Assembly (NCBI RefSeq): GCF_000378965.1
Contig: NZ_KB900536.1
Span: forward strand, 1,065,583-1,129,582
Origin: Thioalkalivibrio thiocyanodenitrificans ARhD 1
GTDB taxonomy: Bacteria > Pseudomonadota > Gammaproteobacteria > Ectothiorhodospirales > Ectothiorhodospiraceae
Reading direction: 5' to 3'
Length of the DNA stretch: 64,000 nt
Shown: positions 1 to 64,000 of the stretch, in pieces
Layout: each line of letters opens with the position of its first letter
Position numbering within the stretch: the stretch's first letter is position 1
Translations under genes and position numbers: made by a program
The notes under the pieces: model-generated
What the model was told of the DNA's origin: nothing
What the model saw: the letters and a program-made list of their open reading frames with translations, nothing else
The model's database searches: none

Positions 1-131
1 TCGTGAGCGAAGCGCGCCAGCCGGGACATGTTCACTGCATCCAGCAGTCCGTACCCCTCAACGAACGCGCCGTCGTCGCGGAAGCGGGCCACCACCATCA
101 CGCCATCCAGCGCCAGCAGCCGCCTGATCAT
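1..131 (-). CDS. DUF2173-like protein, 3' end outside the window
   Basis: Forty-three codons of a gene that starts with ATG at 131 and runs off the left edge. The visible N-terminus reads MIRRLLALDGVMVVARF and continues with a Gly/Asp-rich turn. This matches the opening of the two genes upstream (a short helix, then 'L..L.GV...ARF'). It starts 3 bp after the stop of the preceding gene, so the three form a tandem operon. No function is known for DUF2173; the fold is thought to resemble roadblock/LC7. The family call rests on resemblance to its neighbours. Confidence 0.6.
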   Translation of the reverse strand, partial: MIRRLLALDGVMVVARFRDDGAFVEGYGLLDAVNMSRLARFAH

Positions 132-134
132 TCC

Positions 135-473
135 TCAGCCCGCCAGGGCGGCGTAGGCCGCTTCCACGTCGCCCTCTTCGTTGCGCAGTATCACCCCATG
201 ACAACCATTGATGACGGCTGTCCAATCCATGCCGATGAGCGTGAATCCCTCGATGGGATAGAAACCGCTCATGCCGGTCAGTCCCTCCCAGCCCCGCGCC
301 TGCATCGAGGCCAGGGATATGTTCGCCACACAGACATGGCTGAGCATGTCCAGGGCCACCTCATCCATGCCGGAATCCGGCGCGATCTCGTGACTGACCA
401 GTTCTCCCTTGTCAGAGAACCGGAAGGCGGCGATGGCGCCGCTCAGCGTCATGAGCGTACTCAACTCAATCAT
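135..473 (-). CDS. DUF2173-like (roadblock-type) protein
   Basis: A 112-residue soluble protein with no signal peptide or membrane segment. It opens MIELSTLMTLSGAIAAFRFS and has a central helix with 'MLSHVCVANISLASMQ', then a Gly-rich 'WEGLTGMSGFYPIEGFTLIG' stretch. This is the length and pattern of the small DUF2173 proteins common in sulfur-oxidising proteobacteria. It is the middle of three co-directional paralogues. A regulatory or scaffolding role is plausible for a roadblock-like fold, but nothing in the sequence shows a ligand or partner. Confidence 0.65.
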   Translation of the reverse strand: MIELSTLMTLSGAIAAFRFSDKGELVSHEIAPDSGMDEVALDMLSHVCVANISLASMQARGWEGLTGMSGFYPIEGFTLIGMDWTAVINGCHGVILRNEEGDVEAAYAALAG

Positions 474-527
474 TCGAACACCTCTTCCCCTCGCTGCGCA
501 TATGCGGACCCGGTACGGATGTCCGGG

Positions 528-884
528 TCAGACCATGTCGATAGCCACTTCGTCGAGCGATTCGTGCATGCACCTCAGCACGGCGTTCATGGTGCCGTCC
601 GCGTTCTCCAGGAAGCAGAAGAAATTGGCCATGACGCAGACGCTGAACCGCGGGCCCCTGACCGCCCAGCCCCGTGAGGGCACCAGCCCGCACCCCGGGC
701 AGAACACCCCCAGCATGTCGCATTCCATGTGCACCCCCATATGGGTAGCCCGGCACATGATGGACGCCATGCGGGCCATCTCCGGCGTCAGATTGCCGTC
801 GTAGGAAAACCGGTCACCCCGGTAGGAATACTCTCCGGCCGCCAGGACACCCGGCTGCGCCATGAGATTTCGAACCAATCCCAT
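528..884 (-). CDS. DUF2173-like protein, cysteine-rich paralogue
   Basis: A 118-residue protein, first gene of the tandem DUF2173-like set. It opens MGLVRNLMAQPGVLAAGEYS, as its two neighbours do. Unlike them it carries many cysteines (CRATHMGVHMEC, 'FCPGCG', 'VCVMANFFCF', 'RCMHES'), including one CxxC that could bind metal or form disulfides. That is an inference; no known metal motif is complete. The gap to the next gene is 54 bp, so co-transcription is likely. The family call is by pattern; the function is unknown. Confidence 0.6.
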   Translation of the reverse strand: MGLVRNLMAQPGVLAAGEYSYRGDRFSYDGNLTPEMARMASIMCRATHMGVHMECDMLGVFCPGCGLVPSRGWAVRGPRFSVCVMANFFCFLENADGTMNAVLRCMHESLDEVAIDMV

Positions 885-1162
885 GAACCCCTCCCGTCAA
901 AGGTGCGGCGATCCAGGCAGGACACCGCACGGAAACGGAACCGTCTCCGCCCGAAACCCGTTCGCGGCGGGGATTCCCTTATAATGGCCCGCTTCTGCAT
1001 GGGCGGGCTTTTCCGCGAATTTTTACCACAGCGGTCCGGTTCTCGCCATAAAATCGATCGGAGCTATTGAAAAAATTGATGGGATTTCCGGGATCCACGA
1101 CCGACATCGCGAAACCGGGTACGGGGCCGGGCACGATCCCACCCGCCGCCACAGGATGATCC
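885..1162. promoter_or_regulatory. Divergent intergenic region with a TATAAT box
   Basis: This 278-bp stretch separates the minus-strand DUF2173 genes from the plus-strand RDD gene. A perfect TATAAT lies at 980-985 on the plus strand, followed by a short GC-rich inverted stretch. No good -35 hexamer is found 16-18 bp upstream, so the promoter call is tentative. No ORF or RNA gene was recognised here. Confidence 0.35.
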
Positions 1163-1669
1163 ATGCCACTTGAACAACCCTGCCCGGAGCCCGTCTCCCT
1201 GCCCCGCAGACTGGGCGCCATGATCTACGACGGCCTGTTGCTGCTGGCCCTGCTCATGGTGGCGGAGTTCCTTATCGCAGCCCCCTTCGGCATCACCGAG
1301 GAACACCCGCTGTTCCTCCCGCTGCGCCTCTATGTGCCGGTGCTGGCCTTCGGCTTCCTGGGCTGGTTCTGGACGCGCCCCCAGGGCCGGACACTGGGCA
1401 TGCAGGCCTGGCATGTCCACCTGCTCAGCGACGAGGGCGGGCCGGTCACCTGGCGGCAGGCGGGCATCCGCTTCATCGTCGCCCTGTTCCAGTGGTGCAT
1501 CGTACTTGCCGCTATCGCCCTCTACCTGCGGGGCTGGTGGTGGGCCGTCCTGCCGCTGGCGCTGGTGGTGGCGGGCGGACTCGTGCTGACCTGGCGCGAC
1601 CCCCGGCAACTCATGCTGCATGACCGGCTCTCGGGTACGCACCTGATGAGGGTGAGGGGTGAGGGGTGA
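1163..1669 (+). CDS. RDD family membrane protein
   Basis: A 168-residue inner-membrane protein. The N-terminal 'LPRRLGAMIYDGLLLLALLM' fits the R..D signature of RDD proteins, and 'GRTLGMQAWHVHLL' is the conserved loop after the second helix. Hydrophobic spans lie at about residues 22-40, 55-70, 110-125 and 130-147. RDD proteins are poorly characterised; some are implicated in transport. The last codons (HLMRVRGEG) are written in a 7-nt repeat of gtgaggg type, so the C-terminal tail looks derived from an intergenic repeat. Confidence 0.8.
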   Translation: MPLEQPCPEPVSLPRRLGAMIYDGLLLLALLMVAEFLIAAPFGITEEHPLFLPLRLYVPVLAFGFLGWFWTRPQGRTLGMQAWHVHLLSDEGGPVTWRQAGIRFIVALFQWCIVLAAIALYLRGWWWAVLPLALVVAGGLVLTWRDPRQLMLHDRLSGTHLMRVRGEG

Positions 1670-1721
1670 CGCATGGAGCATGATGGCCGCCCCGTCACTT
1701 ACCACTGCTCTTCATCCCTCC

Positions 1722-1867
1722 CGTAGGATGGGTCAAGCGCAGCGGACCCATGCGGAAGAGACCGTGACGGGCTGACCGAGGAGCGTAACGAGTGGCCGGT
1801 CAGCCCGTCACTTGTCACTCGTCACCATCCGTTCAGCATGGGTCCGCTGCGCTTGACCCATCCTACG
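1722..1867. repeat. Nested palindromic repeat element
   Basis: A 32-bp sequence at 1722-1753 recurs in inverted orientation at 1836-1867; its core is TAGGATGGGTCAAGCGCAG. Between these arms sits a second perfect 14-bp inverted repeat, TGACGGGCTGACCG at 1765-1778 against 1797-1810. Transcribed, the whole would form a long two-tier stem. The outer word resembles dispersed repeats seen in many proteobacterial genomes. There is no coding capacity, so it is a MITE-like or REP-like element. Confidence 0.75.
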
Positions 1868-1928
1868 GTCCACTCGTTACTGTTGACCGCTAACCCCTGG
1901 CTGCCTTGGTGAGGGTGGCGTGAAGATC

Positions 1929-2036
1929 GAAGTTCAAGGTTGAAGGTTCAATGTTCAAAGGGGGTGGGTGACTGTGCCACTTCTCCGTTGAACCTTGAAC
2001 CTTGAACCTTGAACTTTGAACCTTGAACTTTGAATT
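1929..2036. repeat. Heptad-repeat hairpin downstream of lptG
   Basis: The right arm at 1988-2036 is seven tandem 7-nt words: TTGAACC three times, TTGAACT, TTGAACC, TTGAACT, TTGAATT. The left arm at 1929-1960 holds complementary words (AGTTCAA, GGTTCAA type). The right arm ends 4 bp before the lptG stop codon at 2041-2043. It could fold as a long imperfect hairpin in either transcript. There is no T-tract, so it is not a classic intrinsic terminator. Confidence 0.85.
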
Positions 2037-2040
2037 CGCC

Positions 2041-3102
2041 CTACCTGACTCGCCTGAGCGCCAGCATGGCGATCACGAAGAAGATCAGCAGCGGCAGACT
2101 GGCGCTCAGCATCGGCGGCAGACCGTAGAGGATGCCCATGTGATTGAGCGTGCGGTTGAGCAGGTGAAAGCCCACGCCGATCAGCAGGCCGATGAACAGC
2201 CGCTGCCCCGCGCTGCCCGTGCGCAATGAGCCGAACACGAACGGGATGGCCAGCAACAGCATCACGAGGCTCGACAGGGGCGTGGAGAAACGCAGCCAGA
2301 AGGCCAGTTCGTAGTGGGCGGAATCCAGATTGTTGTGGCGCAGGTAATCCACGTAATGCGCCAGTGTCGCCGCCGACATCTGGCGCGGCTCCACCGCCAG
2401 CACGCTGAACAGTTCGGGCGCCAGCAACCGGGGCCAGCGCTCCTCGGCCACGTGCTCGCTGCGCACGCCATCTGCGTAAACATGGCTTCGGCGGATACCC
2501 GAGAGCACCCACTCGCCGCCCTCCAGGTGTGCCGCGTCCACTTCCATCAGGCGCTGCAGCCGGCGGTCGTCGTCCAGCTCGTAGATGCGAAGGTTCAGCA
2601 GGCGCAGATCCGGCATCACCGCGCCCACGTTGAGAAAACGCTGTCCGTCCTTGGCCCACAGACCGCCGGCCCGCAAATGCAGCTGCTCCGAGTGCGCCAT
2701 GGTACGCAGCGTCTGGGCCCGCTGCTCACTGGCCGGGGCCACCAGTTCTCCCACGAGGACGACCACCACCAGCATCAGCACACCGGCACGCAGCACGGAA
2801 CGCACGATGCGCGCCACCGAAAGTCCGGCGGCGCGCATCGCGGTGAGTTCGCTGTTGGCGGCAAGGGTACCCAGGCTCAGCAGGCTCCCAAGAAGCACGC
2901 TCGTGGGAAACAACTCATAAGCGCGGCGCGGCACCGTGAGGGCCGTGTAGACCAGCGCCTGCACAAGCCCGTACCGGTCGCCGTCGATATCGTCGATCTC
3001 ACCGATGAAGGCGAACAGGGTGTCCAGACCCGTGAGCACCAGCAGGGCCAGCAGCGTGCCGCCCATGACACCCCGGGCGATGTAGGTGTCCAGGCGTTTC
3101 AA
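2041..3102 (-). CDS. lptG: LPS export ABC transporter permease LptG
   Basis: A 353-residue inner-membrane permease that, with LptF and the LptB ATPase, extracts lipopolysaccharide for export. The N-terminus LKRLDTYIARGVMGGTLLAL and helices flanking a periplasmic beta-jellyroll domain (about residues 140-260) fit LptG. C-terminal helices include 'LSSLVMLLLAIPFVFGSLR'. The TTG start at 3102 overlaps the lptF stop (TTGA). A longer in-frame extension is rejected because it only reads through lptF. The length is normal for the family. Confidence 0.93.
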   Translation of the reverse strand: MKRLDTYIARGVMGGTLLALLVLTGLDTLFAFIGEIDDIDGDRYGLVQALVYTALTVPRRAYELFPTSVLLGSLLSLGTLAANSELTAMRAAGLSVARIVRSVLRAGVLMLVVVVLVGELVAPASEQRAQTLRTMAHSEQLHLRAGGLWAKDGQRFLNVGAVMPDLRLLNLRIYELDDDRRLQRLMEVDAAHLEGGEWVLSGIRRSHVYADGVRSEHVAEERWPRLLAPELFSVLAVEPRQMSAATLAHYVDYLRHNNLDSAHYELAFWLRFSTPLSSLVMLLLAIPFVFGSLRTGSAGQRLFIGLLIGVGFHLLNRTLNHMGILYGLPPMLSASLPLLIFFVIAMLALRRVR

Positions 3103-4220
3103 GCCCCGGCCTCCCCCAGGCCGGCGCGGCGTCGCACCCGCAGGCCCCGCTGCCGCCAGAGCAGCGCCAGGGTCAACGCGACGAGGGCTGCATGCACCCA
3201 CCACATGCCGAGCCAGGCCGGTGTCTGACCACTGGCATACCAGGACTTGCCCAGGATCAGGAAATTGGCATAGACGATGTAGACACCGATGGCCGCGGTC
3301 AGCTTGGCGAAGCGCCCTCCCCGGGGGTTGGTGGTATGGGAAAGCGGCAGCGCCAGGGCTGCCAGCAGCACCATGGAGACCGGGATGGAGATGCGCCACT
3401 GCATCTCCGCACGTTCATGGCGGTGTGTCGAGCCGATGAGTTCCCGGGTGGACATGCTGTCCACGCCGCCCCGCCTCGAGCCCTCCGGGTCCGGCACCCG
3501 GACCCCGTGGGTCCGGAACTCCAGAATGCGGAATTCCCGCTCCCCGGGCCGACCCAGGTACCGGTAACCGTCATGGAGCACCAGGTAGCGCTGGCCGGTC
3601 ACGGGATCCACCTTGCTTTCCGCGCGCCGGGCGGTGACCACCTCGGTGCCGTCCGCGCCCCGGGACTGGATGAACACATCGCGCATGGCGGCGCCGTCCG
3701 GCGTATAGCCTTCGATGAAGAACACGCGTCCGCCCACCCGGGACTCCAGAAACCGCCCCGGCGACACGCCCAGCAGTTCGGAACGACGTTCCACATCCAT
3801 GCGCACCTGATCGATGGTCGCCGACGCCAGGGGCGCACCCCAGAACACCAGCACCGTGAGCAATGCCGTCATGGGCGCGGTCACCCAGGCAATGGTCTGA
3901 TACAACCGCGCAGGCCCGACGCCGCAGGCCTGCAACGCCGCCATCTCGCTGTCCTTGTACAGGCGCCCCAGGCCCAGCATGAGGGCGAGGAAAAGGGACA
4001 CCGGCAACAGAAGGATCAGTCCGCGCACCGAACCGAGCGCCACCAGCGTCATCAGCACGTCCGCCGGAATGCGCCCCTCAGCGGCTTCGCGCAGCATGCG
4101 GGCGACGGTCCCGCCGACGATGATCAGCAGCAGCACCAGGGTCACGGCCAGATGCGTGCCCAGCATCTCCCGCATCAGATAGCGGTTGAGGACATTGGGC
4201 CGGGCCGCGCTCAAGCCCAT
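3099..4220 (-). CDS. lptF: LPS export ABC transporter permease LptF
   Basis: A 373-residue permease forming the LptB2FG complex with LptG. The N-terminus 'NVLNRYLMREMLGTHLAVTL' has the coupling-helix character of the family. A periplasmic domain spans about residues 120-270 and C-terminal membrane helices follow. It lies divergent to pepA, the usual gammaproteobacterial order. Translational overlap with lptG implies coupled synthesis of a 1:1 pair. The length is close to that of E. coli LptF. Confidence 0.93.
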   Translation of the reverse strand: MGLSAARPNVLNRYLMREMLGTHLAVTLVLLLIIVGGTVARMLREAAEGRIPADVLMTLVALGSVRGLILLLPVSLFLALMLGLGRLYKDSEMAALQACGVGPARLYQTIAWVTAPMTALLTVLVFWGAPLASATIDQVRMDVERRSELLGVSPGRFLESRVGGRVFFIEGYTPDGAAMRDVFIQSRGADGTEVVTARRAESKVDPVTGQRYLVLHDGYRYLGRPGEREFRILEFRTHGVRVPDPEGSRRGGVDSMSTRELIGSTHRHERAEMQWRISIPVSMVLLAALALPLSHTTNPRGGRFAKLTAAIGVYIVYANFLILGKSWYASGQTPAWLGMWWVHAALVALTLALLWRQRGLRVRRRAGLGEAGA

Positions 4221-4353
4221 TCGGCAGCCCTTCCCCCGGACGCCCGGCGTGGTGATAAGCGGTCAACTCTCATAGAATGCATAAACCTCAATCAGGCAAC
4301 CCGCGTTCGCGGCATGACATCGCGAACCCCCATCAGCATACCCGAGGAAAGGC

Positions 4354-5844
4354 ATGGAATTTTCAGTCAAGAGCGGCAACCCGGAAAAACAGCGCAGCGC
4401 CTGCGTGGTCGTGGGCATCTTCGACCGGCGCAAGCTGTCCGCCGCTGCCCGGGTCCTGGACAAGGCCAGCGGCGGGGTACTCTCCACCATTCTGCGCCGG
4501 GGCGACATGGACGGGGAGAAGGGTCAGACCCTCTGGCTGTACAACCTGCCGGATACACTCTGCGACCGGGTCCTGCTGGTGGGTTGCGGCAAGGAACGCG
4601 AGTTCGATGAACCCGCCTACCGCAGTGTGACCGCCACCATGGCGCAGACCGTACAGCGCAGCGGCGCGGTGGAGGCGGTGAATTATCTCACGGATCTGCC
4701 GGTAAAGGGTCGTGACACCCTGTGGAAGATCAGCCAGGCGGTCACGGTCACCGAGGACGCCCTGTACCGCTTTCAACGGCTCAAGAGCAAGAAAGACGAC
4801 ACCCGGCGCCCCCTGCGCCGCATCGTCCTGAGCGTGCCGTCGCGTTCCGACCTGCTGCCCGGCGAGGAGGCCGTGCGCATCGCCGCCGCCGTTTCCGTGG
4901 GCACCCGGCTGACCCGGGACCTGGCCAACCTGCCCGGCAACATCTGCACCCCCGCCTACCTGGCCGAACAGGCCGTTCAGCTGAAGAAGACCTACAAGGG
5001 GCTCAAGGTGGAAGTGCTGGAGGAGGCTGGCATGGAGAAACTGGGAATGGGCGCCCTGCTGTCCGTCTCCCGGGGGAGTGCGCAGCCCGCCAAGCTGATC
5101 GTCTTGGAGCATCGCGGCGGGAAGAAGGATCGGAAGCCCGTGGTGCTGGTGGGCAAGGGCATTACATTCGACACCGGCGGCATCTCGCTCAAGCCCGGTG
5201 CGGCCATGGACGAGATGAAGTTCGACATGTGCGGCGCGGCCAGCGTGCTGGGAGTCATGAAGGCCTGCGCCGAGATGATGCTGCCCATCAACGTGGTGGG
5301 CGTGGTGGCGGCTGCCGAGAACATGCCCGACGGCAAGGCCACGCGGCCCGGCGACGTGGTGACCACCCTGTCCGGTCAGACCGTGGAGATCCTCAATACC
5401 GACGCCGAGGGCCGTCTCGTGCTGTGCGACGCCCTCTCCTACGTGGAGCGCTTCACTCCGGATGCGGTCATCGACATCGCGACGCTGACCGGCGCCTGCA
5501 TTATCGCACTGGGTCACCAGGCCACGGCCCTGCTCGGCAACCATAGTCCGCTGGCCCACGAACTGCTCAACGCCGGCAGGCAGAGCTACGACCGGGCCTG
5601 GGAACTGCCGCTCTGGGACGAGTACCAGGAACAGCTCAAGAGCAACTTTGCCGACATGGCCAATATCGGCGGGCGTCCCGCCGGAACCATCACCGCCGCC
5701 TGCTTCCTGTCCCGGTTCACCAAGAAATATCACTGGGCCCACCTGGACATCGCGGGCGTGGCCTGGAAGAGCGGCAAGGAAAAGGGTGCCACCGGCCGCC
5801 CCGTCCCCCTGCTGATGCAGTACCTGCTCAACAAGGCAGGTTGA
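4354..5844 (+). CDS. pepA: Leucyl aminopeptidase PepA
   Basis: A 496-residue cytosolic M17 aminopeptidase that removes N-terminal residues from peptides using two metal ions. The metal/catalytic segment '[17 protein letters not shown]' is followed by 'MKFDMCGAA' and the M17 signature [10 protein letters not shown]. The N-terminal regulatory domain covers about residues 1-165. In some gammaproteobacteria PepA also binds DNA (XerA role); the sequence alone cannot show this here. ATG 4354 follows the purine-rich 'gaggaaagg'. Confidence 0.95.
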
Positions 5845-5852
5845 GGTTTCTC

Positions 5853-5887
5853 CTTGCCACGTGCCACTTGAGACTTGCCACTGCCTT
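5853..5887. repeat. Heptad repeat between pepA and holC
   Basis: Five consecutive 7-nt words: CTTGCCA, CGTGCCA, CTTGAGA, CTTGCCA, CTGCCTT. They begin 8 bp after the pepA stop and end 1 bp before the holC ATG. AAGGCAG in the last pepA codons complements the final word. This belongs to the same architecture as the other heptad elements but has essentially one arm. Confidence 0.65.
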
Positions 5888-5888
5888 C

Positions 5889-6335
5889 ATGACCCGCATT
5901 GACTTCTACGTACTGGATGACGAGGACCCCGGCGAGCGGCTGCGCATGGCCTGCCGCATTATCCAGAAGGCCTTCGGCCTGGGACACCGGATCCATGTGC
6001 ACACGGGTTCGGCCGGGCTGTCCGGGCAACTGGATGAGGCCCTGTGGACCTTCAGGGATATCAGCTTCATTCCCCATGAGGTGGAAGGCTCGGATCCTGA
6101 CTGCCCGGTGCAGATCTGCCATGATCGGGAACCAGACACCGCCGGCGAGATTCTCGTCAATCTGGACTCCCGTGTACCGCTGTTCTTCAGCCGCTTCGAG
6201 CGGGTCGCAGAGATCGTCAACCAGGAGCCGACCGTCCGCGACGCGGGCCGCGAACGCTACCGTTTCTACCGGGACCGGGGCTACGACCTGACCCATCACC
6301 GTCTCGGCCCGCCGGGCCGGAATCGCGCGTCATGA
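5889..6335 (+). CDS. holC: DNA polymerase III subunit chi
   Basis: A 148-residue clamp-loader accessory protein that links the replisome to SSB. The start MTRIDFYVLDDEDPGERLRM matches HolC ('..r.dFYvL....'). The conserved C-terminal part, with 'VNLDSRVPLFFSRFERVAEI', is the SSB/psi-binding region of the fold. The earlier in-frame start at 5841 is rejected because it would translate the heptad repeat. The order pepA-holC-valS is conserved in gammaproteobacteria and supports the call. Confidence 0.92.
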   Translation: MTRIDFYVLDDEDPGERLRMACRIIQKAFGLGHRIHVHTGSAGLSGQLDEALWTFRDISFIPHEVEGSDPDCPVQICHDREPDTAGEILVNLDSRVPLFFSRFERVAEIVNQEPTVRDAGRERYRFYRDRGYDLTHHRLGPPGRNRAS

Positions 6336-6356
6336 CCGGACACCCAGGAGTACATC

Positions 6357-6752
6357 ATGGCCAAGCCCCCCGAGGCACCTCGCATTCCCACACTGACCCG
6401 CCTGATCCGACCCGCCGCCGCATCCCGGGCGGGCAGCGGCCGCCAGAGTGACCCCGGAGTGCCCAGACCCGCGGCCGGGCCCCTGCCCGAGGACCTGGAC
6501 ATCGACCTGCAGTTGGATGCCCTGGATGCCCTGGATACACCCACGGCGTTCCCGCCGGCCCCCCTGGAGCCGATTGTGCCTCCGTCGGATTATCCCGCCG
6601 CCCATGACCTGCACGCCCGTGTCGAGACCATAGTCGACGAGGCGCTGGCAGCGCACATCCCGGCATTGCGCGAACAACTGGTGAAATCCGTGTTGCGCGC
6701 CCTGTCCGAACCCGCCGCCGGATCCCGCGGGAAGGCACCGGGAGAAGACTGA
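6357..6752 (+). CDS. Conserved hypothetical between holC and valS
   Basis: A 131-residue protein with a Pro/Ala-rich, low-complexity N-terminal two-thirds that includes '[20 protein letters not shown]'. A predicted amphipathic helix follows near residues 85-118, with '[14 protein letters not shown]'. There is no signal peptide or membrane segment. The ATG has a good 'caggag' ribosome site, and it sits in the holC-valS operon where a small unknown gene is common in relatives. The function is unknown; the helix could be a protein-binding tail. Confidence 0.7.
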
Positions 6753-6918
6753 CCACCCGGGCGCAACACGGCTTCCCCACAACCCACGATGTACTCCCGG
6801 GTCACGGCACCTGATTGACCCGCGCGGCCCCGGGCAACACCAATACCCGGCGGGCTTCCGTTATAATGGCGGGCTTTCGGCCAACTGCCGGCACCCAAAG
6901 CCACACACCCGGATACCC
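6753..6918 (+). promoter_or_regulatory. valS leader with TATAAT box
   Basis: TATAAT at 6862-6867 lies 51 bp before the valS start in a GC-rich leader. The -35 region at normal spacing is poor. A similar context ('cttccgttataatggc') precedes the RDD gene at 980, so this is a recurring local promoter style. An internal valS promoter is likely but unproven. Confidence 0.4.
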
Positions 6919-9681
6919 ATGGACAAGACCTACGACCCCCGCGCCATCGAACAACCCCTCTACCAGGAGTGGGAGAAGGCCGGACATTTCCGGCCCGGCG
7001 GCCGGGGCGCCCCCTACTGCATCATGCTGCCCCCGCCCAACGTGACCGGCACCCTGCACATGGGCCACGCCTTCCAGCACACCCTCATGGACACCCTCAT
7101 CCGCTACCACCGCATGGGCGGTGACGACACGCTCTGGCAGGGAGGCACGGACCATGCGGGTATCGCGACCCAGATGGTGGTGGAACGGCAACTGGCCGCC
7201 GAGGGCATCAGCCGCCACGATCTCGGCCGCGAGGCCTTTCTCAAACGGGTCTGGCAATGGAAGGGGGAATCCGGCGACACCATCACCCGGCAGATGCGGC
7301 GCCTGGGCAACAGCATCGACTGGGAACGGGAACGCTTCACCATGGACGACGGGCTGTCCAGGGCCGTGCGCGAGGTGTTCGTGCGCCTTTACGACGAAGG
7401 GCTGATCTACCGCGGCAAACGCCTGGTGAACTGGGACCCGGTGCTGCACACGGCCGTCTCGGACCTGGAAGTGGTTGCCGAAGAGGAGCAGGGATCGCTC
7501 TGGCATATGCGCTACCCGCTGGCCGACGGCTCCGGACACCTGGTGGTGGCCACTACGCGTCCCGAAACCATGCTGGGCGACACTGCCGTAGCCGTGCACC
7601 CGGAGGACGAGCGCTACAGCCGACTGATCGGCAAAGACGTCGAGCTTCCCCTCACCGGGCGCACCATCCCGGTGATCGCGGATGACTACGTGGATCCGGA
7701 GTTCGGCTCCGGCTGCGTGAAGATCACGCCCGCCCACGACTTCAATGACTACGCCATAGGGCAGCGCCACGCGCTGCCCATGATCAACATCCTCACCGTG
7801 GATGCCCGGATCAACGACGAGGCCCCCGAGACGTACCGGGGCCTGGACCGCTTCGAGGCACGCAAGCGCATCGTCGCCGATCTGGAGGCCCGGGGGCTGC
7901 TGGAGCGCATCGACGACCACAAGCTCATGGTGCCCCGGGGCGACCGCACCCATGCGGTGATCGAGCCCTTCCTCACGGACCAGTGGTACGTCAAGGCCGG
8001 TCCGCTGGCGGAGCCCGCCATCCGCGCAGTGGAGGACGGGCGCATCCGTTTCGTGCCCGACAACTGGAGCAAGACCTACTTCGAATGGATGCGCAACATC
8101 GAGGACTGGTGCATCTCCCGCCAGATCTGGTGGGGTCATCGCATCCCGGCCTGGTACGATGAAGCGGGCAACATCTACGTGGCCCACGACGAGGACGAGG
8201 TGCGCCGCAAGCACAACCTGGGCAGGGACGTGATGCTCAACCAGGACCCGGACGTGCTCGACACCTGGTTCAGCTCGGCGTTGTGGCCCTTCTCCACCCT
8301 GGGGTGGCCCGACGAGACGCCGGAACTGGGGCGCTATTATCCCACCAACGTGCTGGTCACGGGCTTCGACATCATCTTCTTCTGGGTGGCCCGCATGATC
8401 ATGATGGGCCTGAAGTTCATGGACGACGTGCCCTTCCGGGAGGTCTACATCACGGGGCTGATCCGTGACTCGGAAGGCCAGAAGATGTCCAAGTCCAAGG
8501 GCAACGTGCTGGACCCCATCGATCTGATCGATGGCATTGCCCTGGAAGACCTGGTCGAAAAGCGTACGCGGGGCCTGATGCAGCCGCAGATGGCCAAGCG
8601 CATCGACAAGGTCACCCGCAAGCATTTCCCCGACGGCATTCCGCCCTTCGGCACTGACGCCCTGCGCTTCACCCTCGCCTCGCTGGCCTCCACCGGCCGG
8701 GACATCAAGTTCGATCTGGGCCGCATCGAGGGCTACCGGAACTTCTGCAACAAGCTGTGGAACGCCGCCCGTTACGTGCTCATGAACACCGAGGGTCAGG
8801 ACACCGGCCTGGGCGGGGAACCGGTGGAGCTGTCCCTGGCCGACCGCTGGATCGAGTCGCGCCTGCAGGCGGTGATCGCCCAGGTCCGCCATCACATGGA
8901 CCACTACCGCTTCGACCTCGCCGCCCAGACCCTGTACGACTTCACCTGGCACGACTACTGCGACTGGTACCTGGAACTGTCCAAACCGGTACTGACGGGC
9001 GATGCCGGCGCGGTGGCGCAGCGTGGCACCCGCCGCACCCTGGTGCGTGTGCTGGATGCGATGCTGCGCCTGATGCATCCGGTCATGCCCTTCATCACCG
9101 AGGCCATCTGGCGCCAGGCGGGCCCGCTGGCCGGGTGCGACGGCGACACGCTGATGCATCAGCCCTACCCGGCGCCGGACGAGGCGCGGGTGGACGCCGC
9201 CGCCGAGGCGGAGATCGACTGGGTAAAGACGTTCATCCTCGGCATGCGGCGCATCCGTGCCGAGATGGACATCTCGCCGGGCAAATCCCTGCCCCTGCTG
9301 ATCGAGAACTGGAACGAAAAGGACCGCACACGCTACACGGACAATGAGGCCTTCATCCGCTTCCTGGCCCGGCCGGAATCGGTCACCTGGCTCGAGGCGG
9401 ATGACGAGGCCCCCGAATCGGCCATGGCCCTGGTGGGCGAGATGCACCTGCTGATCCCGCTGGCGGGCCTCATCGACAAGGACGCCGAGATCGCACGCCT
9501 GGAAAAGGAGCGGGCCAAGGTTCGGAAGAATCTGGACGTCTGCGGCGCCAAACTCGCCAACCCCGGTTTCGTGGACCGCGCCCCCGCCGAGGTAGTGGAC
9601 AAGGAACGCTCACGGGTGGCGGACATGGAAGTGACCCTCAAGGAGCTGGACGCGCAACTGGAGAAGATCCGGCAGATCTAG
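6919..9681 (+). CDS. valS: Valyl-tRNA synthetase
   Basis: A 920-residue class I synthetase that charges tRNA-Val and edits threonine. The HIGH-type motif is in '[15 protein letters not shown]' (near residues 41-55) and KMSKS in '[10 protein letters not shown]' (near residue 522). The editing domain lies between them and contains '[17 protein letters not shown]'. A C-terminal coiled-coil arm is rich in Lys/Glu. Start and length are normal for the family. A very long minus-strand ORF opposite it is a codon-bias shadow. Confidence 0.97.
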
Positions 9682-9733
9682 TGCCGCGTCCCACGAGGCT
9701 GTTCACAGGCAAAACCTACGGGGCGCTCGCAGC

Positions 9734-9940
9734 GTAGGAACCCAGTCCCGCGGGCGATCCGGCCCGACACCGGTGGATCATTCTTCGCCCGGGGGACCGG
9801 GCTCCTACGGGAATCCCCCCTCCGTGTAGGAGCCCAGTCCCCTGGGCGATCCGGCCCCACGCCGGTGGATCGTTCTTCGCCCGGAGGACCGGGCTCCTAC
9901 GGGGACCCCACCCAGTGTAGGAGCCCGGTCCTCCGGGCGA
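9734..9940. repeat. Five-unit alternating REP-like (BIME-type) cluster
   Basis: A 24-bp unit, GTAGGAGCCCGGTCCTCCGG plus GCGA in its cleanest copy, occurs five times. Forward copies lie at 9734-9757, 9826-9849 and 9917-9940; inverted copies at 9786-9809 and 9877-9900. Each unit is itself an imperfect hairpin, and spacers of 16-28 bp carry a second conserved word (ccggtggatc). Alternating orientation is the organisation of BIMEs. It follows valS and may act as a 3' mRNA stabiliser or gyrase/IHF site by analogy. Confidence 0.85.
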
Positions 9941-10046
9941 TCCCTTCCACACCGATGCTTCACCCGCCTCCAGGCGCGTCAAAGTGGCCCATTAAAAACA
10001 TCAGACCCGGGTCAAATCGACCCACCACGCCCTGTTTCATGATTTC

Positions 10047-10064
10047 CTGATATTTGCCTATCAG
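10047..10064. promoter_or_regulatory. Inverted repeat CTGATA-N6-TATCAG, candidate enhancer
   Basis: A perfect 6-bp inverted repeat with a 6-bp spacer, 36 bp upstream of a sigma-54-type promoter. This is the size and symmetry of an enhancer-binding-protein site. A second, GC-rich dyad (GGGTC-N5-GACCC) lies at 10009-10023. The region is clearly more AT-rich than the surrounding DNA. Confidence 0.5.
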
Positions 10065-10100
10065 ATTGTTTATTCATTCTTTTTTCATTTTCATCAGCAC

Positions 10101-10116
10101 TGGCTCAGGTATTGCA
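10101..10116 (+). promoter_or_regulatory. Sigma-54 (-24/-12) promoter of the formate dehydrogenase operon
   Basis: TGGCTCAGGTATTGCA matches the RpoN consensus TGGCACG-N4-TTGCA, with GG and GC separated by exactly 10 nt. It lies 121 bp upstream of fdnG. Transcription would begin about 12 nt after the GC. A sigma-54-dependent response regulator is encoded at 19420-20883, just past the end of this gene block, and is the obvious candidate activator (inference). Confidence 0.7.
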
Positions 10117-10236
10117 TAAACTTTTTGGATAGCCACATAAGAAGGACTGCCGGTGACCGGCAGGTGGTTATTTCGCAAAACATGCGATTCCAACAATAAG
10201 AAACTTTGGATTCCATTCCAGTCGAGGAGCGAGTCG

Positions 10237-13200
10237 ATGAAAGTCACAAGACGTCAGTTCCTGAAGCTCTGCGCGGGAGGCATGGCCAGTTCCAGCCTCG
10301 TCGCCATGGGCTTCTCGCCAAGCGAGCTGCACGCCTCGGTACGCCAGTTCAAGCTGGCGCGCACCACCGAGACCCGCAGCACCTGTCCCTACTGCTCGGT
10401 CAGTTGCGGCGTGATCATGTACACCCTGGGATCGGGCGGCAAGAACACCCACAAGGCTCTGATCCACATCGAGGGCGATCCGGACAATCCGGTCAACCGC
10501 GGCACCCTTTGTCCCAAGGGCGCCGGCCTGATGGACATGATCAACAGCGAGACTCGACTGAAGCATCCCGAGGTGCGCGCGCCGGGCTCCAACGAGTGGC
10601 AGCGCATCTCCTGGGATGAGGCATTCACGCGCATCGCCCGCCTGATGAAGGACGACCGTGACGCCAACTTCATGCTGCGCAACGAGCGGGGGCAGCGGGT
10701 CAACCGCTGGGCCACCACGGGATTACTCGCCAGTTCCGCGGCCAGCAACGAGGGCGGATACATCAGCGCCAAGACGGCCCGTGCCTACGGCATGACGGCA
10801 GTCGACACCCAGGCGCGCATCTGACACGCCCCGACGGTAGCCAGTCTGGCTCCGACGTTCGGGCGAGGTGCGATGACCAACCACTGGGTGGACATCAAGA
10901 ACGCCGACCTCATCCTCATCATGGGCGGCAACGCCGCCGAAGCACACCCCTGCGGTTTCAAGTGGGTCACGGAGGCCAAGGCCAACCGTGGCGCCAGGCT
11001 CGTGGTGGTGGACCCCCGTTTCACGCGCTCCGCGGCAGTGGCGGATTACTACGCACCGGTGCGGGTAGGCGCGGATATCGCCTTCCTGGGCGGGGTGATC
11101 AATTACCTGCTGACCCATGACCGCATCAATCACGAGTACGTGACCAACTTCACCAACTCGGCCCTGATCGTGAATGCCGACTACAGGTTCGAGGACGGCA
11201 TGTTCTCGGGCTATGACGAGGCCAACCGCCGTTATGATCGCAGTTCCTGGGGCTACGAGATGGGTGATGACGGCTACGCACGCGTGGACATGTCCCTGCG
11301 GCATCCGCGCTGCGTGTTCCAGTTGCTGAAATCCCACTACTCCCGCTACACGCCGGAGATGGTGAGCAGCATCACCGGCACCCCGGAAGACCGGTTCCTG
11401 AACATCTGCGAGATGATCGCGGAGACCTCGAAGCCGGACAAGGTGATGACCATCATGTACGCCCTGGGGTGGACCCAGCACACAGTGGGTTCCCAGAACA
11501 TCCGCACCATGGCCATGATCCAGCTCCTGCTGGGCAACATGGGCATGCCGGGTGGCGGCGTGAACGCACTGCGCGGCCACGCCAACGTGCAGGGTATCAC
11601 CGACATGAACCTGGTGACCACCAACCTGCCGGGTTACCTGGGCCTTCCGGGTGACGCGCACCAGGACTTCAACGCCTTCATGGAGCAGCGTTCGCCCAGG
11701 CCCATCAGACCCGGCCAGATAAGCTACTGGCAGAACTACCCGAACTTCCACGTCAGTCTCATGAAGGCATGGTGGGGCGATCATGCCCATGCCGGCAACA
11801 ACTTCGCCTGGGACTATCTGCCCCATGTGGACAAGCCCTACGACGTGCTGCAGATGTTCGAACTGATGCACAAGGGCGAGATGCACGGCTTCCTGTGCCA
11901 GGGATTCAACCCGCTGGCCGCCGTCTCCCACAAGGCGAAGATGAGTACCGCGCTGGCCAAGCTGAAGTTCCTGGTGGTGATGGACCCGCTGGCCACGGAG
12001 ACCTCGGAGTTCTGGCGCAATTTCGGCGTCTACAACAATGTGAATCCGAGAGACATCCAGACCGAGGTATTCCGTCTGCCCAGCACCTGCTTCGCCGAGG
12101 AAGACGGCTCCTTCACCAACTCGGGACGCAACATCATCTGGAAGGAAAAAGGCGTGGAGCCGCCGGGCGAGGCGAAGACGGACCGGGCCATCATGGCCGG
12201 CATCTTCCTCAAGCTGCGGGAGTTGTACCGTGAAGAGGGCGGCACGTATCCCGATCCCATCGTCAACCTGCACTGGCCGTACACCAACCAGGAAGAGCCG
12301 GACTCCGGTGAAGTCCTGCGGGAGGTGTCCGGCCGGGCCATCGCGGACATCCGCGATGCGGACGGCAACGTGACCATTCCGGCCGGTCGGCAGGTAACGG
12401 GCTTCGGTCAGTTGCGTGCCGATGGCAGCACCATCTGCGGAAACTGGCTGTACAGCGGATGCTGGTCACCCGCGGGGAACATGACCGCGCGCCGGTCCAC
12501 ATCCGACCCGTCGGGCCTGGGGCTGTATCCGGAGTGGGGATTCTGCTGGCCGGCCAACCGGCGCATCCTCTACAACCGGGCTTCCTGCGACACCCAGGGG
12601 CATCCTTGGGATCCGAAGCGGGCACCGATCGCCTGGGACGGCAGCCGCTGGAGCGGTCCGGACGTTCCGGACATGCGGCCCAATGCGGCACCTGCCGAGG
12701 GCGTCAATCCCTTCATCATGATCCCCGAGGGGGTTGGCCGCCTGTTCGCGGGCATGAACGACGGACCGTTCCCGGAGCACTACGAGCCCTTCGAGACACC
12801 GGTGGGTCACAATCCGCTGCATCCGGACAATCCCAAGGCCACCAGCAATCCCGCGGCACGCGTGTTTGCCAACGACTGGGCCTCCTTCGGCAAGGCGGAC
12901 GAGTTCCCTTACGCGGCGACCACCTACCGGCTCACGGAGCATCACCACTTCTGGACCAAGCATGCGCTGTCCAACACCATCACCCAGCCGGCTCAGTTCA
13001 TCGAGATCGGCGAAGTGCTGGCAAGGGAGAAGGGCATCAGCAACGGCGACCAGGTGACCGTCGAATCCAACCGCGGCGACATCACCGCCACGGCGGTGGT
13101 CACCAAGCGCATCAAACCCCTCAATGTTGACGGAAAGGTCGTACACACCGTGGGTATCCCGATCCACTGGGGCTTCACCGGTGTGGCCCAGAAAGGCTTT

Positions 13201-13290
13201 CTGGCGAATGTGCTCACGCCATTCGTCGGTGACGCCAACGCCCAGACGCCGGAGTTCAAGGCGTTCCTTGTCAACATCGAGAAAGCCTGA
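10237..13290 (+). CDS. fdnG: Formate dehydrogenase major subunit, selenoprotein
   Basis: A 1017-residue Mo/W-bis-MGD enzyme that oxidises formate, read through an in-frame UGA at 10822-10824 (codon 196) as selenocysteine. The flanking text '[18 protein letters not shown]' matches E. coli FdnG, whose Sec is also residue 196. A Tat signal with TRRQFLKLC at residues 4-12 marks a periplasmic enzyme. The CPYCSVSCG motif and 'GTLCPKG' bind a 4Fe-4S cluster. A conventional gene caller would split it into two ORFs (10153-10824 and 10873-13290). It is co-transcribed with fdnH, fdnI and fdhE. Confidence 0.96.
10822..10862 (+). promoter_or_regulatory. Sec UGA codon with bacterial SECIS hairpin
   Basis: Just 3' of the UGA lies GG-T-AGCC-AGTCT-GGCT-CC at 10836-10853. 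This is a 4-bp stem (AGCC/GGCT) plus a GG/CC pair closing a 5-nt AGTCT loop. The loop resembles the AGGUCU apical loop that SelB binds in E. coli fdhF/fdnG. Position and size fit a bacterial SECIS. The GTAGC-T-CCGAC coding context is also constrained by the protein sequence, so the RNA role rests on analogy. Confidence 0.7.
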
Positions 13291-13301
13291 GGAGGTGCGC
13301 C

Positions 13302-14195
13302 ATGTCATCGATGCAATCTCTTGATATCAAGCGCCGCTCCGCGACCACCCTGCCCTCGCCCAGCGTACGCCGGGTGCAGCCGCAGGTGGCCAAGCTGATC
13401 GATGTATCCAAGTGCATCGGCTGCAAGGCCTGTCAGGTGGCGTGCATGGAATGGAACGATCTCAGGGACGAGGTGGGCACCAACGTGGGCGTCTACGACA
13501 ACCCGGTGGATCTCAACGACAACACCTGGACGCTGATGCGCTTCTCGGAGGTGGAGCCGGAGGACTATGCCTTTGAATGGCTGATCCGCAAGGACGGCTG
13601 CTTCCATTGCGAGGACCCGGGCTGCCTGGAGGCCTGCCCGGCGCCCGGCGCCATCGTGCAATACACCAATGGCATCGTGGACTTCGTCTCGGAGAAGTGT
13701 ATCGGCTGCGGCTACTGCGTGGCCGGCTGTCCGTTCGACATCCCGCGGATCTCTCAGAAGGACAACCGCGCCTACAAGTGCACCCTTTGTTCGGACCGGG
13801 TCGCCGTCGGCATGGAGCCCGCCTGCGTCAAGGCCTGTCCCACCGGCTGCATCACGTTCGGCACCAAGGAGGAAATGGTCAGGCATGCGGGGGACCGGAT
13901 CGCGGACCTGAACTCCCGCGGTTACGACAATGCGGGACTGTATGATCCGCAGGGGGTGGGCGGCACCCACGTCATGTACGTGCTGCAGCACGCCGACAGG
14001 CCGGAGCTCTATCACGGCCTGCCGGAGGACCCGCGGATCAGCGGCATGGTCAGCTTCTGGAAGGGCGTCAGCAAACCGGTCGGCATGGCCGTCCTCGGCC
14101 TGACTGCCATCGGGGCATTCTTCCACTACCTCAAGGTCGGACCCAAGGAAGCAGAGGAAGAAGACGACACCAACACCACTGGCAGCAAGGACTGA
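13302..14195 (+). CDS. fdnH: Formate dehydrogenase iron-sulfur subunit
   Basis: A 297-residue electron-transfer subunit. Ferredoxin-type motifs are '[11 protein letters not shown]', '[13 protein letters not shown]', '[11 protein letters not shown]' and 'CTLCSDRV...CVKAC', enough for four 4Fe-4S clusters. A single C-terminal membrane helix (about residues 250-267, '[20 protein letters not shown]') anchors it to FdnI. It starts 11 bp after fdnG with a 'gaggtg' ribosome site. Length and order match FdnH/FdoH. Confidence 0.94.
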
Positions 14196-14210
14196 GAGGA
14201 GAGCCAAACC

Positions 14211-14846
14211 ATGTCCGACAAAGACAAGCTCATCGAGCGTTACACCGCGGGTGAACGGCGCAACCACTGGCTGACGGCCATCACGTTCATCCTGCTGGCA
14301 CTCTCCGGTCTCGCGTTGTTTCATCCGTCCATGTACTGGCTGACCAACCTCTTCGGAGGGGGACAGTGGACGCGCATCCTGCATCCCTTCATCGGGGTGC
14401 TGATGTTCGTCGTGTTCCTCGGCATGATGCTCCGGTTCTGGCGTCATAACCTGATCAACCAGAACGATCGCAAGTGGCTGGGACAGCTGGGCGACGTGAT
14501 CAGCAACCGGGAGGACCGTCTGCCGCCCGCGGGGCGTTACAATGCGGGCCAGAAGCTGCTGTTCTGGGTGATGGTCCTGTGCATGCTGATCCTGGTCGTT
14601 ACCGGCGTGATCATCTGGCAGCCGTACTTCGCACCGATCTTCTCCATCGGGCTGGTGCGTTTCGCCTTGATGCTGCATGCCCTGAGCGCCTTCGTGCTCA
14701 TACTGGGGATTATCGTGCACATCTACGCGGCCATCTGGGTGAAGGGCTCGACGCGCGCGATCACCCGCGGTACCGTTACCCGACCATGGGCAAAGAAGCA
14801 TCATCCACTCTGGTACCGTGAGGTCACCGGGGAGGCCAAGGAATGA
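14211..14846 (+). CDS. fdnI: Formate dehydrogenase cytochrome b556 subunit
   Basis: A 211-residue integral membrane subunit that passes electrons from FdnH to quinone. Four membrane spans are visible, near residues 20-38, 60-76, 117-137 and 150-172. Histidines sit in 'NHWLTAI', 'LHPFIG', 'MLHALSAF' and 'IVHIYAAIW' as in FdnI heme ligands. It ends in an ATGA overlap with fdhE. Together with FdnGH it forms a periplasm-facing, proton-motive formate dehydrogenase. Confidence 0.92.
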   Translation: MSDKDKLIERYTAGERRNHWLTAITFILLALSGLALFHPSMYWLTNLFGGGQWTRILHPFIGVLMFVVFLGMMLRFWRHNLINQNDRKWLGQLGDVISNREDRLPPAGRYNAGQKLLFWVMVLCMLILVVTGVIIWQPYFAPIFSIGLVRFALMLHALSAFVLILGIIVHIYAAIWVKGSTRAITRGTVTRPWAKKHHPLWYREVTGEAKE

Positions 14847-15769
14847 GTTCCATCATCCAGCCGGGTGCCATCGTTCCACCCAGTCAGGAGGCGCCGTTTG
14901 TTCGGCTCGCCGACCGGAAGCATGTCTTCCGGCGGCGGGCGGAACGCCTCCTTGACCTGGCCGATGGACACCCTCTGGAACCTTTTCTCATGTTCCTCGG
15001 GGCCCTTGCGCGGGCCCAGCAGGATGCGCTCGACTCACTGGAGCACAGCAACCCGGTCAGCCCGCGTCCGGATACTTCCGGTGCCGGCGGCGCGGCCGTC
15101 TTCCCCGTCCAGGGATGGACGCGTGCCCCCTTGTGGCGGGATCTGCTCGGCTCGATCCTCGATTCGGTAGAATCCGCGGCACCCGCGGCGACGCGTCAGG
15201 CCATCGACCGGCTGCGTTCCATGGACGACGGCGAACTCGAGGACATGGCACAGCGTATCCTCGACGGGGACAACGAGGCACTCGACCCTGCGGCCGCCCC
15301 CCTGGTGGCGAGCGCCCTGCAGGTCTACTGGACCCATCTGGCCGGTCACGCGGATCCTGGGCATCTGGGCGAGAAGCGCTTCAGCAAGGTCTGCCCGGTT
15401 TGCGGCAGCGCACCGGTGAGCAGCATGGTGCGTGTGGGTGGCGTGGAACAGAAGCTCCGTTACCTGCACTGCTCGCTTTGCGAGAGTGATTGGCACCTCG
15501 AGCGGCTGACCTGCAGCAATTGTGAATCCACCACGTCGCTTCAGTTCATGGGGATCGAGGGCGGCAGCGAGGCGGTCAAGGCCGAGGCCTGTGGCGAGTG
15601 CCGCAGTTACCTGAAGATCCTTTACATGGACAGGGATCTGGACGTGGATCCCGTGGCGGACGACATCGCCACGCTGGCGCTGGATCTGCTCATGGCCGAA
15701 GAGGGCTATGAGCGCAGCGGGCCAAACCTGTTGTTTGTACCCGGAGAGGAAGTGGCAGACACCAACTGA
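14843..15769 (+). CDS. fdhE: Formate dehydrogenase accessory protein FdhE
   Basis: A 308-residue cytosolic maturation factor for respiratory formate dehydrogenases. The C-terminal half carries the rubredoxin-like CxxC pairs of the family: CPVCGSAPVSSM, 'LHCSLCESDWHLERLTCSNC' and 'CGECRSYLKI'. The start overlaps the fdnI stop. FdhD, the sulfurtransferase also needed for formate dehydrogenase, is not in the window. Confidence 0.92.
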   Translation: MSSIIQPGAIVPPSQEAPFVRLADRKHVFRRRAERLLDLADGHPLEPFLMFLGALARAQQDALDSLEHSNPVSPRPDTSGAGGAAVFPVQGWTRAPLWRDLLGSILDSVESAAPAATRQAIDRLRSMDDGELEDMAQRILDGDNEALDPAAAPLVASALQVYWTHLAGHADPGHLGEKRFSKVCPVCGSAPVSSMVRVGGVEQKLRYLHCSLCESDWHLERLTCSNCESTTSLQFMGIEGGSEAVKAEACGECRSYLKILYMDRDLDVDPVADDIATLALDLLMAEEGYERSGPNLLFVPGEEVADTN

Positions 15770-15838
15770 ACCCTGTCGGCCGGAAAACCGAGAACCCGCC
15801 GATACCCACCCGTGCCGCGTGACGGCCGAGCCCGGACC

Positions 15839-17284
15839 ATGACGACAGCAAACCGGAACAGTACACACACAGACAACCACCCGCACGACCGGCCCCGCCC
15901 CCCCTCGGTGGAGCGTCTTCTGTCTCTTCCCGATTCACAGCCCCTGATCGTCCGGCACGGACGGGAACCGTTCCTGCGCGCGCTGCGCCTGGTGCTTGAC
16001 GGTCTGCGCGAGGACCTTCACAAGCCGGACACGGACGCCCGGCGCTTCGAGCCGGCGCAGATCCTGAGCCACACCGCTTCCGTGCTGGAAGCCGCGGCCG
16101 CGCCACGGCTTCGCCAGGTGTTCAATCTCACGGGAACAGTGCTGCACACCAACCTGGGCCGGGCCCTGCTGCCGGTCGACGCGGCCGAGGCGGTGATGCG
16201 CGCAGCCGTCGCTCCCGGCAACCTGGAGTTCGACCTGCAAAGCGGCAGGCGCGGCGACCGGGACGATCTGATCAACGAACTCATCGGCGAGCTGACCGGA
16301 GCCGAAGCGGCCACCGTCGTCAACAACAATGCCGCCGCGGTCCTGCTGTCGCTCAACACCCTCGCCCTGCGAAAGGAAGTTATCATCTCCCGGGGAGAAC
16401 TGGTGGAGATCGGCGGCGCCTTCCGCATCCCGGAGGTCATGCGCCGTGCCGGCTGCAAGCTGGTCGAGGTGGGCGCCACCAACCGTACGCATCCCCGCGA
16501 CTTCGAAAGCGCCGTCGGTGCGCGCACGCGCCTCATCATGAAGGCCCATACCAGCAACTACGCCATTCAGGGCTTTACCGCCGTCGTGCCGGAGGCGCGC
16601 CTGGCGGAGATCGCCCATGCCCACGATCTGCCCTTCATGGTGGATCTGGGCAGCGGTACCCTGGTGGACCTGGAGCGCTACGGTCTGCCCCACGAACCCA
16701 CCGTACAGGAGACCCTGTCCGCCGGTGCCGACGTGGTCACTTTCAGCGGTGACAAACTCCTGGGCGGCCCGCAGGCCGGGCTGATCGTCGGACGTGCCGA
16801 CCTCATCGCCCGCATCAAGAAGAACCCGCTCAAGCGCGCCTTGCGGGTGGACAAGATGACGCTCGCCGCCCTGGAGGCGGTTCTGCACCTGTACCGGGAT
16901 CCCGACCGGCTCCACGAACGGCTCACCACGCTGCGACTGCTCTCGCGCCCCGAATCCGAAATATCCGCGCTCGGGGAACGCCTGTTGCCCTGCGTTCAGG
17001 GCGCGTTCGGCCAGGCCGTACGCGTCACCCTGCGCCCCTGCCAGAGCCAGATCGGCAGCGGGGCCCTGCCCGTGGACCGGCTGCCGAGCCGGGCGCTGGT
17101 GCTGGAGCCACCCCGACCCGGGCGCGGCGCGGGCACGGCGCTCAAGCACCTGGAACGGGCCCTGCGCGGCCTGCCCTGCCCGGTCATCGGGCGCATCAAG
17201 GATGGTGCGCTGTGGCTGGACCTGCGCTGCCTGGAGGACGAGCAGGCATTCACGCGGCAGCTGTCCGGACTCGTGCTGCCATGA
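15839..17284 (+). CDS. selA: L-seryl-tRNA(Sec) selenium transferase
   Basis: A 481-residue PLP enzyme that converts Ser-tRNA(Sec) to Sec-tRNA(Sec) with selenophosphate. The PLP lysine lies in '[14 protein letters not shown]'. '[17 protein letters not shown]' and the 'NNNAAAVLL' segment are conserved SelA blocks. ATG 15839 is preferred over GTG 15812, which would add nine poorly conserved residues; neither has a strong ribosome site. It overlaps selB by ATGA. SelD, which makes selenophosphate, is not seen in this window. Confidence 0.94.
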
Positions 17285-19197
17285 TCGTCGGCACCGCGGG
17301 CCACATCGATCACGGCAAGACCGCACTGGTGCGCGCACTCACCGGCGTGGATGCCGACCGTCTCAAGGAGGAACAGGCCCGGGGTATCACCCTGGATCTG
17401 GGCTATGCCTATCAGGCATTGACGGACGGGGGTGTACTCGGATTCGTGGATGTGCCGGGCCACGAGAAGCTGGTGCACAACATGCTCGCCGGCGCCACAG
17501 GCATCGACCATGTGCTGCTGGTGGTCGCCTGTGACGACGGCCCCATGCCCCAGACACGGGAACATGTTCAGATCCTGGACCTGCTGGGGCTGGCGAGCGG
17601 CACCGTGGCGCTCACCAAGTGCGACCTGGTGGACGGCGTGCGTCTGGAAGAGGCGCACCGGCAGATTCGGGACCTTCTCGCCTCCTCGGGCCTGGCCGAC
17701 GCCCCGGTCATGGCCGTCTCCTCGGTCACCCGTGAGGGCATCGACGCCCTGCGTGACCACCTGCACGCTGCCGCGCGCGAAACCGGCCTGCGGCGAACCG
17801 ACGGCATGTTCCGTCTTGCGGTGGACCGTTGCTTCACGCTGAGCGGGGCTGGCACGGTGGTCACCGGCACGGTGCACGCCGGCCGCGTATGCGTGGGCGA
17901 CACCGTGCGGGTCACCCCGTCCGGGCTGGACGTGCGGGTGCGCGCCATCCACGCTCAGAACCGTCCCGGGGAAGAGGGGCTTGCCGGCCAGCGCTGCGCG
18001 CTCAACCTGTCCGCCCCGGGCCTCGGGAAACGCGATATCGCCCGGGGCGACTGGGTGGTGGATCCCCAGCTTGACCGGCCCACGTCACGCCTGGACGCAC
18101 GCCTGCGCGTCCTGCCGGACGAGCCCGGGCCGCTCAAGCACTGGGCACCCGTGCACCTGCATCTGGGTGCCGCGAGACTCATGGCGCGGCTTGCAATCCT
18201 CGAGGGTGACCGGATTGAACCGGGTGCCAGCGGCCTCGTTCAACTGGTGCTCGAGGACGAGACACACGCGCTGCACGGGGACCGTTTCGTGCTGCGCGAC
18301 CAGTCGGCCCGTCGCAACATCGGCGGCGGCGTGATCCTGGACAACCAACCCCCCGCCCGGGGACGTCGCACCGCGGCGCGCATCGGCCTGCTGAACGCCT
18401 ACAGCCAGCCCGACCCGGCCCGCGCCCTGCGCGCAGCCCTGCCCTTCGCCCCGCGCGGCCTGAACCTCGACAACTGGATGCGCCTTCGGAATCTGGACAC
18501 CCGCAACGCGGACGCGGTCCGGGAAGGCGTCTCCATGCGCCTGGTGGAGACACAGGCGGGCCTCACCGCCTTCGACCCGGCGCACTGGAGCGCCCTGCGT
18601 GAACGCGCCCTGCAGATGCTCGCCGAGGATCATGAGCGGCACCCGGAGCGACTCGGACCGGATCGGGAACAACTGCGCCGGCTCACGGCACCGGCCATGG
18701 ACCGCCCCGTGTTCGGCGCCCTGCTGGATGAACTGGTGGCCGAGGGCCGGATGGTGCTGCACGCCCCCTGGATCCATCTGCCCGGTCACCGCGTGACCCT
18801 GGCGCCCACCGAGGAGCGTCAGTGGCTGGAGCACATCAGGCCAATGCTGGAAGCGAGCCCGTACAATCCGCCCCGGGTGCGCGACATCGCCCGCAGCTGC
18901 AATCTGGAAGAGGACAAGGTGCGCCGGCTCATGCGCCAGTTGGCCGGCATGGGCGAGGTCTACCGGGTGGCCCACGATCACTACTTCACCCGCGATGCCG
19001 TGGCGGATCTGGCCGTGATCGTGCGCGACCTGACCGAGCAGCATGGTGCAGCGCTCGCGGCGCCCTTCCGCGACCGCATCGGCACCGGCCGCAAGGTGGC
19101 GATTCACATACTGGAATTCTTTGACCGCATCGGCTATTCACGCCGCATCGGCGACGAACACCGTGTGTTCAAGGATTCCCTGTTGAGGCTTCGCTGA
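17281..19197 (+). CDS. selB: Selenocysteine-specific elongation factor SelB
   Basis: A 638-residue GTPase that delivers Sec-tRNA(Sec) to UGA codons at a SECIS hairpin. The G-domain motifs are '[14 protein letters not shown]', 'DVPGHEKLV' and 'TKCD'. EF-Tu-like domains run to about residue 340. A C-terminal winged-helix region (about 380-638) would read the SECIS. The start [14 protein letters not shown] at 17281 is family-typical; the in-frame extension back to 17212 reads selA and is rejected. Confidence 0.95.
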
Positions 19198-19203
19198 GTT
19201 TGA

Positions 19204-19277
19204 ATGGACAGGCTTGTCGAGGATCTGCACGACCCAAATGATTGAGAATATGGGTAATTCCTGCTAATCCTGTCCAT
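19204..19277. repeat. Inverted repeat between selB and selC
   Basis: ATGGACAGG at 19204-19212 is repeated in inverse as CCTGTCCAT at 19269-19277. A second related word pair (TTCCTGC, AATCCTG) lies inside. It separates selB from the tRNA gene by 12 bp. It could be a processing or attenuation hairpin, or a dispersed repeat of the 'aatcctgtcc' type. No T-tract follows. Confidence 0.55.
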
Positions 19278-19289
19278 CAGCATGAAAAG

Positions 19290-19385
19290 GGAAGGACTTC
19301 GTATCCGGTGGTGCGGCCGGTCTTCAAAACCGGTTGGGGCCGTCAGGCGGTCCCGGGTGGGTTCGACTCCCACGTCCTTCCGCCA
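19290..19385 (+). tRNA. selC: tRNA-Sec (anticodon TCA)
   Basis: A 96-nt tRNA including encoded CCA at 19383-19385. The 8-bp acceptor stem GGAAGGAC pairs with GTCCTTCC. The anticodon loop CTTCAAA carries TCA at 19324-19326 between CCGGT and ACCGG. A long variable arm follows, then the T loop GGTTCGACTCC. The extended acceptor and long extra arm are diagnostic of selenocysteine tRNA. TTTTT follows immediately. It completes the selA-selB-selC set next to the selenoprotein gene. Confidence 0.97.
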
Positions 19386-19419
19386 TTTTTGCCCGGGCTG
19401 TCGTTTGACATCCCGGACG

Positions 19420-20883
19420 TCACCGACCTCCGGTGCCGTCAGGTGCTGCCGGGTTCGGGCCGGCTCCTCGCAGTGTCGTCCGGTCCGACGCCGTCCGCAG
19501 CTTGCGTTCCAGGGTCTTGCGGCCGATATTGAGCTGCCGTGCTGCCTCGGACTTGTTTCCCCTGCACTGCTCCAGCACAGCAAGGATATGGGCCATTTCA
19601 ACCTCGGCAAGTGTGGGTGTCTTATCCACCGCTTCGGCATTGAGGCCGTCCAACGCTCCGTTCATGCGCAGGACCTCGCTCGGCTGGCGCCCCAGCAGCA
19701 AGGAGCATTCCATGAGATTCCTCAACTCCCGCACGTTCCCCGGCCAGCTGTAACGGCGCAGCCGCGCCAGTTCGACGTCGTCAAGCTCCACCTCCGGCAC
19801 GCGCAGTTCCGCCGCCAGGGTACGGGAGAAGTACCTGGCCAGGGCCGGGAGGTCCTCCAACCGTTCGCTCAGTGCAGGCATGCGGATGGTCAGTACATTG
19901 AGCCGGTAAAAGAGATCCTCCCGGAAGCGTCCGTTATCGACCACATTCGGCAGGTGTCGATTGGTCGCCGCGATGATGCGCACGTCCACGGGTGTCTCTC
20001 GATTCGACCCCACCGGACGGATCGTGCGCTGCTCGATGACACGGAGGAGCTTTGCCTGCATGGGCAAGGGCATCTCGCCGATCTCGTCCAGAAAGATCGT
20101 CCCGCCATGCGCATAGGTGAACAGGCCGTCACGGCTTTGCAGTGCGCCGGTAAAGGCGCCCTTCACATGACCGAACAGCTCACTCTCCAGCAACTCCGCG
20201 GAAAAGGCCGCGCAGTTGATGGGCACGAACGGGCCGTCGCGGCCGCTCCATACGTGGATTGCCCGGGCAGCCAGTTCCTTTCCGGTCCCTGACGCGCCTT
20301 CGACCAGCACCGTGGAGGGCATGGGTGCGATGCGCTTGATCACATCGCACACACTGGTCATGAGCTCGCAGTCCCCCACCATACCGTCCATGGCATTCCA
20401 TTGTTCGATCTGGCGACGCAGCAGGAAGTTCTCGCGTGCCATCTGCTGCTGCTGAAAACACCGGTCCACGGCGGTCAGCAACTGCTCGACCCGGAACGGC
20501 TTGACGATGAAATCGACCGCCCCCGCACGAAGCGCGGCGATGGCGGTATCGAGGTCGGTGTGGGCCGTGATGAAGATCACCGGCGTGCTGCCACCCTGAT
20601 CGCGCAGCGACTGAATCCAGCGCACTCCCGACTGCCCGGGAAGGCGGATATCGCAGATGATCAGGTCGAAATGGCGCTGCTGGCAGATCTCTTCCGCCTG
20701 TTCCGCCCCCTCAACCAGCTCCACCCGGGCATGGTGCTTGGCCAGACCATGCATGAGGAAACTGCGCATACCCGGCTCGTCATCCACCACCAGTATGGAA
20801 AAGGCGCCGGAACCCGGTATTGAGGATCCCCCTTGATCCGGGTGACCCATCCGGGAAAACGATCCGGCAGGTACCGTAGACAT
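19420..20883 (-). CDS. Sigma-54-dependent NtrC-type response regulator
   Basis: A 487-residue enhancer-binding protein. The receiver domain has the phosphoacceptor in 'LIICDIRLPGQSG' and lysine in 'DFIVKPF'. The AAA+ domain has Walker A 'GASGTGKE', the sigma-54 contact motif GAFTGA and 'GGTIFLDEIGEMPL'. A C-terminal Fis-type HTH includes 'KSEAARQLNIGRKTLERKL'. ATG 20883 is chosen because GGAGG lies 10 nt upstream; earlier ATGs lack one. No partner kinase is adjacent. The nearest RpoN-type promoter found is at 10101, before fdnG. Confidence 0.92.
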   Translation of the reverse strand: MSTVPAGSFSRMGHPDQGGSSIPGSGAFSILVVDDEPGMRSFLMHGLAKHHARVELVEGAEQAEEICQQRHFDLIICDIRLPGQSGVRWIQSLRDQGGSTPVIFITAHTDLDTAIAALRAGAVDFIVKPFRVEQLLTAVDRCFQQQQMARENFLLRRQIEQWNAMDGMVGDCELMTSVCDVIKRIAPMPSTVLVEGASGTGKELAARAIHVWSGRDGPFVPINCAAFSAELLESELFGHVKGAFTGALQSRDGLFTYAHGGTIFLDEIGEMPLPMQAKLLRVIEQRTIRPVGSNRETPVDVRIIAATNRHLPNVVDNGRFREDLFYRLNVLTIRMPALSERLEDLPALARYFSRTLAAELRVPEVELDDVELARLRRYSWPGNVRELRNLMECSLLLGRQPSEVLRMNGALDGLNAEAVDKTPTLAEVEMAHILAVLEQCRGNKSEAARQLNIGRKTLERKLRTASDRTTLRGAGPNPAAPDGTGGR

Positions 20884-21066
20884 ACCGTCCTTACCTCCAG
20901 TGGTCATCCATTCTGGGCATCTCAACCTTATCCCGACCACAATCGGGGCGGTTCCCTGAGACGTGACGCCCGTCAGCCGGCCCTGAAACGAATTCGCACA
21001 ACGATGATTCTAGACCATCCGCGCCTCATGCCGGCCCATCCGGCTCGAGATACCGCGACGGGCGGC

Positions 21067-21285
21067 CTACACCCCGGCCAGCCACAGCACCAGGCGCACG
21101 ACGCCGAACACCGTGAGCACGAACAGCAGGGTCGCCAGCAGGCCCACCACCACGAAATGTATGGGTTTGCCATGCCTGAAGTCGCGCTCACGGTTGCGAC
21201 GGTTCTGCACACCGAAGAAGGCCGACAGGACGCTTTTCAGTACATCCCAGAAGCTCACCCTCTCGTCTGACCTGCATTGATTCAT
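21067..21285 (-). CDS. DUF2970 small membrane protein
   Basis: A 72-residue protein. 'FWDVLKSVLSAFFGVQ' and 'RERDF..GKPIHFVVVG' are the DUF2970 signature, followed by one membrane helix (about residues 45-68). Proteins of this family are small inner-membrane components of unknown role in beta- and gammaproteobacteria. The exact start is uncertain; a GTG at the conserved 'VSFWDV' is possible. Confidence 0.8.
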   Translation of the reverse strand: MNQCRSDERVSFWDVLKSVLSAFFGVQNRRNRERDFRHGKPIHFVVVGLLATLLFVLTVFGVVRLVLWLAGV

Positions 21286-21315
21286 GTCTGGCCCCTCATG
21301 GCTCGGGCAGGAAAA

Positions 21316-21786
21316 TCAGGGTTGAAGACGCTCGAACCGGGCAAAATCGTCCAGATCCAGTTCCAGCAGGCGAAAACGCTCCAGAAGGATCATGCGTTTG
21401 GACGCGTCCAGGTCATTGAGCAGCACGATGAGCTGTTCCAGCACCCGGCTGCGGTAATGGGAATCCTCGCGTCCGATATCCTCCAGGAGGCTGCTCACGG
21501 CGTCGAAATCCGGCGCGGGATCCGCCAGGTGACCGAACAGTTCCCCATGGACCAACCGCCGCTGCGTCCGGCGGCGTTCGTCACGCGCGGTGGCGAACCT
21601 GCCGAGGCTGACCAGCCGATGGCGCCATTCGGGTTCGGCGTCCAGATCATCCAGCAATCGCTGCAGATCACCGGTCAGGGCCGCGTCAGGTGGCGGGCCC
21701 GCCGACGGCGCGGCCCGCTGTGCAAAAAGGTATCCATTGGCGAACAGCGACAGCACCAGCAGTACTGCCAGAATCCATGTCTGCAT
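21316..21786 (-). CDS. Signal-anchored helical protein of unknown function
   Basis: A 156-residue protein with an N-terminal hydrophobic segment ('WILAVLLVLSLFANGYLF') that should anchor or export it. It is followed by an alpha-helical, charged domain. The 'LLEDIGREDSHYRSRVLEQL' stretch resembles the helical layout of periplasmic heavy-metal-sensor (CpxP/Spy-like) proteins, but the match is too weak to name. It is co-directional with DUF2970. The periplasmic location is inferred. Confidence 0.6.
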   Translation of the reverse strand: MQTWILAVLLVLSLFANGYLFAQRAAPSAGPPPDAALTGDLQRLLDDLDAEPEWRHRLVSLGRFATARDERRRTQRRLVHGELFGHLADPAPDFDAVSSLLEDIGREDSHYRSRVLEQLIVLLNDLDASKRMILLERFRLLELDLDDFARFERLQP

Positions 21787-21947
21787 CGATCTCTCCCGGT
21801 GCCCGCGGATCCCGACTCTGCGGACGGGTGGCAGCCATCATAACCCGGCGCCGATGATCCATTACACACCGACTGTCAGCACGACGCGACCGTTGTTCCC
21901 GTCACCTCCCCCGGGATACCGGTACCGGTGGCGCCAGGATCGCGGGT

Positions 21948-23543
21948 TCAGGCGCTCACGCCATGTTCCCGCGTGGCCTGGAAGCGGATCTCCGGCCACT
22001 TCTCCTGGGCCATCTGCAGGTTCACCCGGGTGGGTGCGATATAGACCAGGTCTCCGCCGTGGTCCACAGCCAGGTTGGCGGCCGCCTTGTCTCTGAACTC
22101 CTCGAACCTGCGGCCGTCATCGCAGCTCACCCAACGGGCGGTCTGCACGTTCACATTCTCGAAACTGGCATCCACGTTGTACTCGGCCTTGAGCCGGTGG
22201 GCCACCACGTCGAACTGCAGGATACCCACGGCACCGAGGATCAGGTCGTTGTTGGTCAGGGGCCGGAACAGCTGCGTGGCGCCCTCCTCGCAGAGCTGCT
22301 GCAGGCCCTTTTGCAGCTGCTTCATCTTCAGGGGGTCACGCAGATGGGCGCGGCGGAACAGTTCGGGAGCGAAGTTCGGAATTCCCGTGAAGGAGAGCTG
22401 CTCACCCTGGGTGAAGGTGTCGCCGATGCGGATGGTGCCATGATTGTGCAGGCCGATGATGTCGCCCGGGTATGCCTCCTCCACGTGTTCCCGGTCCGAG
22501 GCCATGAAGGTGAGCGCATCGCTGATCTTCACGTCACGACCGATGCGCACCTGGTGCACCTTCATGCCCTTCCTGAAGGCACCCGAGCACACCCGCATGA
22601 AGGCGATGCGGTCCCGGTGCTGGGGATCCATGTTCGCCTGGATCTTGAATACGAAACCGCTGAAGGTCTCCTCGGAGGGGTCCACGTTGCGCGTCTCGGT
22701 CTCCCGGGGCCGGGGCGGCGGGGCGTTATTCACGAAGTCGTCCAGCAGCTCCTGCACGCCGAAGTTGTTGATGGCGGAACCAAAGAACACCGGCGTCTGA
22801 CGACCGGCCAGGTATGCCTCCTTGTCGAAGCTGTGGGAGGCACCCATGACCAACTCCAGCTCCTCGCGAAGCTCGGTGGCCTGCCCGCTCAGGACCTCGT
22901 CCAGGCGCGGATTGTCCAGACCCTGGATCACTTCGCCCTGCCGGATCTTGCCCCCGTGAGTGGGCGAGTACAGATGCACGGCGTCCCGGTGAAGGTGATA
23001 GACACCCTTGAATCGCTTGCCCATGCCAATGGGCCAGGTGACCGGCGCGCACTGGATCCCAAGCACGTCCTCCACCTCGTCCAGCAGATCGATGGGCTCA
23101 CGGCCCTCCCGGTCCAGCTTGTTGATGAAGGTCATGATCGGGGTGTCGCGCAGGCGGCACACCTCCATGAGCTTGATGGTGCGCTCCTCCACGCCCTTGG
23201 CCACGTCGATGACCATGAGCGCCGAGTCCACGGCGGTGAGCGTACGATAGGTGTCCTCGGAAAAATCCTCATGCCCCGGGGTGTCCAGCAGGTTGACGAT
23301 GCGCCCCTTGTAGGGAAACTGCATCACCGAGGAAGTCACCGAGATACCGCGCTGCTTCTCCAGCTCCATCCAGTCCGAGGTTGCATGGCGCGCCGCCTTG
23401 CGCCCCTTGACGGTGCCGGCCAACTGGATGGCACCGCCGAACAGCAGCAGCTTCTCGGTGATCGTCGTCTTGCCCGCATCCGGGTGGGAGATGATCGCAA
23501 AGGTGCGCCGGCGGGCGGTCTCGGTGGCGTGCTTGGAACTCAT
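21948..23543 (-). CDS. prfC: Peptide chain release factor 3
   Basis: A 531-residue translational GTPase that recycles RF1/RF2 from the ribosome. The G1 motif is '[14 protein letters not shown]'; '[13 protein letters not shown]' and '[16 protein letters not shown]' are switch I/II; 'NKLDREGR' is G4. Length and the RF3-specific '[15 protein letters not shown]' N-terminus distinguish it from EF-G. It is monocistronic in appearance, with a heptad repeat upstream. Confidence 0.96.
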
Positions 23544-23614
23544 GGACTAGGGAGGGGGCTGATGGAAACTGCTCATTATAACTCATCGAGGACGGCGGCC
23601 GAAGGATGAGTGAC

Positions 23615-23742
23615 GGTCAAAGTTCAAAGTTCAAGGTTCAAAGTTCAAGGAGAGGGTGCCTCGGGTTTTTCCTTTGAACCTTGAACCTTGAACCTTGAAC
23701 CTTGAACCTTGAACCTTGAACTTTGAACTTTGAACCTTGACC
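23615..23742. repeat. Heptad-repeat hairpin between prfC and the DUF3106 gene
   Basis: The left arm at 23615-23650 has five words of GTTCAAA/GTTCAAG type. The right arm at 23671-23742 has ten complementary words: TTTGAAC, six CTTGAAC, two TTTGAAC, then CTTGACC. The arms are therefore unequal (5 against 10). The loop contains 'ggtttttcc'. The right arm ends 17 bp from the stop codon of the DUF3106 gene. Confidence 0.85.
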
Positions 23743-23759
23743 TACCGCCCTGAATCGCC

Positions 23760-24311
23760 CTATTCCGGCGGGCCACCGCGCAGGAACCGGCGGCGTTCCT
23801 CGGGATCCATGCGGCGCAGGCGCTCGCGCAGGGCCTCGCGGTCGGCCTCGGAAAGGCTCTGCAGGTACACCCCCCAGGCCCGCTGACGTTCCCGGACGGC
23901 CTGACGCTGTTCGGGGCTCAGGGCACGCCAGCGTTCACGCAACCGCTCCCGCTCCTCGGGCGGCATCGCCCGGAAATGCTCCCAGCGCTCGCGCATGAAG
24001 GCACGCTCGTGGGGTTCCATGTGCTCCCAGCGCTCCAGGCGTTCCCGCAGGCGGGCACGCTCCTCCGGGTCCATGTGCCGCCATCGTTGCGCGGCGCGCA
24101 GCAGTGCCTGGCGGCGACGATCGGACAGGTCATCCCAGTCTTCCTTCCAGGGTGCCAGCGCCCTGCGCTGTTCCCGGCTGAGGGCGGACCAGTCCGGGGC
24201 GGGCTGCCCGGCGACGTGAAAATGGCCATGGTCCGGAACATGGCCATGGTTTCCGGCGCCGGCGGACAGGGCCAGTCCAAGCAGCAGAACGAATGCGAGA
24301 ACACGCATCAT
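23760..24311 (-). CDS. DUF3106 exported protein
   Basis: A 183-residue protein with a signal peptide ('VLAFVLLLGLALSAGAG') and a His-rich segment (GNHGHVPDHGHFHV). It then has about 120 residues of Arg/Glu-rich repeats of 'MxPEERxRLRERWxxL' form, the hallmark of DUF3106. The start ATG 24311 overlaps the preceding stop (ATGA); ATG 24308 is equally possible. It is third gene of a sigma-factor operon, so it is probably exported under that regulon. The function is unknown; the fold is predicted as long helices. Confidence 0.8.
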   Translation of the reverse strand: MMRVLAFVLLLGLALSAGAGNHGHVPDHGHFHVAGQPAPDWSALSREQRRALAPWKEDWDDLSDRRRQALLRAAQRWRHMDPEERARLRERLERWEHMEPHERAFMRERWEHFRAMPPEERERLRERWRALSPEQRQAVRERQRAWGVYLQSLSEADREALRERLRRMDPEERRRFLRGGPPE

Positions 24312-24664
24312 CTCTGCGCATCCAGGGCCCAGGCAAGAAGCTCCGGGTCCCCCACCCATTCCGCCTCTTCCATGGCCAGCAGGAGTTCCGGATCATCCAG
24401 CTCGGCCAGCTGCGGCGGCAACGGGTCCAGGCCGTCCGGGCGCAACAGCAGCAGACCCGCCACGAGCATCACCGATGCCGCCAGGGCAAGCCCGTAGGCG
24501 GGCAGCCGGGCCGGCCCGGGCTTCACGCCGGCAGCGGCGACGGCTGCCTGGCGCGCCCGGGCCAGGCGTGTCGCCTCGCCGGGCGACAAGCCCGCTGTGC
24601 GGTCCAGGTCGTCCCGGACACGCCGCAGCAGGGGGTCGACACGGTCAATCTCGTCCCGGTTCAT
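24308..24664 (-). CDS. DUF3619-like membrane protein, possible anti-sigma factor
   Basis: A 118-residue protein with a cytosolic N-terminal region and one central membrane helix ('YGLALAASVMLVAGLLLL'). A C-terminal acidic tail ('LAELDDPELLLAMEEAEW') follows. It overlaps the sigma gene upstream (ATGA) and the DUF3106 gene downstream. Topology and position are those expected of a membrane-bound modulator of the ECF sigma factor, but no zinc-binding anti-sigma motif is present. The family call is by operon pattern and sequence style. Confidence 0.6.
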   Translation of the reverse strand: MNRDEIDRVDPLLRRVRDDLDRTAGLSPGEATRLARARQAAVAAAGVKPGPARLPAYGLALAASVMLVAGLLLLRPDGLDPLPPQLAELDDPELLLAMEEAEWVGDPELLAWALDAQR

Positions 24665-25275
24665 CGGTAAACCTCCAGCCGTTGCCGCAGCGCGGCCATG
24701 GCGCGGTGCATATGAGTCTTCACACTGCCCTCGCTGATACCCAGCACCCGGGCAGTCTCGGCAGTATCCAGGCCTTCCCAGACACGCAGCAGGAAGGCCT
24801 GCTGCTGGCGCAGGGGAAGCGCCGACAACACCGCCTCCAGATCCCGGGAAAACCGGGCATCCTCCAGGGCCCGGTCAGGTTCCGGGGTCGCCGCATCGCG
24901 CCACTCATCGGTCGCCGGTCCATCATTGTCCGGATCAGTCCGGCCGTGCCCCAGGCCGAACACGGACAACACGCGGTTGCGGACCTTGCGGCGGCGATGG
25001 GCATCCAGTATGCGGCGCTGCAGGATCCGCCAGAACAGCGGGGCCCATTCCCCTTCCGGCCGGTCCGCATATCGGGTGATCAGCTTCTCCATGGCATCCT
25101 GCACCACATCCAGAGCCGCCTCCCGGTCGCCCAGAGCCAGTGCGGCCATACGCACGGCCCGTGCCTGGACGTCCGCCAGGAACCGGTCGAGAAGGACTGC
25201 ATTGTCATGGTTTCCCGTCCGGTTCAAGCCTGGCGGTCCCTCATCATTGATCAATGCCGCAGGTGACGAACCCAT
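24661..25275 (-). CDS. ECF-type RNA polymerase sigma factor
   Basis: About 204 residues. Region 2 is 'LALGDREAALDVVQDAMEKL' and 'WAPLFWRILQRRILDAHRRR'. Region 4 is 'LPLRQQQAFLLRVWEGLDTA' with HTH 'ETARVLGISEGSVKTHMHRA'. A GTG seven codons upstream (25296) is an alternative start. It is translationally coupled to the DUF3619-like and DUF3106 genes, an arrangement also found in betaproteobacteria. The signal that activates it is unknown. Confidence 0.88.
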   Translation of the reverse strand: MGSSPAALINDEGPPGLNRTGNHDNAVLLDRFLADVQARAVRMAALALGDREAALDVVQDAMEKLITRYADRPEGEWAPLFWRILQRRILDAHRRRKVRNRVLSVFGLGHGRTDPDNDGPATDEWRDAATPEPDRALEDARFSRDLEAVLSALPLRQQQAFLLRVWEGLDTAETARVLGISEGSVKTHMHRAMAALRQRLEVYR

Positions 25276-25331
25276 GCCCGCCACCCGCGCACTCACATCC
25301 TTAGCCCGGACATCTCACCAAGGCGGCCGGG

Positions 25332-25763
25332 CTAGCGGCGATACCCGCCCTCGCCGCGATGTTCGCGCCTCTCCTCGCGCAGGGCCTCGCGCTCCTCGGG
25401 GCTCATGGCCTGCCAGGCGGCGCGGCGCTCTTCCATGCGCATCCGTGCCTGCTCCTTGTAGCCGGCCTTTTCCGAGTCGGAAAGCGTATCCCAGTGCAGG
25501 CGCATGGCCTGATGCTGCATCCGCATCTCTGCCCGGTGGGCCTTTCGCTCCTCGCGGTTCATATCGCCATGGCGCTCATGCCCGCGGCCGCCGTAGCGGT
25601 GCTCACCCCCATCGCGCTTGGCCATCATCATATGGCCATGATGCCCGTGACGGGCCTCCTGGTCACCCCGGTGATCGTGTGACGGTCCGGCCAACAGCGG
25701 CGCGGACAACGCCAGCGCGGTCAGGACGCCTGCGGTAAGGATCGTGCGGGAAAGCTTGCTCAT
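25332..25763 (-). CDS. Exported His/Met-rich protein, DUF3106-like tail
   Basis: A 143-residue protein. The signal peptide 'TILTAGVLTALALSAPLLAG' is followed by a His/Met-rich segment (HGHHGHMMMAK, 'GRGHERHGDMN') and a helical Arg/Glu region with 'AMSPEEREALREERREHRGE'. The tail resembles the DUF3106 repeats of the gene 1.0 kb downstream. The His/Met content suggests periplasmic metal (Cu/Ni/Zn) binding, by analogy to Spy-like proteins; this is inferred. Confidence 0.65.
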   Translation of the reverse strand: MSKLSRTILTAGVLTALALSAPLLAGPSHDHRGDQEARHGHHGHMMMAKRDGGEHRYGGRGHERHGDMNREERKAHRAEMRMQHQAMRLHWDTLSDSEKAGYKEQARMRMEERRAAWQAMSPEEREALREERREHRGEGGYRR

Positions 25764-25862
25764 AGTCGTGCTCCTGTGACAATTTGCGACCGGGCGGATT
25801 GCCGGCCTTCAGGAACAAGAACGCACGACGGAGGGATCGGTTGACGTCGAGGACGGTTCGAT

Positions 25863-25948
25863 GTTCAAAGTTCAAAGTTCAAGGTTCAAGGGGGATGCCC
25901 GGATGCGCGCATGCCACCCCTTTGAACTTTGAACTTTGAACTTTGAAC
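25863..25948. repeat. Symmetrical heptad-repeat hairpin downstream of rimI
   Basis: The left arm at 25863-25890 is four words (GTTCAAA, GTTCAAA, GTTCAAG, GTTCAAG) ending in GGG. The right arm at 25921-25948 is four TTTGAAC words preceded by CCCC. It is a well-balanced hairpin with a 30-nt GC-rich middle. The right arm ends 6 bp before the rimI stop codon (25955). Confidence 0.85.
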
Positions 25949-25954
25949 CGTGAC

Positions 25955-26422
25955 TCACCCATGCAGGCTCTTCGCCAGCACCAGCGCATCCTCCCGGCTG
26001 CTGCCTGCCGGGTAATAGCGCTTGCGCAACCCGACTTCGTTGAAGCCCTCGCTGAGATACAGGTGGACGGCCGGCGTGTTGGACGGGCGCACTTCCAGAA
26101 ATGCCGTCTCCACCCGGTGTCTGCGGGCCTGCTCCAGCAACCCGCGCAACAGGAAACGCCCGTAGCCTTGACCCTGACACTCGGGACGCACGCACAGGTT
26201 GAGCACATGGCACTCCCCGACCGCCATGGACATCACGCCGTAGCCCACCAGCAGGTCCGATTCGTTCATCACCCAGCAGGAATAGCCCACACGCATGCAA
26301 TCCCGGAAAATTCCCTCGGTCCAGGGATACGGGTAGGCACGCACCTCCACCGCCATGATCTCGTCCAGATCCTCGTGGCGCATGGGGCGAAGTATCGGAC
26401 TTGTGCTGAGAATCGCGCTCAC
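25955..26422 (-). CDS. rimI: Ribosomal protein S18 alanine N-acetyltransferase
   Basis: A 155-residue GNAT acetyltransferase that acetylates the N-terminus of ribosomal protein S18. The acetyl-CoA loop is 'VRPECQGQGYGRFLL' (R/Q-x-x-G-x-G/A). 'YPWTEGIFRDCMRVGYSCWV' and 'LEVRPSNTPAVHLYLSEGFN' are RimI-typical. It lies downstream of a family 4 uracil-DNA glycosylase gene, a common pairing. Length is normal. Confidence 0.9.
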   Translation of the reverse strand: MSAILSTSPILRPMRHEDLDEIMAVEVRAYPYPWTEGIFRDCMRVGYSCWVMNESDLLVGYGVMSMAVGECHVLNLCVRPECQGQGYGRFLLRGLLEQARRHRVETAFLEVRPSNTPAVHLYLSEGFNEVGLRKRYYPAGSSREDALVLAKSLHG

Positions 26423-26644
26423 GGTGTTCGAGCCTTCTGTCGTCTCCGTAGCATCGGAGGGAAGTGCAGGGACGGGATCAACGAGGCGTGCAGAAACGCC
26501 TTGTTCGTGATCAAGCAGGTCATCCTTTTGATCCTGCTCAATATTTACCCGTCCTGTGGATCCCGAGAAGTCCTGCTTGTATTGATCATGATCGTCTTAA
26601 TCTGCAATGGCCAAACCGGAGCCGCAAGGCACCCATGGGCAGTT

Positions 26645-27352
26645 TCAGACCCCCATCACACGGCGAGCGAGGCGCAGATCCTCCCAGACCTTGCGCTTGT
26701 CGGCCGGTTTGCGCAGCAGGTAGGCCGGATGATAGGTCACCACCAGCGGGGTGTCGCGGTAATCCAGGGTTCTGCCCCGCAGCCGGGCCAGCGGTTCGTC
26801 GGTGTCCAGCAGATTCTGAGCGGCGACGCGGCCCAGGGCCACGATGACGCGGGGCCGGATCAGGCCGATCTGCCGATCCAGATACTCGCGACAGGCCCGG
26901 GATTCCTCGGGCCGGGGATCCCGGTTGCCCGGCGGGCGGCACTTGAGGATGTTGGCGATGTAGACTCCCTGCCCCCGATTCAGGCCCAGGGCGAACAGCA
27001 TGCTGTCCAGCAACTGACCCGCACGCCCCACGAACGGCTCGCCCCGGCGGTCTTCCTCCGCCCCCGGCGCCTCGCCGATGAACAGCCAGTCCGCCTGCCG
27101 GTCCCCGACGCCGAACACCGTCCGGGTGCGGCCCGCTGCCAGTTCCGCACAGCGGGTGCAGGTACGGACCTGCTCGGCCAGTTCGTCCCAACCGGCGACT
27201 GCCGTCTCGTCAGGCGCAGGCGCCTCGGCAGGCACCGACTGGCGCGCCGGTTCACCATTCGCATCCGCTGCCGTCAGCGCATCCCGCAGCACCCAGCGCT
27301 GGACACCCATGGCATCCAGGTAACGCTGCCGCTGCTCAGGGCCCATGCTCAT
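26645..27352 (-). CDS. Family 4 uracil-DNA glycosylase
   Basis: A 235-residue 4Fe-4S uracil-DNA glycosylase that excises uracil from DNA. Motif 1 is '[20 protein letters not shown]'. Cysteines in 'CTRCAEL' and '[16 protein letters not shown]...C' bind the cluster. Motif 3 is '[11 protein letters not shown]'. The N-terminal 60 residues are a variable Ala/Pro-rich extension. ATG 27352 or 27346 may be used; the ribosome site is formed by a GAAGG word of the adjacent heptad repeat. Confidence 0.9.
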
Positions 27353-27353
27353 C

Positions 27354-27381
27354 CTTCAACCTTCGTCCTTCATCCTTGTGA
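27354..27381. repeat. Heptad repeat filling the leuA-udg gap
   Basis: Four consecutive words, CTTCAAC, CTTCGTC, CTTCATC and CTTGTGA, occupy almost the whole 29-bp gap between the leuA stop (27382) and the start of the glycosylase gene (27352). On the minus strand the GAAGG words provide the ribosome site. It has a single arm. Confidence 0.6.
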
Positions 27382-28932
27382 TCACACGTCCCCAAGCTGC
27401 GGGTGCGCCCGCCCCGCCGGGTCCGCCAACCGGTTCAGGGCACTCAGATAGGCCTTGGCGGAGGCGATCACGATGTCCGTGTCCGCGCCCTGCCCGTTGA
27501 CCACCCGGCCCGCTTTCTCCAGGCGCACGGTGACCTCGCCCTGGGCGTCGGTGCCGCTGGTGATGTTGTTCACCGAATAAAGCAACAGTTCCGTGCCGCT
27601 GGGCACGATGGTCTCAATGGCCTTGAAGGAGGCATCCACCGGCCCGCCGCCGGCGGCGGAACCGCTCCTCTCCTCTCCGTTGACGTTAAGAGTCACCGAG
27701 GCCACCGGGGTCTCTCCGGTCTCGGAGCATACCTTGAGTGCCACCAGCTTGTAGCGCTCGTTCTCCATGGCCGCGGCCGCCTCGGTCACCAGGGCCTGCA
27801 AGTCCTCGTCGTAGATCTCGTGCTTGCGGTCGGCAAGATCCTTGAAGCGAGCGAACGCCTCGTTCAATTCCTCCTCGGAATCGAACTCGATGGCCAGTTC
27901 CTTCAGGCGCGTCTTGAAGGCATTGCGGCCCGAGTGCTTGCCCAGCACGATACGGTTGTCGCTCCATCCCACGTCCTGGGCACGCATGATCTCGTACGTA
28001 TCCCGATGCTTGAGGACTCCGTCCTGATGGATACCGGACTCGTGGGCAAAGGCATTGACGCCGACAATGGCCTTGTTGGGCTGGACCGGGAAACCGGTGA
28101 TGCTGGAGACCAGCCTCGAACAGGGTACGATCTGAGTGGTATCCAGGGTGGTGTCGCAGGGAAACACGTCCTGGCGGGTACGTACCGCCATGACGATCTC
28201 CTCCAGCGCCGCATTGCCGGCCCGCTCACCCAGACCGTTGATGGTGCACTCCACCTGCCGGGCGCCGTTGAGTACCGCGGACAGGGAGTTGGCTACCGCA
28301 AGCCCCAGGTCGTTGTGGCAATGCACGGAGAACACAGCCTTGTCGGCGTTCGGGATACGGTCGCGCAGGTTATGGATCAACTCGCCGAACTGCAGAGGGA
28401 TGTTGTAACCCACCGTGTCCGGGATGTTGATGGTGGTCGCGCCCGCATCGATCACCGCCTCGATCACCCGGCAGAGGAAATCCAGTTCGGAGCGTCCCGC
28501 ATCCTCCGGGGAGAACTCCACGTTGTCCGTGTGACCGCGGGCCTGTTTGACCGCCCGCACCGCCTGTTCCAGCACCTGATCCGGGGTCATGCGCAGCTTG
28601 TGCTGCATGTGGATGGGCGAGGTTGCGATGAAGGTATGGATGCGGGCCGAGTTGGCCCCCTTGAGCGCCTCGCCGGCCCGGTCGATGTCCGCGTCCTTGG
28701 CGCGGGCCAGCCCGCATACGGTGCTGTCCTTCACCGCCCGGGCCACGGCCTGAACCGACTCGAAATCGCCGGGGCTGGCGATGGGAAAGCCCGCCTCGAT
28801 CACGTCCACCCGCATCTTTTCAAGGGCCTTGGCGATGCGCACCTTCTCCTCGCGGGTCATGGACGCGCCGGGGCTCTGCTCGCCGTCGCGCAAGGTGGTG
28901 TCAAAAATGATGAGCTTGTCGCTGCCTGACAT
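27382..28932 (-). CDS. leuA: 2-isopropylmalate synthase
   Basis: A 516-residue enzyme condensing acetyl-CoA with 2-oxoisovalerate, the first step of leucine synthesis. The N-terminal TIM barrel has '[16 protein letters not shown]' with the divalent-metal Asp and later '[16 protein letters not shown]' supplying His ligands. The C-terminal regulatory LeuA dimer domain (from about residue 390) is full length, so leucine feedback is expected. It is part of the ilv-psd-pss-leu gene order. Confidence 0.96.
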
Positions 28933-29268
28933 GTCTGTTTCTCCTGCCGGCCGGTCCCCCGGCCTGATATCAATTTACGAATTCTAACGGATTCCGCGCC
29001 TGCAACGGCGTATCCCGTCCAGACGGACGGAAACACGGATCAGGGGTGCGTTTTGGCCTCGCCAGGCATGGGAAGATGCCGCTAGCGCGGCAGTCGCAGG
29101 ACGAGCAGGAAAAGACCGCAATAGCCCGTGGCACCCGCCTGGCGGGGGGTGCTGGAGAGAGCGAACTGGCTCCGGGCGTTAGGCATGGTTGCGGGTACTG
29201 AACAGGCCGTTGGTTTAGACTTGATCCAAAAATATCAGAGACGAACGGGGCCTGCAAGTGGGAAGGGC
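28933..29268. other. leuA upstream region, no gene recognised
   Basis: This 336-bp stretch lies between leuA and pssA. It has an AT-richer patch near 29210-29240 (tttagacttgatccaaaaat) that could hold the leuA promoter on the minus strand. No clear -35/-10 pair, leader peptide rich in leucine, or tRNA was found. An ORF opposite (28970-29257) has no recognisable features. Confidence 0.4.
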
Positions 29269-29361
29269 GAATCGGGAAGTGGGAAAGACCTCACTTCGCA
29301 CTTCCCGATTCTTACTTCGTACTTTGTTCATCCTTTTGACCTTCGCCTTCATCCTTGACCT
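29269..29361. repeat. Heptad element overlapping the pssA 3' end
   Basis: A perfect 13-bp inverted repeat, GAATCGGGAAGTG at 29269-29281 against CACTTCCCGATTC at 29299-29311, ends exactly one base before the pssA stop codon. Heptad words (GTTCATC, CTTCGCC-type, CTTCATC, CTTGACC) continue into the coding sequence to about 29361. They encode the charged C-terminal tail of PssA. Confidence 0.75.
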
Positions 29362-30118
29362 CGGCGGCCGCCTCGCCCCGTGCCCGCCGGCGGCGCCAGC
29401 GGATCACGGAAAGAGCGGGTCCGGAGAGGGCGTAAAGAAGGAAAACGCCCCAGAGCACCTTGGGCGGGTCGATGGCGGTGAGCATCAGGGCCACGACAAT
29501 CACCAGCACCGCGAAGAACGGCACCCGGTGGCGGAAATCCATGTCCTTGAAGCTGAAGTACGTGACATTGCTGACCATCAGGGCACCGGCCGCCACGGTG
29601 ACGATCAGCGCAAGAATACCCAGATCCGAGCCCTCGAACTTGAGATCGTGCCAGACCCACACCATGCCCATGACCAGGGCGGCGGCGGAGGGGCTCGGCA
29701 GGCCCTGGAAGAAGCGCTTGTCGGACACGCCGATCTTGGTGTTGAATCGGGCCAGGCGCAGTGCCGCCGCGGCGGCGTAGAAGAAGGCAGCCACCCAGCC
29801 CACCTGCCCCAGATCCACCAGGGCCCACAGGTAGACCACCAGCGCGGGCGCCAGGCCGAAGGAGACCATATCCGAAAGACTGTCGTACTGCGCGCCGAAA
29901 GCGGTCTGGGTGTGGGTCATGCGCGCGACGCGCCCGTCCACGCCGTCCAGGACCATGGCCACGAACACGGCAATGGCGGCGGCGGTGAACTGCCCGTTGA
30001 TGGCGGCCACCATGGCGTAGAAGCCTGCGAACAGCGCTGCAGTGGTAAACAGGTTGGGCAGGAGATAGATGCCCCGGCGGGTCTTGTGATCGTCCGGGTG
30101 CGGTTCGGATTCCGACAT
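29312..30118 (-). CDS. pssA: CDP-diacylglycerol-serine O-phosphatidyltransferase
   Basis: A 268-residue membrane enzyme making phosphatidylserine from CDP-diacylglycerol and serine. The CDP-alcohol phosphotransferase motif DG-x2-AR-x8-G-x3-D-x3-D is present as 'DGVDGRVARMTHTQTAFGAQ' plus YDSLSD. 'YLLPNLFTTAALFAGFYAM' and six to eight helices follow. The tail after about residue 250 (EVKDEGEGQKDEQSTK) is encoded by heptad repeats. It is coupled to the psd-like gene 1 bp upstream. Confidence 0.93.
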   Translation of the reverse strand: MSESEPHPDDHKTRRGIYLLPNLFTTAALFAGFYAMVAAINGQFTAAAIAVFVAMVLDGVDGRVARMTHTQTAFGAQYDSLSDMVSFGLAPALVVYLWALVDLGQVGWVAAFFYAAAAALRLARFNTKIGVSDKRFFQGLPSPSAAALVMGMVWVWHDLKFEGSDLGILALIVTVAAGALMVSNVTYFSFKDMDFRHRVPFFAVLVIVVALMLTAIDPPKVLWGVFLLYALSGPALSVIRWRRRRARGEAAAEVKDEGEGQKDEQSTK

Positions 30119-30119
30119 A

Positions 30120-30752
30120 TCAGGACCGATCGTTCTGCTTGTGAATCAGAATACCGATGATATCACTGCCCGCCTTGACCCGCTGCCCGACCTCCACTTC
30201 CACGCGGCTGTTCTCCGGCAGGTAGATATCCACCGGCCGGCCGAACCCGGCGAACCCGCAGCGCCTCCCCTGGCCCATGCGTTCGCCGGACTGCACGCCA
30301 CAGCGGATATACCGCAGTCCTCCGGTGAGTCCGACCGCGAAGACCAGATCGTCCTCCTCGTCCGACCGGATCCACACGGCGAACTGGTCCTGGGGTACCT
30401 TTTGGTCGACACCTTCCTTTCCCGGCCACCAGCGGCGCTGTACCTTGCCCTCGATGGGGCTATGGACGTTGAACTCGCCCGCGAGCGACTGGCGCAGACT
30501 CACGCGCCGGCCCTTGCGGTCCAGGAACGGATTGCGGTCGTCGCTGATCGCCGTGACCACACCGTCCACCGGGCTGACCACGGCCAGCGCCTTCGGAGTG
30601 ATCGGGCGCGTGAAATCGCGAAAGATGAACAGGGCCATGGCCAGCAGGATCCAGCCGGGCCACGCGGCGGCGCCCCACAGCGCGTGGCTGCCCGCGACAA
30701 CAACGGCGGCCAGCGTGACGTAGGGTCGGCCTTCAGGAGCGAGGGGGAGCAT
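30120..30752 (-). CDS. Phosphatidylserine decarboxylase-like protein lacking the GS cleavage site
   Basis: A 210-residue member of the short phosphatidylserine decarboxylase family. It has two N-terminal hydrophobic helices ('VTLAAVVVAGSHALWGAAAW', 'PGWILLAMALFIF'), then 'VSPVDGVVTAI' and 'FNVHSPIEGKVQRRWW'. The C-terminal site that normally reads FGS-R-V-D, where the serine becomes the pyruvoyl cofactor, reads 'FAGFGRPVDIYLPENSRVEV'. The Ser is replaced by Arg. Position between pssA and ilvC is the normal psd locus. Start ATG 30752 avoids translating a repeat (ORF opens at 30788). Confidence 0.75.
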   Translation of the reverse strand: MLPLAPEGRPYVTLAAVVVAGSHALWGAAAWPGWILLAMALFIFRDFTRPITPKALAVVSPVDGVVTAISDDRNPFLDRKGRRVSLRQSLAGEFNVHSPIEGKVQRRWWPGKEGVDQKVPQDQFAVWIRSDEEDDLVFAVGLTGGLRYIRCGVQSGERMGQGRRCGFAGFGRPVDIYLPENSRVEVEVGQRVKAGSDIIGILIHKQNDRS

Positions 30753-30760
30753 TGAGGGAA

Positions 30761-30830
30761 GATACAAGAGGCAAGTTGCAAGAGACAAGAATGGGCGAAC
30801 CCCTCTCTTGCCCCTTGCATCCTGCCTCTG
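30761..30830. repeat. Heptad-repeat hairpin downstream of ilvC
   Basis: The left arm at 30761-30788 has the words GATACAA, GAGGCAA, GTTGCAA, GAGACAA. The right arm around 30801-30830 has CTCTTGC, CCCTTGC, ATCCTGC, CTCTGCG. The complementarity is imperfect but the 7-nt phasing is clear. It lies 16 bp from the ilvC stop codon and 8 bp from the psd-like start. Confidence 0.7.
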
Positions 30831-30846
30831 CGGCGCTACGCGCCGC

Positions 30847-31947
<1,101 letters not shown>

Positions 31948-31951
31948 CTAA

Positions 31952-32443
31952 CTAAATCTTTAATGCCGCATCGCCCCGGGCGATGCCCATGACTCCCGAA
32001 CGCACCACCTCCAGTATTTCGAAGGGACGCAGGGCCTCGATGAAGGCATCGAGCTTTTCGCTGTTGCCCGTGAGCTCCACCACGTAGGTGGCGGCGCTGA
32101 CATCGATGATCCGGCCGCGAAAGATACTGGTGAGGCGCGTGACCTCCTCCCGATCGTCACCGCCCACGCGCAACTTGGCCATCATCATTTCGCGCTCGAT
32201 GTGCCGGTACTCGGTCAGGTCCATGAGCTTGACCACGTCCACCAGCTTGTTGAGCTGCTTGACGATCTGCTCGACGATCTCGTCGGACCCGCTGGTGACC
32301 AGGGTGAGGCGCGACAGCGTCGGGTCGTCGGTGGGCGCCACGGTGAGCGACTCGATGTTGTAACCGCGGGCCGAGAACAATCCGGCCACCCGGGAAAGGG
32401 CGCCGGACTCGTTTTCCATCAGGATGCCGATGATATGTCTCAT
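31952..32443 (-). CDS. ilvN: Acetolactate synthase regulatory subunit
   Basis: A 163-residue small subunit that confers valine feedback. The N-terminal ACT domain begins 'MRHIIGILMENESGALSRVA' with 'LFSARGYNIESLTVAPTDD'. The C-terminal ALS_ss_C domain includes 'GRIIDVSAATYVVELTGNSE'. The length is that of the IlvH/IlvN family with full C-domain. It starts 13 bp after ilvB. Confidence 0.94.
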   Translation of the reverse strand: MRHIIGILMENESGALSRVAGLFSARGYNIESLTVAPTDDPTLSRLTLVTSGSDEIVEQIVKQLNKLVDVVKLMDLTEYRHIEREMMMAKLRVGGDDREEVTRLTSIFRGRIIDVSAATYVVELTGNSEKLDAFIEALRPFEILEVVRSGVMGIARGDAALKI

Positions 32444-32456
32444 GATGTCCCCGCCC

Positions 32457-34151
32457 CTACACCAGTATCATTTCGTTCTGACCGGCACCGGCCGGGATCA
32501 TGGGATACACGTTCTCGGACTGGTCCGTAATGAAGTCCATGAACACAAGCCGGTCCTTGAGCTTGAGCGCCTCCTTGAGGGCGCCCTCCACATCCGCCGG
32601 CTTCTCGATACGCATACCCACATGCCCATAGGCCTCGGCCAGGACAACGAAATCCGGCAACGCATCCATGTACGACATGGCATAGCGGCCCTGATAGAAG
32701 AATTCCTGCCACTGGCGCACCATCCCCATGTAGCGGTTGTTCAGGTTCACAACCTTGATGGGCAACTGGTACTGCAGGCAGGTGGACAGCTCCTGGATGC
32801 ACATCTGGATACTGGCCTCGCCGGTGACACAGGCCACGGTGGCTTTCGGATGGGCCAGTTGCACACCCATGGCGGCGGGCAGGCCGAAGCCCATGGTGCC
32901 CAGACCGCCCGAGTTGATCCAGCGATTGGGCTTGTCGAACTTGTAGAACTGGGCCGCCCACATCTGGTGCTGGCCCACGTCGGAGGTGACGAAGGCATCA
33001 CCCTTGGTAAGCTTCCACAGGGTCTCAAGCACGTACTGGGGCTTGATCAACTCCGAGTTGCGGTCGTACTTGAGGCAGTCCATGGCCCGCCATTCACCGA
33101 TCTGTTTCCACCAGGCCTTGAGGGCTGCGGCATCGGGCTTGCGCGGGTCGGCCTTGATCTCCTTGATCATGGCCTTGAGCACCGTGTCCACCTGTCCGAC
33201 GATGGGCACGTCCACCTTCACGTTCTTGGAGATGGAGGCAGGATCCACGTCCACGTGCACAATCTTCGCGTATGGGCAGAACTTCTCGATGTTGCCTGTC
33301 ACCCTGTCATCGAAGCGCGCGCCGATGGCAATCACCAGATCCGCATGATGCATGGCCATGTTGGCCTCGTAGGTGCCATGCATCCCAAGCATGCCCACGG
33401 AGAGCTTGTCGGTCGCCGGATAACCCCCGAGACCCATCAGTGTGTTGGTGATGGGGTAACCCAGCAGGCGGGTGAAATCGGTGAGCGACTTGGCGGCACG
33501 CCCCAGAATCACGCCGCCACCGGCGTAGATAATGGGCTGACGGGCCTCCAGGATCAGGTCGATGGCTTTCCTGATCTGCCCCGTGTGTCCCTTCACGGTA
33601 GGGTTGTAAGAGCGCATCCGGATCGTCTTGGGATAGCTGTACTCGCACTTGGCGGCCGTCACATCCTTGGGGATATCCACCACGACCGGACCGGGCCGTC
33701 CGGTGGTGGCCACATAGAAAGCCTTCTTGAGGGTCGTGGCCAGATCCTTGACGTCCTTCACCAGGAAGTTGTGCTTCACGCAGGGACGCGTGATGCCGAC
33801 CGTGTCCACTTCCTGGAAGGCGTCATTGCCGATCAGGTGCGTGGGGACCTGTCCGGTGAACACCACGAGCGGGACCGAGTCCATGTAGGCATCGGCGATA
33901 CCGGTGATGGCGTTGGTCGCGCCGGGACCGGAAGTGACCAGGGCTACGCCGGGCTTGTCGGTTGATTTCGCATAGCCTTCGGCGGCGTGAATCGCCCCCT
34001 GTTCGTGCCGCACGAGGATGTGTGCAACCTTATCCTGCTTGTACAGGGCGTCGTAGATATGCAGAACGGCGCCACCCGGGTACCCGAAAATAAGATCGAC
34101 ACCTTCCTCCTGCAGGCAGCGGACAAAGATCTCGGCACCGGTCAGTTCCAC
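32457..34151 (-). CDS. ilvB: Acetolactate synthase large subunit
   Basis: A 564-residue ThDP/FAD enzyme, first common step of branched-chain amino acid synthesis. 'VELTGAEIFVRCLQEEGVDL' opens the Pyr domain. The catalytic Glu lies in 'VRHEQGAIHAAEGYAKSTDK'. In the ThDP-Mg motif the usual GDG reads GEA ('VTGEASIQMCIQELSTC'). Start GTG 34151 is chosen for the GGAG ribosome site 8-9 nt upstream; the ORF extends upstream without family similarity. Confidence 0.95.
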   Translation of the reverse strand: MELTGAEIFVRCLQEEGVDLIFGYPGGAVLHIYDALYKQDKVAHILVRHEQGAIHAAEGYAKSTDKPGVALVTSGPGATNAITGIADAYMDSVPLVVFTGQVPTHLIGNDAFQEVDTVGITRPCVKHNFLVKDVKDLATTLKKAFYVATTGRPGPVVVDIPKDVTAAKCEYSYPKTIRMRSYNPTVKGHTGQIRKAIDLILEARQPIIYAGGGVILGRAAKSLTDFTRLLGYPITNTLMGLGGYPATDKLSVGMLGMHGTYEANMAMHHADLVIAIGARFDDRVTGNIEKFCPYAKIVHVDVDPASISKNVKVDVPIVGQVDTVLKAMIKEIKADPRKPDAAALKAWWKQIGEWRAMDCLKYDRNSELIKPQYVLETLWKLTKGDAFVTSDVGQHQMWAAQFYKFDKPNRWINSGGLGTMGFGLPAAMGVQLAHPKATVACVTGEASIQMCIQELSTCLQYQLPIKVVNLNNRYMGMVRQWQEFFYQGRYAMSYMDALPDFVVLAEAYGHVGMRIEKPADVEGALKEALKLKDRLVFMDFITDQSENVYPMIPAGAGQNEMILV

Positions 34152-34326
34152 GGTCTGGTCTCCTGCTCTGTGAAGGTGGTGGTTGTGTTTTCCTGCAGCG
34201 ACCCCGGGGAGCGCAAGAGAGCGCCCCGCCGAAACGGCAGGGAAAGCGCACAATACTAATATGAAGCGGTCCGAATTTCACGAAAACTTGATCATTCACG
34301 CATATTCTGTGGTTTTTGGTCGACGC
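34152..34326 (-). promoter_or_regulatory. ilvB upstream region, AT-rich
   Basis: An AT-rich patch at 34250-34330 (minus strand 'cttcatattagtattgtg') lies about 100-170 bp upstream of the ilvB GTG. It is the best place for the ilvBNC promoter. A TATTAG/TAGTAT-like -10 is possible, but there is no convincing -35. No valine/leucine-rich leader peptide with terminator was recognised. Confidence 0.3.
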
Positions 34327-34470
34327 CCAGCGCCGCATCGTCCCGATCTCCTCCTTCCGGTCCGCGATGATCTCCCGGGCGCATTTGCGGATCTCCGGAT
34401 CCCCGCCGTAACGCAATACCGCCTCGGCCATCCCGACAGCCCCTGCGAGCAGCAGCATGGAAAGGAAAAG
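34327..34470 (-). pseudogene. DUF305-like fragment
   Basis: A minus-strand frame encodes 'AGAVGMAEAVLRYGGDPEIR' followed by 'KCAREIIADRKEEIGTMRRW'. This resembles the second helix of DUF305 proteins (..GAxxMAxxVLxxGxDPEIRxLAxxIIxxQxxEIxxMRxW). The preceding HH metal motif is absent (the frame reads LFLSMLLLAG instead), and the frame runs on into unrelated sequence overlapping the ilvB start region. It looks like a decayed remnant rather than a gene. Length about 48 codons. Confidence 0.45.
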
Positions 34471-34754
34471 CCGCGGTCGGCTTGCCGGGACCGGGGTACC
34501 CCGACTGCCCGCGCACAAACCCCGGGGCCCAACTGGTGGCCGGCCGTAGTGCGCCGAATTGCGGGAGTGGCGATAAGGAAAACGCGGGACTGTTGCTCAC
34601 CCCGCTCCCGGAAAAAAACCCGCGCGGGGGCACCGGGGCTCGCCTCAGACGCAGGAATATGTAAACTAGACTCATTAATATACCCGTCGGCTCGCGTGGC
34701 CGGCTGCCCACCGGGGCACTCCGACGGGTGTGTCGCAGGAGGTCACAGAAGGTC

Positions 34755-36401
34755 ATGAACATACATGCAAAGGCACGGCACGGGCCCGATTTTGCCACCT
34801 GGCTGATCCGCCCGGCCCAGGGCTGGCGGCATAAGGCCCGCGGCATGGTTCAGAACCGCATGTTCCTGCTCCTGGGCGCAATCGGTGCAACCTTCCTCGC
34901 GGGGCTGGGCATCAATGTCTGGATGCTGATTTCCGGCGCCGGCCCGGCGGGGCCGACCTTTGTCCAGTTGGCCGTTCTGGGCATTGGCCTGGTGGTGACA
35001 CTGAGCCTGCCCCTGTTTCTCTACCGGCACCTCATTACGCCCCTCTTCCACCTGCGCCACTGGGCGCAACGGGCGCGTGGCGGCAATCTGGCGGCGCGCA
35101 TACCACCGCCGGCGGGCGGCGAGTTCGCCGAACTGGCCGAGGACGTCAATGCGCTCACCGAACAACTGCAACGTCTGACCCGCGAGATGCGTGACGAAGT
35201 CCGGGCACAGACCGAGCGCCTGGAACAGAAGTCCCGCACGCTGGAGGTGCTGTACGACGTGGCGGCCAGCATCAATACCGCCCGGGACCTGGAAGACCTG
35301 CTGGCCCGTTTCCTGACCAGCATCAAACAGACGCTGGGTGCGCGGGCCGCCACGGCCCGGCTCGTCACGCCCGACGGCCAGATGAGGCTGGTGGCCAATC
35401 TGGGGTTCCACCCCGACGACCGACATTGCCACCAGGTACTGCCCCTTGGACGCTGCTTGTGCGGCCACGTGGCCGATGGCGCGGGCATGGCCGGCCGGAC
35501 CGATGTGCACCAGTGCGGCCGGGTGGAAACCGACAGCCTGGAGGCGACGGAACACCCGGCCATGATTGCGGTACCGCTGCAGCACCGGGGTCAGACCCTG
35601 GGCATCTACAGCCTGTTCATGGACGAGTGCCCCGAACCACTCAGTGAAGACATGGAGAACCTGCTCACGAGCATCGGCCGTCATCTGGGCATGGCCATCG
35701 AGAAGGCGAGGCTCGACGAGGAGGCACAGAGGCTCGGCATCATCGAGGAACGCACGCATATCGCCCACGAGCTGCACGATTCTCTGGCGCAGACCCTGGC
35801 AAGCCTGCGCTTCCGGGTAGGTGCCCTGGAGGAGTCGGTGAATCGTACCGGCTCCACGGAGCTGAAGAGTGAGGTCGACGTGGTACGCGACGGGCTGCAC
35901 CGTGCCAACACGGAACTGCGGGAATTGATCAGCCATTTCCGGGCACCGCCGGTCACCCGCCAGGGCCTCGTCTGCGGTGTGGAGAAGCTCGTGTCAGACT
36001 TCCAAAAGGACACGGGGATCAATGTCTACCTGCAAAAGGAATGGCAGCAGAACGAACTCGCCGGGGAGATGGAAAGCGAAGTGCTGCGCATTGTTCAGGA
36101 GGCCCTGTGCAATATCCAGAAGCACGCCCGTGCCCAGCATGTGAGGATCCTGTTGCGGGCCGATGCCCAGGGGGATTTCCTGGTGATGGTGGAAGACGAT
36201 GGCCGCGGTATTCGGGGCAAGGCGCGGGGCGGCCGCGGTGAGCATATCGGACTGAGCGTCATGAAAGAGCGTGCCGCTCGGCTGGACGCCGACTTTCGCA
36301 TCGAGAGTGAACCAGGGGAAGGCACCCGCATGACATTGAGATTCCAGTACCCGAAGCCGCGGTCAGTGGACATCCGACCCCGCGTACAGGCGGCACCATG
36401 A
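34755..36401 (+). CDS. NarX-type sensor histidine kinase
   Basis: A 548-residue membrane kinase. Two helices (about residues 33-55 and 68-85) enclose only a short periplasmic loop ('ISGAGPAGPTF'), too small for a ligand domain. HAMP (about 85-140), GAF (about 175-315) and a HisKA_3 domain with phosphoacceptor 'ERTHIAHELHDSLAQTLASL' follow, then HATPase_c with 'EALCNIQKHARA' and 'DDGRGI'. The GAF domain carries four cysteines ('HCHQVLPLGRCLCG', 'HQCGRV') that could bind a metal or Fe-S cofactor (inference). It overlaps the regulator gene by ATGA. Confidence 0.9.
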   Translation: MNIHAKARHGPDFATWLIRPAQGWRHKARGMVQNRMFLLLGAIGATFLAGLGINVWMLISGAGPAGPTFVQLAVLGIGLVVTLSLPLFLYRHLITPLFHLRHWAQRARGGNLAARIPPPAGGEFAELAEDVNALTEQLQRLTREMRDEVRAQTERLEQKSRTLEVLYDVAASINTARDLEDLLARFLTSIKQTLGARAATARLVTPDGQMRLVANLGFHPDDRHCHQVLPLGRCLCGHVADGAGMAGRTDVHQCGRVETDSLEATEHPAMIAVPLQHRGQTLGIYSLFMDECPEPLSEDMENLLTSIGRHLGMAIEKARLDEEAQRLGIIEERTHIAHELHDSLAQTLASLRFRVGALEESVNRTGSTELKSEVDVVRDGLHRANTELRELISHFRAPPVTRQGLVCGVEKLVSDFQKDTGINVYLQKEWQQNELAGEMESEVLRIVQEALCNIQKHARAQHVRILLRADAQGDFLVMVEDDGRGIRGKARGGRGEHIGLSVMKERAARLDADFRIESEPGEGTRMTLRFQYPKPRSVDIRPRVQAAP

Positions 36402-37078
36402 ACCGGCGCGTACTGCTCATCGATGATCACGCGTTGTTTCGCGAAGGTCTGCAGGAACTGCTCAAGAGACGGGGCATCGAGACCGTGGGCGCCGTGGGCG
36501 ACGGCGAGGCCGGTATCCGGCTGGCGGGCGAACTTCAGCCGGATGTCATCCTGCTGGACATGCGCATGCCCGGAATGAACGGGCTTGAGGTCTTGCGCCG
36601 ACTTCGGCAAAGCGGCCTGGCCATGCCAGTGGTCATGCTCACCACCAGCACCGAGGAACAGGACCTGGTCGAATGCCTGCGCAACGGCGCACAGGGTTAT
36701 CTGCTCAAGGAGATGGAACCCGGGGACCTGGTCAACGCGCTGGAAGACATCATGCTCGGCAAGACCGTTGTCGCGCCCCACCTGGCGCAGCTGCTGGCCC
36801 GTGTCGTGCAAGGCCAGACCGGCTCGGAACACGAGCCCAACCCTTTCGACGTACTCACCCCCCGGGAAACCGAAATTCTAGGGCTGCTGGCCGAGGGCCA
36901 GAGCAACAAGGTGATCGCCCGCAATCTGGGCATTTCCGATGGCACGGTGAAGCTGCACGTGAAGGCCATCCTGCGCAAGCTGGGGGTGCATTCACGGGTT
37001 GAAGCTGCCGTGCTCGCGGTCCAGCAGGGCCTGCATCGCGGAGCGATCGGCGTCAAGGAAGCGTCCGGGGAAAGGTGA
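36398..37078 (+). CDS. NarL/FixJ-family response regulator
   Basis: A 226-residue transcription regulator. The receiver has DD near residues 9-10, the phosphoacceptor in 'VILLDMRMPGMNGLEVLRRL' and Lys in 'GYLLKEMEPGDL'. The C-terminal LuxR-type HTH includes 'LTPRETEILGLLAEGQSNKV' and 'ISDGTVKLHVKAILRKLG'. It is translationally coupled to the NarX-like kinase. Its target genes are not evident from the window. Confidence 0.92.
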   Translation: MNRRVLLIDDHALFREGLQELLKRRGIETVGAVGDGEAGIRLAGELQPDVILLDMRMPGMNGLEVLRRLRQSGLAMPVVMLTTSTEEQDLVECLRNGAQGYLLKEMEPGDLVNALEDIMLGKTVVAPHLAQLLARVVQGQTGSEHEPNPFDVLTPRETEILGLLAEGQSNKVIARNLGISDGTVKLHVKAILRKLGVHSRVEAAVLAVQQGLHRGAIGVKEASGER

Positions 37079-37082
37079 AGTG

Positions 37083-37154
37083 GTCAGTTGTCCGTTGTCA
37101 GTGGTCAGTGGTCAGTTGTTTAAAACAACTGACCACTGACAACGGACAACTGAC
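37083..37154. repeat. Near-perfect heptad palindrome between convergent genes
   Basis: The left arm at 37083-37121 and the right arm at 37122-37154 are reverse complements, except that the left arm holds one extra 7-nt word (GGTCAGT). The centre is TTTAAAA. The words are GTCAGTT, GTCCGTT, GTCAGTG. The left arm starts 4 bp after the NarL-type regulator's stop. The right arm's last base is the first base of the S24 gene's stop codon. A 33-bp stem would form in both transcripts. Confidence 0.9.
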
Positions 37155-37525
37155 TAAAGATAATGCTTGTGCTGTGAACGGCGCCGGCCCGCGCGCTGGA
37201 CCACCACTCCGACCACGGCTCCGATGCCGTCGATCTCGATCTTGCGGTGATCCTCCTGCAGGGCGACCAGGTAATAGCGCCCGTCTTCGATCCTGATCTG
37301 CCGGAAGAGATATTCCTCTTCGTGCTTCGCGACCACATAGCTGCCGTCAGCCACCACGCCGGACGGATCGACGACAATGATCACGCCATGCTCGAACTCC
37401 GGCGCCATGCTGTCGCCCAGGACCCGGAGGGCGAATGGTTCGCTGGCTGCACACCCCCCGCCCATGCCCGCGTCGACACTGTCCGACCCCATGGTCCCTG
37501 GATCAAAAACGCCGTAATCACTCAT
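37154..37525 (-). CDS. S24 (LexA/UmuD-type) peptidase-like protein
   Basis: A 123-residue protein matching the catalytic half of S24 proteins, with no DNA-binding domain. The serine is in 'LRVLGDSMAPEFEHGVIIVV' and the lysine in 'SYVVAKHEEEYLFRQI'. The cleavage site of a self-cleaving repressor is not seen. It starts with an ATGA overlap with the cysG stop, so it is expressed with siroheme synthesis. Its substrate is unknown; a signal-peptidase-like role is possible. Confidence 0.8.
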   Translation of the reverse strand: MSDYGVFDPGTMGSDSVDAGMGGGCAASEPFALRVLGDSMAPEFEHGVIIVVDPSGVVADGSYVVAKHEEEYLFRQIRIEDGRYYLVALQEDHRKIEIDGIGAVVGVVVQRAGRRRSQHKHYL

Positions 37526-38988
37526 GGTTTACCTCCGGTACCGACCCGGTGGTGGTGTACCTGGCCGTGTGTACTGAACAGGCTTTCCGCCGTGTGATCC
37601 GTGCCCGGCTTGAACCACTGCAGCCGCTCGTGCAATGTCACCACCTCGCCCACGATAATCAGCGTGGGCGGCTGCACATCATGGTCCTTCACGATCTCGG
37701 GAAGCGTTTCCAGCGTACCCACCATGACCCGCTGGTTCTGGGTGGTGCCCTGCTCCACCAATGCGGCCGGAGTATTTGACGGCATGCCGTGGTCGATCAT
37801 TTCCCGGCAAATGACGGGCAGCCCCAGCAGGCCCATGTAGAACACCACCGTCTGACGCGGCTGGGCCAGCATGTTCCAGTTGAGATCGATGGTGCCATCG
37901 CGCAGATGCCCGGTGGCGAACACCAATGCCTGAGCATAATCCCGATGGGTGAGCGGAATGCCGGCGAAGGCGGCACAACCCGCAGCGGCGGTGATGCCGG
38001 GTACCACCTGGAATGGAATTCCCTCCTGCATGAGGGTATCGATCTCCTCACCGCCACGGCCGAAGATAAACGGATCGCCTCCCTTGAGACGCAGCACCCG
38101 CTTGCCCTCCTTGGCCAGTCGCACCAGCAGGCGATTGATGTCCTCCTGTGGCAGCGTGTGCTGATTGCGCTTCTTGCCCGCGTAGATCATCTCCGCGTCA
38201 CGGCGCACCAGTTCCAGGATGGCCGGCGATACCAGGTTGTCGTGGACCACCACATCCGCCAGCTGCATCAATCGAAGGGCACGAAAGGTGAGCAGATCCG
38301 GGTCGCCGGGACCGGCGCCCACGAGAAACACCTCGCCGCCCGAATCGCGCTGGTCAAGGCCGGTTTCGACCGCCCGGTCCAGGGCCTCCCGGGCCGCATC
38401 CTCCCTGCCGGACAGAAACAGTTCCGTCACAGGCCCCTCCAGAAGGCGTTCCCAGAAGCGGCGCCGCAGCTCGCCGTCGGCGATACGCTCCTTTACCCGC
38501 AGACGGTAGCCTTCCACCAGGGCGGCCAGGCGGCCGTAGGCGGCAGGAATGAAGCTTTCGATACGGGAACGGAACAGGCGTGCCAGCACCGGCGAGGATC
38601 CGCCGGTTGAAATGGCCACCTGAAGCGGGGAACGATCCACCATGGAGGGGGTAATGAAGCCGCACAACTCCGGCTGGTCCACCACGTTGACCGGGATCGA
38701 GCGCTGCATGCACAACTCCGAGACGCGGCGATTGACCTGCTGATCATCCGTGGCGGCGATCACCAGCACACGGTCGACTACGTCGTCGTCCTCGAAGCCA
38801 CGCGCCAGGTGCTCGATGGCATCCTGCCCTTTCAGCGCCTGCAGTTCGCCGCAGAGAGCGGGCGATACCACCGTGACCCGGGCATGGGCCTTGCGCAGCA
38901 GCGAGACCTTGCGGTACGCGATGGGACCGCCGCCCACCACCAGACAGGGACGCCCCTCGAGCCGCATGAAGATGGGAAAGAAGTCCAT
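37522..38988 (-). CDS. cysG: Siroheme synthase CysG
   Basis: A 488-residue bifunctional enzyme turning uroporphyrinogen III into siroheme. The N-terminal dehydrogenase/ferrochelatase has NAD loop 'CLVVGGGPIAYRKVSLLRKA' and the 'TGGSSPVLARLFRSRIE' segment. The C-terminal SUMT methylase (from about residue 225) has 'VFLVGAGPGDPDLLTFRALR' and 'RLKGGDPFIFGRGGEE'. Siroheme is the DsrAB cofactor, so location 6.4 kb from dsrA is meaningful, though CysG also serves assimilation. Confidence 0.95.
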   Translation of the reverse strand: MDFFPIFMRLEGRPCLVVGGGPIAYRKVSLLRKAHARVTVVSPALCGELQALKGQDAIEHLARGFEDDDVVDRVLVIAATDDQQVNRRVSELCMQRSIPVNVVDQPELCGFITPSMVDRSPLQVAISTGGSSPVLARLFRSRIESFIPAAYGRLAALVEGYRLRVKERIADGELRRRFWERLLEGPVTELFLSGREDAAREALDRAVETGLDQRDSGGEVFLVGAGPGDPDLLTFRALRLMQLADVVVHDNLVSPAILELVRRDAEMIYAGKKRNQHTLPQEDINRLLVRLAKEGKRVLRLKGGDPFIFGRGGEEIDTLMQEGIPFQVVPGITAAAGCAAFAGIPLTHRDYAQALVFATGHLRDGTIDLNWNMLAQPRQTVVFYMGLLGLPVICREMIDHGMPSNTPAALVEQGTTQNQRVMVGTLETLPEIVKDHDVQPPTLIIVGEVVTLHERLQWFKPGTDHTAESLFSTHGQVHHHRVGTGGKP

Positions 38989-39009
38989 GGAATGCTCCCG
39001 CGCAGGGGG

Positions 39010-39282
39010 TCAGGAAATGCCGGCCTCGGCAATCAGTGCATCGAGTTCGCCTTCCATGTCCAGCTCCACCAGGTCATCGTAGCCGCCCACATGGCGGTCA
39101 CCAATAAAGATCTGCGGCACACTGCGCCGCCGGGTCATGCGAAACATCTTCGCCAGTTCTTCCCGGTCCCGGTCCACCCGGACCTTTTCCAGATGGCCTC
39201 CAAGCCCCCTGCGCACCAGCAGGCGTTCGGCCCGGTCGCAATAGGGACAGATCGCGGTGCAGTACATGCGAATCACGCTCAT
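39010..39282 (-). CDS. grxC: Glutaredoxin 3
   Basis: A 90-residue dithiol glutaredoxin. The redox site CPYC is in 'MYCTAICPYCDRAERLLVRR'. The glutathione-binding 'SVPQIFIGDRHVGGYDDL' has the cis-Pro and GG motif. Start ATG 39282 gives the family-typical 'MSVIRMYC'; the longer ORF has no similarity. It is upstream of cysG on the same strand with a 21-bp gap, so probably co-transcribed. Confidence 0.92.
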   Translation of the reverse strand: MSVIRMYCTAICPYCDRAERLLVRRGLGGHLEKVRVDRDREELAKMFRMTRRRSVPQIFIGDRHVGGYDDLVELDMEGELDALIAEAGIS

Positions 39283-39325
39283 GGCGGAGCTTTCCGTGGG
39301 CTTTGCGTTCAGGGCTGGGAAAGCC

Positions 39326-39796
39326 TCAGTTGAGGCGCTTGAAGACATCCATCTCGGCCGGATCAAAACCCGCCTTCTCATACCATCTGCGCGCCGCCTC
39401 GAGATCACGCTCGACCCCGTTGCCCTGCTCGTACATCATGGCAAGTGTGGTCTGGGAACCGGCAAGTCCCTGATTGGCGGCCAGTTCGAACCAGTGTGCG
39501 GCCTGCCTTGCATCCTGCTCAAGGCATTCGCCTTCCAGGAACATGAAGCCCAGACCGTGCTGGGCCATGGCGTGGCCCTGGTCGGCTGCGGCGCGCATCC
39601 ACCGGGCGGCGGCGTCCGGATTCGGTGTGCCGCCCAGACCGTTCTGGCACATGATGGCCACCCGATACTGGGCCTCGGCGTTGCCGCCCTCGGCCAGGGG
39701 CGTCAGCAACTGCATCGCCCTTGCGAAGTGCTTGGCCTCGAAAGCGGAAATGCCGCTTTGCAGGTCCATGTGGTCGTTGTCTGCAGATTGCTTCAT
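39326..39796 (-). CDS. Sel1-repeat protein
   Basis: A 156-residue protein with at least three Sel1-like (TPR-type) repeats: 'AEAQYRVAIMCQNGLGG', 'AMAQHGLGFMFLEGECLEQD' and 'AGSQTTLAMMYEQGNGVERD'. Each ends in 'AxxWxxxAAxQG' type helices. Such repeats form protein-binding superhelices. There is no signal peptide, so it is probably cytosolic. ATG 39796 is chosen for AGGA upstream; ATG 39826 is possible. It is first of the minus-strand run through grxC and cysG. Confidence 0.8.
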   Translation of the reverse strand: MKQSADNDHMDLQSGISAFEAKHFARAMQLLTPLAEGGNAEAQYRVAIMCQNGLGGTPNPDAAARWMRAAADQGHAMAQHGLGFMFLEGECLEQDARQAAHWFELAANQGLAGSQTTLAMMYEQGNGVERDLEAARRWYEKAGFDPAEMDVFKRLN

Positions 39797-39826
39797 CAAT
39801 CCTGGTACCCGTGATTTGTCCGGCAT

Positions 39827-40371
39827 GAGAAAGTTCAGATGCAGGACAGGATGCCCTGCGGGGATGCGCCGCGGAGGGCGGCGGGCCGGAATTTATCCCA
39901 GCTTGCTAAAGGGTCATGGTGACGCAAAGACATGGCCCTCAGGAACCCTCTCAATGGGGATATACGCCGTCCGAAGCGGCCACCGCTATAATCCGGGCCT
40001 TGGCACAAGGCCCCTACAGCCGCCGGGAACACGCCGGTTTACGCGGTTTCGCGGCCGAACGAGGCCCGGGATCACCCATCAGTCCTTGCGCAGGTTGCAG
40101 AATGCCCGAAAGCCAACACGCCTTACAGGATACTGCGGCCATTATACTGCCCTGCATGCAGAAGGTCGCCACCGGGCCGATTCGCGAGCACTTGGTCTGT
40201 GCGGGTCCCCCGGGCCTGCGGCATCCGGAGCGGGCGAAGACCCCAAGGGTCGGCACGGTCATGGTCCGCTGTGTGCAGGGCCCCGTTTCCGCTCACGACC
40301 GGTTCATTGGCTGAGCAATCCGAGCAACCCTACTCCAACAGCAGTATTCGCGGAGTTCCGCGATCGAATCC
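39827..40371. other. Divergent gap of about 550 bp, TATAAT box, no gene recognised
   Basis: This lies between the Sel1 gene (minus) and a 66-codon gene (plus). TATAAT occurs at 39987-39992 on the plus strand, which would leave a leader of nearly 390 nt before 40384. No tRNA, sRNA homologue or riboswitch was recognised; the ORFs here lack features. A long untranslated leader or an unrecognised small RNA is possible. Confidence 0.35.
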
Positions 40372-40383
40372 GAGGAGATGAAC

Positions 40384-40584
40384 ATGGACAACAAGACCTA
40401 CTACGAGACCACGACCAAGATGGAAAGCGTCGGCGTGGACGAAGCCTACATCCTGGGCTGGCAGACCGGCTTCCTGCACAATCCGAAGCTCGAAGAACAG
40501 CGCGTGACCGAGGCCTACGAGGCCGGGTACAACGACGGGCGGGAAGGCAAGACCGACGGCTACAACAACTGGACGAAGCAGTAA
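40384..40584 (+). CDS. Small conserved-looking protein of unknown function
   Basis: A 66-residue soluble acidic protein, aromatic-rich, with 'YILGWQTGFLHNPKLEEQRV' and a repeat-like 'EAYEAGYNDGREGKTDGYNN'. ATG 40384 is preferred over 40378 because GAGGAG (40372-40377) then sits 6 nt upstream. GWQxGF and AGYNDGREG resemble each other and suggest two copies of a short helix motif. The family was not recognised. Good coding signal and ribosome site make it a real gene. Confidence 0.7.
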   Translation: MDNKTYYETTTKMESVGVDEAYILGWQTGFLHNPKLEEQRVTEAYEAGYNDGREGKTDGYNNWTKQ

Positions 40585-40589
40585 AGGCT

Positions 40590-40661
40590 GTCCGTGGTCA
40601 GTGGTCCGTTGTCAGTTGAAAAAGGCAGAAATCAACTGACTACGGACCACTGACCACGGGC
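40590..40661. repeat. Heptad-repeat hairpin between convergent genes
   Basis: A 30-bp left arm at 40590-40619 and right arm at 40632-40661 match at 28 of 30 positions around a 12-nt loop. The words are GTCCGTG, GTCAGTG, GTCCGTT, GTCAGTT. They start 5 bp after the stop of the 66-codon gene and end 4 bp before the stop of the 212-codon gene on the other strand. The word family is the one at 37083. Confidence 0.9.
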
Positions 40662-40665
40662 AAAC

Positions 40666-41304
40666 TCAGTCCTCGGCCATGGGGCGGACCGGGCCCGCTT
40701 TGCCGGGGCCGGAGCGGTCGTCGGAGCCCGCCAGCAGGGCATCGAGGGAGGCCGTGTACTTCTCAACGGCCTCCGGGCCCTCGATGGCGACCACCTGGTC
40801 GATGGCCCATTGTCGGTTGGCGGGGCCAAGGGTCTCGCTGACCCATTCGGCGAAGGCCCGCAGCAAGCCGAACCCCGGGCCCTCAACGAGGCTGTACTTG
40901 CACTCCGCATACACGCTGTTGCGCGCGTTCAGCTTCTCTATGAAGGCACGCCGGTAATCCGCCGGCGTCATGTGCTTCTGGTCCTCGGGCGGGCGGTTGT
41001 CCGCGCGATTCTCCTCCACCAGACCTGCCAGGCGCAGTGCCATGGCGGTGATGAAGCGAGCCCGTTCCTCTTCGGTAAACTTGCCGTACACCTGGTGATC
41101 CGTGAGGTGCAGCAGGAAGATCGCAAACTCCTCGATCACGTCGAGGCGTTGATACTGGGTTTGCGTCTCGAACGCCTCGTTCTCGAGATTCAACACGCCG
41201 TTGCATGCCACACGCCAGGCATTGGCGGCGCTCACCGTGGCCACATCCTCCAGGGTGCGGGCACGGTCCCCCTGCTTCCAGCGATTGCGCAGCCGAAGGC
41301 TCAT
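40666..41304 (-). CDS. Conserved hypothetical protein, last gene of the dsr-divergent operon
   Basis: A 212-residue soluble protein, mostly alpha-helical, with no signal peptide or obvious motif. 'DVIEEFAIFLLHLTDHQVYG' and 'ARFITAMALRLAGLVEENRA' are amphipathic helices; 'NSVYAECKYSLVEGPGFGLL' is distinctive. The ATG at 41304 overlaps the DUF3050 stop (ATGA), so it is translated with that gene. The family was not recognised. The C-terminus is Gly/Pro/Asp-rich and probably disordered. Confidence 0.75.
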   Translation of the reverse strand: MSLRLRNRWKQGDRARTLEDVATVSAANAWRVACNGVLNLENEAFETQTQYQRLDVIEEFAIFLLHLTDHQVYGKFTEEERARFITAMALRLAGLVEENRADNRPPEDQKHMTPADYRRAFIEKLNARNSVYAECKYSLVEGPGFGLLRAFAEWVSETLGPANRQWAIDQVVAIEGPEAVEKYTASLDALLAGSDDRSGPGKAGPVRPMAED

Positions 41305-42083
41305 GCCGCCACCTTCAGGCTGGCGCTTACACCATCCCAGAAGCGCAGGCGTGCCTCGATGGCCGCGCGCGCCGCCTCCTCCGCCTCCCGAATCTTCCGG
41401 GGATCGCCGCCGCACAGCATGTCCAGCATGCGAAGCGAGAGCGGGCCATGGGAGCCCTCATCCAGATGAATATGTCGCTGGAGGTAGAGGTGAAACATCG
41501 GTGCATCCTGCTCGGCGATGCCCATACGGGCAAGCAGTGAACGGAACATGCCGGGAATGACGTGCTCGCGGCCCAGGGCGAGCGCCGCGGCCACCACGTG
41601 GGGCCTGCCGGTGCCGATAAAGGCGAAGGTGCTCTTCATGAACTCCACGGACGGCGCCGGCGCGATGCCGGCAGCGAGCGCGGCCTCGATTCCCTCGCTG
41701 GCAGCGAGGTTCACAAAGCGCATCGCCCCCCGGGGGTCGGCACCCAGTTCCGACATGGCGCCGCAATACAGCTCGAAATGACTGAGACAGCGTTCGCCTC
41801 CGTCCGGCCCCGGGATACGGTCGGACTCCTCTTCCAGCACCAGCTCATTGATGAACCGGCACACGGCCGCATCGGGGGCCGGAGTCCAGGGATACCGGGC
41901 CGGGGCGATGTGATGCTGAATGAATTTGAGCAGGGACATGAAATCCCATACCGCGTAGACATGGTGTTCCATGAAGCGGCGAAGGTCGTGGAGATCACCC
42001 AGTCCGTAAACCGGGTGTGCCTCGAGCCGATCGCGCAGGGGCGCGATGATCCCGGGGTCAAAACGGATCGGCTGACTGGACAT
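41301..42083 (-). CDS. DUF3050 protein (heme-oxygenase-like fold)
   Basis: A 260-residue protein. 'LRRFMEHHVYAVWDFMSLLK' is the DUF3050 signature. It also has 'ELVLEEESDRIPG...LSHFELYCGA' and 'YLQRHIHLDEGSHGPLSLRM'. The spaced Glu/His residues match heme-oxygenase-like diiron oxidases, suggesting a non-heme iron O2 enzyme; this is inferred from residue pattern. Start ATG 42083 is chosen by homology style. It lies in the operon running away from dsrA. Confidence 0.8.
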   Translation of the reverse strand: MSSQPIRFDPGIIAPLRDRLEAHPVYGLGDLHDLRRFMEHHVYAVWDFMSLLKFIQHHIAPARYPWTPAPDAAVCRFINELVLEEESDRIPGPDGGERCLSHFELYCGAMSELGADPRGAMRFVNLAASEGIEAALAAGIAPAPSVEFMKSTFAFIGTGRPHVVAAALALGREHVIPGMFRSLLARMGIAEQDAPMFHLYLQRHIHLDEGSHGPLSLRMLDMLCGGDPRKIREAEEAARAAIEARLRFWDGVSASLKVAA

Positions 42084-42225
42084 GGACTCGGCCTCCCGTG
42101 GAGCAATGAATGCCTGGGTCATACATGGAAACGCCGCCTGTCCGGTCACGACCCGGGCAGACGGCGCGAAGGCAAACCGGGTCGGCATGCGCAAACCCGG
42201 GGAGGGAGATCACCCTCCGGTCATC

Positions 42226-42429
42226 TTACCGGCGGGAGCCCTTTTCCTCGTGGGCGATGTCCACCAGTTCCATGGCGATATCGCGGTACTTCTGACGATA
42301 CGCATGCAAGGGGTGACCTTCGGGGGCCAGATAATACTCCTCGGGCTCGACGCCATTGGCATGTTCGTACTCGATGAACTTCTTCTGCATCTCGAGCATC
42401 TGCTTGATCAGTTCCTGCTTCTTGCTCAT
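42226..42429 (-). CDS. Small helical protein in the dsr-divergent operon
   Basis: A 67-residue protein opening 'MSKKQELIKQMLEMQKKFIE'. It continues YEHANGVEPEEYYLAPEGHP and ends with 'KYRDIAMELVDIAHEEKG'. It is two helices joined by a Pro/Tyr loop, likely soluble. ATG 42429 has GGAGG 11 nt upstream; the longer ORF to 42804 only reads the intergenic repeat. The family was not recognised. Confidence 0.7.
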   Translation of the reverse strand: MSKKQELIKQMLEMQKKFIEYEHANGVEPEEYYLAPEGHPLHAYRQKYRDIAMELVDIAHEEKGSRR

Positions 42430-42546
42430 CGCTTTCTTGGCCTCCGATTGATTCGGTGTGGCGGAGTGGCTCCGAAACTGCCCCGGAATATAGCACCGCC
42501 CTCCAAACCGCCTTAACCCCCCTAAGGGGATATAAATGCAGTGGCT

Positions 42547-42660
42547 AGTCTCAAGTGGCAAGTGGCAAGGGAACCCACCCAAACCCCGGCCCTCACCCTG
42601 AGGAAGAGGAAGTGAATGATTTTGCCTTTCCTTGCCACTTGAGACTTGAGACTTGAGACT
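42547..42660. repeat. Heptad-repeat hairpin downstream of the DsrC paralogue
   Basis: The left arm at 42547-42570 uses AAGTGGC words. The right arm at 42630-42660 reads CTTGCCA then three CTTGAGA words. Both share CCTTGCCACTTG and AGACT ends and differ by the number of internal heptads. The right arm runs to within 5 bp of the stop codon of the DsrC-like gene (42665-42667). It separates that gene from the 67-codon gene. Confidence 0.85.
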
Positions 42661-42664
42661 GCCT

Positions 42665-43006
42665 TCAATATCCGCCCTTGCGGCGGCTCTCCGGCAGGCC
42701 GGCGATCCGGCCCCCCTGCTTGCTGGGATCCAGCGGGAAGAGGTCATAGATAGTCTTCGCGTCGACGCTCTTGTCATCCCACTTGGCCTGCATGGCCTTG
42801 ACAATGGTACGGGTATTGGGCTGATTCTCGTTGTTGTTGATGTACTCGTCGCGCAGATAATGGATCAGATCCCAGTGCCGCTCGGTCAGTTCGATACCTT
42901 CCTTGGCCGCGATGGCCTCGGCCACCTTCTCGCTCCAGTCACCGATGTCCTCCAGGTACCCCTTGTCATTGGTCTCAATGGTGACCCCATCCACTTCCAG
43001 ACTCAT
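42665..43006 (-). CDS. DsrC/TusE-family protein lacking both C-terminal cysteines
   Basis: A 113-residue DsrC-fold protein. The N-terminus 'MSLEVDGVTIETNDKGYLED' and 'LTERHWDLIHYLRDEYINNN' align with DsrC. The C-terminal arm, which in DsrC ends 'KQACKYAGLPKPTGCV', here reads 'SKQGGRIAGLPESRRKGGY'. Both redox Cys are gone, so it cannot carry a persulfide or trisulfide. Such Cys-free members have been proposed as regulatory (RspA-type). It is co-directional with the Cas6-like gene. Confidence 0.9.
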   Translation of the reverse strand: MSLEVDGVTIETNDKGYLEDIGDWSEKVAEAIAAKEGIELTERHWDLIHYLRDEYINNNENQPNTRTIVKAMQAKWDDKSVDAKTIYDLFPLDPSKQGGRIAGLPESRRKGGY

Positions 43007-43071
43007 CGAATCATCCTCCTGCAGAAAATGTGGTTTATCGGGTTAAAGACACATCAAGCTCTGAATTCCGC

Positions 43072-43761
43072 TCAGCTTCCCTGCTTGCCCTGCACCGGGG
43101 CGACATCCTTGTGGCCTATGAACAACCCGCAGCCCATGAGCCGCCGCGGCCCGATCCCGGCACGCTGAAGCAGCACCGAGGAATACGGGTCCAGGTCGGC
43201 CACCATGAGGCTGCGCGTGAATACCTCGCCCTCGGGCGTATGCAGCACATGACTGCGGCCGCACAGCAGTTTTGACACCGGCACATCCAGCTCCCGCAGA
43301 TGCCGGGCCGCCTCACGCAGAAAGTCCTCCTCGTCCTGTGTCGCCCGGGCCACCACATAGCGGGCCAGCAACGCCGGCTGAGGCTGCAGGGGGATCACGC
43401 TCGCCTCGCCAAGGCTGAGTTCGAAGCCATCCAGGTCGAACCGCTGCCCGGCCAGGTCACGGGCATTCTCCAGGCGGTGCCGGGGCAGGCGCAGGCGAAA
43501 GCGGGCCCGGCGGGAGAGATGCAGCACATCGTGCTCCGGATCCTGCGGACGGTACCAGCCATTGCCGGATTCCGCCCCGTGGATCAGGTGGATACCGGCA
43601 TGCTCCTCGTCCTCCAGCCAGGGCAGCACCCGGCGCACCGCGCTGGACAGGGCATAGGCGTGGTCCAGAGGCAGGCAGCGGCAGTCGATGCGGTAGGACA
43701 CATCGACCACGTCATCGGGCAACTGCTCGACTCCGGTTTGCGGCATTTCATCCCAGTACAT
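43072..43761 (-). CDS. Orphan Cas6/Cmx6-like RNA endonuclease-family protein
   Basis: A 229-residue protein matching the MYXAN-type Cas6 (Cmx6) pattern. It has 'CRCLPLDHAYALSSAVRRVL' with the conserved His, 'GIHLIHGAE', 'LHLSRRARFRLRLPRHRLEN' and the C-terminal glycine-rich loop 'GIGPRRLMGCGLFIGHKDV'. Cas6 proteins cut CRISPR RNA hairpins. No CRISPR array or other cas gene is in the window, and the gene sits between sulfur-oxidation genes. Whether it keeps nuclease activity is unknown. Confidence 0.8.
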   Translation of the reverse strand: MYWDEMPQTGVEQLPDDVVDVSYRIDCRCLPLDHAYALSSAVRRVLPWLEDEEHAGIHLIHGAESGNGWYRPQDPEHDVLHLSRRARFRLRLPRHRLENARDLAGQRFDLDGFELSLGEASVIPLQPQPALLARYVVARATQDEEDFLREAARHLRELDVPVSKLLCGRSHVLHTPEGEVFTRSLMVADLDPYSSVLLQRAGIGPRRLMGCGLFIGHKDVAPVQGKQGS

Positions 43762-43773
43762 ATGCGTACATCC

Positions 43774-43965
43774 CTATGACATGGGTGAAGTGAACGCCGC
43801 CTCGATCTGCTCCTCCCAGTCCGGAGGTGTATCCGGAAAAGGCGGCTTCACGTCGGAACTCAGGAATCGCTCGCCCTCCCGGGCGCGCTGGCGCACGAGT
43901 TCCAGCAGTTCCTGGAAGGACTGCAGGTCGTGATTCTGCATCAGGACTTCACTCAACCAGAGCAT
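43774..43965 (-). CDS. Small acidic protein in the dsr-divergent operon
   Basis: A 63-residue protein, 'MLWLSEVLMQNHDLQSFQEL' then a charged helix and a Pro-rich end ('SDVKPPFPDTPPDWEEQIEA'). ATG 43965 follows TGAGGA, 10 bp after the TauD-like stop; a longer start at 43989 would overlap that gene. It is 12 bp upstream of the Cas6-like gene, so probably co-translated. The family was not recognised. Confidence 0.7.
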   Translation of the reverse strand: MLWLSEVLMQNHDLQSFQELLELVRQRAREGERFLSSDVKPPFPDTPPDWEEQIEAAFTSPMS

Positions 43966-43975
43966 GGTATTTTCC

Positions 43976-44920
43976 TCAGGTTCCGGCAATCCGGTCCAGA
44001 TATCGGGCCCGGTAGATCAGCCGTTGGTGACCCCCGCCGGCATCATCCCTGAACCCGGTGCGCGCATGCAGGACGTTGTTGCATACCACGCCCTCACCGG
44101 GGCGCAGCCGGTAGCGCAGGATATCCGGATTGTCGTCCCCGCCGAGCAGTTCCCGGATGCGCGCGGCCGCGGCCCGGGTGGGCCCGTCGTCCCGCCACCG
44201 GATATTGCGGAGCCTCGCCGTGTAGCGCATGTGAAGCCGGCCGCTGGCCGGGTCGACACTGAAAACCGGACCGCTCTGGGCCTCCCGCAGGGTCTCGCCG
44301 TTGACCACGTTGGGGGGAATGGTGAAGGCCCGGGGGTGGCTCAGTGCCTCGATCCAGGCCGGATTCTCGTCGCGCAGGCGGATATAGAGCAACTCGTGAT
44401 CCATGTAGGCGTTCTCGCCCCCCTCCGGGGCATCGGAGACACAATGCAGCAGCATGGCCCGGATACGCCTGTGGGGCGGGTTGTAGTAGCCGTCACAGTG
44501 CCAGCTGAGCGGGCGGTCGGTATAGGGAATGTACTCGCCCTGAGGGCCGCCCGGGGTCACGCGCAGTTCACTGACCCCGTCCTCTTCCGCGCACAGGTTG
44601 TTGTCCAGTCGGACCAGACCCAGAGCCGCGGCGAAACGCCTCACCTGGCCCCGGTCCATTGCCCGCCCCCCGTCACTGCAGCGATAGAACACCATATTAA
44701 AGCGCGATACCCGCTCCAGAAGAGCCGCGCGCTCCGCCGCCGTCAGGTCTTCGGGGTTGCCCACGGGGACCATCAGGCGTTCCGGCTCGAGGAGACCGCC
44801 GGCCAGTTTGGTCTCCCGCCATCGCCTGTACGCCCGATCCTCCGTCAGGAGAAACGGTGAAACGCCGGAGAACGGGGTCTCGGGCAGGCGGTCCACGGCA
44901 GTTGCGGAATTCGTCGTCAT
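43976..44920 (-). CDS. TauD/TfdA-family 2-oxoglutarate/Fe(II) dioxygenase
   Basis: A 314-residue oxygenase. The Fe-binding HxD is in 'SWHCDGYYNPPHRRIRAMLL'; the distal His is in 'GEGVVCNNVLHARTGF', with the 2-oxoglutarate Arg in 'QRLIYRARYL'. 'EGGENAYMDHELLYIRL' is also family-typical. It is the first gene of the operon transcribed away from dsrA. The substrate is unknown; a sulfonate or a small sulfur compound would fit the setting but is not shown. Confidence 0.85.
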   Translation of the reverse strand: MTTNSATAVDRLPETPFSGVSPFLLTEDRAYRRWRETKLAGGLLEPERLMVPVGNPEDLTAAERAALLERVSRFNMVFYRCSDGGRAMDRGQVRRFAAALGLVRLDNNLCAEEDGVSELRVTPGGPQGEYIPYTDRPLSWHCDGYYNPPHRRIRAMLLHCVSDAPEGGENAYMDHELLYIRLRDENPAWIEALSHPRAFTIPPNVVNGETLREAQSGPVFSVDPASGRLHMRYTARLRNIRWRDDGPTRAAAARIRELLGGDDNPDILRYRLRPGEGVVCNNVLHARTGFRDDAGGGHQRLIYRARYLDRIAGT

Positions 44921-45423
44921 GGGGTCTGGAAAATCTCAATGACCTGGGGGTTGAGTATCCGATCGGGTGCCGCCGGGGAATCGCCGCGCACCGAACCGCC
45001 CCGGTCACCGGACGCAGTGTAGTGTCCTGCATCGGATGCACAACACTCCATCCGGGATAGGCAGGGACCCGCGCGGCAGCGGCGCATCGCACATTATAAC
45101 GCCACCCGCCCGACCTGGCCCGGGCCACTTCCGGGGATCGACGGCCCGGGTTCACGGGCCGATGCGGGAACGTCCTGTCCGGCCGCTTTGCGCCTATCCC
45201 GAGAGGGATATGCGGGGCCAGGAGTTCCACCCCAACGGTAGGGTGTTCTCCTCGCGGTGCCCCACCTAGAGTCTACCGCAGCACAAAAAGGGGGTCGGCG
45301 AACATGCCAGATCCCGGAACAGACCCGGACAGGGTCAAGGCTGTATCGCGAAGTGACTGGTTATATCCTAAAATAACAGGTTACACAGCAAACCCTGTCC
45401 CCAGCATCCGAAAGGAGATCGTC
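44921..45423. promoter_or_regulatory. Divergent control region between dsrA and the TauD-like gene
   Basis: These 503 bp between two start codons face the main dsr operon and the satellite operon. The part next to dsrA (45345-45400) is AT-richer ('ggttatatcctaaaataaca') and likely holds the dsr promoter. AAAGGAG precedes the dsrA ATG. An in-frame ATG at 45304 is rejected as dsrA start because it lies inside this region. The TauD-like side is GC-rich and carries a 27-bp dyad. Confidence 0.6.
45021..45047. promoter_or_regulatory. 27-bp palindrome upstream of dsr, candidate operator
   Basis: AGTGT-CC-TGCATC-G-GATGCA-CA-ACACT: two nested perfect inverted repeats (5 bp and 6 bp) around one central base. 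It lies about 100 bp upstream of the TauD-like start and 377 bp upstream of the dsrA start. A smaller dyad, CCGGT-C-ACCGG, is at 45001-45011. It is well placed to control either or both operons. Confidence 0.55.
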
Positions 45424-46695
45424 ATGGCCAAGAACCAGCACCCAACCCCCATGCTCGACGAGTTGGAGAACGGCCCCTGGCCGAGCTTCATCTCCGGCAT
45501 CAAGCGTCTTCGCGACGAACACCCTGACGAGCGCATCCAGGGCGTCACCAACGACCTGCTGGGCCAGCTCGAGCACTCCTATGAAACGCGCAAGGGCTAC
45601 TGGAAAGGTGGCACCGTGTCCGTTTTCGGCTATGGCTCCGGCATCATTCCGCGCTTCTCCGAAGTGGCCAAGGCCTTCCCGGAGTCCCGCGAATTCCACA
45701 CGGTCCGCGTGCAGCCGCCGGCCGGCAACTTCTACACCACCGACATCCTGCGCCAGCTGACCGATTCCTGGGAGAAGTACGGCTCCGGGCTGATCACCTT
45801 CCACGGCCAGACCGGCAACGCCATGTTCATCGGCGTAAACACCGAGAACACCCAGGCCTTCTTCGACGAGATCAACGAGTACGGCTTTGACCTCGGCGGC
45901 GCCGGCCCCTGCGTGCGCACCGGCATGTCCTGCGTGGGCGCAGCCCGCTGCGAGCAGTCCTGCGCCAACGAGCAGCGCATCCATCGCACCCTGCTGAACC
46001 GGTTCACCGACGACGTGCATCGCCCGTCCCTGCCCTACAAGTTCAAGTTCAAGGTCTCCGGCTGCCCCAATGACTGCGTGAACTCCATCGAGCGTTCCGA
46101 TTTCGCAATCATCGGCACCTGGCGCGACGACATGAAGATCGATCAGGCCGAAGTCAAGGCCTTCATCGAGAAGAAGGGCCGTGACTATGTCATCGACAAC
46201 GTCACCACCCGCTGCCCCACCAACTGCATGACCCTCAATGACGATGACACCCTCACCGTCGACAACAGCAACTGCGTGCGCTGCATGCATTGCCTGAACG
46301 TCATGCCGAAAGCACTCTCCCCCGGCGACGACAAGGGCGTCACCATCCTGGTGGGCGGCAAGCGCACCCTCAAGATCGGCGACCTGATGGGCACCGTGAT
46401 CGTGCCGTTCATGAAGCTCGAGACCGAAGAGGACTACGAGCAGCTGACCGAGCTGGCCGAGAACATCATCGAGTTCTGGGCAGAGAACGGTCTGGAGCAC
46501 GAACGCTGCGGCGAGATGATCGAACGTATCGGCCTGGTCAACTTCCTCAAGGGCATGGGCATCGAGGCCGATCCCAACATGGTCAACCATCCCCGTGAGA
46601 GCTCCTACATCCGCATGGACGAGTTCGACGAGGCTGCAGAGCAGTACCTGCGCCGCAAGATGGAAGAGAAACAGAAGCGGTCGGCGGCCAACTGA
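45424..46695 (+). CDS. dsrA: Reverse dissimilatory sulfite reductase subunit alpha
   Basis: A 423-residue subunit that, as DsrAB, oxidises DsrC-bound sulfur to sulfite in the cytoplasm. Siroheme/4Fe-4S ligands lie in 'SCVGAARCEQSC' (C-x5-C) and 'SGCPNDCVNS' (C-x3-C). A ferredoxin domain has 'TRCPTNCMTL' and 'CVRCMHCLNVMPKAL'. ATG 45424 follows AAAGGAG. Sequence style and the surrounding dsrEFH/dsrL genes mark the oxidative (reverse) type. Confidence 0.97.
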   Translation: MAKNQHPTPMLDELENGPWPSFISGIKRLRDEHPDERIQGVTNDLLGQLEHSYETRKGYWKGGTVSVFGYGSGIIPRFSEVAKAFPESREFHTVRVQPPAGNFYTTDILRQLTDSWEKYGSGLITFHGQTGNAMFIGVNTENTQAFFDEINEYGFDLGGAGPCVRTGMSCVGAARCEQSCANEQRIHRTLLNRFTDDVHRPSLPYKFKFKVSGCPNDCVNSIERSDFAIIGTWRDDMKIDQAEVKAFIEKKGRDYVIDNVTTRCPTNCMTLNDDDTLTVDNSNCVRCMHCLNVMPKALSPGDDKGVTILVGGKRTLKIGDLMGTVIVPFMKLETEEDYEQLTELAENIIEFWAENGLEHERCGEMIERIGLVNFLKGMGIEADPNMVNHPRESSYIRMDEFDEAAEQYLRRKMEEKQKRSAAN

Positions 46696-46746
46696 GCGGC
46701 CACCACAAACAAACCATCAGAATCCGTATAAGTGCAGGAGTAAGCA

Positions 46747-47826
46747 ATGGCACAGGCACAGGCAATGCGTCCGCCCATCGAATCGGGATGCCCGGACGGC
46801 TTCCAGTACATGCATCCGGTCATGCGGCGCAATTTCGGCATGTGGAAATGGCACGATCATCCCCGCCCCGGCGTTCTGCGTCACGTGGCCGAGTCGGGCG
46901 AACAGGTCTGGACGGTCAAGGCCGGCACCCAGCGCATCCTCGACGTGTTCACCCTCCGCAAGCTTTGCGATATCGGTGACAAGTTCGCGGACGGCTATGT
47001 CCGCTTCACCATCCGCTCGAACATCGAGTACATGGTGGACGACGAGGCCAAGGTGGAAGCGCTGATCAAGGCCCTTGAGGACGCCGGCTTCGTGGTGGGC
47101 GGCACCGCAAACTCCATCTCCATGATCTCCCACACCCAGGGCTGGCTGCACTGCGACATCCCCGGCACCGACGCCTCCGGCGTGGTGAAGGCGATGATGG
47201 ACGAGTTGATCGACGACTTCCGCAACTGCAACATGCCCAACCGGGTGCACATCACCACTTCCTGCTGCCAGATCAACTGCGGCGGCCAGGGTGATATCGC
47301 GATCAACGTGCAGCACACCAAGCCGCCGAAGATCAACCACGACCTGGTGGCCAACGTGTGTGAGCGTCCTTCCGTCGTTGCCCGTTGCCCGGTGGCGGCC
47401 ATCCGCCCCGCGCTGGTGAACGGCAAGCCATCCCTGGAAGTGGACGAGAAGAAGTGCATCTGCTGCGGCGCCTGCTATCCCCCCTGCCCGCCCATGCAGA
47501 TCAACGACGCCGAGCACACCAAGCTGGCCATCTGGGTCGGCGGCAACCACTCCAATGCCCGCGGCAAGCCCACCTTCCAGAAGCTGGTGGCCTCCGGCAT
47601 CCCCAACAACCCGCCGCGCTGGCCCGAGGCCACGGCCATCGTCAAGAACATCCTGAAGACCTATCAGAAGGATGCCAAGGATTGGGAGCGGATCAACGAC
47701 TGGATCGAGCGGATCGGCTGGCCCGAGTTCTTCGAAAAGACCGGTCTGCCCTTCACGCGCTTCCACGTGGAGAACTGGCGCGGCGCGCGTAACAGCCTGA
47801 ACGCCTCGACCCATATCCGCTTCTGA
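46747..47826 (+). CDS. dsrB: Reverse dissimilatory sulfite reductase subunit beta
   Basis: A 359-residue partner of DsrA. 'TTSCCQINCGGQGDIAINVQ' and 'VCERPSVVARCPVAAIRPA' give siroheme-associated cluster ligands. The ferredoxin insert is 'KKCICCGACYPPCPPMQIND'. It starts 51 bp after dsrA with 'gcaggag' upstream. The pair forms an alpha2beta2 enzyme carrying sirohaem amide, for which cysG and dsrN in this window supply the cofactor. Confidence 0.97.
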   Translation: MAQAQAMRPPIESGCPDGFQYMHPVMRRNFGMWKWHDHPRPGVLRHVAESGEQVWTVKAGTQRILDVFTLRKLCDIGDKFADGYVRFTIRSNIEYMVDDEAKVEALIKALEDAGFVVGGTANSISMISHTQGWLHCDIPGTDASGVVKAMMDELIDDFRNCNMPNRVHITTSCCQINCGGQGDIAINVQHTKPPKINHDLVANVCERPSVVARCPVAAIRPALVNGKPSLEVDEKKCICCGACYPPCPPMQINDAEHTKLAIWVGGNHSNARGKPTFQKLVASGIPNNPPRWPEATAIVKNILKTYQKDAKDWERINDWIERIGWPEFFEKTGLPFTRFHVENWRGARNSLNASTHIRF

Positions 47827-47860
47827 TCAGTCTTGCAGGAGACGGAATAACGAGACCCAC

Positions 47861-47887
47861 CCCTCGGGGCCCGCGCGGCCCCGAGGG
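47861..47887 (+). other. Perfect hairpin between dsrB and dsrE
   Basis: CCCTCGGGGCC at 47861-47871 pairs fully with GGCCCCGAGGG at 47877-47887 around a 5-nt CGCGC loop. It has no following T-tract. This stable 11-bp stem separates dsrAB from dsrEFH and could limit read-through or protect the abundant dsrAB message. Confidence 0.75.
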
Positions 47888-47913
47888 CTCGATAGCCACA
47901 GGACAGTTCAAGC

Positions 47914-48306
47914 ATGAAATACGGCATACTAGTCAACGAGGGGCCTTACCAGCACCAGGCGGCCGACACGGCCTACCAGTTCTGCAAGGCAGCCATCGAT
48001 CGCGGCCACGAAGTCTTTCGTGTGTTCTTCTACCATGACGGCGTGAATACCGGCACCCGGTTCGGCGTGCCCCCGCAGGACGATCGCAATATCACCACGC
48101 GCTGGGCCGAACTGGCCGAGGCGCACAACATCGACATGGTGATCTGCATCGCGGCGGCCCAACGCCGTGGCATCCTCGACGAAGGCGAGGCCAAGCGCCA
48201 GGGCAAGGACGGCCATAATATCGCACCCGGTTTCCGCATCTCCGGTCTCGGCCAGCTCATCGAAGCGGGCATCCAATGCGATCGGCTGGTGGTCTTCGGG
48301 GATTGA
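47914..48306 (+). CDS. dsrE: Sulfurtransferase subunit DsrE
   Basis: A 130-residue subunit of the DsrEFH hexamer that passes sulfane sulfur to DsrC. The active cysteine in 'NIDMVICIAAAQRRGILDEG' is residue 78, the same position as the essential Cys78 of Allochromatium vinosum DsrE. 'FRVFFYHDGVNTG' is typical of the family. Presence of DsrEFH marks sulfur oxidation rather than sulfate reduction. Confidence 0.95.
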   Translation: MKYGILVNEGPYQHQAADTAYQFCKAAIDRGHEVFRVFFYHDGVNTGTRFGVPPQDDRNITTRWAELAEAHNIDMVICIAAAQRRGILDEGEAKRQGKDGHNIAPGFRISGLGQLIEAGIQCDRLVVFGD

Positions 48307-48394
48307 CCGCGCGCGGTGATCGATGACCCGCACGGGTGGGGCACCATGGCCTGCCCGTGTCAACGGCAACATCAAGTCTCTAAGGTGAACGAAA

Positions 48395-48787
48395 ATGTCC
48401 GAACCCTGGGAAGAAGAAGGCCCTGGTGAAATCAAGAAGTTCATGTACGTCAACCGCAAGGCGCCGTACGGAACCATCTACGCCCTCGAATCCCTCGAGG
48501 TGGTGCTGATCGCCGCCGCGTTCGAGCAGGATGTCAGTCTGGCATTCATCGACGACGGGGTGTACCAGATCAAGAAGGGCCAGGACACGCAGCAGATCGG
48601 GATGAAGAACTTCTCTCCCACCTATCGTGCCCTGGAAGGCTATGACGTGGAGAAACTCTACGTGGAAGCCGAATCCCTGGCCGAGCGTGGCCTGACCGAA
48701 GATGACCTGCTTGTGCCCGTCGAGGTGATGGCGCGCGAAGACCTCGCCCGCCTCATGGACGAGCAGGACGTGATTCTGAGCTTCTGA
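48395..48787 (+). CDS. dsrF: DsrEFH complex subunit DsrF
   Basis: A 130-residue DsrE/F-fold subunit (TusC-like). 'KKFMYVNRKAPYGTIYALES' followed by 'VVLIAAAFEQDVSLAFIDDG' is the family core, and it has no cysteine at the DsrE position. It starts 88 bp after dsrE and ends 10 bp before dsrH. Its role in the complex is mainly structural by comparison with TusBCD. Confidence 0.93.
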   Translation: MSEPWEEEGPGEIKKFMYVNRKAPYGTIYALESLEVVLIAAAFEQDVSLAFIDDGVYQIKKGQDTQQIGMKNFSPTYRALEGYDVEKLYVEAESLAERGLTEDDLLVPVEVMAREDLARLMDEQDVILSF

Positions 48788-48797
48788 GGAGCCCACT

Positions 48798-49106
48798 GTG
48801 AGCATGCTGCATACCGTGAACAAGTCGCCATTCGAGCGAAACACACTCACCGCCTGCCTGGGGCATTCCCTTCCCGACTCCGCCGTGCTGCTCATCGAGG
48901 ACGGCGTGTTCGCCGCCATGCGGGGCACCACCCACGAGAACGATGTGCGTGAAGCCACGAAGGACCGCAAGGTCTACGTGCTCGGTCCCGACCTCCTCGC
49001 CCGGGGTCTGGCCGCCGACAAGGTCATCGACGGCATCGAGGTAGTTGATTACGAGGGCTTTGTCGAACTGACAGAGAAACACGACAAGGTGCAGGCCTGG
49101 CTCTGA
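48798..49106 (+). CDS. dsrH: DsrEFH complex subunit DsrH
   Basis: A 102-residue TusB-like subunit. It starts at GTG 48798 (MSMLHTVNKSPFERN) with 'tgaggag' upstream; ATG 48804 is an alternative. The cysteine in 'NTLTACLGHSL' is residue 20 from the GTG, the position of the conserved DsrH Cys20. It is the third gene of the sulfur-relay trio. Confidence 0.93.
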   Translation: MSMLHTVNKSPFERNTLTACLGHSLPDSAVLLIEDGVFAAMRGTTHENDVREATKDRKVYVLGPDLLARGLAADKVIDGIEVVDYEGFVELTEKHDKVQAWL

Positions 49107-49161
49107 CGACCCGGGACCCTTCAACCGACGACACTGAAACGACAGCAGGAGGAATTACCAA

Positions 49162-49494
49162 ATGCCAATCGAAGTAAACGGCAAGACGTACGAGACCGAC
49201 GAAGAAGGCTACCTGGCCAATCTGAACGACTGGAACGAGGACCTGGCCAAGGCCATGGCCGAGGCCGACGGCACGACGCTCGATGAGAACCACTGGGAGG
49301 TGATCAACTTCCTGCGTGAGTACTACGAGGAATATCAGATCGCGCCCGCGGTGCGCGTGCTGACCAAGGCGATCGGCAAGAAGCTCGGTGCGGACAAGGG
49401 CAACAGCAAGTACCTCTATGAGCTGTTCCCCTACGGTCCGGCCAAGCAGGCGTGTAAGTACGCCGGCCTGCCCAAGCCCACCGGCTGCGTGTAA
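49162..49494 (+). CDS. dsrC: Sulfur carrier protein DsrC
   Basis: A 110-residue carrier whose flexible C-terminal arm holds two redox cysteines, Cys98 and Cys109, ten residues apart in 'AKQACKYAGLPKPTGCV'. It accepts sulfur from DsrEFH and presents it to DsrAB; the resulting trisulfide is handled by DsrMKJOP. An AGGAGG ribosome site suggests strong translation. Compare the Cys-free paralogue at 42665. Confidence 0.97.
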   Translation: MPIEVNGKTYETDEEGYLANLNDWNEDLAKAMAEADGTTLDENHWEVINFLREYYEEYQIAPAVRVLTKAIGKKLGADKGNSKYLYELFPYGPAKQACKYAGLPKPTGCV

Positions 49495-49511
49495 GTCACC
49501 AGTGGTTCCGG

Positions 49512-49543
49512 ATCCGGGTGGAGCTGCATCGCTTCACCCGGAT
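49512..49543 (+). other. Hairpin between dsrC and dsrM
   Basis: ATCCGGGTGGAGC at 49512-49524 pairs with GCTTCACCCGGAT at 49531-49543 over 13 bp, one pair being G-U, around a 6-nt loop. It is followed by 'tcttgact', a weak T-rich end. It lies 18 bp after dsrC and could allow partial termination, giving more dsrC than dsrM mRNA. Confidence 0.7.
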
Positions 49544-49564
49544 TCTTGACTGGAGGAAGCCCTC

Positions 49565-50311
49565 GTGTCGTTCGCGACCGTGTTCTTTGCTTTGCTCTTT
49601 TACGCGGCCACCGCGATCCTCCTGATCGGGGTAGGTATGCGCATCGCGCAGTATGCCCGTGCGCCGGCGCCGCTGAAGATACCCACCACTCCGGCCCCCA
49701 CGACCCGGTCCGGGGTTGTTCTCCGCATGGCCTCCGAAGTGGTGTTCTTCCATAGCCTGTTCAAGGCGAACAAGTGGATATGGATCCTGGGCTGGGCCTT
49801 TCATCTGGGCCTCCTGCTGGTTCTGCTGCGTCACCTCCGGTACTTCACGGAACCCGTATGGACCTGGGTGGCGCTCATACAGCCCTTTGGCATATACGCG
49901 GGCTTCGCGATGCTTGCCGGGCTGCTGGGCCTCTGGGCAAGGCGTCTGTTTGTCGAACGGATCCGCTACATCTCGTCTCCCTCGGATCACCTGATGCTGA
50001 TTCTGCTCATCGCCATTGCCGCCAGTGGGCTGGCCATGAAGTACATCTGGCATACCGACATTACCGCAGTGAAGATGTTCTTCCTGGGTCTGATGCGCTT
50101 CGAATTCCATCCGTTGCCCACCGAGCCCCTGCTGCTGGTGCATCTGCTGCTGGTGGCGGTCCTGATGATCATCTTCCCGATCAGCAAGCTCCTGCATGCA
50201 CCGGGCCTGTTCTTCAGCCCCACGCGCAACCAGGTGGACGACTCCAGGGAACGCCGGCATGTGACCTGGATATCCGGTGCCGAGAAGCCCGCGGCACAGA
50301 CTGAACGATAA
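49565..50311 (+). CDS. dsrM: DsrM membrane cytochrome b subunit
   Basis: A 248-residue NarI-like membrane protein of the DsrMKJOP complex. Five or six hydrophobic spans are visible (near residues 3-24, 72-90, 98-118, 140-158 and 185-205). Histidines in 'GWAFHLGLLLVLLRHLRYF' and 'PLLLVHLLLVAVLM' are candidate heme b ligands. GTG 49565 has GGAGG upstream. It exchanges electrons between quinone and DsrK. Confidence 0.92.
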   Translation: MSFATVFFALLFYAATAILLIGVGMRIAQYARAPAPLKIPTTPAPTTRSGVVLRMASEVVFFHSLFKANKWIWILGWAFHLGLLLVLLRHLRYFTEPVWTWVALIQPFGIYAGFAMLAGLLGLWARRLFVERIRYISSPSDHLMLILLIAIAASGLAMKYIWHTDITAVKMFFLGLMRFEFHPLPTEPLLLVHLLLVAVLMIIFPISKLLHAPGLFFSPTRNQVDDSRERRHVTWISGAEKPAAQTER

Positions 50312-50351
50312 CGCCCGGCGACATATCAAGCCCGCCGCGAGGACCGACACG

Positions 50352-51842
50352 ATGGCCGATTTTGAAACACCTGAGGTCAAGGAGTACCTGGAGATACCGG
50401 CGCTCAAGCAGGGCGTGATGTCTCACAGCAAGCCGTTCGTCTCCAAGGAGCAGTTCCAGGAGCCCCTGGGATTCCCGGGCGAGCTGGTGGAGAACTGGCA
50501 GCAGGTGGCCGTGGACAAGCTCGGCGAACTGCTCAAGACCAACCGCGGCCTGCGGGTGTTCATGGACTCCTGCGTGAAGTGCGGTGCCTGCACCGACAAG
50601 TGCCATTACTTCCTCGGGACCTCCGACCCGCGCAACATGCCGGTTGCCCGCCAGGACCTGCTGCGCGGCGTCTATCGTCGTTACCACACCCTTCCGGGCA
50701 AGCTCTTCCCCAAGCTGGTCGGTGCCATGGACCTGACCGAAGAGGTGCTGGACCAGTGGTACAGCTACTTCCATCAATGCTCCGAGTGCCGGCGCTGCTC
50801 CGTGTACTGCCCCTACGGCATTGACACCGCCGAGGTCACCATGGCGACCCGGGACATCATGAATGCCATCGGCAAAGGGCAGAAGTACAGCAACGAGATC
50901 ATCGGCAAGGTCTTCAAGATCGGCAACAACCTGGGTCTGCCCGAACCCGCGCTGGCCGACACCCTCGAGGGGCTCGAGGAAGAGGTCAAGGAAGACACCG
51001 GCGTGGACGTGCGCTATCCCCTCGACGAGAAAGGCGCCGAGGTACTGCTGGTGACCCCATCGGCGGACTTCTTCGCCGAGCCCCACGTGGACGGGCTCAT
51101 CGGCTATGGCAAGGTATTCCACCAGGCCGGCATTTCATGGACGCTCTCCTCGCACGCCTCGGAGGCAGCCAACTTCGGCGTGTTCATCGGCTCGATGGAC
51201 AACATGAAGCGCATCGCCATGCGCATTCGCGAGGCGGCGCTGGATCTGGGCGTCAAGCGCATCGTGTTCGGCGAATGCGGTCATGCATGGCGGGTGGCCT
51301 ACAGCTTCCTGAACACGCTTGCCGGGCCCTTCGATTTTCTCGATCCGCGCTATCCGGTGCCACAGCATATCTGCGAGGTCACCTACGATCTTATCCAGCG
51401 CGGTGTCCTGACACTGGACAAGAGTGCCAATGATCATCGGCGGGTCACCTTCCACGACTCCTGCAACGTGGCCCGCGCCTCGCGCATGGGTGACATGCCG
51501 GGCGGGCAGTTCGTGATCCCGCGCGAGATCATCAAGGCGGTGTGCAACCACTATTACGACATGGCCCCCGAGACCATCGGCGAGGCCACCTACTGCTGCG
51601 GCGGAGGCGGCGGTCTGCTCACCGACGATCTCATGGAGTTGCGCGTCAAGGGGGCCCTGCCCCGCATGCAGGCACTCAGGGAGGTGACCGAGGAGAACGG
51701 CGTGACGCACCTGGCGGCCATCTGCGCCATCTGCAAGAGCCAGTTCTCGAAGGTCCTGCCCTATTACGGATTCCAGATGGACCAGATCGTGAGCGTGCAC
51801 CAGTTGGTGAGTGACGCCATCGTGATGGCCCCGAGACAGTAG
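50352..51842 (+). CDS. dsrK: DsrK HdrD-like iron-sulfur protein
   Basis: A 496-residue catalytic subunit facing the cytoplasm. The two 4Fe-4S sites are 'CVKCGACTDKC' and 'CSECRRCSVYC'. CCG-type motifs follow: 'FGECGHAWR', 'FHDSCNVAR' and 'ATYCCGGGGGL', which in HdrD build the non-cubane cluster that acts on disulfides. It is expected to reduce/oxidise the DsrC trisulfide or disulfide. ATG 50352 is chosen over an ORF opening at 50277 inside dsrM. Confidence 0.95.
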   Translation: MADFETPEVKEYLEIPALKQGVMSHSKPFVSKEQFQEPLGFPGELVENWQQVAVDKLGELLKTNRGLRVFMDSCVKCGACTDKCHYFLGTSDPRNMPVARQDLLRGVYRRYHTLPGKLFPKLVGAMDLTEEVLDQWYSYFHQCSECRRCSVYCPYGIDTAEVTMATRDIMNAIGKGQKYSNEIIGKVFKIGNNLGLPEPALADTLEGLEEEVKEDTGVDVRYPLDEKGAEVLLVTPSADFFAEPHVDGLIGYGKVFHQAGISWTLSSHASEAANFGVFIGSMDNMKRIAMRIREAALDLGVKRIVFGECGHAWRVAYSFLNTLAGPFDFLDPRYPVPQHICEVTYDLIQRGVLTLDKSANDHRRVTFHDSCNVARASRMGDMPGGQFVIPREIIKAVCNHYYDMAPETIGEATYCCGGGGGLLTDDLMELRVKGALPRMQALREVTEENGVTHLAAICAICKSQFSKVLPYYGFQMDQIVSVHQLVSDAIVMAPRQ

Positions 51843-51903
51843 ACAGAAGCGACCTATTCGAACTATCAGGCCCGACGGCCCGATTTGACCAGGAGAGTAA
51901 GGC

Positions 51904-53850
51904 ATGGCGACTTCCAGCGATGACATGAAACTGACGTTCCGCAAGTTCCGGGACGGGGATCACGAACGCCGCAGCTGGAAAGAGGCGATCTTCGAGGGAG
52001 ACCACTCCCACAAGTGCCCCGTTTACGTGCACCGCACGCCGCCCTGTCAGGGATCCTGCCCCTCCGGCGAGGATATCCGCGGCTGGCTGCAGATCGTGCG
52101 CGGTATCGAGAAGCCGCCGGCCGATCTGAGCATGCAGGAATACGCCTTCCGCCGTCTGACCAGCGCAAACCCCTTCCCCTCGGTGATGGGGCGCGTCTGT
52201 CCGGCCCCGTGCGAGTCCGGCTGCAATCGCAATGAAGTGGAAGACTTCGTCGGCATCAACTCCGTCGAGCAATACATCGGCGACACCGCCTATGCGGAGA
52301 AGTTTGAGTTCGAGAAGGCCCCTGCCCTGTCCGGAAAGCGGGTGGCCATCATCGGCGGCGGCCCCGGCGGCATGTCGGCCGCCTACCACCTGCGCCGTCG
52401 CGGCCATGCCTCAACCATCTTTGACGACCACGAGGAACTGGGCGGCATGATGATGTACGGCATCCCGGAGTACCGGGTGCCGCGCGAGCGCCTGCGCCAC
52501 GAGGTCAAGCGCATCCTGGATCTGGGCGACATCGATGTGCGCCTCAAGACCCGCGTCGGCAAGGACGTGAGCATGGAGGACGTTGAGAAGGAATTCGACG
52601 CCGTGGTCTGGGCGGTGGGCTGTCAGACCGGCCGCAAGTTGCCGGTACCGGGCAGCGAAGCGCCCAATTGCATCACCGGCGTGGAGTTTCTCGAGGCCTT
52701 CAACACCGGCCGTATCCAGGTGCTGAGCACCGACAACATCGTCTGCGTAGGCGGCGGCGACACCTCCATCGACGTGGTATCCGTGGCTCGCCGCCTCGGC
52801 AGAATCGAGGCCGAGAACGTCACTGACCACCCGGAGGACATGATTCACGGCTATGTCGCTCACGACAGCGTGGCCAGCGCGATGCGCACCGGCGCCACCG
52901 TGACGCTGACCTCGCTGTTCCCCAAGGAAAAGATGACTGCGGCCGAACACGAGGTGCATGATGCCCTCCATGAGGGCGTGAGCATTCTCGACGGCGTGAT
53001 GCCCGTCGAGGTCGTGCTCAACGACGAGGGCCGCGCGGTTGGGCTGAAGATGGCCAAGTGCGAGTTCGAGGGCAACGCGCCCAAGCCCGTGGAAGGCACC
53101 GAGTTCGTGCTTGAGGCCAGTCTGATCATTTCGGCCATCGGCCAGGGCGGCAACCTCACCGGCCTTGAAGCCCTGGACAACGGCCGCGGCTTCATCGACA
53201 CCGACAAGTTCTACCAGGTCCCGGGCAGGGAAGGTCATTTCGTGATCGGCGACATCATCCGCCCCCACCTGCTGACCACGGCCATCGGCCACGGCGCCAT
53301 CGCGGCCGATTCCATCGACCACTTTCTGCGCCGTGAAGAGCCCATCAAGCGCCCGCGCGTGGATGTGCACCACTTCAACCTGCTCGGCAAGCTCCAGGAA
53401 TTCGGCCTGGAGCCGCCCACCTACGCCGGTGGGGAAACCTGGGGTACCTCCGAGGGCGAGTTCGCGGTGCACAACTACGAGGACCGCTCGTTCCAGGAGA
53501 TCGTCTCCCACGAGAAGCTCTTCAAGGGGCACTTCCCCTATACCCCGCGCAACAAGCGCAGTGAACACGGCCCCGGCGCCGACGAGGTGATCGGGCATTT
53601 CGAGGAGCGCATGGACTGCCTCAGCGAAGAGCAGGCCGTCGAGGAGGCCAAGCGCTGCATGAGCTGCGGCATGTGCTTCGAGTGCGACAACTGCGTGATC
53701 TACTGCCCGCAGACGGCCGTGTTCCGTGTGCCCAAGAAGCAGTCCGCCACGGGCCGCTATGTGGACACCGATTACGCCAAGTGCATCGGCTGCCATATCT
53801 GTGCCGAAGTGTGTCCCACCGGCTACATCGACATGGCCATGGGTGAGTAG
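51904..53850 (+). CDS. dsrL: DsrL iron-sulfur flavoprotein NAD(P)H oxidoreductase
   Basis: A 648-residue protein linking rDsrAB to NAD(P)H. N-terminal Fe-S cysteines are in 'CQGSCPSGEDIRGWL' and 'RVCPAPCESGCNRNEV'. The FAD loop is 'VAIIGGGPGGMSAAYHLRRR' and the second Rossmann site 'IVCVGGGDTSIDVVSVARRL'. A C-terminal ferredoxin domain has 'CMSCGMCFECDNCVIYC' and 'CIGCHICAEVC'. DsrL is essential for sulfur-globule oxidation in purple sulfur bacteria. It is absent from classical sulfate reducers. Confidence 0.95.
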   Translation: MATSSDDMKLTFRKFRDGDHERRSWKEAIFEGDHSHKCPVYVHRTPPCQGSCPSGEDIRGWLQIVRGIEKPPADLSMQEYAFRRLTSANPFPSVMGRVCPAPCESGCNRNEVEDFVGINSVEQYIGDTAYAEKFEFEKAPALSGKRVAIIGGGPGGMSAAYHLRRRGHASTIFDDHEELGGMMMYGIPEYRVPRERLRHEVKRILDLGDIDVRLKTRVGKDVSMEDVEKEFDAVVWAVGCQTGRKLPVPGSEAPNCITGVEFLEAFNTGRIQVLSTDNIVCVGGGDTSIDVVSVARRLGRIEAENVTDHPEDMIHGYVAHDSVASAMRTGATVTLTSLFPKEKMTAAEHEVHDALHEGVSILDGVMPVEVVLNDEGRAVGLKMAKCEFEGNAPKPVEGTEFVLEASLIISAIGQGGNLTGLEALDNGRGFIDTDKFYQVPGREGHFVIGDIIRPHLLTTAIGHGAIAADSIDHFLRREEPIKRPRVDVHHFNLLGKLQEFGLEPPTYAGGETWGTSEGEFAVHNYEDRSFQEIVSHEKLFKGHFPYTPRNKRSEHGPGADEVIGHFEERMDCLSEEQAVEEAKRCMSCGMCFECDNCVIYCPQTAVFRVPKKQSATGRYVDTDYAKCIGCHICAEVCPTGYIDMAMGE

Positions 53851-53852
53851 GC

Positions 53853-54341
53853 ATGCGACAGGGGATCTTTCATGCCCGTCTGATCCTTCCCGGCCTCCTG
53901 CTGGCGGGTGTCGTACTGATGCTCGCCGCCTGCGGCCAGGTGGAAGCCCCTCAGATGATGGAGGCCCGCGGGGATCAATGTGTGGAGCCGGTGGACGTCA
54001 TGCGCCGGGATCATATGAAGTTCCTCAGTATCGAGAAGGATCAGGCAGTGAACTTTGGCATCCGGAATCCCGATCACAGCCTGAGGGGGTGCGTCGACTG
54101 TCACGTCTCTCCCACTGCCAGTCGGGAGGATCCGGCAAGTCATTTCTGTCTCAACTGTCACAAATTCAACGCGGTGCGTATGGATTGTTTCCAGTGTCAT
54201 GCGGACAAGCCCGCCAACGGCGACTACATGCACACCCTCAATCCTCACGGGCCTGCCGGCGGCTTCGACCTGGCCGCGGACGGCGAGAGCCTCGCCCGTG
54301 ACATGGAAACGATCATTGCGCTGGAGAGTCAGGAGCCATGA
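53853..54341 (+). CDS. dsrJ: DsrJ triheme cytochrome c
   Basis: A 162-residue periplasmic cytochrome with three CxxCH sites: CVDCH, CLNCH and CFQCH. The N-terminal hydrophobic segment 'LILPGLLLAGVVLMLAAC' acts as signal/anchor. Cys43 in 'EARGDQCVEPVDVM' matches the unusual Cys heme ligand described for DsrJ. Cys27 forms a possible lipobox (LAAC). It starts 2 bp after dsrL and overlaps dsrO. Confidence 0.94.
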   Translation: MRQGIFHARLILPGLLLAGVVLMLAACGQVEAPQMMEARGDQCVEPVDVMRRDHMKFLSIEKDQAVNFGIRNPDHSLRGCVDCHVSPTASREDPASHFCLNCHKFNAVRMDCFQCHADKPANGDYMHTLNPHGPAGGFDLAADGESLARDMETIIALESQEP

Positions 54342-55075
54342 GCAAAGAGAGCCAGCCAAATCTCTCGCGCAGGCAATTCATCACCGGAGCCGCCGCCGCG
54401 GTGGCCAGCCTGACGCTGGCCCCGGGCGTATTCCTGCTCCGGACCGCGGGTGCCGGCACGGGCACCCAGGAAGGTGCCCGTTGGGGCATTCTGATCGACA
54501 CCAATCTGTGCGGTGACTGCAACGCCTGCGTCGAGGCCTGCCACAAGGAGAACGGCATCGGCAGCATGAATCGACCCAGGACCGACGCCCAGTGGATCCG
54601 CAAGGTGGAGATCACCGACCGCGCGACCGGCCATACCCGTTCTCTGCCGGTCATGTGCCAGCATTGCGAACACCCGCCCTGCGTGGACGTGTGTCCCACC
54701 GGCGCATCGTTCCGCCGCGCGGACGGCATCGTACTGGTCAATAAGCACACCTGCATCGGCTGCCGCTACTGCATGATGGCCTGCCCCTACAAGGCGCGTT
54801 CATTCATCCACGAACCGCTGACCGACCAGGTGCCCCACGCCCCCCGGGGCAAGGGCACGGTGGAGAGCTGCACCCTGTGCGTGCACCGCATCGACCGCGG
54901 CGAGCGCACCACCGCCTGCGTCGAGGCCTGCAACAAGGAAGGCAACGGGGCCATGGTGTTCGGCGACCTCAATGACCCCGATTCCGAGATCTCCCGCCGC
55001 CTGGCCGAGTACGGCGGCGTGGCCATCCGCGCGGACCTGGGCCTGAACCCCGGCGTGCGCTACCAGGGACTCTGA
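54338..55075 (+). CDS. dsrO: DsrO periplasmic iron-sulfur subunit
   Basis: A 245-residue ferredoxin-like protein exported by Tat ('SRRQFITGAAAAVASLTLAP'). Cluster motifs are 'CGDCNACVEAC', 'CQHCEHPPCVDVC', 'CIGCRYCMMAC' and 'CTLCVHRI...CVEAC', room for up to four 4Fe-4S clusters. ATG overlaps the dsrJ stop. It hands electrons between DsrJ and the DsrP membrane subunit. Confidence 0.95.
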   Translation: MSKESQPNLSRRQFITGAAAAVASLTLAPGVFLLRTAGAGTGTQEGARWGILIDTNLCGDCNACVEACHKENGIGSMNRPRTDAQWIRKVEITDRATGHTRSLPVMCQHCEHPPCVDVCPTGASFRRADGIVLVNKHTCIGCRYCMMACPYKARSFIHEPLTDQVPHAPRGKGTVESCTLCVHRIDRGERTTACVEACNKEGNGAMVFGDLNDPDSEISRRLAEYGGVAIRADLGLNPGVRYQGL

Positions 55076-55093
55076 CAACAAGGGCTGAATGAC

Positions 55094-56341
55094 ATGACAG
55101 TGAAGACCCAGTTCAGGGAGATCGAGGGGCGCAGCGGCGCCTACTACGGGCTGCTTGCAGCCCTGATCGTCGGTATCGGCCTCGGCCTGCTGGCCGCCGT
55201 GTTAAAGGGCACCTACGGCCATCACATCACGGGCATGGACAACCAGATCGTCTGGGGTCTGCCCCACGTGTTCGCGATCTTTCTGATCGTGGCCGCTTCG
55301 GGAGCGCTCAATGTTGCCTCCATCGCCTCCGTCTTCGGGCGCAAGATCTACAAACCGCTTGCCCCGCTCTCGGGACTGCTGGCCGTCACCCTGCTCGCGG
55401 GTGGCCTGGCGATCCTGGTGCTCGACCTCGGGCGCCCGGACCGGCTCATCGTGGCGATGACCTATTACAACTTCAAATCGATCTTCGCCTGGAACATCTT
55501 CCTCTACACCGGCTTCATGGCCATCGTCATCGTGTACCTGTGGTTCATGATGGAACGGCGCATGAACCGCTACAGCCACATGGCGGGTTATGTGGCCTTC
55601 GTCTGGCGCCTCATTCTCACGACCGGTACCGGCTCGATCTTCGGCTTCCTGGTGGCCCGGGAGGCCTACGACGCCGCCATCCTCGCGCCGCTGTTCATCG
55701 CCCTGTCCTTCTCCCTGGGCCTGGCCGTGTTCATGCTGACGCTCATGGCCGCCTATGGCTGGAGCAAGCGCCCCCTGGGTGATGTCATCCTGCGCCGGCT
55801 GAAGAACCTCCTGGGTGTCTTCGTGGCCGCCGTACTGTATTTCGTGGCGGTCTATCACCTGACCAATCTGTACGCCACCCGGCTTCATGGCGTGGAGGCC
55901 TTCATGCTGCTGCACGGGGGGATCTATCCATTACTGTTCTGGGTCGTGCAGATCGGCCTGGGCAGTGTGCTGCCGCTGGTGATGGTCTTCCATCCCGTAT
56001 GGAGCCGTTCACGTGCCGTCATCGGCGCGGCCGCTGGTCTGGTGATCGCGGGCGGACTGGCTCAGCTGTATGTCATCATCATCGGCGGGCAGGCCTATCC
56101 CCTGGACATGTTCCCTGGGCACGATGTCAGCAGCAGTTTCTTTGACGGACAGGTCGCACCCTACGTGCCCACTCTCCCCGAGTTCATGCTGGGCATCGGC
56201 GGCGTGGCACTTGCCTTCTTCCTGGTGGCCGTGGCCGTCAAGTTCCTGCGCTTCCTCCCGGCCAGTCTGGCGGACGACAAGATCGATCCTCACCACAGCA
56301 CCCGCCCGGCCGGCGCCGAAACCGCCTCCGCGGGGGCGTGA
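55094..56341 (+). CDS. dsrP: DsrP NrfD-like membrane subunit
   Basis: A 415-residue membrane protein with about ten hydrophobic spans, starting 'YYGLLAALIVGIGLGLLAAV'. NrfD-type features include 'VFAIFLIVAASGALNVASIA' and 'ILVLDLGRPDRLIVAMTYYN'. It is the quinone-reactive subunit partnered with DsrO. It lies 18 bp after dsrO. No heme ligands are expected or evident. Confidence 0.94.
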   Translation: MTVKTQFREIEGRSGAYYGLLAALIVGIGLGLLAAVLKGTYGHHITGMDNQIVWGLPHVFAIFLIVAASGALNVASIASVFGRKIYKPLAPLSGLLAVTLLAGGLAILVLDLGRPDRLIVAMTYYNFKSIFAWNIFLYTGFMAIVIVYLWFMMERRMNRYSHMAGYVAFVWRLILTTGTGSIFGFLVAREAYDAAILAPLFIALSFSLGLAVFMLTLMAAYGWSKRPLGDVILRRLKNLLGVFVAAVLYFVAVYHLTNLYATRLHGVEAFMLLHGGIYPLLFWVVQIGLGSVLPLVMVFHPVWSRSRAVIGAAAGLVIAGGLAQLYVIIIGGQAYPLDMFPGHDVSSSFFDGQVAPYVPTLPEFMLGIGGVALAFFLVAVAVKFLRFLPASLADDKIDPHHSTRPAGAETASAGA

Positions 56342-56363
56342 AAACGGCAGGCGTGGCGTGACC

Positions 56364-57782
56364 ATGACACGCCTGCTCATCTCCGCGGCGCACAAATCCT
56401 CGGGAAAGACGACCGTCAGCACCGGCTTGTGCGCCGCGCTGCGCAAACGCGGCCACCTTGTTCAACCCTTCAAGAAGGGGCCCGATTATATCGACCCGTT
56501 GTGGCTCGGGCATGCTGCGGGGCGCCCGTGCGTGAACCTGGATTTTCACACCCAGAGCAGAGAAGAAATCCTCGAATCCACGGGCCGCTATGCGCGCGGT
56601 GCGGATATCACCCTGATCGAAGGCAACAAGGGGCTTTTCGACGGCGTGGACCTGGAAGGCACGAACAGCAACGCCGCACTGGCCAGGTTGCTCAATGTGC
56701 CGGTGGTGCTGGTGGTGGACTGCCGCGGCGTGACCCGGGGCATCGCCCCGTTGCTGCTTGGTTACCAGGCCTTTGACCGGGAGATATCCATTGACGGCGT
56801 GATCCTCAACCGGGTGGGGGGCGCCCGCCACGAGTCCAAGTTGCGCGCGGTTGTCGAACACTACACGGACGTGCCCGTGCTCGGCGCGCTCCAGGAGAAT
56901 CCCGAACTCCAGATCGTCGAGCGACACCTGGGCCTTGTCCCCAGCAACGAACATGACGATGCCGACATCCAGATCGATCGTCTCGCCGAGGCCGTGGCAG
57001 GACAGGTGGACCTGGACCGGATCATCGGGCTTGGAACCGACCGGTCACCCCCGCAGGCCACGGTGGCGGCGCAGATCTCGCCGTCGGGGGCCCGAGTACG
57101 CATCGCCGTGGCCAGGGACACCGCGTTCGCATTTTACTATCACACGGACCTTGAGGCCCTTGAGTCGGCCGGGGCCGAATTACGCTTCTTCGACACCATG
57201 AAGGACGCCCGGATACCGGACGCCGATGCCCTGTTCATCGGGGGCGGATTCCCGGAGAGTCACCTAGAGGCCCTGGAATCCAATCGCCCCATGCGCCGGG
57301 CGATACTTCAGGCCATCGAGGCCGGCATGCCGGCCTACGCCGAGTGCGGCGGCCTCATGTACCTGAGCCGCAGCATCCGCTGGCAGGGACGGCGCCACGA
57401 GATGGTCGGCGCCATCGCCGGGGACATCACCATGCACGCAAGGCCGCAGGGCCGCGGTTACGTCTACCTGGAGGGCACCCGGGAGCATCCCTGGCCGGGC
57501 GCTTGCGCGCATGACGCGAGCGGAACCCCGCCGATTCCGGCACATGAATTTCACTACTCCGCCCTGGAGCCCATGGACCCTCCACCCGCCTACGCCTACC
57601 GGGTGGTGCGCGGCCATGGCGTGGACGGGCACCATGACGGCATCGTCTGTCGAAATCTGCTTGCCAGCTACAGCCATCAGCGCCACACGCGCAGCAATCC
57701 GTGGGTCACGCACTTCGTCGCATTCATCCGCTCCTGCATGGACCGTTCGACGCACGGCGCAGGCCACTCGATTGCCCCATGA
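56364..57782 (+). CDS. dsrN: DsrN siroheme amidase (CobB/CbiA-like)
   Basis: A 472-residue glutamine-dependent amidotransferase. The P-loop is in 'SAAHKSSGKTTVSTGLCAAL' and 'FKKGPDYIDPLWL' is CbiA-typical. A C-terminal triad-type glutaminase has Cys in 'AYAECGGLMYLSR'. In sulfur oxidisers DsrN amidates siroheme to the form found in DsrAB. ATG 56364 (MTRLLISAAHKSS) is chosen; a GTG two codons earlier is possible. Confidence 0.93.
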   Translation: MTRLLISAAHKSSGKTTVSTGLCAALRKRGHLVQPFKKGPDYIDPLWLGHAAGRPCVNLDFHTQSREEILESTGRYARGADITLIEGNKGLFDGVDLEGTNSNAALARLLNVPVVLVVDCRGVTRGIAPLLLGYQAFDREISIDGVILNRVGGARHESKLRAVVEHYTDVPVLGALQENPELQIVERHLGLVPSNEHDDADIQIDRLAEAVAGQVDLDRIIGLGTDRSPPQATVAAQISPSGARVRIAVARDTAFAFYYHTDLEALESAGAELRFFDTMKDARIPDADALFIGGGFPESHLEALESNRPMRRAILQAIEAGMPAYAECGGLMYLSRSIRWQGRRHEMVGAIAGDITMHARPQGRGYVYLEGTREHPWPGACAHDASGTPPIPAHEFHYSALEPMDPPPAYAYRVVRGHGVDGHHDGIVCRNLLASYSHQRHTRSNPWVTHFVAFIRSCMDRSTHGAGHSIAP

Positions 57783-57807
57783 ACAAACGGTTTCAAAGGA
57801 GTTCACC

Positions 57808-58170
57808 ATGATCACTGTCACACCCGCAGCCGCAAAGCAGATCAAGGCATCGGCCAAGGAGAGCGGCATGCAGAATCCTGCCCTGCGGATCGCCGCCCGG
57901 CGAAAGTCCGATGGCGCCATCGAGTACGGCATGGGCTTCGACGACACCGGACGCGACGAGGACCTCACCTTCAAGAGCGAGGGCGTCAGCCTGGTGATGG
58001 ATCCCATCTGCGTCGATCTGCTCAAGGACACGGTACTGGATTACGTGGAGATGGAGCCGGGCGAATACAGGTTCATCTTCATGAACCCCAACGATCCGCA
58101 CTATCGCCCCCCCGAGGGCGGCGCCGCCCCTCCGTCTGACAGCAGGGGCACCTGGTCTCCGGAGAAATAA
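57808..58170 (+). CDS. dsrR: DsrR, A-type carrier-like protein without cysteines at cluster sites
   Basis: A 120-residue IscA-fold protein. 'MITVTPAAAKQIKASAKESG' and 'LVMDPICVDLLKDTVLDYVE' follow the A-type pattern, but the Cys that would bind Fe-S are missing (the 'NPNDP' region replaces C-x-C). DsrR in A. vinosum acts after transcription on dsr expression. ATG 57808 has 'aaagga' upstream. The C-terminal tail is Pro/Gly-rich. Confidence 0.9.
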   Translation: MITVTPAAAKQIKASAKESGMQNPALRIAARRKSDGAIEYGMGFDDTGRDEDLTFKSEGVSLVMDPICVDLLKDTVLDYVEMEPGEYRFIFMNPNDPHYRPPEGGAAPPSDSRGTWSPEK

Positions 58171-58189
58171 GCGCGGGTACAAACGATCC

Positions 58190-58864
58190 ATGCTGCTGAC
58201 CATCCCCGAACTGCTCAACGCATCCCAACTGGAAGAGATCCATCGGCTGCTCGCTGATGCACCTTTCACCGACGGGCGTTACAGCGCCGGGGAGGACGCC
58301 CGGCGCGTCAAGCGCAACGAGGAGCTGGAGCCGGGCGACGCACGCGTTGCCGCGCTCAACCGGCAGGTGCTGATGCCGCTCTACCGCCACTCCGCCTTCC
58401 AGGCCGCCGCCCTGCCCCGCCGGCTGTCCGGCGCCTTCTTTGCCCGCTACCAGCCCGGGATGCGCTACGGGGCCCATGTGGATGATCCGGTCATGGGACC
58501 GGAAGGCGGGCGTTACCGTGCAGACATTTCAGTGACGGTGTTCCTGAATGCCTCCGACGCCTACGAAGGCGGTGAGCTGGTCGTGGAGACGGCCTTCGGT
58601 GAGCAATCCGTGAAACTCCCCGCCGGCCATGCCGTGATCTACCCCTCCTCCAGCCTGCATCACGTCAGTCCGGTGACGCGGGGCGAGCGCCTGGTGGCGG
58701 TCGCATGGGCCGAGTCCATGGTGCGCGACCCGGCGCAGCGCCACATCCTGTACGAACTGCACCAGGTGCACGAATCCCTGCGCGAACGAGACCCCGACGG
58801 CGAGGCCACACGCAGGACCGGGCATGTACGGGCGAACCTGATGCGTATGTGGGGGGACGTTTGA
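58190..58864 (+). CDS. PKHD-type Fe(II)/2-oxoglutarate hydroxylase (PiuC-like)
   Basis: A 224-residue prolyl-4-hydroxylase-fold dioxygenase. Fe ligands HxD are in 'MRYGAHVDDPVMGPEGGRYR' and the distal His in 'SLHHVSPVTRGERLVAVAW', whose Arg binds 2-oxoglutarate. 'RADISVTVFLN' is a family block. It begins 19 bp after dsrR on the same strand, so it is part of the dsr transcript; A. vinosum dsr lacks it as far as I know. PiuC/YbiX relatives are linked to iron uptake. Confidence 0.88.
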   Translation: MLLTIPELLNASQLEEIHRLLADAPFTDGRYSAGEDARRVKRNEELEPGDARVAALNRQVLMPLYRHSAFQAAALPRRLSGAFFARYQPGMRYGAHVDDPVMGPEGGRYRADISVTVFLNASDAYEGGELVVETAFGEQSVKLPAGHAVIYPSSSLHHVSPVTRGERLVAVAWAESMVRDPAQRHILYELHQVHESLRERDPDGEATRRTGHVRANLMRMWGDV

Positions 58865-58870
58865 AAGACT

Positions 58871-58926
58871 GTCAGTTGTCAGTTGTCAGTTGTCAGTTGT
58901 CAGTTGTCAGTTGTCAGTTGTCAAAG
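58871..58926. repeat. Direct heptad repeat between convergent genes
   Basis: Seven perfect copies of GTCAGTT at 58871-58919, then a degenerate GTCAAAG. They begin 6 bp after the stop codon of the PKHD hydroxylase gene. Unlike the other elements this is a pure direct repeat with only short flanking complementarity (AGACT/AGTCT). The copy number is a likely site of slippage. Confidence 0.9.
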
Positions 58927-58946
58927 TCTAGACCGCCAGGCGCTTA

Positions 58947-60041
58947 TCACTGCGCAGGGCTGACGGCGTCCAGACATAATGAAGGGAGTTCCGCGTCGCT
59001 GATGGGCCAGGACTCGTGCGGCTCATCCAGCAGGCGCCGTGCGACCGCCAGCCAGTGTTCCCGGGACGGCGCCACCAGGCGCTTGAGCGCATCCAGGGAT
59101 CCCGTCTCCAACCACGCTTCGTACGCCTTGCGCAAACCGGGAGCCAGCGTGCCGCGCATGCCCCCCAGGTTGGCGAAGTAGAAATGCAGGGCGCCGTCGG
59201 AGCCGCTTTCAAGCAGGGCCGGCAGCGTGCTGAGGCTATCGGCAAGATGGTCGCGCACGGCGCGCATCACGCGTTCCCCGCGGGTCCCCGCGACCTCCAG
59301 TACAAGCGCCTGCCAGGCCGGGCCCAACAATCTCCCCGCGAGCACCTCCCCCACTTCGTGCCACACGGCGGATTCCACCTCGGAATCAAGCATGGCCTGA
59401 AAGCTGCGCTCATCCCCGGGGACATGACCATAGGCGTTCAGCGCCCGGCACAGCGCGTCATCGGCGGGCGCACCGCGGAACTGCCAGGCCTCGATCATCT
59501 CGTGGAGCATGCGACGGATGGATTCCGTACGCACGAATATCAGGTCGCCCCGGGACATCGCCGGCGGCGCCACCAGGTCCCGGGCCTCCTCCTCGCCGAC
59601 CACATAGATCCGGTATCCCTCGAAATCCTCGCGGCTGACCAGTCTGCCCAGGAAGAACAGGGGGCGGGCGCCGCGCCCGTAACCTGCACCGTAGACCAGG
59701 CCATGGGGATCCAGCCGCCGGTTGATGGATTCGTGATCGAAGGGGTCGTAATGCGTCTTGCCCAGGGGAAGGGGCTCCAGGTCCCTTTCCTCCAGGTCCT
59801 GCCACAACTGCTCCTGCCGGATGACCCAGTCGCCCACCTCCTCCCGGTCGAGGGCGGCCGAGTACGGCAGGCGCCGCATCCAGCGATAGAACTCCCGCAT
59901 CTTGAGCAGATAGATACACAGGGTATCGTTGCCGGCATGCCGGGCATCGGCAATGTCGCAGTTGCGCTGCACACGCACGGAAAGATCCCGCAACTCGCCA
60001 GGCAGCAGCCGGTCCACCGTTGTATGCCCTGCGTCTGCCAT
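58947..60041 (-). CDS. dsrS: DsrS-like protein
   Basis: A 364-residue soluble protein with no motif or membrane span. It opens 'MADAGHTTVDRLLPGELRDL' and contains 'LCIYLLKMREFYRWMRRLPY' and 'KTHYDPFDHESINRRLDPHG'. Start ATG 60041 is chosen because the longer ORF (to 60149) would translate a terminator hairpin at 60099-60126. Position next to dsrR, and conservation style, suggest the cytoplasmic DsrS protein, here inverted. The identification is by context. Confidence 0.6.
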   Translation of the reverse strand: MADAGHTTVDRLLPGELRDLSVRVQRNCDIADARHAGNDTLCIYLLKMREFYRWMRRLPYSAALDREEVGDWVIRQEQLWQDLEERDLEPLPLGKTHYDPFDHESINRRLDPHGLVYGAGYGRGARPLFFLGRLVSREDFEGYRIYVVGEEEARDLVAPPAMSRGDLIFVRTESIRRMLHEMIEAWQFRGAPADDALCRALNAYGHVPGDERSFQAMLDSEVESAVWHEVGEVLAGRLLGPAWQALVLEVAGTRGERVMRAVRDHLADSLSTLPALLESGSDGALHFYFANLGGMRGTLAPGLRKAYEAWLETGSLDALKRLVAPSREHWLAVARRLLDEPHESWPISDAELPSLCLDAVSPAQ

Positions 60042-60098
60042 CGTCTCCGCACTCTGACCGTCGAGAACCACGCCTTCATTCTGCTCCAGGCCCGGGAC

Positions 60099-60126
60099 AA
60101 AAAAAACCCCGGCAGAACCGGGGTTC
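60099..60126 (-). terminator. Intrinsic terminator
   Basis: On the minus strand AACCCCGG-TTCTG-CCGGGGTT is followed by a run of eight or more T. It has a perfect 8-bp stem and a 5-nt loop. It lies about 65 bp after the DUF302-like gene and just before dsrS, ending that transcript and fixing the dsrS start downstream of it. Confidence 0.92.
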
Positions 60127-60190
60127 AAAGGCTGATATAGCCCGATCACTCCATTCCGGATGACCGCGATCGCTCAGGTTCGATCGGTCG

Positions 60191-61117
60191 CTAACCTCCG
60201 GATACCCTGGTGAGTGCCTCTTCCAACGCGGCCGGAGACCGTCTCAGCCGCATGAAACTGTTGGCGCCCATCATGCGCAGGTCGGGGAAATGCACGGCCA
60301 TGCGAAAGCGCATGTGCAGGGCCTCCACATTCCCGCCGTTGACCAGAATCTCATAGGGCAGATAGGCGGTCTGGCGCATGGGCTTGAAATCGACAATGGA
60401 CATCTGGCGGACCTCGTCCATATGCTCGTTCGCACCGCCATCGGCCTGGCGCATGGATACCCCGAAGACGGTCATTTCCGTACCCGGGATGTCGAGTCGG
60501 TAGATCCTGGATACCCCACCCCGGCGTTCGGCCAGCCCCCGCTCGACCGCGGCTACCGCCTCCGCGTGGCTGTTGTAGCTGGCCAGCTCATAGGGTTCGT
60601 CAAAGTATTCCATGCCCCAGGTGTAGTTGTAACGTGCCAGTTGATCGGGCGTCAGACCGTCATCGGAACCGAAGGTTTCACGCTGACCCAGTGCGGCCGC
60701 CAAGCGTGCCGACACATGGAACAGCTCGCCGTTCAGGCGGTAGGCATGCCTCAGGTAGAGGGGATTCGCGTAGGCGATCTGGGTATTCCCTTCCACCTCG
60801 GTCAGCGAAACCCTCTGGGGCGCGATGTAGCCCCCCCGATCGCTGGCCGCCGCCGCCCGCAGCAGATCATCGCTGGTCGCGACGATCACGTGAGCCCCGT
60901 CATAGGGTTGGTACTCACCCAGGATCTCGAAACCCTGCCCCTGAAGGCCGCTGCGCACCATGTCCAGATGGTCCGCGATGGAACCGGAGTGGACTGCGCC
61001 AAGCACGAACGGTTTGAGGGTGGTGCCTTCCTGGGCATGCAACGGCGAAAGGAACAGGATCATCCAGGCAAAGGCGATCCACACGAACCTGCGGATACTG
61101 CGTTTGGAGTACATCAT
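60191..61117 (-). CDS. Exported DUF302-like protein
   Basis: A 308-residue protein with a signal peptide ('FVWIAFAWMILFLSPLHAQE') and two related halves. The C-terminal 'MRFRMAVHFPDLRMMGANSF' followed by MRLRRSPAALEEAL resembles the end of DUF302 domains, which are small lipid- or metabolite-related folds. It is followed by an intrinsic terminator and preceded by the FadL-like porin gene. The function is unknown; a periplasmic location is expected. Confidence 0.7.
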   Translation of the reverse strand: MMYSKRSIRRFVWIAFAWMILFLSPLHAQEGTTLKPFVLGAVHSGSIADHLDMVRSGLQGQGFEILGEYQPYDGAHVIVATSDDLLRAAAASDRGGYIAPQRVSLTEVEGNTQIAYANPLYLRHAYRLNGELFHVSARLAAALGQRETFGSDDGLTPDQLARYNYTWGMEYFDEPYELASYNSHAEAVAAVERGLAERRGGVSRIYRLDIPGTEMTVFGVSMRQADGGANEHMDEVRQMSIVDFKPMRQTAYLPYEILVNGGNVEALHMRFRMAVHFPDLRMMGANSFMRLRRSPAALEEALTRVSGG

Positions 61118-61194
61118 CAGGCACCTCGCAATTCATCGAATCGGTTTGCAGGCAGTATCAGCGCCGTGGGGCGGATCCCTGCCGGACCGGACGA

Positions 61195-61220
61195 GGAACG
61201 GGGCCCTGAGGCCCCGTTCC
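61195..61220. other. Perfect hairpin after the FadL-type gene
   Basis: GGAACGGGGCC at 61195-61205 pairs with GGCCCCGTTCC at 61210-61220 around CTGA: an 11-bp perfect stem. It lies 9 bp after the porin stop codon (minus strand) with no T-tract, so it may stabilise the mRNA 3' end and reduce read-through into the DUF302-like gene. Confidence 0.75.
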
Positions 61221-61229
61221 GCGAAGTCC

Positions 61230-62510
61230 CTAGAACTTCCAGGCGTAGCTGGCTTCGATCTCGAACTGGTGCATCTTCAGTTCGATTTCCTGACCAGGGG
61301 CAAGCGGGTTCTCGCCGCTCACCTTCTTGGTGGGTGCGTACATGGCAGCGAAGTTCAGCTCGTTGTCCGCCCCCAACGCCCTGGTGAAGCCGAAGGTCAC
61401 GTGATGTTCCATGACACCGGGGGCCAGGATGTTGAACAGCACCTCGGAGTCCCGAATCGGCTGCTTGCCGTAGCTGTAGCCCAGGCGCCACGTCCAGTCC
61501 GGGCTGTTCTGCCACTGGTAACCGACCTTGGCAATGGTCATGTCTCTCCAGCCGAAGCCGGGGCCGTTATCCGCGCCAAGGGGTTGCCCTTCCATGGTCA
61601 GATTCGTGAACGGATTGGCCACCGAATCCACGTTGCTGTACCAGATATGCTGAACATCGAACAACAGCGTGGAAGTGGGGGTCAGATCCCAGGCCAGACC
61701 CACGGTCAGGTTGGCGGGAATGTCGAAGTCACCCTGCTCAGCAAACAGGCCGCTGTAGTTATCGAACTCATCCATGAACATCTTGGACTGGTAGGCAATG
61801 CCCAGATGCACGCCGGGCCCGACCTCGGCCTGTACACCGAGTCGAACACCGAAGCCCCATGAGGTGTCCGTGCCACGATCGGTCAGATTGGCGGGATCCA
61901 TGGAGAAATCGGAGAAGGAACCAAGCCCCTTGGCCTTGAAGCGTTGATACGCGATGACGGGAGTCACACCCCAGGAAACCGTATCATTGATCTGGCGGGA
62001 ATAAGTGGGGGCAATGAAAAGCTGCATCAGGTTGACGCCCGCTTCACCGGCGTAGAACGTACCGCCGGCCGGAGTCACGGGATAGTCCGTGTTCATGCCG
62101 CCGTTACCGTAGATGGCCAAACCGATGCTGCTCTGGTCATCCAGCATGCGGTTCCAGCCGAAATGAGGGATCAGGAAGGCCTTCGAGCCACTCTTGACCG
62201 TGCCGGACTCCAGGGGGAAGCAGCCCTGCTCGAAGCCGCACATCGGCGTGCCTGACACGGAGTACTCCCGCCGCGGCGAGAAAAGCGCCACGCCGAAGTC
62301 AACGCGGTCACCCACGTTCACCATGCCTGCCGGGTTGGTGGCCGGTGCCAGGGTGTCCTGGGAATAGGCCGCACCCGCACCCGCCAGACCCTTGCTGGTG
62401 GTGCCGTATCCGTGAGAGAAGTAACCGTTGGTGGCCTGGGCCACTCCGGTGGCGGCGAGTCCCGCCGCCAGACATGCAAAGACAGTCGACTGTCTGACAA
62501 GTTTACGCAT
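61230..62510 (-). CDS. FadL/OmpP1-family outer membrane transporter
   Basis: A 426-residue beta-barrel. The signal peptide 'STVFACLAAGLAATGVAQAT' precedes the FadL N-terminal hatch ('NGYFSHGYGTTSKGLAGAGA', 'TLAPATNPAGM'). It ends in F ('ASYAWKF') as barrels assembled by Bam do. FadL-type proteins admit hydrophobic compounds such as long-chain fatty acids. ATG 62510 has an AGGAGG-type site. The substrate here is unknown; hydrophobic sulfur species are speculative. Confidence 0.9.
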   Translation of the reverse strand: MRKLVRQSTVFACLAAGLAATGVAQATNGYFSHGYGTTSKGLAGAGAAYSQDTLAPATNPAGMVNVGDRVDFGVALFSPRREYSVSGTPMCGFEQGCFPLESGTVKSGSKAFLIPHFGWNRMLDDQSSIGLAIYGNGGMNTDYPVTPAGGTFYAGEAGVNLMQLFIAPTYSRQINDTVSWGVTPVIAYQRFKAKGLGSFSDFSMDPANLTDRGTDTSWGFGVRLGVQAEVGPGVHLGIAYQSKMFMDEFDNYSGLFAEQGDFDIPANLTVGLAWDLTPTSTLLFDVQHIWYSNVDSVANPFTNLTMEGQPLGADNGPGFGWRDMTIAKVGYQWQNSPDWTWRLGYSYGKQPIRDSEVLFNILAPGVMEHHVTFGFTRALGADNELNFAAMYAPTKKVSGENPLAPGQEIELKMHQFEIEASYAWKF

Positions 62511-62775
62511 GGAATCCTCCTGGGATGGCTTGGCTCGATCGGCCGCGCCTAAGTTGTTATTTGGATGATGAAACCGGGCCCTGGTTATGGTTTTAATTCC
62601 GCCTGTGAGCATCGTCAAAATAGCCCAACGGGTCCAAACAGAATATTTGATGCAGGATCAATTTGGTATATGCCAATACATAGTTATATTCCTATGTAAG
62701 TAACTTCTGCCCATTGAGCACCCGTTACCGCCGGCCGGCGCGGAGTTCAGGGGAAACCGAACGGCAGTGACAGGC
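62511..62775 (-). promoter_or_regulatory. AT-rich upstream region of the FadL-type gene
   Basis: A 265-bp region markedly AT-richer than its surroundings at 62640-62705. It contains a perfect dyad TACATAG-N8-CTATGTA at 62677-62698 and a near-dyad 'ttggtatatgccaa' at 62663-62676. These are likely operator/promoter elements for the porin gene, which starts about 170 bp away on the minus strand. No gene was recognised. Confidence 0.5.
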
Positions 62776-63927
62776 TCAGTCTTCGGTATCGTGTTCAAAG
62801 GTACCCACCTGCTCGCCGGCCATCTGGCGGCGCACGAACTCCACGTCGGCGCTGTTGAGGGCGAAGGGGAAACTCAGGATGTCCGCGGGACCGGAATCTC
62901 CATAGGGACGATTGCAGGCGGAGACCTCCTCATCCGTCTTGCCGGGGCAGCCGGATGTCTGGAACGGCTTTCCCGATGCGATCAGCTCGCGCAACGCCCG
63001 GTCGTTCAGACCGAAATCCACAACCCGGCCATCCTCATCGAACTTCATGTCATCGATACGCCCGCCTGCGTAATCGATGATGAAACGACCCATCTGTACA
63101 CGGCGCCACTGATCCCTGGGCACGGGATTCCAGTCCTCCATCAGGGAACCCTGTTCGGGGAAAAAGGCGAACATGTGGTTATGACCACCCAAGTCGCGGA
63201 TCTTCTGGCAAACATCCAGAATCTCCTGCTCCGTCTCGCCCATGCCGCAGATGAGGTGCGCACCGAACTTTTCGGGGCCGAAGATCTCGGCCGCCCACTC
63301 GATCGCCTGCCAGTACCTGTCCCAGCGGTGGGGGCTGTCCACGGCCTTGCCGCGGGTGCGCTCGAAGATCCCGGGCGTCACCGCGTCCAGCGCCACGGTA
63401 AAGATATCCGCGCCCTTGTCGCGCAGGTTCTTCAGGTCCGCGTAGCTCATGGTGGTGGGGTTGGAGAGGATGGACACGGGGATATGCGGCACTTCCTTCA
63501 CCCACTTCTCCAGCAGCACCACCGTGTCGTGGTCGGAATTGGGATGAGTGATCATGGAGATGCACATGCGCTCGAACCGGCCTTTGTCGGCATTGCCCTT
63601 CACGCGCTCGATCACGTCCTCGTAGCGGGCCGTGGGCCAGTCCACGCGGATGAAATTGCGATCCGCATAGTCGCGTGACTCCTCGCGGTGACGCGCCAGG
63701 CCGCAGTAGCTGCAGTTGGCTCGGCAGCCTTCCGGATAAGTGACCAGCAGATTCAGGCAGTGCGTGCAGGCAGTGCGGTGCATGGCCCCGGGCACCAGGC
63801 CCAGGGTGATGGCCGCGGCGGTGGACATCTGCACATAGTCCGGGGAACGCATCTCCGGCGTTTTGATGTGATAGTCGGGCCGGTAGAACCTCACCGGAGC
63901 AACCACGGACTCGGCACGGGCACTCAT
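62776..63927 (-). CDS. Radical SAM protein, biotin-synthase/LipS-like
   Basis: A 383-residue radical SAM enzyme. The SAM 4Fe-4S motif CxxxCxxC is in 'YPEGCRANCSYCGLARHREE', preceded by 'TACTHCLNLL'. The C-terminus has extra cysteines ('SGCPGKTDEEVSACNRPYGD') for an auxiliary cluster. The TIM-barrel 'GAHLICGMGETEQEILDV' is biotin-synthase-like. In sulfur oxidisers such proteins include LipS, which inserts sulfur into octanoyl groups; that identity is possible, not shown. ATG 63927 has GGAGG upstream. Confidence 0.8.
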   Translation of the reverse strand: MSARAESVVAPVRFYRPDYHIKTPEMRSPDYVQMSTAAAITLGLVPGAMHRTACTHCLNLLVTYPEGCRANCSYCGLARHREESRDYADRNFIRVDWPTARYEDVIERVKGNADKGRFERMCISMITHPNSDHDTVVLLEKWVKEVPHIPVSILSNPTTMSYADLKNLRDKGADIFTVALDAVTPGIFERTRGKAVDSPHRWDRYWQAIEWAAEIFGPEKFGAHLICGMGETEQEILDVCQKIRDLGGHNHMFAFFPEQGSLMEDWNPVPRDQWRRVQMGRFIIDYAGGRIDDMKFDEDGRVVDFGLNDRALRELIASGKPFQTSGCPGKTDEEVSACNRPYGDSGPADILSFPFALNSADVEFVRRQMAGEQVGTFEHDTED

Positions 63928-63952
63928 GGAAAACCTCCAGAAAAACGCAGAT

Positions 63953-63981
63953 ACAAGTCTCAAGAGGCAAGGGACAGGTCA
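63953..63981. repeat. Heptad-type arm at the window edge
   Basis: The words GATACAA, GTCTCAA, GAGGCAA, GGGACAG follow one another upstream of the radical SAM gene. Only one arm is inside the window. The words are the same family as at 30761, 31883 and 42547. Confidence 0.55.
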
Positions 63982-64000
63982 AACCCTGACCCGCCGGTAT

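Follow-up and report, generated by a model that had tools for sequence, protein, structure and literature searches.

A widespread non-CRISPR variant of the Cas6 family is linked to the reverse-Dsr genes of gammaproteobacterial sulfur oxidizers

Exapted cas genes are known and include Cas1 (casposases) and some others. For a Cas6 kept outside CRISPR as the obligate companion of an energy pathway, no report was found in open PMC text. The closest described systems are those of type I-B/Myxan Cas6b (Cmx6), of type I-B CAST Cas6 and of archaeal Cas6. The type I-B Cascade of Synechocystis sp. PCC 6714 co-purifies with a crRNA of ~71 nt (PMC11096372).

The dsr-linked Cas6-family protein analysed here, Cas6x, shares with Cmx6 the family model, a similar length, His34, Arg91 and the G-loop. 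Unlike Cmx6, it has no cas3, cas8, cas7, cas5 or cas1 beside it and no array, it carries features of its own (H217-K218, E144, K164, R183 and an ESGNGW insert), and it falls into a separate clade. The CAST Cas6 (8fcj/8fcu) is the best structural and sequence match of Cas6x (26% identity, phmmer E 2e-12), but it is part of a transposon Cascade and has an Asn aligned at the conserved His. The archaeal structures 3qjj, 3pkm and 5yi6 have the same Cas6 fold (Z 14-16), but their identity to Cas6x is ~10-12% and their context is CRISPR. Cas6x is a new, widespread, non-CRISPR variant of the known Cas6 family.

In the window, by which we mean the whole stretch of 64 kb that was analysed, the open reading frame of Cas6x takes up exactly the region that a sequence-only reading had assigned to a Cas6-family protein (Table 1). 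It starts with ATG and codes for 229 aa. The assignment was borne out by scores above the curated cut-offs of NCBIfam TIGR02807 cas6_cmx6 (130.8 bits, cut-off 98.85) and Pfam PF09559 (215 bits, cut-off 26.7), and PADLOC Cas6 models also match. The motifs pointed out in that reading, LPLDHAY with His34, RFRLRLP with Arg91 and the G-loop GIGPRRLMGCGLF, are all present. The AlphaFold model is confident (pLDDT 87, pTM 0.83) and aligns end to end with Cas6 structures. Its best match is 8fcu_B, the type I-B CAST Cas6 (Foldseek E 2e-16; rmsd 2.4 A over 196 residues; VIA Z in Table 1), followed by many other Cas6 structures. Model and conservation together display the double-ferredoxin (RAMP) fold of Cas6 with its C-terminal G-rich loop. 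By family model and fold, Cas6x is a Cas6-family protein. Its nearest named relatives are from a Thioalkalivibrio sp. MAG (95% identity), T. denitrificans (77%) and T. sulfidiphilus (74%).

Cas6x is part of a minus-strand block with the order TauD-like dioxygenase, sp71, Cas6x, TusE2, 67-aa protein, DUF3050 protein and orf249, which runs divergent from dsrA, B, E, F, H, C, M, K and L. Synteny was compared in 117 locus records with 104 distinct dsr-clade proteins, some of the records being the same genome from two collections. In ~100 distinct homologues, the operon of Cas6x also contains a TauD-like dioxygenase, a conserved protein of 61 aa and a paralogue of DsrC that lacks cysteines. TusE2 adjoins Cas6x in ~98 of the 117 loci and sp71 does so in 101, including loci where dsr is no longer near, while tauD is found directly opposite dsrA in 78. 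Searches of Pfam and NCBIfam gave no match for sp71 and none for the 67-aa protein. Both are small and strongly conserved families found along with the dsr locus, sp71 having the pattern ML.LSE...DVRPPFPDTPEDWEDRLEAAF and the 67-aa protein the pattern MSKKQE...MQKKFIEYEHANG. Cas6x and sp71 are separated by a gap of at least 700 nt in 32 loci. Inspected gaps contained a further helical gene of ~230 aa from no known family (e.g. L055:3767-4450), which occurs in many gammaproteobacterial MAGs and not in Thioalkalivibrio.

Table 1. Features of the Cas6x block and of the divergent dsr operon (positions in the window).
Feature	Position	Strand	Evidence or remark
orf249, conserved protein, end of block	40666..41304	-	tblastn matches in many loci; no Pfam hit
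DUF3050 (haem-oxygenase-like) protein	41301..42194	-	PF11251 277 bits; close relatives only
67-aa conserved small protein (MSKKQELIKQMLEMQKKFIEYEHANG...)	42226..42429	-	similar ORF adjoins Cas6x in L137 and L059
TusE2, DsrC/TusE-family paralogue	42665..43006	-	PF04358 119 bits; directly downstream of Cas6x
Cas6x, dsr-linked Cas6-family protein	43072..43761	-	TIGR02807/PF09559; model m89691518dbd1 vs 8fcu_B, VIA Z 23.9
sp71, small conserved protein	43774..43965	-	directly upstream of Cas6x
TauD/TfdA-type dioxygenase, first gene of divergent operon	43976..44920	-	PF02668 70 bits
Palindrome TATCCC-N4-GGGATA, operator-like DNA element	45195..45210	.	between divergent tauD and dsrA promoters
dsrA, first gene of divergent reverse-Dsr operon	45424..46695	+	TIGR02064 627 bits
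dsrB, E, F, H, C, M, K, L	46747..53850	+	sequence recognition and conserved synteny (36 and 117 loci)
dsrB-dsrE intercistronic hairpin, weak candidate RNA target	47827..47913	+	mean z -2.9, 25 loci
dsrC-dsrM intercistronic hairpin, weak candidate RNA target	49495..49564	+	mean z -3.1, 40 loci

The dsr linkage was followed through whole genomes. PF09559 occurs in 32 of 96 related genomes and DsrA in exactly the same 32, while neither is found in the other 64 (Fisher p 3e-26, a statistic that ignores shared ancestry). One of the 32 (G044) was counted as dsrA-positive from the first 17 dsrA residues at a contig end, which adjoin Cas6x. In a sample of 398 genomes from the phylum, PF09559 was detected only in five, and these are the five Gammaproteobacteria with DsrA; among the DsrA-positive genomes of other classes in that sample it was found in 0 of 48. 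As rDsr works without Cas6x in those classes, Cas6x is not a core enzyme of the pathway. The gene neighbourhoods agree with this. In five rDsr loci from a different class of proteobacteria, dsrABEFHCMKL are present and most have tauD and/or sp71 beside dsrA, but Cas6x and TusE2 are absent from all five. The position of tauD next to dsrA thus recurs in rDsr loci that have no Cas6x, and we conclude that tauD and sp71 are a wider feature of rDsr. Cas6x and TusE2, for their part, look like gammaproteobacterial additions rather than core enzymes.

When one genome per species was considered, at least 577 loci carried the C-terminal signature GCG[LIV]F[ILV][PG]HK together with confirmed homology. From these, 80 loci were fetched, which come mostly from gammaproteobacterial sulfur oxidizers and MAGs. 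One of them (L119) carries an archaeal label, most likely because the MAG was mis-binned. The fragmented genome that holds L065 (G001:C526), a second and divergent Cas6x-dsrA locus, shows 5% contamination, and this locus probably stems from a contaminating species. Carriage by viruses or phages was rejected, as no relative was found.

In Thiotrichaceae and a few others, Cas6x is encoded at a distance from dsr, and sp71 usually remains beside it (L109, L125, L126, L135, L151, L054, L061, L059, L137). Three such genomes were checked (G055, G078, G088), and dsrA is still present on another contig. These loci bear on the idea that Cas6x is a mere passenger, the remnant of a vanished CRISPR locus that lies next to dsr by chance and moves with it. 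Passive inheritance of gene order is possible and rDsr clusters may move as blocks. However, Cas6x is kept in 32 of 32 dsrA-positive relatives and also where dsr is no longer nearby. Its dN/dS is ~0.1 for most close pairs (0.09-0.20; one pair 0.40), comparable to that of TusE2, and 23 columns are invariant among 58 homologues. Purifying selection on Cas6x is strong. Selection and co-occurrence data refute the passenger explanation, which we find hardly credible.

The sequence-only reading had spoken of a Cas6-family protein without CRISPR. This holds for the window, where no CRISPR-like repeat array was found within the 64 kb, but not for the host genome as a whole, in which two CRISPR systems were located through cas1. 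A type I-G locus with ~89 repeats lies ~237 kb from Cas6x (G000:C1 1338909-1345410 and following) and codes for Cas4g/Cas1g, Csb2, Csb1, Csx17 and Cas3g. A type I-E locus with ~22 repeats is found on another contig (G000:C2 226268-227578 and following) and codes for CasE and CasC. With two arrays in the genome, Cas6x might serve CRISPR systems at other genomic sites by processing their crRNA in trans. However, each host system encodes its own Cas6 function (Csb2, a Cas5-6, for I-G and CasE for I-E) and therefore does not need Cas6x. In addition, the frequency of cas1 does not differ between genomes that have Cas6x and those that lack it (12 of 32 versus 23 of 64, p 1.0), and the single-contig Cas6x genomes G065, G080 and G090 have no cas1. 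DevR-family Cas7, which accompanies CRISPR-linked Cmx6, was found in none of the 96 related genomes. Service in trans is largely refuted by these observations and must be regarded as very improbable.

Neither cas genes nor arrays were found in 36 Cas6x loci, so that Cas6x is encoded with neither Cas effector genes nor a cognate array. Cas6x is not a CRISPR crRNA nuclease, since it lacks the genomic surroundings by which such an enzyme is defined. It co-occurs with the rDsr pathway and not with CRISPR. That it tracks dsr regardless of CRISPR suggests a function in sulfur metabolism and not in immunity.

The residues expected of an RNA-binding Cas6 have been retained. His34, the putative catalytic residue, is found in all 100 dsr-linked Cas6x sequences and in seven of eight CRISPR-linked Cmx6, the eighth having a gap at this position. 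Among dsr-linked Cas6x there is no variation at Arg85, Arg91, Arg134 or the Gly-Cys-Gly of the G-loop, and the G-loop residues G202, G204, G210, C211 and G212 are conserved. Directly after the G-loop, His217 and Lys218 occur in 100 of 100 dsr-linked sequences. CRISPR-linked Cmx6 do not share them, nor do they share E144, K164, R183 and the insert ESGNGWxRP. Four divergent members come from other gammaproteobacterial families. All four have K218 and three have H34 and H217, while the putative catalytic His has been lost in one divergent member, L083.

A quick ML tree was computed with 104 distinct dsr-clade proteins and eight Cmx6 from the CRISPR side, all of them cyanobacterial. It separates dsr-linked Cas6x from cyanobacterial Cmx6 (SH-aLRT 99), a split that calls for caution because sampling on the CRISPR side is thin, comes from cyanobacterial plasmids and shows long branches. 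Seven of the eight cyanobacterial Cmx6 adjoin cas genes; the one from Gloeobacter (L220) has no annotated cas neighbours within the stretch read. The sequence-only reading had asked whether the catalytic residues persist and whether the dsr-linked homologues form a clade of their own. Both are the case in the sampled set, with the cyanobacterial Cmx6 as the comparison. That reading had also named a position inside CRISPR-linked Cmx6, combined with a cognate array in the same genome, as speaking against it; Cas6x is not nested there, and the host arrays belong to the I-G and I-E systems.

We consider it fairly probable that gammaproteobacterial sulfur oxidizers have domesticated a CRISPR-free Cas6 subfamily as an accessory of the reverse-Dsr pathway. 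The counts for dsrA (32/32 versus 0/64) and for cas1 (12/32 versus 23/64) strongly support a domesticated, dsr-linked Cas6, as proposed earlier from the sequence. Since the His, the G-loop and the fold are retained, RNA binding is predicted and would most likely be the activity of Cas6x, with cleavage possible. The protein would then bind a specific structured RNA and perhaps cut it via His34, possibly also with His217/Lys218. It may act together with TusE2 or under its control, and might thereby tune the expression of dsr or of another RNA that is linked to sulfur flux.

TusE2 is the fixed partner of Cas6x. It matches the same family models as TusE and DsrC (PF04358/TIGR03342) but has neither of the two conserved cysteines, and in an alignment with DsrC its C-terminus reads ESRRKGGY in place of KPTGCV. 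Cysteine-less members of the TusE/DsrC family have been called RspA. Six genes of the DsrC/TusE family are present in the host genome, and the dsr operon's own dsrC accounts for just one of them. The penultimate Cys of DsrC has been described as strictly conserved (PMC3397948). We favour an RNA-binding role in regulation or processing that would be coupled to sulfur flux, because of this cysteine-less DsrC-like partner, because DsrC is reported, in work cited in PMC5944118, to bind DNA upstream of dsr, and because TusE acts at tRNA thiolation (PMC3397948).

Alternatively, Cas6x and TusE2 might act on tRNA, where they would separate the Dsr relay from tRNA thiolation or link the state of tRNA to sulfur flux. 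TusE normally passes sulfur to MnmA on tRNA, the TusE/TusBCD relay is homologous to DsrC/DsrEFH (PMC3397948), and TusE2, whose gene is adjacent to that of Cas6x, has lost both relay cysteines. However, rDsr bacteria of other classes manage without Cas6x, and we hold a function on tRNA to be rather improbable.

Between the divergent tauD and dsrA promoters, a palindrome was detected (Table 1), which in most loci lies ~190-290 nt before dsrA. It is exact in 23 of 76 tauD-dsrA intergenic regions (0 expected), and when up to two mismatches are allowed there are 116 sites versus 7.1 expected. The host genome has this single copy, in several relatives another copy lies towards tauD, and four rDsr loci of the other class lack the element. 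Because it is upstream of the dsrA start site, as placed by our reading of the -10 box, and because its substitutions are strand-symmetric, we interpret it as an operator and not as an RNA hairpin. Given its position between the two divergent genes, joint regulation of the Cas6x and dsr operons is likely.

Candidates for an RNA target of Cas6x were sought in the dsr operon. A target in the dsr leader was rejected, since the 200 nt before dsrA fold unremarkably (mean z -0.75). The dsrB-E and dsrC-M hairpins fold strongly (Table 1) but were rejected as Cas6x-specific targets, as they also occur in rDsr loci without Cas6x. An Rfam search gave nothing above the gathering score. Taken together, folding of the dsr leader and intercistronic regions and the Rfam search revealed no RNA element specific to Cas6x.

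This result would fit a Cas6x that has lost RNA function and whose RAMP fold acts as a structural or regulatory binding partner of TusE2, sp71 or one of the Dsr proteins (DsrEFH, DsrC, DsrAB), with the conserved His and Lys serving this interaction or a small ligand. The constant company of a cysteine-less DsrC paralogue and sp71 is compatible with such a role, as are the invariant H217, K218 and E144 and the ESGNGWxRP insert, all foreign to CRISPR-linked Cmx6. However, His34, Arg91 and the GxG...GCG of the G-loop are invariant or nearly so, and pure scaffolds usually lose these. We regard a pure protein-binding role as unlikely.

A more specific form of the RNA-binding interpretation, which we consider possible but doubtful, is that Cas6x is an active endoribonuclease whose substrate would be the polycistronic dsr mRNA, with the dsrB-E and dsrC-M hairpins as examples of where it might cut. 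Under the control of the cysteine-less DsrC paralogue, it would set the ratio of DsrC to the rest. If true, a CRISPR RNase would have become a regulator that acts post-transcriptionally on a major pathway of the sulfur cycle.

The NCBIfam model would name Cas6x a CRISPR protein in hundreds of genomes from sulfur oxidizers, and CRISPR inventories and Dsr gene lists may therefore both be wrong there. As a cysteine-less DsrC protein shares the Cas6x operon in most loci, the function of such proteins becomes a testable question.

The window contains repeats of other kinds. Rfam miRNA matches at 37084-37153 were rejected because they overlap short tandem repeats. Arrays of 7-bp tandem repeats (TTGAACC and TGTCAGT types) were found at 1988-2034, 23674-23740, 37079-37119 and 58870-58923. 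At 9730-9943 there are ~2.3 copies of a GC-rich tandem repeat of 92 nt that has internal inverted symmetry.
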